Source: a virus. From it: a stretch of DNA of 32,283 bases. Positions within the stretch are counted from its first letter, which is position 1; the number at the start of each line of letters is the position of its first letter. Shown here piece by piece: positions 1 through 32,283 of the stretch. A model generated the notes under the pieces. The model saw only the letters and a list, made by a program, of their open reading frames with translations, was not told where the DNA came from and made no database searches. The stretch covers positions 1 to 32,283 of the IMG/VR virus record IMGVR_UViG_3300027849_000035; one strand, 5' to 3'. The position numbers and the translations under genes are program-made.

Positions 1-693
1 TAAGAATGAACCTCCTGCACCTGTGATAGTTCCTGTAACTACTAAGTCTCCTGTTACTTCTGCTCCTGTATTTGTGGTTTCAAATCTTTTAGTTCCATTA
101 TAATATAAATCAACTTGTGCATCTACTATTGCTTGAATAGAAAACTCACTTGTTCCATTTTTAATTAATCTCCATTGATTTGTATATGTGTGATTGACTG
201 TTCCACCAGTTGATTGTATATAATTATTTGAACCATCAAAATAAATAGATAAATCTGCTGAATTACCCATTAAGATTTTAGAAGTATCAGTAAACGTAAT
301 GTCATCCCCTGCACTTACAGCTATGTCTTTTCCACTTGTTGTATTTCCAAATCCTAATACTTCTGTTAATGTATCTGTTTGTGAAAATTTAGTGTCTACA
401 TACAGTTTAACTGCTGCACTTGTTGGTAGTGATGTATTATTATCAAAGTTTTCTAAACCATCAGTAGAAGTTACATAACGAGTTATAGTAACACCTGTGC
501 CTGTATCTTTTAATGAACCCCATTCTAAAATATTAGAAACCTTAAAATCCCCTGCTGTGTTTAAATAAAGACCTGATTGATTTCCTGAACCATCAGTTAA
601 TTCTTTTAACGTTGCAGATATTGCAGCATTATCAATAGTCTTTAAAAGACCTTCATAAGTCTTCGATATTTTTGTGTTAAATAATGTTGCCAT
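1..693 (-). CDS. Tail fibre protein, N-terminal part (continues across contig end)
   Basis: Reads from ATG at 693 to the left edge without a stop: 231 codons starting MATLFNTKISKTYEGLLKT. The N-terminus has a helical stretch with KTIDNAAISATLKELTDG, then a segment (SAAVKLYVDTKF) that resembles fibre proteins of marine phages. It then enters the first copy of a roughly 75-residue repeat containing ADLSIYFDGSNNYIQ and DLYYNGTKRFETTNTGAEVTG. The left edge encodes ITGAGGSFL, and the right end of the window encodes ITGSGGSFLPL in the same frame. Joining the ends gives one gene of about 1478 aa that finishes at 28396. As the N-terminal portion, this part probably attaches the fibre to the tail or baseplate (inference). 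Confidence 0.85.
   Translation of the reverse strand, partial: MATLFNTKISKTYEGLLKTIDNAAISATLKELTDGSGNQSGLYLNTAGDFKVSNILEWGSLKDTGTGVTITRYVTSTDGLENFDNNTSLPTSAAVKLYVDTKFSQTDTLTEVLGFGNTTSGKDIAVSAGDDITFTDTSKILMGNSADLSIYFDGSNNYIQSTGGTVNHTYTNQWRLIKNGTSEFSIQAIVDAQVDLYYNGTKRFETTNTGAEVTGDLVVTGTITGAGGSFL
19..144. repeat. Terminal direct repeat, left copy
   Basis: Positions 19-144 are identical to 32158-32283 (126 bp). Positions 1-18 also align to 32140-32157 with three mismatches (10, 13, 18), of which one changes the encoded residue (Ala to Ser in a Gly-rich linker). Both copies lie in the fibre gene in the same frame. The simplest reading is the assembly overlap of a circular or circularly permuted genome. 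A true internal duplication of fibre sequence is the alternative. Confidence 0.9.
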
Positions 694-781
694 TTGTTGA
701 TTTTTTTATTTTATTATTTTTAGATTTCTTTAAAAAGACCTTTAACTTTTTTATATTTTTTTCTTTTGGTTTATAAATCAT
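677..781 (-). CDS. Small basic hypothetical protein (34 aa)
   Basis: A 34-codon frame starting MIYKPKEKNIKKLKVFLKK, extremely rich in Lys and Asn. It lies between the connector gene (stop at 791) and the fibre gene, overlapping the fibre start (693) by 17 nt in another frame. Tight packing and the ATG 10 nt after the connector stop favour a real gene, but AT-rich sequence yields Lys/Asn frames by chance. No family recognised. Confidence 0.4.
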   Translation of the reverse strand: MIYKPKEKNIKKLKVFLKKSKNNKIKKSTNGNII

Positions 782-790
782 TGCTTTACG

Positions 791-1297
791 TTATAGTACC
801 CACCCATTAAAAGTAGCTTCATAGCTTGGATAAATATCATCATTCGTATTGCTAGTATATTCAGGATATGTAGTTTGGTTAAAACTCATAAAATCAATAA
901 ACCTTCTTGAATACCATTCTGCATTTGTTCTAGCCTTTTCAACTAAGAAATCTATTTCGTTTTTATCTGCACTAATTGAATTTTCTGAAGTATGTTTAAA
1001 GACACCACCATTTTTTACCTGATAAGCAGCAAAAGGAAAATAGTTAGATTGTGCATACCAAATTAACATAGGTACAATATATTCATCTAAAATTGTTTTC
1101 CATCTTGCATTCACAGGTAAGTCAATATCAGGTATTGCAGCACTTAAAGCATTATACATATCTGTTCCTATAATCTGTTGGACGTCAATTTCTTGTGCTA
1201 TCTTGATAAATTGTATAAACTTATCTGTGTCAACGTTTCCATCGATGATAGAATTACGAACTAAATCTGTTCTGTTTATGAATAATTGTGTTGCCAT
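791..1297 (-). CDS. Head-tail connector-like protein (DUF6712-like)
   Basis: A 168-aa protein beginning MATQLFINRTDLVRNSIIDG. The stretches FIKIAQEIDVQQIIGTDMYN and a Trp/Tyr-rich middle (DEYIVPMLIWYAQSNYFPF) fit the all-helical connector-type proteins found after the portal in Bacteroidota phages and prophages (DUF6712, gp6-like). Such proteins sit beneath the portal and join head to tail. It directly follows the portal gene (stop at 1298, start at 1297), so the two are probably translated together. The assignment rests on sequence feel and position. Confidence 0.65.
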   Translation of the reverse strand: MATQLFINRTDLVRNSIIDGNVDTDKFIQFIKIAQEIDVQQIIGTDMYNALSAAIPDIDLPVNARWKTILDEYIVPMLIWYAQSNYFPFAAYQVKNGGVFKHTSENSISADKNEIDFLVEKARTNAEWYSRRFIDFMSFNQTTYPEYTSNTNDDIYPSYEATFNGWVL

Positions 1298-3145
1298 TTA
1301 TCTTCTTTTATTAGTTGGTAAAAATCCTTCGTTTGGCATATCAATAGGTCTTTTTGCTACCAATGCACTATTTTTTTCAGGCTTAAAACCTGCCTTTCTA
1401 GCTTGGTTTACACTAACAGTTGGTGCTAGTGGACTATTTATATCAATACTTCCTTTTCCTTTCTTCATATAAGTCTTTCTCATCCAAAAATGGTGACAAG
1501 CACCACCTCCTTTGTAAAACCAAATGGAATAGGTATCTGCACCTCGTGGTCCCCATCCTGCATTTACAGCTTGCTTACTCATCATTTCAATATCTTCTTT
1601 TCTGTATATCTTTTTAGCTGTTACCATTTTCTGACAAAAATCTCTAGTTACATTTTTACCATCTGTAAAAGTATCTTTTAAAGGTGCATATTGATAACGA
1701 ACTTTAAACTGTGTTCCATCAACATTTTCATCTTGACTACTTTTTGCATTTGGTCTAGCTGTTCCTGTAGATACAAAATTCCATATCTTAGAAAGTAAAC
1801 TTTTATCTTTTTTATTTAATTGGTCTATTTGATAATCTAAAGCATCTTCATCTTCATAATCAACTTTCCTTTCATCTATTAATTCCCATTCAGATAAATC
1901 TTCATCTTCACCAAATGATTCTAAAGATATTTCAGATAAACTTGTTTTGTCCATTTCTACCCCTGTTTCTTCTTCAATAGTTTCTTTATCTTGTATTGAA
2001 CTATCTACTTCAGTAAATTCTAAAGGTTGTAAGGTCGTAAAGTATAGGTTTAAGCTAATTTCATTGTATGCTAGTAATATATCAAAGGAATCTATTAAAA
2101 GTTCTTGAAATGGTCTTATAACTGTGTTATCCATTAATAAAGATGCCGTCTTAATTTCATCTGCATTACTTGAGAAACCTGAACTGGTTCTAATACCTAA
2201 TAAAAAAGGTGATACAACTCTATGTGCTACCTGTATTTTAGACTGTGATTCCTCTGATAAAAATTGATATTGATTATGTGCATCACTTAATTGTACAGGA
2301 GTTATTTCTGCTTGGCTTTCTTTATTGTCGTTAAAAGCTAAAATGAATTTACCTGCATTAGAAGTACCTGAAAACTTCTGTGCTATTTTTTGTTCTATTA
2401 ATTGTCTTTCCTGTTGGTTAGGAGTTCCATTGTTAAAGTTGATTAACATACTAGGTGCGAGACCATTAAGTATGTTATTCAAGTGATAGTTAGAAACTTC
2501 TTCTTCAAGTTCAGCATATTGTAAACCACCTTGGTAATCCACAGGAGAATAGTAGTAAAATCCTGATTTATAAGGCTTTATATAAAATATCTCAATATTT
2601 TCTTTAGACATTCCATAAGCAGGAATTCTTAAAGGGTTATCAGTTCTTTTTATATTTGCCCAATCTTTATAATAATAATAAGCAGGTATATCACCCTTGT
2701 CATCACATTTTTCTGCTCGTAAAGTTTCAACAGGCATATGCTCTAACTGTGCAATTGTTTTTCTATCCTTAGAATAAATAACCTGAACAGCACATTGCCC
2801 CATTAATTTTAAATCATAGCATAATTTTCTAACTACATCTTTTTTAAACAAAGAAACCATTTGAGCATATTCATTTGGCTTAGCACTTGAATTAGTAGCG
2901 TTTAAACCTTTTCCATAAATAGCTTGGCTAATACCATTGATAGCAGCATTATTTGTGGGGCTTCCGTTGTACCTGTCAATTAGATATTGAAAGTAGTTAT
3001 TGTCAGCACCATATTCAATCCAATCAGCACCATTCACTTCCTTAACTTCAGGACTTGTATATGTACTTAAATTTACAAATCCAAATTCAGAAACCTTAGA
3101 TTCCTTTTTGAATTGCCCTTTATTATTTCTTAGTCTTGTTTTCAT
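1298..3145 (-). CDS. Portal protein with extra C-terminal domain
   Basis: A 615-aa protein. The first ~390 residues look like a phage portal: a basic N-terminus, then GADNNYFQYLIDRYNGSP, AAINGISQAIYGKGL, and later SPFLLGIRTSSGFSSNADEI and MDNTVIRPFQELLID, all typical of portal proteins of the SPP1/HK97 broad group. An acidic linker (about 390-470) leads to a C-terminal part (about 472-615) that portals do not normally have. It contains TRDFCQKMVTAKKIYRKEDI, GWGPRGADTYSIWFYKGGG, a Cys-His-His cluster (ACHHFW) and MRKTY. In Bacteroidota phages this domain recurs in head proteins; its role is unknown to me. The portal forms the dodecameric DNA channel at the capsid vertex. Start overlaps the preceding stop (3142) by 4 nt. 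Confidence 0.85.
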   Translation of the reverse strand: MKTRLRNNKGQFKKESKVSEFGFVNLSTYTSPEVKEVNGADWIEYGADNNYFQYLIDRYNGSPTNNAAINGISQAIYGKGLNATNSSAKPNEYAQMVSLFKKDVVRKLCYDLKLMGQCAVQVIYSKDRKTIAQLEHMPVETLRAEKCDDKGDIPAYYYYKDWANIKRTDNPLRIPAYGMSKENIEIFYIKPYKSGFYYYSPVDYQGGLQYAELEEEVSNYHLNNILNGLAPSMLINFNNGTPNQQERQLIEQKIAQKFSGTSNAGKFILAFNDNKESQAEITPVQLSDAHNQYQFLSEESQSKIQVAHRVVSPFLLGIRTSSGFSSNADEIKTASLLMDNTVIRPFQELLIDSFDILLAYNEISLNLYFTTLQPLEFTEVDSSIQDKETIEEETGVEMDKTSLSEISLESFGEDEDLSEWELIDERKVDYEDEDALDYQIDQLNKKDKSLLSKIWNFVSTGTARPNAKSSQDENVDGTQFKVRYQYAPLKDTFTDGKNVTRDFCQKMVTAKKIYRKEDIEMMSKQAVNAGWGPRGADTYSIWFYKGGGACHHFWMRKTYMKKGKGSIDINSPLAPTVSVNQARKAGFKPEKNSALVAKRPIDMPNEGFLPTNKRR

Positions 3146-3576
3146 CTTACTATATAAGTATTATCAAAGCCATCGTAGGACTTATATTGTCCTTTATTTA
3201 ACTCGTAATGGTCATTATCATTTAATTGGTCGATATCTTGGTCTGTACAAAATATTTTATCTCTAAATATGTCTTCTTTATAATCAGAATCTACTTGCCA
3301 TAATATATCATATAAATTCCAAAAACTGTTATTTGTGTTCCAATAGTTATAATCTATATATAAATGTAAATCAAAAAAATGATTTTCAACTAACAAAGGA
3401 TTAAAAACATTATCAAAATTCAGATAATTCCCTAAAGTTGTTCCTGTTGTTATATCATAAAAAACAGTTACGTTTGTGCTATCATCTTTAATAGACATAG
3501 TAAACTGACTATCATTGTATTGCCTTGGAATTACTGATAGTGTTTGTGCAGATGCAGATGTTGTTAGTATAATCAT
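3142..3576 (-). CDS. Conserved phage structural-region protein, unknown role
   Basis: 144 aa starting MIILTTSASAQTLSVIPRQ. The C-terminal half carries DIFRDKIFCTDQDIDQLN, a phrase recurrent in proteins next to portals of Bacteroidota phages. A longer frame begins with GTG at 3636, but its first codons lie inside the rho-independent terminator at 3624-3651. The ATG at 3576 sits 4 nt after a CGTTATATA motif shared with other structural genes, so 3576 is chosen. The N-terminus is mildly hydrophobic but not a clear signal peptide. Located between tail tube and portal, it is likely a virion or head-assembly component (inference). Confidence 0.7.
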   Translation of the reverse strand: MIILTTSASAQTLSVIPRQYNDSQFTMSIKDDSTNVTVFYDITTGTTLGNYLNFDNVFNPLLVENHFFDLHLYIDYNYWNTNNSFWNLYDILWQVDSDYKEDIFRDKIFCTDQDIDQLNDNDHYELNKGQYKSYDGFDNTYIVR

Positions 3577-3580
3577 TACA

Positions 3581-3589
3581 TATATAACG
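3581..3589 (-). promoter_or_regulatory. CGTTATATA start-proximal motif
   Basis: Minus-strand CGTTATATA ends 4 nt before the ATG at 3576, within the 47 nt between a terminator and that gene. Same 9-mer at 5924, 14029 and 17803. Confidence 0.45.
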
Positions 3590-3623
3590 AAAAAAAATAA
3601 GTAATTTGTAAAATGAATAAGAC

Positions 3624-3651
3624 AAAAAAAAAGCACCCTGTTAAGGATGCT
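3624..3651 (-). terminator. Rho-independent terminator after tail-tube gene
   Basis: On the minus strand AGCATCC and GGGTGCT pair around a short loop, followed by a run of nine T. It lies 22 nt after the stop of the 3673-4203 gene. Confidence 0.85.
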
Positions 3652-3672
3652 TCATTTTCTAACTAAATAATA

Positions 3673-4203
3673 TTATGCAGTTGGGTCAATCTGTGTTACA
3701 TCTGCTGTAACTGCTGCATCTAAGAAATAAGGTGCAGTTTCTTCCATTCCTTCAAATGTTAAAGTGAATCCCGAAAGGTCACCTGCTGCTGCTCCTGTCA
3801 CTACAGTTCCACCTGTACATTCCATTCCGTTTTCAAATCCACAAAGGAAGTTATTCCCATAGTAGTCTTCTACGACAATGTATGGACGAGCTACTGCTAA
3901 AGTTTGTAATTCAGATTGCGTTTTAGCATCTAAATAAGTCAAAGTTAAGTTTAAAGTTTGAGTATAAAATGTAGTTCCATTTTCTCGAGACGAGGTCACA
4001 CTCGTTTCTAGACTAGAATTACCTTTTACATCATATTCAAACCAACTTGGTGCAGGAGAACCATTTGTAATAGTCGCTTCCTTAGTTGTACTATCTACTG
4101 CTATAGAAGCAATCGTTCCATAGTCTGCAAATAATACTTTCTTGATGCCTCCAAAGGCACTTTTACAAGGTAATTTTCTCCCTGTCGTTAATATACAAGC
4201 CAT
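3673..4203 (-). CDS. Probable tail tube protein
   Basis: 176 aa starting MACILTTGRKLPCKSAFGG. It contains SSLETSVTSSRENGTTFYTQ, ARPYIVVEDYYGNNFLCG and a C-terminal LSGFTLTFEGMEETAPYF. This arrangement (Cys-containing N-terminus, SSRENGTTFY, YIVVEDYYG, G-T-L-TFEGME) matches a family next to the major capsid gene in many flavobacterial prophages and phages; I read it as a tail tube or tube-like protein with a beta-rich fold. It follows the capsid gene after a terminator and is itself followed by one, so it is likely made in large amounts as a separate transcript. It could also be a capsid decoration protein. Confidence 0.55.
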   Translation of the reverse strand: MACILTTGRKLPCKSAFGGIKKVLFADYGTIASIAVDSTTKEATITNGSPAPSWFEYDVKGNSSLETSVTSSRENGTTFYTQTLNLTLTYLDAKTQSELQTLAVARPYIVVEDYYGNNFLCGFENGMECTGGTVVTGAAAGDLSGFTLTFEGMEETAPYFLDAAVTADVTQIDPTA

Positions 4204-4219
4204 CGTTTTTTATGATTTT

Positions 4220-4252
4220 AAAAAAAAAGGGTAAGTAGAATTCTACCTACCC
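4220..4252 (-). terminator. Strong terminator after major capsid gene
   Basis: On the minus strand GGGTAGGTAGAA pairs with TTCTACTTACCC (one mismatch), followed by nine T. It starts 24 nt after the capsid stop, as expected for an abundant transcript. Confidence 0.9.
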
Positions 4253-4275
4253 TAATTTATGATTATTAATTAATT

Positions 4276-5256
4276 CTAAGCGTATTCAACGATGTCAGAA
4301 GCAATTCCAAATTGAACTGCAGAAGTAAATCTCATTACCATTCTTACATTGTTTGAAGCATCTAAATCGCTCATATCTAAAACCTTAACTTCTTGTGTAG
4401 AATTTAACAATCCTGTTCCAAAGTATAAGTTTGAACGTTGTGCAACATACATTTTGTTAGCTGAAAGTCCCGGAGATACAAATATTTTAACACCATTCAC
4501 AGTTAAAGAACCATTGTTCCACCATTGAGTTCCCATATTAGAAACACCATTTGCCCCTAATCCGTTAGCTGCAAATCCTCCTAATGCCTGAACATAGAAT
4601 TTAGCTGCTGCAGAACCTACATAAACAAATAAATCTTCCTTACCATATAATTGAGCAGGAATTGCATCAACTACTTTAGATAATTCTTGAATAATATTTG
4701 CTGCATTTAATCCACCTGCTATTGCTGCTACTTGCTGATCTGCAGGAATATCCCCTGCTGCTGCTGAAGCTGCAATTAGTTTTTCAAATCCATCAAATGA
4801 ATTATTTGTTGCTGCTGCAGTATCTCCTTGCCAAATACAGAATTCTGTGTTTTGTGCTACTTCTGATGCAACGTGTGCAATTAAGAAGTCAGAGAATTTT
4901 GGAGGTAAAGTTTGACCTAAACCATATCCCATAGATTGAGATTCCCAATCGTTTACGAAGTCATACTTACATAATTGTAGGTTTACTTGTAATTCAACAG
5001 GTTGGATAATTCTTTCAGTTAATGTTACTGAACTGTTTGGTGTAAAGTCACAAGATGCAGGGCTTACTAAAGCACCTGTAGCTAGTTTCTTAATCACTTC
5101 TTTAAAAGCAATGTTTGCCTTTACTGTTAATCCTCCATCATCAATAGTAGATGCTGAAAGCAAAGCAGCTGCGATATACTCACCTGCGAACTCACCTGCA
5201 TAGGTAGTCGTTATGTTTACAGCAGTCGCTAATTGTACGTTTTTTAGATTACTCAT
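4276..5256 (-). CDS. Major capsid protein (HK97-type fold)
   Basis: 326 aa, the usual length for small HK97-fold capsid proteins. Seen: Ala/Gly-rich N-terminus, VQLQ-like strands around residues 85-100, a central helix-rich region with AAAKFYVQALGGFAANGLG, then VKIFVSPGLSANKMYVAQRS and a C-terminal MVMRFTSAVQFGIASDIVEY typical of capsid P-domain strands. It sits directly after the acidic scaffold-like gene (4-nt spacing) and is followed by a strong terminator. It would assemble the icosahedral shell after processing by the XkdF-like protease upstream. No separate delta domain is evident in it; that role may be taken by the scaffold. Confidence 0.85.
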   Translation of the reverse strand: MSNLKNVQLATAVNITTTYAGEFAGEYIAAALLSASTIDDGGLTVKANIAFKEVIKKLATGALVSPASCDFTPNSSVTLTERIIQPVELQVNLQLCKYDFVNDWESQSMGYGLGQTLPPKFSDFLIAHVASEVAQNTEFCIWQGDTAAATNNSFDGFEKLIAASAAAGDIPADQQVAAIAGGLNAANIIQELSKVVDAIPAQLYGKEDLFVYVGSAAAKFYVQALGGFAANGLGANGVSNMGTQWWNNGSLTVNGVKIFVSPGLSANKMYVAQRSNLYFGTGLLNSTQEVKVLDMSDLDASNNVRMVMRFTSAVQFGIASDIVEYA

Positions 5257-5260
5257 TTTT

Positions 5261-5917
5261 TTATTTATTTAATTTATTTAATACTCTGTCTAAAGTTGTA
5301 TTGAATCTTCCTTTTGCAAATTCAAATTTTGTTTTTTGAGGTGTTTCTCCTTCAGGATTGTGTTTAATTGGCTTAGAAGCAGGTTCTGATAATTCTGTTT
5401 TTAGTTCTTCAGAAAGTTCTTCAGAAAATTCTTCTTTAATGGTTCTAGATTTTGGTTGTCTTGAAACTTCTTGTTCCATTTCAACTTCTTCATCTTCTTC
5501 CATTTTACTTTCCTTATCACCTTTTAAATCAGCAATAGCATCTTCAAGGTTTTGGATTCTTCCCATCATATCACGCATCATATCATCTTCTTCAGCGTAA
5601 CCTTCTTTTTTTTCTTCTTCTAAATCAGAAGTAATTTCTTCATCTTCTTCAGTTTCCTTTGCAGGTACTTCATCAGATACTTCTCTAACATCTGCTATTG
5701 AACCTTCTTCTTCAACAACTACTAACCTACCATCTTCTAGTAAATATTCTCCGACAGGCATTGCTACCTTTTCATCATCAGTTACTATGAAAATTTCTTT
5801 TCCTTTTTCAAATGAGTCTGCACTTACTACAGTTCCATTTTCTAACTTCATTTCTTCAAGTTTTACCTCGATATTAAGAAGTGTTTTAATTTGATTTAAC
5901 ATTTCGGTTGATTTCAT
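5261..5917 (-). CDS. Acidic capsid scaffolding-like protein
   Basis: 218 aa. Residues 1-65 look compact (MLNQIKTLLNIEVKLEEMKL and GEYLLEDGRLVVVEEEG). The middle (about 75-160) is dominated by Glu/Asp/Lys with heptad-like NLEDAIADLKGDKESKM, and the last 25 residues are basic (FAKGRFNTTLDRVLNKLNK). Acidic coiled middle plus basic capsid-binding tail, immediately upstream of the capsid gene and downstream of the protease, is the classic scaffold layout. The ATG is preceded at 6 nt by CGTTATATA. Confidence 0.7.
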   Translation of the reverse strand: MKSTEMLNQIKTLLNIEVKLEEMKLENGTVVSADSFEKGKEIFIVTDDEKVAMPVGEYLLEDGRLVVVEEEGSIADVREVSDEVPAKETEEDEEITSDLEEEKKEGYAEEDDMMRDMMGRIQNLEDAIADLKGDKESKMEEDEEVEMEQEVSRQPKSRTIKEEFSEELSEELKTELSEPASKPIKHNPEGETPQKTKFEFAKGRFNTTLDRVLNKLNK

Positions 5918-5923
5918 ATTATT

Positions 5924-5932
5924 TATATAACG
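5924..5932 (-). promoter_or_regulatory. CGTTATATA start-proximal motif
   Basis: Minus-strand CGTTATATA, ending 6 nt before the scaffold ATG at 5917. Confidence 0.45.
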
Positions 5933-5956
5933 ATTATTAATTTACTTTTTGCATTT

Positions 5957-6121
5957 TCAATCTGTTCTTGTTATCACACCTATGCCTTGAGCCTGCATAG
6001 AACCATCACAGCATTCAATAGAATACTTATTAGTGTCCCAACATAAACAAGCCCTAGAACCCCCTGTAGGACTTGTTCTAGATGGTATAAAAGTTTTTTT
6101 ATTACTTGTATTTCTGCCCAT
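5957..6121 (-). CDS. Small Cys-rich conserved phage protein (CLCWD type)
   Basis: 54 aa, not covered by longer frames. Core: RACLCWDTNKYSIECCDGSM followed by QAQGIGVIT. The CxC...CC-DGS-xAQGIG pattern recurs in small proteins of Bacteroidota phages and prophages, normally in the head or tail module. Function unknown; four Cys could bind metal or form disulfides. The ATG at 6121 overlaps the last base of the protease gene stop, implying coupled translation. Confident as a gene because of the conserved pattern. Confidence 0.75.
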   Translation of the reverse strand: MGRNTSNKKTFIPSRTSPTGGSRACLCWDTNKYSIECCDGSMQAQGIGVITRTD

Positions 6122-6723
6122 TATTTAGAAGTTAAAATTTCTTTTATTTTTAGTAACGTATTTTTATCAATTTCACTTGACATATCTTCTTTAACCTTTT
6201 CTTTAGGTGATTCCATTTTGTCTGCAAAGTAACCCTCAATAGAAAAACCCTTAACTTTATTTGTTTTAACATATTCATTCCATATTTCATCATTGTTAAC
6301 TTTAACTGCACCCATCCAAGTTCCTAAAGGTACATTCAATCCGTACTTTCTAGATTTGTCTTGTACCTCATCTACAACTATCCAAGATTCTACTAATGTT
6401 AAACCTTTTAAATCTTTTTCGTGTTCTAAAGTGGAATTATTCTGATAGCCATTTCTTAAATACATTTGTGATGCTTTAGAAATAGTATCTTTTGAAAAGA
6501 AAATATAATAATCTCCTTCACTACCTGTTCTATAAATAGGTTTGTTAGGAATTAATAAAGCACCTAGTAAGATTCTTTTTTCTTTATCTATTTCAGCTAA
6601 CTTTATTTCTTCAGTTTTTAAAGCAACAAAGTCAGATTCTATGGCAGGTGATTCTACGATTGAAATCGCTTCAATTCCACTTTCTTCTTGTTCTTCGTCT
6701 AATATTAGTTCAACTATTCTCAT
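6121..6723 (-). CDS. XkdF-like prohead serine protease
   Basis: 200 aa. N-terminus MRIVELILDEEQEESGIEAI and SIVESPAIESDFVALK, then LGALLIPNKPIYRTG, STLEHEKDLKGLTLVESWIV, and KYGLNVPLGTWMGAVKVNND with VKGFSIEGYF. These blocks are the hallmark of the XkdF-like putative serine protease family (Peptidase_S78-related); the His of LEHEK and the Ser of FSIEG are the likely catalytic residues (family knowledge). It would cleave scaffold and capsid proteins in the prohead. It stands between the tape measure and the scaffold gene; CGTTATAT precedes its ATG at 4 nt. Confidence 0.85.
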   Translation of the reverse strand: MRIVELILDEEQEESGIEAISIVESPAIESDFVALKTEEIKLAEIDKEKRILLGALLIPNKPIYRTGSEGDYYIFFSKDTISKASQMYLRNGYQNNSTLEHEKDLKGLTLVESWIVVDEVQDKSRKYGLNVPLGTWMGAVKVNNDEIWNEYVKTNKVKGFSIEGYFADKMESPKEKVKEDMSSEIDKNTLLKIKEILTSK

Positions 6724-6727
6724 AATA

Positions 6728-6735
6728 ATATAACG
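6728..6735 (-). promoter_or_regulatory. CGTTATAT start-proximal motif
   Basis: Eight of nine bases of the CGTTATATA motif, ending 4 nt before the protease ATG; also flanked by AAATA as at 14029. Confidence 0.4.
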
Positions 6736-6759
6736 TATTTAATTTTAAATTTTGTTTTT

Positions 6760-8637
6760 TTAACCTATTGTAGCATCATCAATAATATTTCTATCTAGTT
6801 CTTGTGCTGTTGTAACTGAACTAGAAACAACGAATGCTTGAACAGGTTGTTGTGATTGACCACCTATTGCATCTGCTAATTGATTTGTTCCACTTGCCCC
6901 TACTGTATTAAATGCCGGTGGCATTGATAATGGTGCAGGTGTTGGACTACCTTTTGGTGTAGACCCCCCCCCTGTAACAGGTGGCAATTGAACACTTAAT
7001 ATCTTTTTAACGTTTGCTATTCCTGAAATACCAATAGCAGCAGCATTTGCAAATTTTAAAGCAGTTTCAAAAGGAGTTACTGTTGTAGCAGCTAGGGCAT
7101 CTGAAACACCTCTATAGGTATTAATAGTTGCAGCAGCTACTGCGAATGCTTTTCCTGCAACAGTTTCTTTTCCTGCAATATTGCTAAAGTTTTCTAATAC
7201 TGCAGCAGTTTTATCTAGGTTGTCTTTTTTAGCTTGTGCTTCTGTTTCTGCAATTTTTATTTTTGCATCAGCTATTTCTTTTGCCCTTGTAACACTTGTT
7301 TGCTCTGATTGTTCTGTAAATTGGTCTAAAGCTATTTGTGCATCTATTTTTGCTTGTGTACCTGCATTTGCATTATCTACAATGGCTTGTAACCTTACAG
7401 ATTCCTGTTCTGCTTCTAGTACATCAACTTCTTGTAATGCTAATAATCTAGCATATTCATCTTCTATCTGTTCAGCATTAAATCTTTTTTGCTCTATTGA
7501 TAGTAATGATTCACTTTCTAGTTTTGCATTTGTTAATTCTATTCCTTCTTTATCTAGTGCATTTTTATTTACCTGTTGTTCTGACCTAAATCCTGTAACT
7601 GTTGCAAGCACCCCTTGTACTTCTGCTTCTGCTTCTAATACTGCAACGTAATCTTCTGTCTTTCCTGTTAAATTAAATTGTGCTTCTGCTGATGCTTTAA
7701 CCAACTCTGCATTTTTAGTCATTTCTACTTCTTGCTTGTCTAGAATTTCAGATAATTTATTATTAGCTTCTATTCTATCTTCAATACTTGCAGTTTCATC
7801 ATCTCTAATTTGCCTTTGTAGTTCTGCTTGTCTGTCATATTGTTCTAATAGTATTCTAGATTCTGCTGCTGCTAATTGTGCAGATTTTTTTAATGCTTGG
7901 TTTGTTTTAGCAGTTTCTAATGCAGCTTCTACACTTATTTCTTTCAAGCCATTAACAACTTGCGTTCCTATTTCAGAAACTTCTGTAATTGCTTCCCCAA
8001 AATTATCTACAATGTCCCCTGCTGCACCTGCTGCAGCTTCACCAACTTCATAAAGATTTTGTTTTGTTTCTAATATTGCAACACTTAATTCTGCTATTGT
8101 TTTAGTATCACCACTTCCAAATGGTGATTTTTCCCACATTAATTGTGCTTCTTGAATTGCTAATGTAATTCCATAAAATGTAAGTTTTAAAGGTGTTAAA
8201 GCAATTGTTATAATACCACCTATTACTTTTCCCAAAGCATCAAAATTTTCTGTTGCTGATGAAACACTTTTATAAACATCAACAAAAACATTTACTACTT
8301 CATTAAATATAATTTGGGCAGTTGTAAAAATGGTATTTAAACCATCCATTACTTCTTGGTTTTCTTGTATTGCAGAAGAAACAAATTCAAATGCTTTCTG
8401 TAATAAGAATATAACACCTGTTACTTTTGCTATATTTTTAACAGAAGTGCCTACCTTCTTAATTCCTTTTGCACCATCTTCTGCAGATTTCTCTACTTTC
8501 TTTAAAGCATCAGCAGTTTTTTTATTTGCAGATTCTACATCTTTTTCTAGCTTAGAAAATTCCTTTTGAAATTCATCTAAGTTTTTAACTGCTTCTTTAT
8601 ATTTTAACTCAAATTCAATTTCTATCTTTTTCGCCAT
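6760..8637 (-). CDS. Tail tape measure protein
   Basis: 625 aa starting MAKKIEIEFELKYKEAVKN. Residues 1-75 form a Lys/Glu coiled coil, then GIKKVGTSVKNIAKVTGVIF starts a hydrophobic stretch (about 75-175, with possible membrane-like segments such as GKVIGGIITIALTPLKLTFY). Residues about 250-480 are almost pure Ala/Glu/Gln helix, then an Ala-rich region and a Pro/Gly/Ser-rich tail (SPTPAPLSMPPAF). This is the standard tape measure composition. By the usual rule of about 0.15 nm per residue the tail would be near 90-95 nm (inference). It lies at the end of the tail module, right before the head protease. Confidence 0.88.
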   Translation of the reverse strand: MAKKIEIEFELKYKEAVKNLDEFQKEFSKLEKDVESANKKTADALKKVEKSAEDGAKGIKKVGTSVKNIAKVTGVIFLLQKAFEFVSSAIQENQEVMDGLNTIFTTAQIIFNEVVNVFVDVYKSVSSATENFDALGKVIGGIITIALTPLKLTFYGITLAIQEAQLMWEKSPFGSGDTKTIAELSVAILETKQNLYEVGEAAAGAAGDIVDNFGEAITEVSEIGTQVVNGLKEISVEAALETAKTNQALKKSAQLAAAESRILLEQYDRQAELQRQIRDDETASIEDRIEANNKLSEILDKQEVEMTKNAELVKASAEAQFNLTGKTEDYVAVLEAEAEVQGVLATVTGFRSEQQVNKNALDKEGIELTNAKLESESLLSIEQKRFNAEQIEDEYARLLALQEVDVLEAEQESVRLQAIVDNANAGTQAKIDAQIALDQFTEQSEQTSVTRAKEIADAKIKIAETEAQAKKDNLDKTAAVLENFSNIAGKETVAGKAFAVAAATINTYRGVSDALAATTVTPFETALKFANAAAIGISGIANVKKILSVQLPPVTGGGSTPKGSPTPAPLSMPPAFNTVGASGTNQLADAIGGQSQQPVQAFVVSSSVTTAQELDRNIIDDATIG

Positions 8638-8767
8638 TTAATTTCTTTTTTATTTGTTTAAAGCCCTCTGAAAATGTTTCTGCTAATTTATATTTACCCT
8701 GTGCAATTCTTATATTTTCAGTTTCCCCATTCACTACCTGTAGTAAATCAATTATATTTTTTATCAT
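8615..8767 (-). CDS. Small hypothetical tail-module protein (50 aa)
   Basis: Starts MIKNIIDLLQVVNGETENIR at an ATGA overlap with the stop of the 815-aa tail gene and ends 23 nt inside the tape measure gene. Predicted helical and amphipathic. No family recognised; the start-stop coupling and position between two tail genes support it being real. Confidence 0.6.
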   Translation of the reverse strand: MIKNIIDLLQVVNGETENIRIAQGKYKLAETFSEGFKQIKKKLNGEKDRN

Positions 8768-11211
8768 AATGTTATAAATGTTATTGCTGTTGATGGTGCT
8801 GATGTATCTAATAAGACATCATAAGCAATTATAGTTACCGAATATGTTGTTCCTGTAGTTAAGCCTGTAATTGTATCTGAATAGGTTGTTTGTAATGGTT
8901 GTGCCATTGCACCACCTACAGGACTTCCATTGAATGAAACAACGTAATAAGACATCGTAATACCATCAGGTGAAACAGATGGACTCCAATTAATAGTAAC
9001 AGATGTTGCCCCTATATTAGTAGCTGTAACACCTCCCACTGTGCTAGGTGGATTCCCTGCTGTTGTTAAAGCAGATTGCACATCATTTAATAATTCAAAT
9101 TCTGTTTTCCCTGTTGTTAAGTTAGTTGTTAAAGAATTAATTTTATAGTTTTCTTGACCTAATTGTATCAAATCATTTAACTGTAAATTATAATAAATCT
9201 TCATAGGTAGGTATGCAGTTACCTTTGTAATTCTTCTACTTACATCAAATACGTTTCTAATGTATGTTCTGTATTTAGTATAAAATAAAGTATCTGTAAA
9301 AGCTAAAGGGTCTACTGCAGGTTGAAATGCTTGGTATTCATTTACCTCATTACCAAAATGAATATTAACCTTGCTTGTGCTAGACTGTAAGGCTAAAGCA
9401 TTTGATGGTATAAAATAAGTATCAATATCAGCCACATTAGTTGTTTCTGTATCTCGTATTCTTATATTAGTTGTACTTATTTGCATTATACCATAAAAAA
9501 TTAAAGGTGAACCAAAATAAGGTTCTTCATTATCATCTACAAAATAACCCCATTGAACACCTGTAGCTGCACCCCCTTGTGCATTATAAAGTCTTTCATA
9601 TTGCATATGCTCAAAAGGCAATTCTACTTTATACGACCCTGTAGGTGCATCAAATATATCACCATCTAAGCTGTATGATAATGTTCCCCAACCTAAATTG
9701 TTTTCTTGTTCAAATCTTTTAGCTAATAACGTTCCTAATCCTTTGTAGGCAAATTGAATATTTTTAAAAGGCAAAGCAACATTTACAGTTGAATTTGTTG
9801 TATCTAAATATTTATCAATATTAATTGGAATTGCAGAACCTGATGCATAATAACTATCTAAAGTTCTAACTACAATAGTTCCTGTTCCATCTACATAAGC
9901 TGTTAAATTAAACATCTTAAAAAGCCCTGTAAGAAAATCTATAACAGTCATCTTAGGCATTTGCTCACTTATGTTAAATTCCTTAAAAGCAGTTGTAATA
10001 AAAGTAGCTGCATTAGAATAAATCATTTGACCATTTGAATTAAAACCTGTGCTTCCTGTTGTCCAACTTACAGTCCATTGAATTCCACCAATAGGAAAAA
10101 CCATATTAGTAGAAGATGCAATTTGTACTGTATATGTACTATCATTCCAAGGCACTATTATTAATTGTTTATTCCCTGTTCCTGTAACTTCACCAACTAC
10201 TTGTGAGCCATTTCTAATAACCCTGATTGTGTATTGGTCTGTGGTATTTGGAGGTGTTACATTTAAAGTTAAAAACGAAATACTGTAAGGTGATTGAGCA
10301 GTTAAAGCTAATGCACCATTTGAAACATTTGATGTTAATGGTTGGCAGTTATTAGTAGGTACACAAACAGTAGTTCCTAATTCTGTTACTTGTGTGAAAT
10401 TTTGTAAAACTTGAGCAGGGCTTTCTACTGCACCTTTTTTTCTATGAAGCCATAGATACAGGTAATTAAAATCATCATTTGTTGCATCATTAAAAAAGTC
10501 ATCTGAAAAAGTTAATGTTTGACCACCTACAAAAGTTTCTGCTTGAATAGCATCTATAATAACTTGTAATTTTATAGCGTACTTAAACTGATTCCATTCA
10601 ACTCCATTTTGTTGTTGTTGCCCTGCCCCTTGGTGTGCTATATTATTAATAGTTGCTTCAGGGTCAAATACATTATGAACCCCACTATCATAAATTAATC
10701 TATTTGTATGTGTAATTAAAGGTACTATAATATCACTATCATATTTAACATTTTGCATTATATTTGTAACATCTCCAAAACTATAAATTTTATTTAATGA
10801 TTGTGGGTATTGTAATGCAGATAATTGAGTGCTTCCTAAAATATCTTTTAAGTTTACAGTATTGCCAAAAAATGTAATATTGTAAGTATGTGCTACATTG
10901 TTTTTTAACTTGACACCATTTAGTTTTATTAACCCTTCTTTAAAAGGTAAATCATTTAATTCTAAAGTTGCAGGTTGTTTATTTCTTGCATCGTATGCAA
11001 AAGTATTATCCCCACTTGATATATTAAAATTATAATAGTGCTTAAGTATCTTATTATTAACACTAGATGCAGGGATTGCAAATGTCTTTGTAAATTCAGT
11101 AAATATTTTATTGATATCTTTTACATTCTGCAAAGTTTGAGTAAGTGAAACAGTTTCATCTTTAAATAAATCTACCCTTTGACCTTCTATGTATAGTTGT
11201 AGCTTTTGCAT
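8764..11211 (-). CDS. Large tail protein with C-terminal fibronectin III domain
   Basis: 815 aa starting MQKLQLYIEGQRVDLFKDE. The N-terminal 130 residues (TEFTKTFAIPASSVNNKIL, RNKQPATLELNDLPFKEG) match the large tail/baseplate proteins that precede the tape measure in flavobacterial phages. The middle is beta-rich. The last ~95 residues are a clear fibronectin type III domain: PPSTVGGVTATNIGATSVTI, then W-SPS, YYVVSFNG, a YSDTITGLTTGTTYSVTIIA strand pair and TFITL. FN3 domains in tail proteins often bind carbohydrate on the host surface. Probably a baseplate hub or distal tail component. Its ATG lies at the end of four 10-bp tandem repeats. Confidence 0.65.
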   Translation of the reverse strand: MQKLQLYIEGQRVDLFKDETVSLTQTLQNVKDINKIFTEFTKTFAIPASSVNNKILKHYYNFNISSGDNTFAYDARNKQPATLELNDLPFKEGLIKLNGVKLKNNVAHTYNITFFGNTVNLKDILGSTQLSALQYPQSLNKIYSFGDVTNIMQNVKYDSDIIVPLITHTNRLIYDSGVHNVFDPEATINNIAHQGAGQQQQNGVEWNQFKYAIKLQVIIDAIQAETFVGGQTLTFSDDFFNDATNDDFNYLYLWLHRKKGAVESPAQVLQNFTQVTELGTTVCVPTNNCQPLTSNVSNGALALTAQSPYSISFLTLNVTPPNTTDQYTIRVIRNGSQVVGEVTGTGNKQLIIVPWNDSTYTVQIASSTNMVFPIGGIQWTVSWTTGSTGFNSNGQMIYSNAATFITTAFKEFNISEQMPKMTVIDFLTGLFKMFNLTAYVDGTGTIVVRTLDSYYASGSAIPINIDKYLDTTNSTVNVALPFKNIQFAYKGLGTLLAKRFEQENNLGWGTLSYSLDGDIFDAPTGSYKVELPFEHMQYERLYNAQGGAATGVQWGYFVDDNEEPYFGSPLIFYGIMQISTTNIRIRDTETTNVADIDTYFIPSNALALQSSTSKVNIHFGNEVNEYQAFQPAVDPLAFTDTLFYTKYRTYIRNVFDVSRRITKVTAYLPMKIYYNLQLNDLIQLGQENYKINSLTTNLTTGKTEFELLNDVQSALTTAGNPPSTVGGVTATNIGATSVTINWSPSVSPDGITMSYYVVSFNGSPVGGAMAQPLQTTYSDTITGLTTGTTYSVTIIAYDVLLDTSAPSTAITFITL

Positions 11212-11248
11212 CTATGTTATTCTATGTTACTTTATGTTACCTTATGTT
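11209..11248 (-). repeat. Four 10-bp tandem repeats at a gene junction
   Basis: On the minus strand: AACATAAGGT, AACATAAAGT, AACATAGAAT, AACATAGATG. The array begins in the last codons of the 337-aa gene, includes its stop, and ends with the ATG of the 815-aa gene. Confidence 0.85.
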
Positions 11249-12250
11249 ATTTATGTAATCAAATGCTTCTTCAAAATTCATATTGTATTCAATCAACCTG
11301 TCATTTACAGAAGTTTTAAAAGTCATTGATGAGGTTTTAACTTTTACAGGGATAACTTCTACTATATTAGTTCCTTTTTTTAACCTTTCCATCCAAACAT
11401 ATTCAGATAATAATAATTGCTCAAAGAATTCATTTGCAAATTCAGGATAATACCCTGAACTTAAAACGTGTGATTGTTTTGCTTGTGTATTAAAAACTTT
11501 ATTTGCTGCATTATTAACTGAATAAGTAGCTGAATTATCTGTAGTAGGGTACGTTATAGTGTTAGACTTATAACCTTCATTTGTTCTACCTATTGATTTC
11601 ACTTCTTTTAAAAAGAACCATAGTTCTTGTTGCGTACCAAATTTATTAATAAATATAATTTTTCTTCCTGCACCATATTTAGTGCAATCAATTCTTTTTA
11701 TGTTTATAGTTATTCCTGAAATTGTAGTACTTGTAGCACTTGTTGAGTATGTTACAGAACCGAGTGCGCCACTTGAAGAAATATCTGTTACTGTTCCACT
11801 TTTTCCTGTTGGTGTTAGTATTGTAAAAGTAGGTGGTGTTATACTATTAGTAATATTATCTTTAGCTATTAATACAGTCGGGTTTGTTCTATCACCTATA
11901 AAAGATGGGTTTACACCTTCTTCAAAAGTTCCATAAGATTCAAAACCTCTATCTGTAAATGTCGTAGCAGTACCTACTACTAAACCTGTGCCATTCAAAC
12001 CTGCATAGTTGGTTAATACTGTAACAATATCAACATACTGAGTTATAAAATTACTATCATATTCAATCCCTAAATAATCTCTAGCAAGTTCTGATATCTC
12101 AAAATTTACTGTCGTAGAAGCTGCTACGTTTTTTGTTAATGTGTACCTTAAAGTTCCACCAACTGTTACTGTACAAACAGTAGAAATCACCCCTGTAGCA
12201 GCGATTGGTTTATATTTAAATTGTGGACTTCGTAATGCTATATCTGCCAT
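11237..12250 (-). CDS. Tail-module structural protein (337 aa)
   Basis: Starts MADIALRSPQFKYKPIAATG. The first 70 residues are beta-rich with FEISELARDYLGIEYDSNF. A Thr/Ser/Gly-rich middle (about 140-180) is followed by RIDCTKYGAGRKIIFINKFG and VWMERLKKGTNIVEVIPVKV. The C-terminus is NMNFEEAFDYINNIR. I recognise this as the type of virion protein found between the gp10-like protein and the large tail gene in flavobacterial phages, but know no assigned role. Possibly distal tail or baseplate. The stop lies inside a tandem repeat array. Confidence 0.6.
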   Translation of the reverse strand: MADIALRSPQFKYKPIAATGVISTVCTVTVGGTLRYTLTKNVAASTTVNFEISELARDYLGIEYDSNFITQYVDIVTVLTNYAGLNGTGLVVGTATTFTDRGFESYGTFEEGVNPSFIGDRTNPTVLIAKDNITNSITPPTFTILTPTGKSGTVTDISSSGALGSVTYSTSATSTTISGITINIKRIDCTKYGAGRKIIFINKFGTQQELWFFLKEVKSIGRTNEGYKSNTITYPTTDNSATYSVNNAANKVFNTQAKQSHVLSSGYYPEFANEFFEQLLLSEYVWMERLKKGTNIVEVIPVKVKTSSMTFKTSVNDRLIEYNMNFEEAFDYINNIR

Positions 12251-12255
12251 TGTAT

Positions 12256-12825
12256 TTATTTTTCTGTAAAAATCATTTTAGATTCTATGTCTGCTAAAAA
12301 AGCATTTGTCATTGCTAGTTCGTATTTTTTAATTCCCTTTTCAAAAGGTTTAGAAAAGAAATAAGTTGGCGCCATACCTTGTGCATAAATACTTTTCTGC
12401 AACCAAAAGCCCATACTTCTATAACTTCCTTTTTTAAATTGACCCCCACCTTTTTGACCTTTCTTAACTCTAAATCTTATATTTTTTCTTTTTGCCCAAG
12501 ACACCAACATATCTAAAGGTGGTCTTTTAGACTTATAACTAAATTTACTTAAAGGCGCTTTTTGAATACCTTTTCTTCCTGTTTTTTGACTATCTACTAA
12601 ACTAGGGTTTGCACCCTTTACACCTTCATCAACAAATGCCCCATAGTCTTCCATCCAAAATTCTACTATTGAAGCAGTATTATCTTCAACTATTTCAAAA
12701 GATATGGAATTGTATAAAGCACCATCACCCTTGCCTGATTTAGTTAAGTTTGTTTTAGACTGTTGTACAACGTATCTTGCATAATCAGTAAGTGCTTTTT
12801 CAACCTCTACAAATTCCATTAGCAA
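12256..12825 (-). CDS. HK97 gp10-like tail/neck protein
   Basis: 189 aa. Contains LTDYARYVVQQSKTNLTKSG, LYNSISFEIVED and DYGAFVDEGVKGANPSLVD, the arrangement of HK97-gp10-like proteins (helix, RT-type tests of Y-x-F-V-D-E-G), which complete the head-tail interface. A Lys/Gly-rich insertion at about 95-130 (RKNIRFRVKKGQKGGGQFKK) is larger than usual and might bind DNA or the partner protein. Either ATG at 12825 or 12819 is possible; the second overlaps the preceding stop as TAATG. C-terminus KPFEKGIKKYELAM is typical. Confidence 0.75.
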   Translation of the reverse strand: MLMEFVEVEKALTDYARYVVQQSKTNLTKSGKGDGALYNSISFEIVEDNTASIVEFWMEDYGAFVDEGVKGANPSLVDSQKTGRKGIQKAPLSKFSYKSKRPPLDMLVSWAKRKNIRFRVKKGQKGGGQFKKGSYRSMGFWLQKSIYAQGMAPTYFFSKPFEKGIKKYELAMTNAFLADIESKMIFTEK

Positions 12826-13289
12826 ATATAAATATCGTTATAAACCTGAATATTCATTGTTGCAGTCCATCCTGCTAGTTGATTTTCAAACCTGTCATAA
12901 AATGGTTCTAAGCTAGGACTTCCGTCTAATTGATACATATCTGTATGCAGGTTACCCATTCTTAATTTTTGTATAACCTTATTTAAAACTGCTAATTGAG
13001 TATTTAAAATATCCTGCACATCATTGTTCCCTGTAAAAATATCAACTGTTTCTAGTTTTGATTGATTTACAATATCAGATGATAATATACTTATATTAAA
13101 ATCTAGCGTCTGCTCGTTTACAACTACGTTATTAACGATGATATGTGACAAAGGGAATATATCCTGCTTGTTTAAATTAATATCGCTTATATCGCCTGTG
13201 GTGACTGTATTGACATTTATATCTAATAACAGTTGAGTTTTAATTGTTTCAGTTAATTGATAAAAACCCCTTACTCCCTGATTGCTCAT
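12819..13289 (-). CDS. Tail completion/terminator-like protein
   Basis: 156 aa starting MSNQGVRGFYQLTETIKTQL. Has INVNTVTTGDISDINLNKQD, FPLSHIIVNNVVV, LDFNISILSSDIVNQSK and a C-terminal AGWTATMNIQVYNDIYIC. A mixed alpha/beta small protein of this size before the gp10-like gene fits tail terminator/completion proteins. The ATG overlaps the TGA of the -1 frame of the upstream chaperone gene (ATGA), which supports that frame being translated. Confidence 0.55.
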   Translation of the reverse strand: MSNQGVRGFYQLTETIKTQLLLDINVNTVTTGDISDINLNKQDIFPLSHIIVNNVVVNEQTLDFNISILSSDIVNQSKLETVDIFTGNNDVQDILNTQLAVLNKVIQKLRMGNLHTDMYQLDGSPSLEPFYDRFENQLAGWTATMNIQVYNDIYIC

Positions 13290-13456
13290 TTGAATTTGTT
13301 TTTAATTTGTTTTGATTCTAGTTCTGCTTTTTCTTTCATAAATTCTAAGGCATATAAGCACTTGTGTACATTTAATTTAGTGATATCTTCAATTCGTCTA
13401 ACATCGTTTTGAGCGAGTGCAGAGAAGATGCTTTGATACCATCCATATTTTCTTGA
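13286..13456 (-). CDS. Tail assembly chaperone, -1 frame extension
   Basis: The -1 frame, read after the T5 run, encodes 56 residues beginning SRKYGWYQSIFSALAQNDVR and continuing RIEDITKLNVHKCLYALEFM before a charged coiled end. The composition (Trp, Tyr, balanced charge, NVHKCLYALEFM) is much more protein-like than the zero-frame end. It resembles C-termini of chaperone-like proteins upstream of tape measures in Bacteroidota phages. It has no ATG of its own near its start. It stops at 13286, in ATGA overlap with the next gene. Expected fused product: 190 + 56 = 246 aa. Either programmed frameshifting or a one-base assembly/biological indel explains it. Confidence 0.7.
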   Translation of the reverse strand, partial: SRKYGWYQSIFSALAQNDVRRIEDITKLNVHKCLYALEFMKEKAELESKQIKNKFK

Positions 13457-14025
13457 AAAATTTGTTGCTCCATCAAGTTGTCCATTTGACTGCCCTCCAA
13501 ATAATCCATCATAGCTTTCGACAAGTCTATTCCTAAATTGTACAAAAAAAAAATTGACCCAAACACTACATCCATAGGAATTTCCTGCAAAATATCTTTT
13601 GATTCTACATCATATTCTTTAATAAGGTATTTACCACCTATTCTTTCTTTTATTGGTCTATACAAAACATTCATTGCAATTTGCATATTCTGCCAATCAC
13701 CCATATAAGTATCTAAATCTACATATTCACCTAAAGAAATTTCATCTAAACTAGGAATTATCCCATATTCAATATTGCCTAATTTAAAAGTTCTTATAAG
13801 TTGTGGTTTAGCTTCAAACATTTTGTTTAAAATTTGCACAACCTTGTCAGCATCAGCTAGTTTTAAAAGTCTAACGCTTTTTGCATCTAGGTTACAAAAT
13901 ATCTCTATCATTTTACATTGCAAAAAATACGAATCTTCGTTGCTTTCTTGTATTTTTAGAAACTTTTTATATTGCTTTAATGATATCTCTGATAAATCAC
14001 TTGGTATTGTTAGTTCAAATTTCAT
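13372..14025 (-). CDS. Tail assembly chaperone-like protein, zero frame
   Basis: 217 aa starting MKFELTIPSDLSEISLKQYK. Contains FCNLDAKSVRLLKLADADKV, PSLDEISLGEYVDLDTYMGD and IFFLYNLGIDLSKAMMDYLE. The SEISLKQYKKFLKI and ISLGEYVDLD blocks are typical of the protein just upstream of tail genes in flavobacterial phages, which I take as the tail assembly chaperone that coats the tape measure. Zero-frame end after residue 190 (NMDGIKASSLHSLKTMLDEL) looks less natural than the overlapping -1 frame. Likely slip point is the T5 run at 13456-13460 (frame 0 ATT TTT C). The start is preceded at 3 nt by CGTTATATA. Confidence 0.7.
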   Translation of the reverse strand: MKFELTIPSDLSEISLKQYKKFLKIQESNEDSYFLQCKMIEIFCNLDAKSVRLLKLADADKVVQILNKMFEAKPQLIRTFKLGNIEYGIIPSLDEISLGEYVDLDTYMGDWQNMQIAMNVLYRPIKERIGGKYLIKEYDVESKDILQEIPMDVVFGSIFFLYNLGIDLSKAMMDYLEGSQMDNLMEQQIFQENMDGIKASSLHSLKTMLDELKISLN

Positions 14026-14028
14026 ATC

Positions 14029-14037
14029 TATATAACG
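14029..14037 (-). promoter_or_regulatory. CGTTATATA start-proximal motif
   Basis: Minus-strand TACGTTATATA, ending 3 nt before the chaperone ATG at 14025, and 34 nt downstream of a terminator. Confidence 0.45.
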
Positions 14038-14071
14038 TATTTAATTGAGTTTTTTATTTAGCTAAAGTAAT

Positions 14072-14100
14072 AAAAAAAAGGCAGCCATTTCTGACTACCC
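14072..14100 (-). terminator. Rho-independent terminator before tail module
   Basis: On the minus strand GGTAGTCA, loop GAAA, TGGCTGCC (8 bp with two G-U pairs), then eight T. It separates the small genes after the terminase from the tail operon. Confidence 0.85.
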
Positions 14101-14150
14101 TTTAAACGATGTTGCGTACCCCTACATAACAACACCATATTTTTTTAATA

Positions 14151-14276
14151 CTATATCATACTTGCTTCAAAACAAGTCCCTGAACAATAACCTTTATCGG
14201 TTTCTAATGGTTCACCACATTCTGAACATTCGTATTCTTTTTGTTCGTGTGGATTTAAATAATCATCCCAAGCCAT
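14151..14276 (-). CDS. Small zinc-ribbon-like protein (41 aa)
   Basis: Starts MAWDDYLNPHEQKEYECSEC and carries CSECGEPLETDKGYCSGTCF: a CxxC pair followed by CxxxC, so a likely one-zinc ribbon. Function unknown. Preceded by a 28-aa gene 3 nt upstream; 50 nt of sequence lie between its stop and the terminator stem. Confidence 0.65.
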   Translation of the reverse strand: MAWDDYLNPHEQKEYECSECGEPLETDKGYCSGTCFEASMI

Positions 14277-14279
14277 ATG

Positions 14280-14366
14280 TTAAATATTAAAGATTAAACC
14301 TGTTATCATTCTTAGAATAAAATAACTTGGTGCTATTACTATTATTAGTGTCTGTAATTTTTTCAT
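14280..14366 (-). CDS. Small single-span membrane peptide (28 aa)
   Basis: Reads MKKLQTLIIVIAPSYFILRM and ends ITGLIFNI: one hydrophobic segment behind two Lys. Preceded at 2 nt by the AAACAGAAC motif seen before several other small genes, and stopping 3 nt before the next ATG. Short, so the evidence is the leader motif and packing. Confidence 0.5.
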   Translation of the reverse strand: MKKLQTLIIVIAPSYFILRMITGLIFNI

Positions 14367-14368
14367 CT

Positions 14369-14377
14369 GTTCTGTTT
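14369..14377 (-). promoter_or_regulatory. AAACAGAAC start-proximal motif
   Basis: Exact 9-mer on the minus strand, 2 nt before the ATG at 14366. Confidence 0.5.
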
Positions 14378-14382
14378 TAAAT

Positions 14383-14396
14383 GGGGCTTTCGCCCC
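14383..14396 (-). terminator. Hairpin between two small genes
   Basis: Perfect GGGGC-GAAA-GCCCC hairpin on the minus strand, followed by ATTTAAAACAGAAC and the ATG at 14366. No proper T-run follows, so it may be a weak terminator, an RNA stabiliser or an attenuator. Confidence 0.5.
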
Positions 14397-14403
14397 GTTG
14401 TTT

Positions 14404-14634
14404 TTAGTTTAATTCGTAATTACCTACTTCTATTCTATTGTCATTGCCATAACTAAAAGAAACATAGTTCTTTTCATTTTTAAATACATACTTAATAGAA
14501 TTTGTAGAACCACATTGAAACCAATCAGCGCGAGCTTCTTTAAGTCCTTTACTTTCTAGCATAGCCTTGAAAGACTCTAGACCGTTATTGTTATAAGTTG
14601 TAAAATCTGTGTTAAAAAAAGTGTTAAAAATCAT
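14404..14634 (-). CDS. Small hypothetical protein (76 aa)
   Basis: Starts MIFNTFFNTDFTTYNNNGLE; contains AMLESKGLKEARADWFQCGS and ends SYGNDNRIEVGNYELN. Looks like a small alpha/beta protein with host-like aromatic content. No family recognised. It has its own Bacteroidota-type promoter (14662-14691) and an AAACAGAAC motif 3 nt before the start, so it is probably expressed apart from the terminase genes. Confidence 0.65.
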   Translation of the reverse strand: MIFNTFFNTDFTTYNNNGLESFKAMLESKGLKEARADWFQCGSTNSIKYVFKNEKNYVSFSYGNDNRIEVGNYELN

Positions 14635-14637
14635 AAT

Positions 14638-14646
14638 GTTCTGTTT
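14638..14646 (-). promoter_or_regulatory. AAACAGAAC start-proximal motif
   Basis: Exact 9-mer on the minus strand, 3 nt before the ATG at 14634. Confidence 0.5.
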
Positions 14647-14661
14647 TTAATTAATGATAAA

Positions 14662-14691
14662 CAAATATATAACTATTTATTTAATAAACAA
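14662..14691 (-). promoter_or_regulatory. Bacteroidota-type promoter
   Basis: Minus strand: TTG (14689-14691), 19 nt, TATATTTG (14662-14669), matching the -33 TTG / -7 TAnnTTTG consensus. The upstream block AAGTTATTAAATTTATTG is shared exactly with the promoter at 21377-21406. Confidence 0.75.
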
Positions 14692-14710
14692 TAAATTTAA
14701 TAACTTTTTT

Positions 14711-15865
14711 TTAGTGTAGTGTATATTTACCGAAATTAGGTTTGCTTAGAACTGAATATGTAGCATATCGTATAGCATCAATTAAGTGGTTATTTTTATC
14801 AATAGGTTTATTAATCATTTTTCCACTTCTGTCTTCTTGCCATTTGTAGTTTCTGAATTCCTGTATTGCATTATGGCTATCTTTTAAGATATGTATTTTA
14901 AAGCGTTTTAACAAATCTATTCCTGCGTTTACACTATCAGCACCTTTTAAACTTGGTCGTACATTCCAACCCATCCTACGCAGTTCTTCAATCAATCTAG
15001 GTTCGGCACTATCAAAGTAAATTGTTTCTCGTTCTATTCCCACCTGTTTCCATTTCTTATGAATATCTATTGTGGTCATTTGGGTTTGATATAAATGTTC
15101 TTGAATATACAAATCATATTCTTTTCTGTAAACACCTACCAAAGTTGTAGGGTCATTTGTATATCCTGCATCTGCACCAAAACTGATAAATTCTGCATCA
15201 TTAGGAATTTGATTTACTTCAATATAATTAAAGATGGTAGACCTACTAGTTCCTTTAATACCTAATCCATAGATTTGCCAATACTGTTCATCAGTATCTT
15301 TTAGCCTTTCAATTTCTTCTTTAATTGTATCACTAAGGAAGCTGTTATCCAAATAAGTAGTAATATTAAAATCGGCATCTTTTCTTGGTATTACCTTGTC
15401 ATAAATCCAATGGTATTCATCTGATGGATTAAAGTCAAGAATTATTTTATCTTCTGTTCTAAATACCAACTGTTGCCAATCTTCATAATCTAATTCATTT
15501 GCTTCATTGATAAAAAGCAGGTGTCTTTTCCTACCTCTAACTTTTTGAGGTTGGTCTAATGAGATGAACTCAATTAGGTTTCCATTTAATTTGTATTCGT
15601 GATTTGATTTATTATGATTGTCTTCAAAATAAGACTTATGTAATTTTAGTATATCAAAAAAATCCCTCATTACAGAAGCACGAACTGATGGAAATGTTTT
15701 CCTACATATTGTAATTGTCTTACCCCTGTTCTTTAGGCAGTAGTGAAATATAATGTATAGCAGTATGTTGTAGGTCTTTCCTGACCTAGTTCCACCTTGT
15801 TCTATAGATATCTTTTTATCTGTTCTTAAAAGGTGCTTAAAAACACTATTTGTCTTTATTTTCAA
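14711..15865 (-). CDS. terL: Terminase large subunit
   Basis: 384 aa, PBSX-type (Terminase_3). Walker A GGTRSGKT at 24-31, Walker B HLLFINEANE at 115-124, coupling motif DFNPSDEYHW at 144-153. C-terminal RNase H-like nuclease with acidic residues at D232 (FGADAGYTNDPTT), D285 (IYFDSAEP) and D363 (NNHLIDAIRY). It pumps DNA into proheads through the portal and cuts concatemers. Overlaps the small subunit gene by 20 nt. Packaging strategy cannot be read from sequence alone, though the seemingly circular contig suits headful packaging or permuted ends. Confidence 0.96.
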   Translation of the reverse strand: MKIKTNSVFKHLLRTDKKISIEQGGTRSGKTYNILLYIIFHYCLKNRGKTITICRKTFPSVRASVMRDFFDILKLHKSYFEDNHNKSNHEYKLNGNLIEFISLDQPQKVRGRKRHLLFINEANELDYEDWQQLVFRTEDKIILDFNPSDEYHWIYDKVIPRKDADFNITTYLDNSFLSDTIKEEIERLKDTDEQYWQIYGLGIKGTSRSTIFNYIEVNQIPNDAEFISFGADAGYTNDPTTLVGVYRKEYDLYIQEHLYQTQMTTIDIHKKWKQVGIERETIYFDSAEPRLIEELRRMGWNVRPSLKGADSVNAGIDLLKRFKIHILKDSHNAIQEFRNYKWQEDRSGKMINKPIDKNNHLIDAIRYATYSVLSKPNFGKYTLH

Positions 15866-16199
15866 TTATTTCTATTTCAAAATGTGTAGGCATTCCATCT
15901 GCTCCTGTTATTTCTTGTCTTTCAACATAACCCCTTTTCTTACCTTTTGTCTTTAGGTAGAATATTGTAGCTGCAGTTGAATCAGCTGCAATCTGTTTAT
16001 GTAATTGGCTTTCTGCAAAATCTAAAGCTACGTTTTCTATTTCCTGAACTGCCATTGCAAACATCTCATCTTCATTTAGCCATTTGTAATATGTGCTTCT
16101 TGGTATGTCTGCTTTCTTACAAGCTACTGTAACAACTCCTAGGCTTTGTTCTAGTGCTGCTAATAGTGATTCCTTTTTTATGTGTCTACTTTCGTTCAT
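15846..16199 (-). CDS. terS: Terminase small subunit
   Basis: 117 aa. N-terminal helix-turn-helix: SLLAALEQSLGVVTVACKKA followed by DIPRSTYYKWLNEDE, then a helix-rich oligomerisation part (AVQEIENVALDFAESQLHKQ) and a C-terminal KTKGKKRGYVERQEITG motif common in TerS of this type. Recognises the packaging site and hands DNA to TerL. Overlaps the dioxygenase gene by 14 nt and TerL by 20 nt. Confidence 0.9.
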   Translation of the reverse strand: MNESRHIKKESLLAALEQSLGVVTVACKKADIPRSTYYKWLNEDEMFAMAVQEIENVALDFAESQLHKQIAADSTAATIFYLKTKGKKRGYVERQEITGADGMPTHFEIEIIENKDK

Positions 16200-17028
16200 T
16201 GTTTTTTGGGTTTATTTTGTTCTTCCTTTTAACTGCCCTTTCCCTTTTCTTTATATTTAACCTTGTTACTTCTTCTTTATAAGGGTAACAATGTTTTAAT
16301 TGTGCTAAAGTATAATAAACGATACTTGCCCTGTAAAAATCTTCTTTGTAAGGTCTTAAAGGCATAACTCCGTGGATTTCTTCTTGCCCTTTGAATATAC
16401 ATAAAGCACCATCAGATTGTTCTAAAGCAATTCTATATTCAGGTAAAACCAATTCGCCACCATTGCAATGTTCTTTTAAAATTAACACATTGCTAAAACT
16501 TCCTTTTATATTACCACTATCTTTATGGTATTTAATTGCGTGGTTTACGTTTATATTTGCAGTAGTGTAAGGTGTATCAACTAACCTGTAATCATTATCT
16601 ACAATTTCCTGAACCTTTTTCAAATCATATTCGTACAATTCAGGCAGGTGTTTTTTATATATGCTACAAAGTGTTTCTTGAAATGTAAATAGTTTATTAA
16701 AGTTTTTCTTTTCTTCTATTGTTTTATTACTGAACCTACAAAAGTCATTTCTTAAAGCTATTCTAGGTAATGCACCAAAAACACTTGACTTAGTTGGCAA
16801 TGCCAAATGTGTCCTATATGTTTCTACATATTTTGTTTCCTTTGCTGCTTCCCTTACATAACTTAGTAATTCCTTATCAACATTTATATATATTCCTATA
16901 CACTCACCATTTAAATAAAATGACGTATCACCTTTTATTACTTCATCATAATCATTTTTGCTAGGTGTATTTTGTAATAAGCCACTACAATCTTGGTGCT
17001 TTGTTAGGTCAAACCTTTTCATTTTCAA
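16186..17028 (-). CDS. TET/JBP-like 2-oxoglutarate/Fe(II) dioxygenase
   Basis: 280 aa. The C-terminal half has the double-stranded beta-helix iron site: H168-K-D170 (IKYHKDSGN), distal H219 (EEIHGVMPL) and R233 (FYRASIVYY) for 2-oxoglutarate. Also FGALPRIALRNDFCRFS at 84-100 and CNGGELVLPEYRIAL at 188-202, blocks shared with phage members of the TET/JBP family, which hydroxylate methyl groups on pyrimidines in DNA. The last 25 residues are very basic, fit for DNA contact. It lies between a ParB-like gene and the terminases, an arrangement described for phage TET/JBP genes. No DNA methyltransferase is present, so the substrate could be host-made 5-methylcytosine or thymine itself. Start could also be the second ATG (17022). 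Confidence 0.75.
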   Translation of the reverse strand: MKMKRFDLTKHQDCSGLLQNTPSKNDYDEVIKGDTSFYLNGECIGIYINVDKELLSYVREAAKETKYVETYRTHLALPTKSSVFGALPRIALRNDFCRFSNKTIEEKKNFNKLFTFQETLCSIYKKHLPELYEYDLKKVQEIVDNDYRLVDTPYTTANINVNHAIKYHKDSGNIKGSFSNVLILKEHCNGGELVLPEYRIALEQSDGALCIFKGQEEIHGVMPLRPYKEDFYRASIVYYTLAQLKHCYPYKEEVTRLNIKKRERAVKRKNKINPKNNERK

Positions 17029-17599
17029 GAATTTTATATATTAATGTTCTGTAATCTTCACAATTATATTTTAAAAGTAATTTTTCTAACCTATCAACAA
17101 CATCACCAAATTCTTCGTTTTCAAATGGGATAGTAATATTCTTTATTTTAGCATCTAAAAACCTATTTAACTTTTCTTCTGCAGTATTTAAACTGTAATC
17201 AGTATTATTACTAACTTCTTCTTCAGGTTGCCAAACATCTAACCCCCATTCTTTCAATTCTACATTTTCAAAAGCATTTGCAAGTGCATCCCAATCCCAA
17301 TCTCCAAAACCCACATTATCTTTAATAATAAATTCTTGTGCTTGTTTGTCATTTAAATCTGCTGCCTGTATAATATAGACTTCTTTTAGCCCAAGTTCCT
17401 TACAAGCCTTGTAACGCATATTACCACCCAAAATAACATTGTCCTTATCAACTACAATTGGTCTGAGTGATAACATCTCAGGAAACTCCCTTACACTATT
17501 AACAAGTTTTTGAAACTTATGTTTGTTTATTGTTCTAGGATTTGCAGCATTTTCTGTTATTGATGATATGCTGACCTTTTCTATTTTAGCTTTAATCAT
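17009..17599 (-). CDS. ParB/Srx-like nuclease-domain protein
   Basis: 196 aa. N-terminal ParB-like domain: SISSITENAANPRTINKHKF, LSLRPIVVDKDNVILGGNMR, YKACKELGLKEVYIIQAADL and QAQEFIIKDNVGFGDWDWDA. The GGNMRYKA and NVGFGDWDWD motifs are those of ParB-like proteins of phages, often linked with DNA modification enzymes and terminases. No methyltransferase domain follows; residues 130-196 are acidic and helical. Likely binds DNA near the terminase or guides the dioxygenase encoded next to it (20-nt overlap). True chromosome-partitioning function is unlikely. Confidence 0.85.
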   Translation of the reverse strand: MIKAKIEKVSISSITENAANPRTINKHKFQKLVNSVREFPEMLSLRPIVVDKDNVILGGNMRYKACKELGLKEVYIIQAADLNDKQAQEFIIKDNVGFGDWDWDALANAFENVELKEWGLDVWQPEEEVSNNTDYSLNTAEEKLNRFLDAKIKNITIPFENEEFGDVVDRLEKLLLKYNCEDYRTLIYKILENEKV

Positions 17600-17629
17600 T
17601 GTTTATATTTTTCAGCAAGTTACAAAAAA

Positions 17630-17788
17630 TTATTTTCTGTATATTTTTGTGATTATTAATTGAAATATTCCAAAGTAAATAACAATATCTTCTTCATATA
17701 TTTGTTCATCTTCAAAAGGGTAATGCCTGATACCAAACAAAACCCCTTTAAAAAACCCTGCTTTAATTTCATAACGTAATAATTCCAT
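17630..17788 (-). CDS. Small hypothetical protein (52 aa)
   Basis: Starts MELLRYEIKAGFFKGVLFGI and ends FGIFQLIITKIYRK. The C-terminal half is hydrophobic with an acidic middle (EDEQIYEEDI). A longer reading from 17839 overlaps the neighbouring gene, so the ATG at 17788, 14 nt after a CGTTATATA motif, is preferred. Function unknown. Confidence 0.55.
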   Translation of the reverse strand: MELLRYEIKAGFFKGVLFGIRHYPFEDEQIYEEDIVIYFGIFQLIITKIYRK

Positions 17789-17802
17789 AGTAAATGCTTT
17801 GG

Positions 17803-17811
17803 TATATAACG
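17803..17811 (-). promoter_or_regulatory. CGTTATATA motif upstream of small gene
   Basis: Exact 9-mer on the minus strand, 14 nt before the ATG at 17788; a looser spacing than at the structural genes. Confidence 0.35.
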
Positions 17812-17829
17812 TAATAAAACCTAAATCTT

Positions 17830-17925
17830 TTATTCCCAATCTTCAGGAAATAACTTTTTAGCTATTGCCTTTCCTACTTTTGCTACAATTACTGTAACGA
17901 TTATCCAAAAAATTGCTTTTGTCAT
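17830..17925 (-). CDS. Small single-span membrane protein (31 aa)
   Basis: Starts MTKAIFWIIVTVIVAKVGKA and ends IAKKLFPEDWE: one transmembrane helix followed by a basic then acidic tail. Function unknown; no lysis genes are near. Confidence 0.55.
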   Translation of the reverse strand: MTKAIFWIIVTVIVAKVGKAIAKKLFPEDWE

Positions 17926-17944
17926 TTTTTATTTATTTAATTAA

Positions 17945-18520
17945 TTACCAATGCATATCATTCATAGACGTACCACTTTCTATAATCTCACATTTGTCTT
18001 TTGATTTCCAACTCCAAGATTTTTTTAATAAATTAACTCGTTCAATAACCTCATCAATTTTATCTTTTGGTATGTCTTTAAAAAGAAATAGTAATCTATC
18101 ATAATCGGTTGTAGGGTTTTGTTTCTGTGCCTTTATTGATTTAATATCTTTTTTTAATTTTTGATTTTTTTCTGAAAGTTTTCTATATTCATTTTGAAGA
18201 TAATGTATTCTATCTATTTCATCATAATTTAAATCACTTTTAAATTGAAAGCAGGATTCTAATTCAGCAAGTTCAATGTTTGATTTTTTATAAATAGGGT
18301 ACATTTTAACAAGATGTATTACTGATGCGTGATCTGTTTTTTTACCCATTGAAGTAAAAAAGTTAGCTATGTTAGTCCATCTCATATTCATTTTGTTTCT
18401 AAAGATATGACAAGCCAATGCCCTTAGCTCTACATATTCTCGTTTTCTAGTATTTTTGAATATATCAATGCCTGTTATTTCAACAATACGTTCTGATATT
18501 TTTAAATAGTTTTTATTCAT
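17945..18520 (-). CDS. DnaA domain IV-like DNA-binding protein
   Basis: 191 aa. Residues about 20-78 match the DnaA C-terminal helix-turn-helix: RKREYVELRALACHIFRNKM, then TNIANFF, and the signature GKKTDHASVIHLVKMYPIYK. No AAA domain is present. The rest is a long coiled coil (YLQNEYRKLSEKNQKLKKDI) with a basic tail. Such orphan DnaA-domain proteins in phages may bind DnaA boxes to start phage replication or to block the host (inference). Its start overlaps the DUF3310 gene by 8 nt. Confidence 0.75.
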   Translation of the reverse strand: MNKNYLKISERIVEITGIDIFKNTRKREYVELRALACHIFRNKMNMRWTNIANFFTSMGKKTDHASVIHLVKMYPIYKKSNIELAELESCFQFKSDLNYDEIDRIHYLQNEYRKLSEKNQKLKKDIKSIKAQKQNPTTDYDRLLFLFKDIPKDKIDEVIERVNLLKKSWSWKSKDKCEIIESGTSMNDMHW

Positions 18521-18713
18521 TTCTTAAAATTTTTATTTCACGTTCTAAATAATCTTTTGCTTTTAATAAGTCCCCTAACTCATCTTTCTTTTTTCCTGCT
18601 CTAGCAATATATTTCAAGATATTACCCCTGTTAAAGTTAAGGGAGTAATCGCTACATACGTCTATAATGTCATAGTCTTTCCCGTTATCGTAATGTATTT
18701 GAGTTGCTTTCAT
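18513..18713 (-). CDS. DUF3310 protein
   Basis: 66 aa: MKATQIHYDNGKDYDIIDVC, then NFNRGNILKYIARAGKKKDE and LLKAKDYLEREI. The HY-(n)-D-I-(n)-N-R-G-N-I-L-K-Y-I-x-R-(x)-K pattern is the DUF3310 family, common in phages next to nucleotide metabolism or nuclease genes (sometimes labelled nucleotide kinase). A longer frame starts at 18743, but the ATG at 18713 forms an ATGA overlap with the upstream stop and is preferred. Confidence 0.88.
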   Translation of the reverse strand: MKATQIHYDNGKDYDIIDVCSDYSLNFNRGNILKYIARAGKKKDELGDLLKAKDYLEREIKILRNE

Positions 18714-19423
18714 TCTGTTCTTAGTTTTAAAAGGTGGTAGCATTCAGAATATTTCTGTCTTGCCTTTCCCCTGTATTCTTGTTTAAATAATTCGTATAGT
18801 TTTCTAGTATATTGGTATTTGGTTGTACAATCTGCAAAATACTTTTCTGCAAACCTTTTCCCTTTTCCTTTAAAGTAGTTTACATTGTCAGCAGTATCTC
18901 CCATAATCATCTGCTCATAAAAATTATACATTGCTTCATCTTCTGATATGTCTAGTATTTCCTGATGCTTGTAATGGTAATTATACATAAGGCAAGGGAA
19001 CTGCTTGTAGTCTTTATCTATTGATACTATCATCACTTCATCCCTACCTACTTCCCTGCTTAGATTAAACCAATACCTTGCAACGATATCATCTGTTTCA
19101 ATACCATACCCATAAACTGAATCATATTGGTCTTTTACAAATTGATGCATCTCGTGTAATAGTGGTGGCAATTCCTGTTTTTTTCTATTGGCTTTATAGT
19201 TGTTTGTAATTAGCTTTCTAAAATTTCCTTTTGAACCACTAAAAGTAACTACCCTGTCAATGCTGTACATATCTTCTAACTTGTTTACAATAGCCATAAA
19301 CTGTTGGTCAAACTTATTTCTAGCATCAGCTATATCTGTATAGTATTTTTCATCTTCAGGATGTTCTCGTTTCTTATAACAACTTGCAAAAATCAAACTG
19401 TCTGCATCTACCAATAATATCAT
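18710..19423 (-). CDS. FEN/PIN-type 5'-3' exonuclease
   Basis: 237 aa with acidic clusters of the flap endonuclease superfamily: LLVDADSLIF (D6, D8), GYGIETDDIVARYWF, VMIVSIDKDYKQFPCLMYNY and MGDTADNVNYFKGKGKRFAE. The last is the helix-hairpin-helix region that follows the active site in T4 RNase H and Pol I 5' nuclease. Removes RNA primers or 5' flaps in replication, or degrades host DNA. Preceded by a variant (AAACAGAAT) of the AAACAGAAC motif one nt before ATG. Confidence 0.85.
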   Translation of the reverse strand: MILLVDADSLIFASCYKKREHPEDEKYYTDIADARNKFDQQFMAIVNKLEDMYSIDRVVTFSGSKGNFRKLITNNYKANRKKQELPPLLHEMHQFVKDQYDSVYGYGIETDDIVARYWFNLSREVGRDEVMIVSIDKDYKQFPCLMYNYHYKHQEILDISEDEAMYNFYEQMIMGDTADNVNYFKGKGKRFAEKYFADCTTKYQYTRKLYELFKQEYRGKARQKYSECYHLLKLRTE

Positions 19424-19424
19424 A

Positions 19425-19433
19425 ATTCTGTTT
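19425..19433 (-). promoter_or_regulatory. AAACAGAAT variant motif
   Basis: Eight of nine bases of AAACAGAAC on the minus strand, 1 nt before the ATG of the FEN-type gene. Confidence 0.4.
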
Positions 19434-19435
19434 TT

Positions 19436-20287
19436 TTAAATTCCACAATGACCACTATCACAATCGTTAAAATCATCATCAAATAATTCTGTTTGTTTTA
19501 AACTTTTTTTTATGTCTTTGTATTTCACACCATTTTTAAAAGTCCGTTTACCATCTCCATTTTCCTCTGAATCAATAAACCATTGAAATTTGTTTGGATG
19601 CTTTTCACTCATATGTTTTAATAAAATTGGAGACCTATGAAAACAACCAACACAATTATTTAAATAAGCAAATCTTACATTTTTGCCTTCCCAATAATTT
19701 TCAATAGAATCTTTAAAAGTTGGATTATCAATTAAAGGAAATTTAGGTTTTTGCCATTCTATGTTTGACCAACTATTTTGATTGCCATTTTTAGTTCTTC
19801 CTGTAATTGTTTTAAATTCTGAATTTCCATTTTTATTAGTTTTTTCAATCATTGTTTTTGCCCTTCTTTGTTCGTTGGCTCTAAACCCTATTCTCATTTC
19901 AACAACTTCATTTATTTCTTTTCTCCACCAATCAAAAATAGGTTGCAGCTTCATTTCAGTAGTACAAAATCTTTGAGTAACATTTGGCAAATATCTTTTA
20001 CCTTTTCGTACTGTTATTTCATCAAAAGTTTTACCTGTAACCCAATCAATTTTAGAGCCTATAAACTGTTCTAAGTCTAACATTGTATAAATAATCATAT
20101 CTTCTTCTAAAGTACCTATAAATTCAGTTCCTAACCTATCAGAAACTTCTTGTCTTATTTTAGCATCAGGGAACAAACATTTTTTGTCATCTGTTCTAAC
20201 TAAAGAAAATACATTATAATCAGCAGGGTAATTTGCTGCAATGTAACTTGATGTTTTACCACCACTTAAACTGTTTACTGTTTTCAT
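19436..20287 (-). CDS. PAPS reductase-like PP-loop enzyme
   Basis: 283 aa. PP-loop SGGKTSS at 8-14 directly after the start (MKTVNSLSGGKTSSYIAANY), then VFSLVRTDDKKCLF, a Cys in RFCTTEMKLQPIFDWW, RIGFRANEQRRAKT, and NNCVGCFHRSPILLKHMSEK with two Cys, plus a C-terminal CDSGHCG. This is the adenine nucleotide alpha-hydrolase / PAPS reductase-like fold (COG0175). In phages such enzymes may serve in sulfur transfer to DNA or tRNA, or in cysteine supply; substrate not visible. The Cys set could carry an iron-sulfur cluster or a persulfide. ATGA overlap with the preceding gene. Confidence 0.8.
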   Translation of the reverse strand: MKTVNSLSGGKTSSYIAANYPADYNVFSLVRTDDKKCLFPDAKIRQEVSDRLGTEFIGTLEEDMIIYTMLDLEQFIGSKIDWVTGKTFDEITVRKGKRYLPNVTQRFCTTEMKLQPIFDWWRKEINEVVEMRIGFRANEQRRAKTMIEKTNKNGNSEFKTITGRTKNGNQNSWSNIEWQKPKFPLIDNPTFKDSIENYWEGKNVRFAYLNNCVGCFHRSPILLKHMSEKHPNKFQWFIDSEENGDGKRTFKNGVKYKDIKKSLKQTELFDDDFNDCDSGHCGI

Positions 20288-20502
20288 AATTCTTTTAATT
20301 CGTCTTTAATCAAATCTAAATACATATCCTGCATCTTTTTATTTTCCTTTACAACTTGGTTTATTATGAAAGGCAAGTCTTTGATTAATTGGTCTGTATT
20401 ATACACCACCCAATTATCTTCACCATATCCTATATAAAATTCTCCGTCTTGGCAATAAAGCTGATTTGTTTCGTGTATGTATGTATGCTTACTGTCTGTC
20501 AT
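20284..20502 (-). CDS. Small hypothetical protein (72 aa)
   Basis: Starts MTDSKHTYIHETNQLYCQDG and has EFYIGYGEDNWVVYNTDQLI, a small beta region, followed by a helical C-terminus (MQDMYLDLIKDELKEL). No family recognised. Linked by overlaps on both sides in a translationally coupled run of short genes (20284-20832). Confidence 0.65.
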   Translation of the reverse strand: MTDSKHTYIHETNQLYCQDGEFYIGYGEDNWVVYNTDQLIKDLPFIINQVVKENKKMQDMYLDLIKDELKEL

Positions 20503-20653
20503 ATTGTGATAAATTTATTTGTAAATAATTTCTTAAATCTGAATTTTCTTTTATTCTAAACTTAATTGTGATATCAGTTATTGATTGGTCTTTTTCTGTA
20601 TGGGATTCGATTGACTTTCTAAGTTCATCCCAAGCTGCTTGATTTACTTTCAT
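20489..20653 (-). CDS. Small hypothetical protein (54 aa)
   Basis: Starts MKVNQAAWDELRKSIESHTE, then SITDITIKFRIKENSDLRNY. The ATG at 20653 overlaps the upstream TGA (ATGA), so the longer frame from 20716 is not used. No family recognised. Confidence 0.6.
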   Translation of the reverse strand: MKVNQAAWDELRKSIESHTEKDQSITDITIKFRIKENSDLRNYLQINLSQYDRQ

Positions 20654-20832
20654 ACTAAATATAAATCTAATTCTTTGGCAACATAGTTGATATGCTTTTG
20701 CGTAGTTTGTGACCAATACCCTAACTGATAAAGTTTGTCACCTGCTATGGTAGCAACGTGAGTAGTGTAGCTCCAAACTTGGTTTCCTTTAATTGTTAAA
20801 TTTTGCTTGTACTTTGCTAATTTGTAATTCAT
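20650..20832 (-). CDS. Small hypothetical protein (60 aa)
   Basis: Starts MNYKLAKYKQNLTIKGNQVW and contains VATIAGDKLYQLGYWSQTTQ and HINYVAKELDLYLV. Compact alpha/beta look, mildly like small DUF8033-type phage proteins with YVWSYTTHVA-like patterns. The gene has the AAACAGAAC motif 2 nt before its ATG. Confidence 0.65.
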   Translation of the reverse strand: MNYKLAKYKQNLTIKGNQVWSYTTHVATIAGDKLYQLGYWSQTTQKHINYVAKELDLYLV

Positions 20833-20834
20833 CT

Positions 20835-20843
20835 GTTCTGTTT
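20835..20843 (-). promoter_or_regulatory. AAACAGAAC start-proximal motif
   Basis: Exact 9-mer on the minus strand, 2 nt before the ATG at 20832, in the wider TTAAAAACAGAACAGATG. Confidence 0.5.
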
Positions 20844-20847
20844 TTAA

Positions 20848-21033
20848 TTATTTTGAAATGTAATCCATTGATACTTTTAAACCCATATCTAAACCCTTTT
20901 GAAATGATTGAGTTGCTAAACCATAAAAAATGTTAGTTAACTCTGTGTGTTCATTAGAACTTAAATGTATATTAAGTGTATCTAATTTTTCAAATGCTTG
21001 TGCTAATTCTGATTTTTTTGTTTCTGTTTTCAT
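20848..21033 (-). CDS. Small helical hypothetical protein (61 aa)
   Basis: Starts MKTETKKSELAQAFEKLDTL; mostly helical with IFYGLATQSFQKGLDMGLKV. A longer frame from 21081 exists, but the ATG at 21033 is preceded at 2 nt by AAACAGAAC, as in neighbouring genes, and so is chosen. Function unknown. Confidence 0.6.
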   Translation of the reverse strand: MKTETKKSELAQAFEKLDTLNIHLSSNEHTELTNIFYGLATQSFQKGLDMGLKVSMDYISK

Positions 21034-21035
21034 CT

Positions 21036-21044
21036 GTTCTGTTT
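21036..21044 (-). promoter_or_regulatory. AAACAGAAC start-proximal motif
   Basis: Exact 9-mer on the minus strand, 2 nt before the ATG at 21033. Confidence 0.5.
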
Positions 21045-21065
21045 TTAATATATTTAAATTGTTAA

Positions 21066-21347
21066 TTATTCTTCTTCCCAATATGCAGTGTAGTAAGCAT
21101 ATTCTTGTTCTTCGCCCTCAGTTAATTTATACATACTTTCTTCTTCATCTTCTTCATTTTCTAAATTTTCCAAAGCCATTATACAATGTTTTAACTTTTC
21201 TATTATGTATTGTCCATCTTCATCTTCTACTATTGTGTAACCAAATGAGTCTTTCTCAATTACTTTATAAGTTCCAGTTAATTGACCTTGTGCTACTAGA
21301 GTAAAGTTTTCTGACTCATAATAAAATTCGTTTTGTAATGTTATCAT
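21066..21347 (-). CDS. Acidic hypothetical protein (93 aa)
   Basis: Starts MITLQNEFYYESENFTLVAQ, with beta-rich TYKVIEKDSFGYTIVEDEDG and a strongly acidic tail (ENEEDEEESMYKLTEGEEQE). Acidic small early proteins in phages can mimic DNA or bind host factors, but nothing specific is visible. First gene after a Bacteroidota-type promoter at 21377-21406. Confidence 0.65.
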   Translation of the reverse strand: MITLQNEFYYESENFTLVAQGQLTGTYKVIEKDSFGYTIVEDEDGQYIIEKLKHCIMALENLENEEDEEESMYKLTEGEEQEYAYYTAYWEEE

Positions 21348-21350
21348 AAT

Positions 21351-21359
21351 ATTCTGTTT
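21351..21359 (-). promoter_or_regulatory. AAACAGAAT variant motif
   Basis: Eight of nine bases of AAACAGAAC on the minus strand, 3 nt before the ATG at 21347. Confidence 0.4.
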
Positions 21360-21376
21360 TAATTATTAAACTTAAA

Positions 21377-21406
21377 CAAATATAAAACAAATTACCTTAT
21401 AAACAA
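21377..21406 (-). promoter_or_regulatory. Bacteroidota-type promoter
   Basis: Minus strand TTG (21404-21406), 19 nt, TATATTTG (21377-21384). The block upstream and around the TTG is the same as at 14690-14706. Drives the run of small genes from 21347 downward. Confidence 0.75.
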
Positions 21407-21419
21407 TAAATTTAATAAC

Positions 21420-21842
21420 TTATTTTTCAGAAAGGTTGATATTTATTATACTAGCTTGATTTTCAGTTAGTAAATAAACATCTTTAAGAAGTCTTTTTTT
21501 TGTCCACATTGTAGTATCAGGACAATATTTTTTCACAGGTGCAGGTAATTCTAAATTGTTTAGCCAATATAAGAAGTTTCCTTTTGGGTCATTAACAAAG
21601 TATAGTTTTATAACCTTTTCATCTAATGCCATCAAAGCATCGTACTTGTCTTTCTCAAGCATTTTTTCTTCATAATGCTTATTACGAAATTTCATTTCAA
21701 TAACACAGTCTTTTCCTTTTGGTGTTTTACCTATTGCATCGTATCTAGTAAACCCTTCACCACACCATTTCAAATCCCAACCATCTAGGTTAAGCAGGAA
21801 AACCACAGCCTTTTCCCACTTGTTAATCTTTTTTATTCCCAT
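21420..21842 (-). CDS. PD-(D/E)XK nuclease-like protein
   Basis: 140 aa. Residues 8-55: WEKAVVFLLNLDGWDLKWCG, TRYDAIGKTPKGKDCVIEMK. The D...(12-14)...E-M-K spacing with an upstream Glu fits the restriction-endonuclease-like fold. The remainder has IKLYFVNDPKGNFLYWLNNL. Could be a Holliday-junction or general nuclease, or a degenerate member. Starts 20 nt inside the end of the preceding gene. Confidence 0.55.
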   Translation of the reverse strand: MGIKKINKWEKAVVFLLNLDGWDLKWCGEGFTRYDAIGKTPKGKDCVIEMKFRNKHYEEKMLEKDKYDALMALDEKVIKLYFVNDPKGNFLYWLNNLELPAPVKKYCPDTTMWTKKRLLKDVYLLTENQASIININLSEK

Positions 21843-22041
21843 TGTCCCATATGATGTTTAAATCTTTTATCCATCTGTTTATGGTTTTTGGTGAACAAGT
21901 ACAGGGTTTATAATATGAATGCTTGTAGTACTTTGAGTGGAGTTTGCAAACCAATTCAAATTCGATAGCTGATATGTGCTGTTTGTTTCCCAACCTAAAT
22001 TCTCCCCAATCAATTCTATCTTCTTTTTCAAATTCTACCAT
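21823..22041 (-). CDS. Small HTH-like protein (72 aa)
   Basis: Starts MVEFEKEDRIDWGEFRLGNK. The C-terminal CTCSPKTINRWIKDLNIIWD reads as a helix-turn-helix recognition segment (SPKTINRWIKDL), and the middle HISAIEFELVCKLHSKYYKH is helical. Likely DNA-binding; no target visible. Similar small proteins occur beside nuclease genes in flavobacterial phages. Its ATG overlaps the preceding stop. Confidence 0.6.
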   Translation of the reverse strand: MVEFEKEDRIDWGEFRLGNKQHISAIEFELVCKLHSKYYKHSYYKPCTCSPKTINRWIKDLNIIWDNGNKKD

Positions 22042-22181
22042 CTTTTAATTTTTAAATCATTCAGGTCTTTTCTTCTTTTATCGCAGTTGCATTTGCTTCC
22101 CCTAAAGGTATGGTATTTTTCTACAATAAATTTGATGCCTGTATATTTTGTAATGTAATAAATTAAATCTCCTAGTTTCAT
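22035..22181 (-). CDS. Small Cys-containing phage protein (48 aa)
   Basis: MKLGDLIYYITKYTGIKFIV then FRGSKCNCDKRRKDLNDL. The GD-I-x-x-I-T-x-x-T-G-I-K start with a CxCDxR-K-x-x-LN end is a pattern I associate with small conserved proteins of Bacteroidota phages. ATGA overlap with the preceding gene, and stop inside ATGGTAG shared with the next start. Function unknown. Confidence 0.7.
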   Translation of the reverse strand: MKLGDLIYYITKYTGIKFIVEKYHTFRGSKCNCDKRRKDLNDLKIKRW

Positions 22182-22648
22182 TTGAATTTTGTTAAATATT
22201 TTTTATTAATTACATATGTTTCACCATTGCCAAAATCTTTTATTTCTTTTAATTCTGTTGCTTTTGTTCTTTTTATGTGTCCTATTAATTCAACAGTATT
22301 TTCTTGTACCCAAGCAAGAACGTAATGGTTTGCTTTTTTTCTTTTAAATTGATTTGCATTTAAAAGCAGGTCAGGTCTTTGTTTTGAGTTTGAGCATTTA
22401 ACATCTACCCCATATTTAAAATCATATCCTGAATCGCCTTTTCCTATTGTAAGAACATCAACCTTTTCCCCTGTATGAATTGAATAAGCAAGTTCACCAA
22501 TTACACCAATGTAGTGTCTCCACCAAGCAGGTTTGCTTTTAAAGAAATTAGAACTGTTTTTTGTATCTGCGTGATTCATAGAACCTGAACGTTTCATTGC
22601 TAAATCTTTGCACCATTCTAATTGTTGTTCTGTTAATGTAATTATCAT
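22178..22648 (-). CDS. PD-(D/E)XK nuclease-like protein
   Basis: 156 aa. RHYIGVIGELAYSIHTGEKV supplies the early Glu, GDSGYDFKYGVDVKCSNSKQ the D...(n)...D-V-K core, and ANHYVLAWVQENTVELIGHI the following strands. This IGELA / YDF..VDVK / YVLAWV layout is frequent in phage restriction-endonuclease-fold proteins of unknown target. Could process recombination or degrade host DNA. ATGA overlaps at both borders. Confidence 0.65.
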   Translation of the reverse strand: MIITLTEQQLEWCKDLAMKRSGSMNHADTKNSSNFFKSKPAWWRHYIGVIGELAYSIHTGEKVDVLTIGKGDSGYDFKYGVDVKCSNSKQRPDLLLNANQFKRKKANHYVLAWVQENTVELIGHIKRTKATELKEIKDFGNGETYVINKKYLTKFK

Positions 22649-23130
22649 ATCAATTTTTTAAGTTTTTCTTTTACTTTTCTATAGGTGTTATAAAGTGAAT
22701 AATATTCAATATAAGAATTTCTAGAAAAATCAGCAATGCTTTCTCCTTCATTTACTATTTCAAATACCTTTCGGTCATACCAAAACATATTTTTTAATTC
22801 ATCTTTTATTTTACCATATGCTTCATCATAATCAACATCATAATCATATTGAGATAAATTTGTATCTTCAATATTAACTATCGTGATATTTTTCCCTTTA
22901 CGTTTTAAATCTATGTATAAAGTTTTAAGTACTTTAAATATGTAGTAATAGTTTATGTCGTTATCGTGATATATGATGTCTAAGCCCATTTCTATTTTAG
23001 GTATCACTTTTATGTACATTTCCTGAACAATGTCCTCAGCTATCATTTTATTACAACCAAATGAACTAACAACGTTAATCCAAGTTTTGTGTTTTTTAGC
23101 TAGTAATAATATAACTTCTTTTTCAGGCAT
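22645..23130 (-). CDS. Sigma-70/ECF-like factor
   Basis: 161 aa. Region-2-like segment at about 25-85: KMIAEDIVQEMYIKVIPKIE, then NYYYIFKVLKTLYIDLKRKG (the AEDIVQEMYIKV and YIDLKRKGK motifs bind core polymerase and the -10 in sigma factors). Region-4-like HTH near the C-terminus: FEIVNEGESIADFSRNSYIE, ending VKEKLKKLI. Such small sigma-like proteins are common in flavobacterial phages, and could direct late transcription. An alternative is a terminase-small-like HTH protein. ATGA overlap with the next gene. Confidence 0.7.
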   Translation of the reverse strand: MPEKEVILLLAKKHKTWINVVSSFGCNKMIAEDIVQEMYIKVIPKIEMGLDIIYHDNDINYYYIFKVLKTLYIDLKRKGKNITIVNIEDTNLSQYDYDVDYDEAYGKIKDELKNMFWYDRKVFEIVNEGESIADFSRNSYIEYYSLYNTYRKVKEKLKKLI

Positions 23131-23135
23131 TTTTT

Positions 23136-23981
23136 TTATTTCAATGGGTCGTATAAGTCTCCAACTATTTGAGGTAAACCAAAATCATTAACTTCAAAAC
23201 TAAATGTATCAAAAGCATATCCCCTGCTTCTACCACATTTAACTGTGACCCAATTTTTATTTACAGTATTAGCTTCTAACTGAATAACTGTTTCTGCTTT
23301 CTTTTCAAGAAACGAGCCAAGATGTCCTGTTCCTAGTTTAGAACTACCAAAGTTTTGATGTATAACGTTTATTATGTGGCATTTATAAAGTGATGACCAT
23401 TCCATAAGTTTCTGAACAAGATGATTACTTTCAGAAATATTATTTGCATCAGAACATAAGTCTGCAATTCCATCAATAATGATTAAAGATGGTGCTTTAA
23501 TTTTTTCTTTTAAATAGTAATCTATGAACTGAATTCGCATTTTGTAATCTATTGACCTTAACCCAAAGGTATGATAAATTTCTGAATTAATATTAGAATC
23601 CATTTTATGTACCCTTTCAAAGACCTTTTGACAATGCCACAAGCCTTGTTCTGTGTCAATGTGTACTAACTGACCTTCTGTACCCCTATGCCCTTTTATA
23701 TCGCCCCCAAATTGATTTGAACCACTAAGATAACAAGAAGCTAATAATGATATAAAAAATGTCTTCTTTGTTTTTGGTGGTGCAGTAACTACTGATAGGT
23801 TGCCAAATGTACCAATCGGTATTGGAACTATTAAATCCCCTTCTACCTTATTTGATTTTACTAATTTTTCTCCAAAAGATAATGCTACAGGTGGATAGGC
23901 TATTTTTTCTTTTGAATCTACAAAGCAGTCTTGTTCTATAAACTGCATTAACATATTGTGTTCGTTCTGTTTTTCTGTCAT
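23136..23981 (-). CDS. RecA/RepA-like AAA ATPase (replicative helicase or recombinase)
   Basis: 281 aa. Walker A region LSVVTAPPKTKKTFFISLLA (about 58-77) keeps Lys-Thr but lacks the usual glycines; Walker B SLIIIDGIADLC; then HIINVIHQNFGSSKLGTGHLG and FLEKKAETVIQLE. This layout is that of RepA-like/AAA_25 ATPases and Sak4-like proteins in Bacteroidota elements. Together with the SSB-like protein downstream of its promoter block it may form the replication initiation or annealing machinery. Degenerate A-loop with KTKKTF is known in Bacteroidota homologues (recollection). Confidence 0.75.
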   Translation of the reverse strand: MTEKQNEHNMLMQFIEQDCFVDSKEKIAYPPVALSFGEKLVKSNKVEGDLIVPIPIGTFGNLSVVTAPPKTKKTFFISLLASCYLSGSNQFGGDIKGHRGTEGQLVHIDTEQGLWHCQKVFERVHKMDSNINSEIYHTFGLRSIDYKMRIQFIDYYLKEKIKAPSLIIIDGIADLCSDANNISESNHLVQKLMEWSSLYKCHIINVIHQNFGSSKLGTGHLGSFLEKKAETVIQLEANTVNKNWVTVKCGRSRGYAFDTFSFEVNDFGLPQIVGDLYDPLK

Positions 23982-23994
23982 TCGATAAATATAT

Positions 23995-24030
23995 AAAAAA
24001 AAAGGTATAGATAATGAAACCTATACCTTT
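23995..24030 (-). terminator. Rho-independent terminator after SSB-like gene
   Basis: AAAGGTATAG pairs perfectly with CTATACCTTT around a 10-nt loop on the minus strand, followed by a T-run. It separates the SSB operon from the ATPase operon. Confidence 0.88.
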
Positions 24031-24049
24031 AAATTAAAAATGGTTAGTT

Positions 24050-24349
24050 TTAAAATGGTAAATCTGCATCGGCAGTTGCTGCAACATTTGCAGGTGCATC
24101 TTCTTTTTCTGCTAAAGCTACTGTTCCATCTGTCCAAACGACCTTCCCATTTCCTAGATAGTTCTTTGCTACTTTTGCATCACGTTCTTCTTTAGTTTGT
24201 GAATCAATAAAAGCTACATTGTTTCCGTATCTAGTTTCATCTTGAACTGATATGGTTAAATTGTAATAGACTGCCCCATCTTTTCCTTTTACGAATTTCT
24301 CCTTTGGTAATCGGTCAACTCTAATTGACCCTGTAATAAGTGTACTCAT
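24050..24349 (-). CDS. ssb: Single-stranded DNA-binding protein-like
   Basis: 99 aa. MSTLITGSIRVDRLPKEKFV and YYNLTISVQDETRYGNNVAF are OB-fold strands, followed by LGNGKVVWTDGTVALAE. The end DADLPF matches the acidic SSB C-terminal tip (DDDIPF) that recruits partner proteins. Shorter than cellular SSB (~150-180 aa), as phage ones often are. Operon with small genes upstream; terminator directly downstream. Confidence 0.82.
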   Translation of the reverse strand: MSTLITGSIRVDRLPKEKFVKGKDGAVYYNLTISVQDETRYGNNVAFIDSQTKEERDAKVAKNYLGNGKVVWTDGTVALAEKEDAPANVAATADADLPF

Positions 24350-24353
24350 AATT

Positions 24354-24524
24354 TATTTATTTAGTTGTTAATTTATTTATTTCTTTTTTAATTTCTAGTA
24401 AAAAACTTTTCGCTTCTATAATAGATTTTTCATAATCAAAATAATCTAAACTTTTTTCAGGATAATTATTATTTATATTATAAAAACAATTTACTAAATT
24501 TTTAGCATAATTTTTTGCATTCAT
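24354..24524 (-). CDS. Small hypothetical protein (56 aa)
   Basis: Starts MNAKNYAKNLVNCFYNINNN, ends in a helical IIEAKSFLLEIKKEINKL. Similar helices occur in small phage proteins of the replication region. Ends 4 nt before the SSB gene. No family recognised. Confidence 0.6.
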
Positions 24525-24529
24525 ATTAT

Positions 24530-24673
24530 TTAGTTATTAATTTTACCTAAAAAAACTTTTCTTCTTACCCAACTTGACCTTGATAGTCTTTCTTTTTTTG
24601 CTTCTTTTGTAATATAGATAAAATCTTCATCTGAAAACCTAATCGTTACAAGTTTATTCATAAGTTTATTCAT
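24530..24673 (-). CDS. Ribbon-helix-helix-like small protein (47 aa)
   Basis: MNKLMNKLVTIRFSDEDFIY then KEAKKERLSRSSWVRRKVF. The strand VTIRFSDEDFIYI, helix, and SRSSWVRR turn-helix match Arc/MetJ/CopG-type DNA-binding proteins, usually repressors. The 12-bp duplication MNKL-MNKL at the start leaves two possible ATGs (24673, 24661). A possible regulator of the surrounding early genes. Confidence 0.65.
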   Translation of the reverse strand: MNKLMNKLVTIRFSDEDFIYITKEAKKERLSRSSWVRRKVFLGKINN

Positions 24674-24696
24674 ATTTATTTATTTAGTTATTAAAT

Positions 24697-24795
24697 TTAT
24701 TCATCTGTATAATTAAACTCTGCGTGTTCCCCACAATCAGAACAAATATCTGATTCCCATAGTGGGTATGCCCCACAACAATTTGATTCAGTCAT
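24697..24795 (-). CDS. Small zinc-ribbon protein (32 aa)
   Basis: MTESNCCGAYPLWESDICSD followed by CGEHAEF. The CCGA-(n)-CSDCGEH pattern is a widespread tiny zinc-ribbon in phages. Four Cys available for one zinc. Function unknown. Ends 23 nt before the RHH-like gene. Confidence 0.72.
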   Translation of the reverse strand: MTESNCCGAYPLWESDICSDCGEHAEFNYTDE

Positions 24796-24796
24796 C

Positions 24797-25216
24797 TTAT
24801 TTCTTTTTAAAATCATCTGATTCATCTTCTCCAAATACCCCTAGTTCATAAAAGCCTGTCAGTTTTAATACTGCCCTGCTTAATGCTCGTTTCTCTGCCA
24901 TTTCCACAACATACCAACTTTGGCAATTTCCGTCTTTATAAGTAGTTCCTTTTAAAGCACTACCAAAAGTTTCACAAGTATAAATAGGCTTTAAATCTAA
25001 AAATGCAGTTGCTTTTATTACTGCAAAATTAGTTTCACATTTAATTACTTTATAAGCAATCTTAATGTTTTCTTTAGCTTGTATTTTTTCTATTCCTGAC
25101 CTTGTGATTATAGTAAAGGTTTTTTTATTATCCCCAAATCCAATTTCTTTTGTAAATATATCTTCTGATGTTAATTCATACTTTAGATATAAAGCCTTTA
25201 ATTTGTCCCTGTTCAT
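24797..25216 (-). CDS. Possible recombination-linked protein (139 aa)
   Basis: Starts MNRDKLKALYLKYELTSEDI. Features: FTIITRSGIEKIQAKENIKI, CETNFAVIKATAFLDLKPIY, a GSALKGTTYKDGNCQSWYVV segment and the highly conserved-looking EMAEKRALSRAVLKLTGFYE. The last motif (A-E-K-R-A-L-S-R-A-V-L-K) echoes the A-x-T-R-A-I-x-R-A signature of Rad52/ERF-like single-strand annealing proteins, which would suit its place beside SSB and NinG genes. The likeness is limited, so unknown function remains possible. Confidence 0.45.
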   Translation of the reverse strand: MNRDKLKALYLKYELTSEDIFTKEIGFGDNKKTFTIITRSGIEKIQAKENIKIAYKVIKCETNFAVIKATAFLDLKPIYTCETFGSALKGTTYKDGNCQSWYVVEMAEKRALSRAVLKLTGFYELGVFGEDESDDFKKK

Positions 25217-25218
25217 TT

Positions 25219-25353
25219 TTATTTATTTAATTGATTATTTACTACTTCTAATTTTGCTTCTAAAAATGTAATCTTATTTAGTAATGCTTCTATTCTATAT
25301 TCATACTCCTGTATAATTGCCTTTGAAGTATCTGATGAAAAGTTAATCCCCAT
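25219..25353 (-). CDS. Small coiled-coil protein (44 aa)
   Basis: MGINFSSDTSKAIIQEYEYR then LLNKITFLEAKLEVVNNQLN: one amphipathic helix with leucine heptads. Ends 2 nt before the next ATG. No family recognised. Confidence 0.55.
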   Translation of the reverse strand: MGINFSSDTSKAIIQEYEYRIEALLNKITFLEAKLEVVNNQLNK

Positions 25354-25354
25354 A

Positions 25355-25504
25355 TTAATCTAAATTTAATAAAGTTGATTTTGCTATTTCTAGCCTTTTG
25401 TAAATAGCCATCTGCTCAAAAGCATCTGCATTTAATACTGCACCTTGTAATTGTTGTTCTAAGGTTTTAATTTCCTTACTTAATGTTGTTCTTTGTGTTT
25501 CCAT
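25355..25504 (-). CDS. Small coiled-coil protein (49 aa)
   Basis: METQRTTLSKEIKTLEQQLQ followed by AFEQMAIYKRLEIAKSTLL: helical, with Leu heptads. Starts 3 nt after AAACAGAAC and ends 1 nt before the ATG of another coiled-coil gene; the two may pair. No family recognised. Confidence 0.6.
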   Translation of the reverse strand: METQRTTLSKEIKTLEQQLQGAVLNADAFEQMAIYKRLEIAKSTLLNLD

Positions 25505-25507
25505 TTT

Positions 25508-25516
25508 GTTCTGTTT
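25508..25516 (-). promoter_or_regulatory. AAACAGAAC start-proximal motif
   Basis: Exact 9-mer on the minus strand, 3 nt before the ATG at 25504 and directly after the T-run of a hairpin. Confidence 0.5.
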
Positions 25517-25539
25517 AAAAAGGGAGGTTTTACCCTCCC
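25517..25539 (-). terminator. Rho-independent terminator or attenuator
   Basis: GGGAGG pairs with CCTCCC on the minus strand, followed by five T. It ends only 12 nt before the next ATG, so readthrough or attenuation must feed the downstream genes. Confidence 0.75.
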
Positions 25540-25547
25540 GTTAGTTT

Positions 25548-25772
25548 TTATATTTTTGCTAGTATTTCCTCGTTAGCTTTTATTATTTTTTCTATCTCTG
25601 ATTTATCATTAAAAAACAAATCTAAAATCGTTTTATAAAATTTAATAGTAGACCATTCTTCATCTGTTAAATCGTAACTTTTATCTTCCCATTTATCTAA
25701 TAAAGATATTAGCATTCTGTAAGTTCTGTTGTTACTTTTGTAAACTTCTGTAATAATTGCTGAATTTTTCAT
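25548..25772 (-). CDS. Small hypothetical protein (74 aa)
   Basis: Starts MKNSAIITEVYKSNNRTYRM; mostly helical, with SYDLTDEEWSTIKFYKTILD and EIEKIIKANEEILAK. First gene after a promoter-like block (25802-25828), AAACAGAAC motif 3 nt before the start, and a terminator right after the stop, so it may be produced alone at high level. No family recognised. Confidence 0.65.
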   Translation of the reverse strand: MKNSAIITEVYKSNNRTYRMLISLLDKWEDKSYDLTDEEWSTIKFYKTILDLFFNDKSEIEKIIKANEEILAKI

Positions 25773-25775
25773 TTT

Positions 25776-25784
25776 GTTCTGTTT
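25776..25784 (-). promoter_or_regulatory. AAACAGAAC start-proximal motif
   Basis: Exact 9-mer on the minus strand, 3 nt before the ATG at 25772. Confidence 0.5.
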
Positions 25785-25801
25785 TATTTATTAATATTAA
25801 A

Positions 25802-25828
25802 CAAATATAAACAAAAAATTTAATAACT
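25802..25828 (-). promoter_or_regulatory. Bacteroidota-type promoter, third copy
   Basis: TATATTTG at 25802-25809 and the upstream block AGTTATTAAATTT as in the promoters at 14662 and 21377, but the -33 triplet at 19 nt spacing reads GTT rather than TTG. Confidence 0.6.
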
Positions 25829-25841
25829 AACTATAAAAGAC

Positions 25842-25872
25842 AAAAAAAAAGGATAAAAAATTAATTTTACCC
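25842..25872 (-). terminator. Terminator after NinG-like gene
   Basis: GGGTAAAA and TTTTATCC pair (one G-U) around a short AT loop on the minus strand, followed by nine T; 39 nt after the gene stop. Confidence 0.75.
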
Positions 25873-25911
25873 TCCTTTCTTTAACAGAACAGAACATTCA
25901 AATATACGTCT

Positions 25912-26307
25912 TTACATTGAATCTACGAAGTTTTTATACCTTTTAATCATATCTTCTAATTCAAAGTCTGATAGCTTTATTATTTGTTGTGATTTAACGT
26001 GTAATCTTTCTGCAGTTCCTTCACCATATTTAGCATCTAGGTTTACTGCAAATTTATATTGTTCACCATATTTAAAAACATTGCATCCTGCACATTGTAC
26101 TTGGCAGTTAATTTCATCCCATCTAGTTGTGTAGTGTTTACGAGATTGGAAATGTCCGTTTTGTAGTTTCTTCCAATGGTCTTGTTTTCCACAGGTAAAG
26201 CAGGTAGATATTTCATCAACTGAATTTTTTAGTCTTATATATTGACTAAATACAGTATCTAGCTTTTTAACTATTTTACTTCTAGTTAATTTCTTTTTAG
26301 ATGGCAT
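25912..26307 (-). CDS. ninG: NinG/Rap-like recombination protein
   Basis: 131 aa. Features the NinG layout: SKIVKKLDTVFSQYIRLKNS, CFTCGKQDHWKKLQNGHFQS (CxxC and the NGHF motif), RWDEINCQVQCAGCNVFKYG (CxxC) and LEDMIKRYKNFV. The His in NGHF and the zinc Cys give it an HNH-nuclease character; in lambda, NinG (Rap) targets Holliday junctions. Its N-terminal part overlaps the end of a 53-aa gene by 11 nt. Confidence 0.9.
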   Translation of the reverse strand: MPSKKKLTRSKIVKKLDTVFSQYIRLKNSVDEISTCFTCGKQDHWKKLQNGHFQSRKHYTTRWDEINCQVQCAGCNVFKYGEQYKFAVNLDAKYGEGTAERLHVKSQQIIKLSDFELEDMIKRYKNFVDSM

Positions 26308-26458
26308 TATCTAGAATTTCAATTATATGTCTTATTTCGCTACGTTCAAATTTACCTTCTACCTTACTGTTATATGTTTCAAACTTAATTGAATACATAT
26401 CTTTTTCTTCTTTTTTATCTTCTTTGAAAAGGTGTTTTACGTCTAGTTTAAATTGCAT
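26297..26458 (-). CDS. Small hypothetical protein (53 aa)
   Basis: Starts MQFKLDVKHLFKEDKKEEKD, then MYSIKFETYNSKVEGKFERS and EIRHIIEILDN. Alpha/beta, charged. Directly upstream of ninG with an 11-nt overlap; the two form one operon behind the AT-rich 26459-26631 segment. No family recognised. Confidence 0.6.
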   Translation of the reverse strand: MQFKLDVKHLFKEDKKEEKDMYSIKFETYNSKVEGKFERSEIRHIIEILDNAI

Positions 26459-26533
26459 AGTTTTAAAATTTTGATTAAAATGTTTTTTTTTGTAGAATAA
26501 AAATAATAAATTTACATTTTTTATTTACTACAA

Positions 26534-26581
26534 ATATCTAAATATATATCTAAAAATATATCTAAAAATATATATAAACAA
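26534..26581 (+). repeat. Four 12-bp AT-rich tandem repeats
   Basis: ATATCTAAATAT, ATATCTAAAAAT, ATATCTAAAAAT, ATATATAAACAA in direct tandem, in the 173-bp gene-free segment between the holin-like gene and the ninG operon (26459-26631). The rest of this segment is A/T-only runs. Iteron-like; could be a replication origin element or operator. Confidence 0.8.
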
Positions 26582-26586
26582 ATATA
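26579..26586 (-). promoter_or_regulatory. Possible -7 promoter element of ninG operon
   Basis: TATATTTG on the minus strand, as in the other three promoters, but no TTG 19 nt upstream. The tandem repeats lie just downstream. Confidence 0.4.
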
Positions 26587-26631
26587 ATAATAATATAATA
26601 AAAATAAAGACCTAGAAATTATAATCAATAA

Positions 26632-27051
26632 CTACTTTCCTATTGATTTAATCTTTTCAAAACCTCTAGAACCAAAATAAGCTGCTACAATTAAAGACAA
26701 TAAACCTGTAATAGAATCTAAAGGGTATTCTAGAAACCAACCTGCAACATAAGATAAAGAAAAAAATACTAAAGTTAAAGGTCTTACGTTTTTAGATAAC
26801 CAACTATCTGAAGCCATATCTGATTCCCAACGTTTAGTTACCTCCTGCATTTCCATTACATCTATTTCAAGCAGTTTTAAAGCAATATCTTTATCTTCCT
26901 GTGATATATTACTATCTTTTTGTATTAAGTCTTTAGCCTTGCCTAAAATGCCTACACTTGGTATTACATCACCTACTATAGATAATATTTTTGGTGCAAC
27001 ATTTTTTAAGAATTTACCTATTCTAGTTTCAGCAAACTTTTTTTTAGACAT
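26632..27051 (-). CDS. Holin-like membrane protein (3TM type)
   Basis: 139 aa. Amphipathic N-terminus (RIGKFLKNVAPKILSIVGDV), a helical middle with LEIDVMEMQEVTKRWESDMA, the strongly conserved DSWLSKNVRPLTLVFFSLSY followed by hydrophobic VAGWFLEYPL and ITGLLSLIVAAYFGSRGFEK. This SWLSKNVRPL + two C-terminal membrane spans fits the three-TM holin family (GTA_holin_3TM-like). Near the endolysin gene. Would form the membrane lesion at lysis. Confidence 0.8.
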   Translation of the reverse strand: MSKKKFAETRIGKFLKNVAPKILSIVGDVIPSVGILGKAKDLIQKDSNISQEDKDIALKLLEIDVMEMQEVTKRWESDMASDSWLSKNVRPLTLVFFSLSYVAGWFLEYPLDSITGLLSLIVAAYFGSRGFEKIKSIGK

Positions 27052-27052
27052 A

Positions 27053-27208
27053 CTATTCTTTTTTATTCTTATTTAATAGATACCATTTTTGAACAGTATA
27101 TCCAATCGTGATACTTAATAAAAGTATTTTTAATAAAACATCTATATTAGACATTGAAATTCCAAAGGTGGTTAAGTTAATAATTATAGTTTTGTAGTCG
27201 GTTATCAT
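27053..27208 (-). CDS. Small membrane protein, lysis module (51 aa)
   Basis: Starts MITDYKTIIINLTTFGISMS and holds one span (DVLLKILLLSITIGYTVQKW) with a basic tail. ATGA overlap with the preceding gene and 1 nt before the holin-like start. Possibly a second holin or antiholin (inference). Confidence 0.65.
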   Translation of the reverse strand: MITDYKTIIINLTTFGISMSNIDVLLKILLLSITIGYTVQKWYLLNKNKKE

Positions 27209-27669
27209 TTCTTGTCTATTTGTTGTAGCTTTTTAGCTGCCCAATTAATACCTGATGTTCCACCCCAACCTAACCAAGCAACATAACCCTTGTCTTTCCA
27301 AGGTGTGCTTTCAAATTCAGGGTTTACTTCTGCGTTCTTTTGATGTCTTTTAAAAGATGACATTCTAGCAATGGTTTCCCTGCTTATTTTTTCTCGTTTA
27401 GCTAATTGATTTGCTCTAACCCATCCAACCCTAGTCATTCCTTTTACTTCATCACCATACTTGTCCCTCCATCTTAATACTTTTTTAGCATTATTAGAAG
27501 CACTTTTAGGGTAATCATTATAAGTTTCAAGGTTTATCATTTTACCTTGAAAAGAACGATAGCAAATGGCTATAGCTTGTGATTTATCGTGATACTGCAT
27601 TACCTGTGGCACACAGCGAATCATAAATTCACTTTGCTTTTCACCAATTTTTTTGTTTGGAATAGGCAT
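27205..27669 (-). CDS. Conserved phage protein with RVGW-RANQLAKRE domain
   Basis: 154 aa. N-terminal QSEFMIRCVPQVMQYHDKSQ and AIAICYRSFQ; C-terminal domain NAKKVLRWRDKYGDEVKGMT, RVGWVRANQLAKREKISRET, IARMSSFKRHQKNAEVN and YVAWLGWGGTSGINWAAKKL. This WVRANQLA-RE-IS-ETI-RM-SF-RHQ domain is often found at the C-terminus of phage prohead proteases or as a separate head-region gene (family recollection; DUF5824-like). Here it is between endolysin and holin-like genes. Role unknown; possibly capsid assembly. Confidence 0.65.
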   Translation of the reverse strand: MPIPNKKIGEKQSEFMIRCVPQVMQYHDKSQAIAICYRSFQGKMINLETYNDYPKSASNNAKKVLRWRDKYGDEVKGMTRVGWVRANQLAKREKISRETIARMSSFKRHQKNAEVNPEFESTPWKDKGYVAWLGWGGTSGINWAAKKLQQIDKK

Positions 27670-27672
27670 ATC

Positions 27673-28143
27673 TTAGCAATTTTTGCAATCAGACCAAGTG
27701 TAGTAAACACCTCGCTTTTTAGTTACTAATACTTGTTTTCTATTGTCTTCTGATTTATAAGAAACGTGAAGCCATTTTGGTTCTGCACCAAATTCCCAAA
27801 TAAGTTGGTCAAAATCTAAATTGTCTTTTATATAATGAAACATTTCTAGATTAGTCTTTCCACCCATTGAAGTAATATCCATTGCATTACCTGTTAAGTG
27901 ACTAGAAACCTGTGAGCCACCAATACCTGAATTTAATTCTTCAGACCTATAAAAACTATTTACTTTAATAGGGTTTTCCACCCATTCCCTTAAAGGTTCA
28001 AAAACCTTTTCAGCAACCAATTCCATATTTTCAATATGTTCAGCAGTTGGCTTGTTTTTTATGCTGTATTGTTTAGCATAATTAGAATGGGTAGCTTCCT
28101 TATAAGAAATATGTTTACTTATTTTCTTCATCTTTTTCTTCAA
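27673..28143 (-). CDS. Peptidase M15 endolysin
   Basis: 156 aa. Zinc-site motifs of M15 (VanY-like D-Ala-D-Ala/L-Ala-D-Glu peptidases): SSHLTGNAMDI with H82 and D89, then QLIWEFG and KWLHVSYK with H126. RSEELNSGIGG is the usual preceding loop. Cleaves peptidoglycan crosslinks at lysis; no signal peptide, so it depends on the holin. Overlaps the upstream gene by 29 nt, or 17 nt if the second Met is used. Confidence 0.9.
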   Translation of the reverse strand: MKKKMKKISKHISYKEATHSNYAKQYSIKNKPTAEHIENMELVAEKVFEPLREWVENPIKVNSFYRSEELNSGIGGSQVSSHLTGNAMDITSMGGKTNLEMFHYIKDNLDFDQLIWEFGAEPKWLHVSYKSEDNRKQVLVTKKRGVYYTWSDCKNC

Positions 28144-28360
28144 TTAATTCAAAAGAACCATCCTGAAGATTTATGTTTACTTTACCATAACTTTCTTCAA
28201 GTTCTTGTTTTGATTTTTGCTGTTCTACCATTAGTTCAACATACATATGATTCAAACTATGAACCTGAGTTTGTAATAAACCTAAGTCGTGTAAAATAGC
28301 ACCTTTTTTTTGTTCTTGTTCTTGTAAACTTTTTAATTCGCTTTCTGAAATTTTTGACAT
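28115..28360 (-). CDS. Coiled-coil hypothetical protein (81 aa)
   Basis: Starts MSKISESELKSLQEQEQKKG, then AILHDLGLLQTQVHSLNHMY and VELMVEQQKSKQELEESYGK, a long helix with a short beta/acidic tail (VNINLQDGSFELIEEKD). This type of protein sits between the fibre and lysis genes in many Bacteroidota phages; role unknown. Confidence 0.72.
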   Translation of the reverse strand: MSKISESELKSLQEQEQKKGAILHDLGLLQTQVHSLNHMYVELMVEQQKSKQELEESYGKVNINLQDGSFELIEEKDEENK

Positions 28361-28395
28361 TTTATTATTTTTTAAATGGTTAAGTCGTAAAGATA

Positions 28396-31300
28396 CTAAT
28401 TTTTACATTTACAGTTTTCAGATTCTAATTTTTCTATTTTAGCTGTTAGTTCTTGTATTGATTTAACTAATAAAGGAACTATTTTAGAATAGTCAACCCC
28501 TTGTATTTCTTCTGCATCTTTTTCTCCTGAAACTGCATCAGGTAAAACTTCTTGAAGTTCGTGAGCCATAACTCCGTAACTTCTGCCTTCATATGTTTTC
28601 CATTTAAAGTCATAAACAGGTATTTTAGAAACCATTTCTAATCCTGCAAAGTCTTTTAAATCTTCTTTTAATCTATAATCAGAAGTAGTGTTAAATGAAA
28701 CACCTGTAGTACCTGATTGTGCAACTCCTCCAATTTGAACATTATTGTAATAAAAAGCTGTAAAATCAGCACCACTAACTGACCCTGTTTTATGCCCTAC
28801 TTTAATAACAGTATTTGCTGCATCAACTGCTTTTATATAAACAGAGCCATTTATAACAGTATCAGAAGAAGTTCCAAAACCAAACTCCCCCCCACTTGTA
28901 ATACGCATTCTTTCTGTACCATTATTAGTACCAAATCGCATATAATTATCACTATGGTTATACTCCAAATAACCTGTATATTGACTACCTCCTGAAGTTC
29001 CATCGGCAAAATATAAAGATGAAACCCCTGCTATCGCACTAGCAATTGTTATTCCATTATTTCCTGATGTTGTACCTACAACTAAATTATCAGCATTATT
29101 ATCATAATCCGAAGGACTAGCCGTTCCTATACCTACGTTGCCACCATCTGATTGTAAAACTAAATTCCCCCAAGCAACCGCAGGTTGTAAAACATTTATG
29201 TAACCTTTATTATCTGTTTCATTATACCCTACTCTAACTCCGTAACCGCTATCAACTCCAAAAATTGCGTGTTGAGAATTAGTATCTTCATTAGTGTAAG
29301 CAGGTAAAGTAACTTGTAATTTTCCAAGCGGACTAGTCGTTCCGATACCTACGTTGCCTGATGTTAACACAGTAATATTAGTTGCATCTCCGTTTGCACT
29401 TGTTCCAAAAAACGCTTTACCTGCTTCTGCAACTACATAAGCATTTGAATCATTATCAGCAACCCTTAATTTTGCTCTATTTGTTCTTGATTGAATAGTT
29501 AAACCTACTTCGCCACCACCCTCACTATTAAATATCGCAGTTTTTGTTTCTCCTGATGTTGAGTTTCCTAATTGTAAGCCAACACTTGGACTATCAGTTC
29601 CTATACCTACATTACCTGCTGAATCAATACGCATTCTTTCTGAACTACCATCAGCATCAGTAAATGCCAACCCATCAGAACCATCTAAAGTGTTTAAATA
29701 AAATCTTGAACTACTATTTTCATAAAATCCTTGATATACTTTGCCACTTGTTGCATTTAAATTTAATAAATTACCAACACCTTGAACAGCAAATTTTCCA
29801 AAAGCACTCGGTGTAGTCGTTCCGATACCTACGTTTCCTGAATCTATTGTAACGTATGCACTTCCCGCTGAAGAAAATAAAGAAATTTTATTATTTATAC
29901 CATATATTTCTGTACCCGAAGCAACACCTCCTAAAATAGAGTTGCCACCTGATTTAAAGTATTTATTAGTTGCTACTGTTACATCTCCTGCAAAAGTTGC
30001 GTTTCCTGAACCTAATAAAGTTAAAGCATTTACAGTAGTTCCTGATGTACGAAGTTGAAAGTTAATTGCTGCTGCTGCTCCATCATAAGTGTTTTTAATG
30101 TTTAAGTTTGTTTCTGCTGCTGCTAAATATTCAAAAACCCCTTTATAAGCATCTGTTAATCCTACGTTAACTGTTCCTGCTAAACCTGTTCCAACATTTA
30201 CATCCCCTGCAAAAGTTGCGTTTCCTGATGCGTCAAGTGTTAATTTTACCGCAGTACTATTGTTTGTATAAAATTTAAGATTTGCACTACTCGCACCTAT
30301 TGAAAAGTCTGTACCTGAATCGCCCCAAGTGCTTGAATCAGTTATATATCCTAAATCTGTATTGTTTGCCCTTTTTATATTAAAGTAAGCACTATCAGAT
30401 TTTAAACTTAAATTTCCTGTAACATTTACATCCCCTGTTACACTAACCCCTGTACTTGTAGTTGCTAGTTTTGTTGAACCATTGTAAAATAAATTTACTT
30501 CCCCACCTTCAAAGGCAGTAATTAATTGGCTATTTTCAGCGGGATTTAATAATCTAAAAGCATTTGTTGTAACATATAAACTTCCGGTTCCTGAGTCTTC
30601 AATAAAACTATCACTTCCATCGTGGGATATTTGTAGGTCATTACCTGTTCCAAATATTGCTTTACCATTATCTGCTAAATTAATATTTCCTGTTGCTACT
30701 AAATTAGCTAACTCTAAATCTGCTGCTGCATATCCTGCACCACCAATATTGACTGTTGTTGTAGGTTCTACTGTTAAGCCTTTAAACAGCTTGAATTTAT
30801 TAGAATCTGATGCGTCAGAAAACAATCCTAAGAATCTTCCTGTACCATCATTGTAATCTCCATACAATCCAATGTCTAAACTATTGGCTGTATTATCTTT
30901 TGCTAGTTGAATCAATGGGTCAACTACTGCTAGTGTTTGGCTGTTTACAGTTGTTGTAGTTCCGTTAACTGTTAAATCTCCTGCTATTGTTACATCACGC
31001 CCTGTAGTTAAATCTCCATTTCTTGAAATAATTAAGGCAGTTGTATCTAAAGCATTTGCATCTGATGTTCTAAATACTATTGATTCAGTTACTGCTGCTT
31101 GGTCTATGTATAAACTACCTGCTGAACTTCTTAATATACTATAACTGTCGTGAGTTAAAAATAATTCTTCACTATTACCTAAATTAACTTTTTGACCTGA
31201 TAATACAGAAACATTTCCTGTTGCATCTACATTTCCTGTAACTGATATTCCTGCGTTTGTAGTTGCTAGTTTTTGATTGTTATTATAATAAAGATTTACT

Positions 31301-32283
31301 GCTCCATTAGCACTAGCAATAATCATATTTTCAGCACCATCAGATTCTATTCTTACAGTATTAGATGAAATTTTTAAATCTCCTGTCCCTGAATCTTTAA
31401 GGTATGAATGCGAACCATCGTGATAAACCTCTAATCCATCACTAGCTGTTCCATAAATAGACTTTACATTATCATTGTGGATAGTATCGCCTGTCATTGT
31501 TCCACCAATCAAAGGTAGAAAAGAACCACCTGCTCCAGTAATCGTGCCTGTTACTTCTAAATTACCTGTAACTTTTGCTCCTGCTGAAACTGTTTCTAAT
31601 CTTTTTGTTCCATCATAATAAAACTCGTTTGCTCCATCTGTCAAAAATCTTGCTAAATATTCAGAATTTTCTTTTTGTAAATTAACACCTGTACCATTAC
31701 TTGTAATGTTTAAATCTCCTGTTCCATTATCTACAATAAAAGAATTACTTCCATCGTGATATATCTGTAAGTCAGACCCTGCACCGAATAAGGCTTTTCC
31801 ATTATCTACAAAAGTTGCATTTGCTCCTACTGTTACATTTGTTGTAGTAGATAAAGCACCTGTAATTGATACACCTGTGCTTGTAGTTCCTAGTTTATCA
31901 TAATTGTTATGAGATAAAATTACTGCCCCATCTTCAAAAGCACGAATCATTGTTTCGCCACCGTTTGCAGACCTTAATTTAAAAGCACTTGTATCAATTA
32001 TTAAACTTCCTATTCCTATATCTTGTATATAGCTATTATTACCATCGTGATAGATTTGTAAATCAGAGCCTGTTCCATAAATAGACTTTACACTATCAGC
32101 GTGTAAAGTATCGCCTGTCATAGTACCCCCTGCAAGTGGTAAGAATGAGCCACCTGAACCTGTGATAGTTCCTGTAACTACTAAGTCTCCTGTTACTTCT
32201 GCTCCTGTATTTGTGGTTTCAAATCTTTTAGTTCCATTATAATATAAATCAACTTGTGCATCTACTATTGCTTGAATAGAAAA
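28396..32283 (-). CDS. Tail fibre protein with S74 chaperone domain (C-terminal part)
   Basis: Open to the right edge; 1296 codons here, continuing with the part at 1-693 if the genome is circular (total about 1478 aa). An ATG at 32121 lies within GGTMTGDT and is internal, not the start. At least four copies of a ~75-residue module (KSIYGTGSDLQIYHDGNNSY..KLGTTSTGVSITG) occur here, plus a fifth at the left end. Then come four GNVGIGT-xSP modules (29100-29850). The end holds a peptidase S74 domain: SDYRLKEDLKDF with self-cleavage Ser at 28681-28683, then YGVMAHELQEVLPDAV and a coiled coil, closing with CKCKN. S74 domains trimerise fibres and cut themselves off. Likely receptor-binding protein. 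Confidence 0.88.
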   Translation of the reverse strand, partial: FSIQAIVDAQVDLYYNGTKRFETTNTGAEVTGDLVVTGTITGSGGSFLPLAGGTMTGDTLHADSVKSIYGTGSDLQIYHDGNNSYIQDIGIGSLIIDTSAFKLRSANGGETMIRAFEDGAVILSHNNYDKLGTTSTGVSITGALSTTTNVTVGANATFVDNGKALFGAGSDLQIYHDGSNSFIVDNGTGDLNITSNGTGVNLQKENSEYLARFLTDGANEFYYDGTKRLETVSAGAKVTGNLEVTGTITGAGGSFLPLIGGTMTGDTIHNDNVKSIYGTASDGLEVYHDGSHSYLKDSGTGDLKISSNTVRIESDGAENMIIASANGAVNLYYNNNQKLATTNAGISVTGNVDATGNVSVLSGQKVNLGNSEELFLTHDSYSILRSSAGSLYIDQAAVTESIVFRTSDANALDTTALIISRNGDLTTGRDVTIAGDLTVNGTTTTVNSQTLAVVDPLIQLAKDNTANSLDIGLYGDYNDGTGRFLGLFSDASDSNKFKLFKGLTVEPTTTVNIGGAGYAAADLELANLVATGNINLADNGKAIFGTGNDLQISHDGSDSFIEDSGTGSLYVTTNAFRLLNPAENSQLITAFEGGEVNLFYNGSTKLATTSTGVSVTGDVNVTGNLSLKSDSAYFNIKRANNTDLGYITDSSTWGDSGTDFSIGASSANLKFYTNNSTAVKLTLDASGNATFAGDVNVGTGLAGTVNVGLTDAYKGVFEYLAAAETNLNIKNTYDGAAAAINFQLRTSGTTVNALTLLGSGNATFAGDVTVATNKYFKSGGNSILGGVASGTEIYGINNKISLFSSAGSAYVTIDSGNVGIGTTTPSAFGKFAVQGVGNLLNLNATSGKVYQGFYENSSSRFYLNTLDGSDGLAFTDADGSSERMRIDSAGNVGIGTDSPSVGLQLGNSTSGETKTAIFNSEGGGEVGLTIQSRTNRAKLRVADNDSNAYVVAEAGKAFFGTSANGDATNITVLTSGNVGIGTTSPLGKLQVTLPAYTNEDTNSQHAIFGVDSGYGVRVGYNETDNKGYINVLQPAVAWGNLVLQSDGGNVGIGTASPSDYDNNADNLVVGTTSGNNGITIASAIAGVSSLYFADGTSGGSQYTGYLEYNHSDNYMRFGTNNGTERMRITSGGEFGFGTSSDTVINGSVYIKAVDAANTVIKVGHKTGSVSGADFTAFYYNNVQIGGVAQSGTTGVSFNTTSDYRLKEDLKDFAGLEMVSKIPVYDFKWKTYEGRSYGVMAHELQEVLPDAVSGEKDAEEIQGVDYSKIVPLLVKSIQELTAKIEKLESENCKCKN
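32158..32283. repeat. Terminal direct repeat, right copy
   Basis: Identical to 19-144; see left copy. The preceding bases 32140-32157 differ from 1-18 at three positions. Confidence 0.9.

Follow-up and report, generated by a model that had tools for sequence, protein, structure and literature searches.

A ParB-like gene and a TET/JBP-type dioxygenase gene next to the terminase genes of a virus genome: a predicted minimal DNA-modification cassette

Phage TET enzymes reportedly act on 5-methylcytosine (5mC), as described by Burke and co-workers in 2021. According to PMC12730594, which cites Burke et al. (2021), the substrate of those phage TETs whose activity has been published is 5mC provided by a phage C5-methyltransferase; gp2 of mycobacteriophage Cooper is a reference TET/JBP protein there. 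The systems of Burke et al. (2021), which combine 5mC-acting TETs with a C5-methyltransferase and glycosyltransferases, share the Pfam family and the presumed chemistry with the protein described here, whereas our searches found neither a C5-methyltransferase nor a TAGT glycosyltransferase in the present genome. JBP1 and JBP2 of kinetoplastids (base J) belong to the same TET/JBP superfamily and share with our protein thymine in DNA as the proposed substrate; the present genome differs from them in having no visible J-binding domain or base-J glucosyltransferase. In the thymidine hypermodification of phages M6 and phiW-14, 5hmdU is supplied by a dUMP hydroxymethylase with a thymidylate-synthase fold, none of which was found here.

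Cassettes joining ParB and TET are already known from actinophage genomes (PMC9302106, PMC11955845). In Gordonia phage CaiB, ParB, TET, a pyrophosphorylase and a kinase precede the terminase (PMC9302106); for Rhodococcus phage Tonitrus, the best isolate match here, thymine oxidation by TET has likewise been proposed, as part of a probable thymidine-hypermodification set (PMC11955845). In CaiB, Gordonia phage CloverMinnie, Tonitrus and Microbacterium phage Matzah, a TET of our lineage follows ParB at once or at a short distance and the terminase comes after it, as in the present locus, and the genomes of CloverMinnie, Tonitrus and Matzah share with it the lack of any detected PF00145 C5-methyltransferase; the identity between our TET and the actinophage TETs is about 25–32%. 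The gp2-type TETs of mycobacteriophages (such as Serendipitous and ChrisnMich) are also Tet_JBP proteins, encoded by gene 2 after a ParB-type gene 1 and upstream of the terminase, but in Serendipitous a TAGT glycosyltransferase, a PIG-L-like deacetylase and a kinase lie in between, none of them present in our locus. The clade analysed here shows only ParB, TET and the small and large terminase subunits (TerS, TerL), and no kinase, TAGT or ADDT-type partner was found in it. Judged by gene content, it thus appears to be a minimal variant of the known ParB+TET cassette, devoid of the actinophage kinase, transferase and glycosyltransferase. A preliminary description of this DNA had treated the ParB-TET-terminase arrangement as odd; this view has to be given up, since the arrangement is widespread in phages and partly published (PMC9302106, PMC11955845).

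The window, that is, the whole stretch of DNA analysed, is a virus record of 32283 bases. Its left end (1..144) repeats its right end (32140..32283) at 141 of 144 bases (blastn of the window ends); both ends fall inside one fibre gene, and their joining gives a single in-frame ORF of 1478 aa. The genes flanking both ends are adjacent, or nearly so, in relatives L008, L031, L035, L039 and L047 and in the isolate Nonlabens phage P12024L. The window probably represents the genome, nearly complete and circular or circularly permuted, of a phage related to this marine flavobacterial phage. Neither the C5-methyltransferase (PF00145) nor the N6/N4-methyltransferase profile (PF01555) matched in the window, and no methyltransferase-like protein was found among its scanned ORFs, in agreement with the preliminary description, in which no such gene was visible. 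Since the ends overlap and their flanking genes are adjacent in relatives, an incomplete genome is an unlikely cause of this absence (extra fibre modules are possible). The window gave no match to the thymidylate-synthase-type hydroxymethylase profile (PF00303) or to the tailoring-gene profiles PF18751 and PF20691 (kinase, TAGT), and no ADDT was found among the scanned ORFs. A PP-loop protein (PAPS-reductase-like, phrog_424) encoded at 19436-20287 (−) could be a further modification enzyme; it is patchy in the window clade (L001, L012, L069, L076, L088).

The dioxygenase gene occupies positions 16186..17022 on the minus strand. Its product matches Pfam Tet_JBP (PF12851) with an E-value of 2.2e-16 and 60 bits against a cut-off of 34.9 (profile search), and the gene was also matched by Tet_JBP in the genome search. 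The AlphaFold model (pLDDT 88.7, pTM 0.83) has TET-family structures as all of its best 26 PDB fold matches (CMD1, CcTet, TET2, NgTET1), followed by DNA/RNA demethylases of the AlkB/FTO type; protein hydroxylases, the structural match that could have spoken against the earlier assignment, are not the best match. The HxD...H iron triad and the distal Arg for 2-oxoglutarate are present, the four residues H168, D170, H219 and R233 are unchanged across an alignment of 44 relatives, and the gene is under purifying selection (dN/dS about 0.04-0.16). As judged from profile, modelled fold and catalytic residues, the protein is a genuine TET/JBP-type Fe(II)/2-oxoglutarate dioxygenase, as first described, and is predicted to oxidise a methylated DNA base. 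The ORF given earlier (16186-17028) was right in its coordinates and in its four catalytic residues, but its start needs revision: the ATG at 17022 (278 aa) is likelier than the TTG at 17028 (280 aa), because with it the TET gene shares 14 bp with the ParB gene, an overlap also present in 62 of 73 window-clade relatives. The name “queuine tRNA-ribosyltransferase,” carried by relatives in PHROG and RefSeq, was rejected, sequence and fold being those of a TET; PHROG 6059 and the RefSeq records of mycobacteriophage gene 2 contain TET-family proteins misannotated in this way.

The neighbouring gene (17009..17599, minus strand) encodes a protein with a ParB N-domain and a helical C-terminus of its own. 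The Pfam ParB_N match (3.7e-8, 33.7 bits against a cut-off of 26.3) bears out its earlier description as ParB-like, and the fold and profile matches of the N-domain are closest to CTP-binding ParB proteins. It shares this nucleotide-binding fold with the chromosome and plasmid ParB proteins that act as CTPase clamps, but differs from them in two elements: the GERR motif, whose Glu is required for CTP hydrolysis in ParB, reads GGNMR and, in the alignment with ParB, has an Asn at that Glu, and no HTH domain, which binds parS in those proteins, was matched in Pfam or fold searches. Since an Asn replaces the hydrolytic Glu, a ParB-clamp mode of action is uncertain. The ParB gene evolves faster than the TET gene. 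Between the window (16186-17599) and relative L001 (1968-3369), dS is 0.27 for TET and 1.31 for the adjacent ParB gene, a contrast which suggests that TET alone may have been recently exchanged between phages. Upstream of ParB, the product of 17945-18520 (−) shows a weak DnaA-type C-terminal HTH, below the Pfam cut-off, and then a probable coiled coil.

Scans of IMG/VR provided first 21 and later 80 relatives of the window TET, 80 actinophage-like ones and 19 + 80 of a second type; no TET relatives were found in bacterial and archaeal genomes sampled at one per species. The tree splits the phage TETs into two lineages with 100/99 support. In that of the window, HxD+3 is Asn and Arg+8 is Leu, with Met, Ile or Lys as rare variants; one of the search patterns favored L/I at Arg+8. 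The other lineage, which includes P12024L and large phages, has Asp and Arg at these positions. A ParB gene lies upstream of TET in all 160 loci of the window lineage with enough upstream sequence, overlapping it in 149, and in 0 of 94 loci of the Asp/Arg lineage, a contrast to be counted as a single split in the tree and not as 160 independent events. The Asp/Arg TETs share with ours the Tet_JBP family and the lack of a C5-methyltransferase (0/50 records), but lie beside a kinase, ADDT or TAGT. In larger phages, those of L206 (3210-6881), L224 (7497-12139), L194 and L257 neighbour ADDT, glutamine amidotransferase, P-loop kinase or TAGT genes, and neither a C5-methyltransferase nor a thymidylate-synthase-type gene was found with this group.

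A C5-methyltransferase (PF00145) was found in 6/46 window-clade records, 7/33 actinophage-like records and 0/8 isolate phages, the last including six ParB-TET actinophages whose genomes are deposited as complete. Two sets, of 43 and 30 records, contained no thymidylate-synthase-type hydroxymethylase (PF00303) scoring over the cut-off, and neither kinase nor TAGT was found in the window clade. One relative, L082 (9868-11719), has a C5-cytosine methyltransferase gene inserted directly between TET and TerS, so that some members may make 5mC. In Prochlorococcus phage MED4-184 (L029:7791-11578), ParB is followed by an FkbM-type methyltransferase, TET comes next and probable terminase genes come last; this cyanophage thus has another kind of tailoring gene at that place in the cassette.

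As initially described, the pair sits just before the terminase genes. The end of the TET gene overlaps by 14 bp the gene for TerS (15846..16199, minus strand; phrog_4044/309/4102), whose order is kept in relatives, and TerL follows at 14711..15865 (minus strand; Pfam Terminase_3 and Terminase_3C, about 1e-22). A large terminase is found within 4.5 kb downstream of TET in all 52 loci of the window clade (within 500 bp in 39) and in 62 of 77 loci of the actinophage-like clade. The large terminases next to ParB-TET belong to four unrelated families (Terminase_3, Terminase_6, TerL_ATPase and GpA), and there are cases in which the TETs are about 80% identical and the large terminases only 22-24%. 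ParB-TET thus keeps its place beside packaging genes that are themselves exchanged, and therefore the idea of a link to packaging amounts to more than an accident of a single genome. The earlier proposal that modification is tied to packaging holds as to gene order, conserved across relatives and four terminase families; judged by this order, the two processes may be coupled in mechanism.

Kinase/ADDT-type enzymes reportedly act on 5-hydroxymethyluridine in DNA, as described by Lee and co-workers in 2022. To our knowledge, no chemistry has been described for any member of the ParB-linked TET lineage. In M6-like phages, enzymes of the ADDT and P-loop kinase type act on 5hmdU already in DNA (PMC6449724), and in actinophages ParB-TET is accompanied by P-loop kinase 3 and ADDT; in CloverMinnie and Tonitrus, ADDT (annotated aGPT-Pplase2 in Tonitrus) and a P-loop kinase come after the pair. 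As these actinophages have no detected hydroxymethylase or methyltransferase, TET acting on thymine would be their only visible source of 5-hydroxymethyluracil, if this base is made. Because C5-methyltransferases are rare and patchy among relatives and hydroxymethylases absent, conversion of thymine to 5-hydroxymethyluracil is the best-supported though unproved reaction; among the substrates left open by the preliminary description, thymine is favored on these grounds and by the thymine-type tailoring genes. The actinophage argument is transferred to the window clade across about 30% identity, since this clade shows neither kinase nor TAGT, and for the same reason the 5-hydroxymethyl base, should the reaction be shared, may receive no further change there. 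Alternatively, TET could oxidise 5mC, placed by host methyltransferases or an unrecognised enzyme, to 5hmC, with which the phage would escape host restriction or modification-dependent nucleases. The published phage TET activity is on 5mC (PMC12730594), and the Asn at HxD+3 of the window lineage corresponds to TET2 N1387, which contacts the N4 group of 5mC (PMC7854593), so that this residue is compatible with 5mC; a C5-methyltransferase also accompanies TET in a few relatives, once inside the cassette. Against this, most relatives and the six actinophage genomes deposited as complete keep TET and lack a detected C5-methyltransferase, host-made 5mC would differ between hosts, and Leu 241 occupies the alignment position of the His with which TET2 and NgTET1 bind N3 of 5mC (PMC7854593); we consider action on 5mC rather unlikely. 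Reading Asn/Leu as a thymine signature, as against the Asp/Arg of 5mC-acting CMD1, was rejected: the Asp/Arg lineage is also devoid of C5-methyltransferases and lies beside ADDT and kinase genes, and therefore the residue split fails to separate thymine from 5mC. It is highly improbable that ParB-TET erases marks, oxidising host- or phage-made 5mC or 6mA to leave packaged DNA unmarked; structures of CcTet, one of the top fold matches, have been solved with 6mA DNA and with 5mC DNA, and N6/N4-methyltransferases exceed the cut-off in 7/43 relative records, but such genes are patchy there, neither they nor C5-methyltransferases were found in the window, and ParB-TET is constant. Activity on protein, free nucleotide or RNA would fit the versatility of 2-oxoglutarate oxygenases, DNA activity being here a prediction; with TET-family structures and then AlkB/FTO nucleic-acid demethylases as best fold matches, and relatives located with the DNA-base tailoring genes ADDT, P-loop kinase 3 and TAGT, it is barely credible.

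Taken as a whole, the reading that we prefer, at close to an even chance, is that of a DNA-modification pair acting on thymine, late in infection and tied to packaging. The ParB-like and TET genes would be expressed together with the packaging genes, and TET, with Fe(II), O2 and 2-oxoglutarate, would act on the phage's own DNA after its replication, hydroxylating a pyrimidine there at its 5-methyl group. This pyrimidine would most likely be thymine, which carries a 5-methyl group from the outset, so that 5-hydroxymethyluracil would arise in situ with no need of a methyltransferase. From the constant gene pairing we infer that the ParB-like protein, binding DNA or nucleotide, could be a targeting or loading partner of TET; modification would then occur late, just before or during packaging, and the modified genome would be protected from host nucleases. 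The same DNA reaction is compatible with ParB and terminase being neighbours merely as late genes, the ParB-like protein serving in segregation, regulation or as a nuclease. Late genes commonly cluster in phages, their order may reflect only shared expression, ParB evolves faster than its partner, and the Asp/Arg TETs of large phages work with no ParB and away from the terminase; on the other hand, the pair stays overlapped and beside the terminase while the large terminase is swapped for unrelated families, and we regard the late-gene account as a possible but somewhat doubtful one. The most specific form of the thymine reading is a two-gene phage counterpart of JBP, in which a ParB-like protein devoid of the catalytic Glu and HTH would load TET near the packaging site, and thymines would be hydroxylated in the polymer during packaging, with neither a methyltransferase nor a modified nucleotide pool; in this complete form we hold it to be rather unlikely.

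If thymine hydroxylation in DNA were true, these phages would possess a route to 5-hydroxymethyluracil without a methyltransferase or a hydroxymethylated nucleotide pool, and JBP and base J would have a parallel in bacterial viruses. The minimal ParB-TET pair, free of the downstream tailoring of actinophages, would be a clean system in which to study base choice and its direction by ParB, and its pairing with unrelated terminases would make it possible to test directly for a tie between base modification and packaging.
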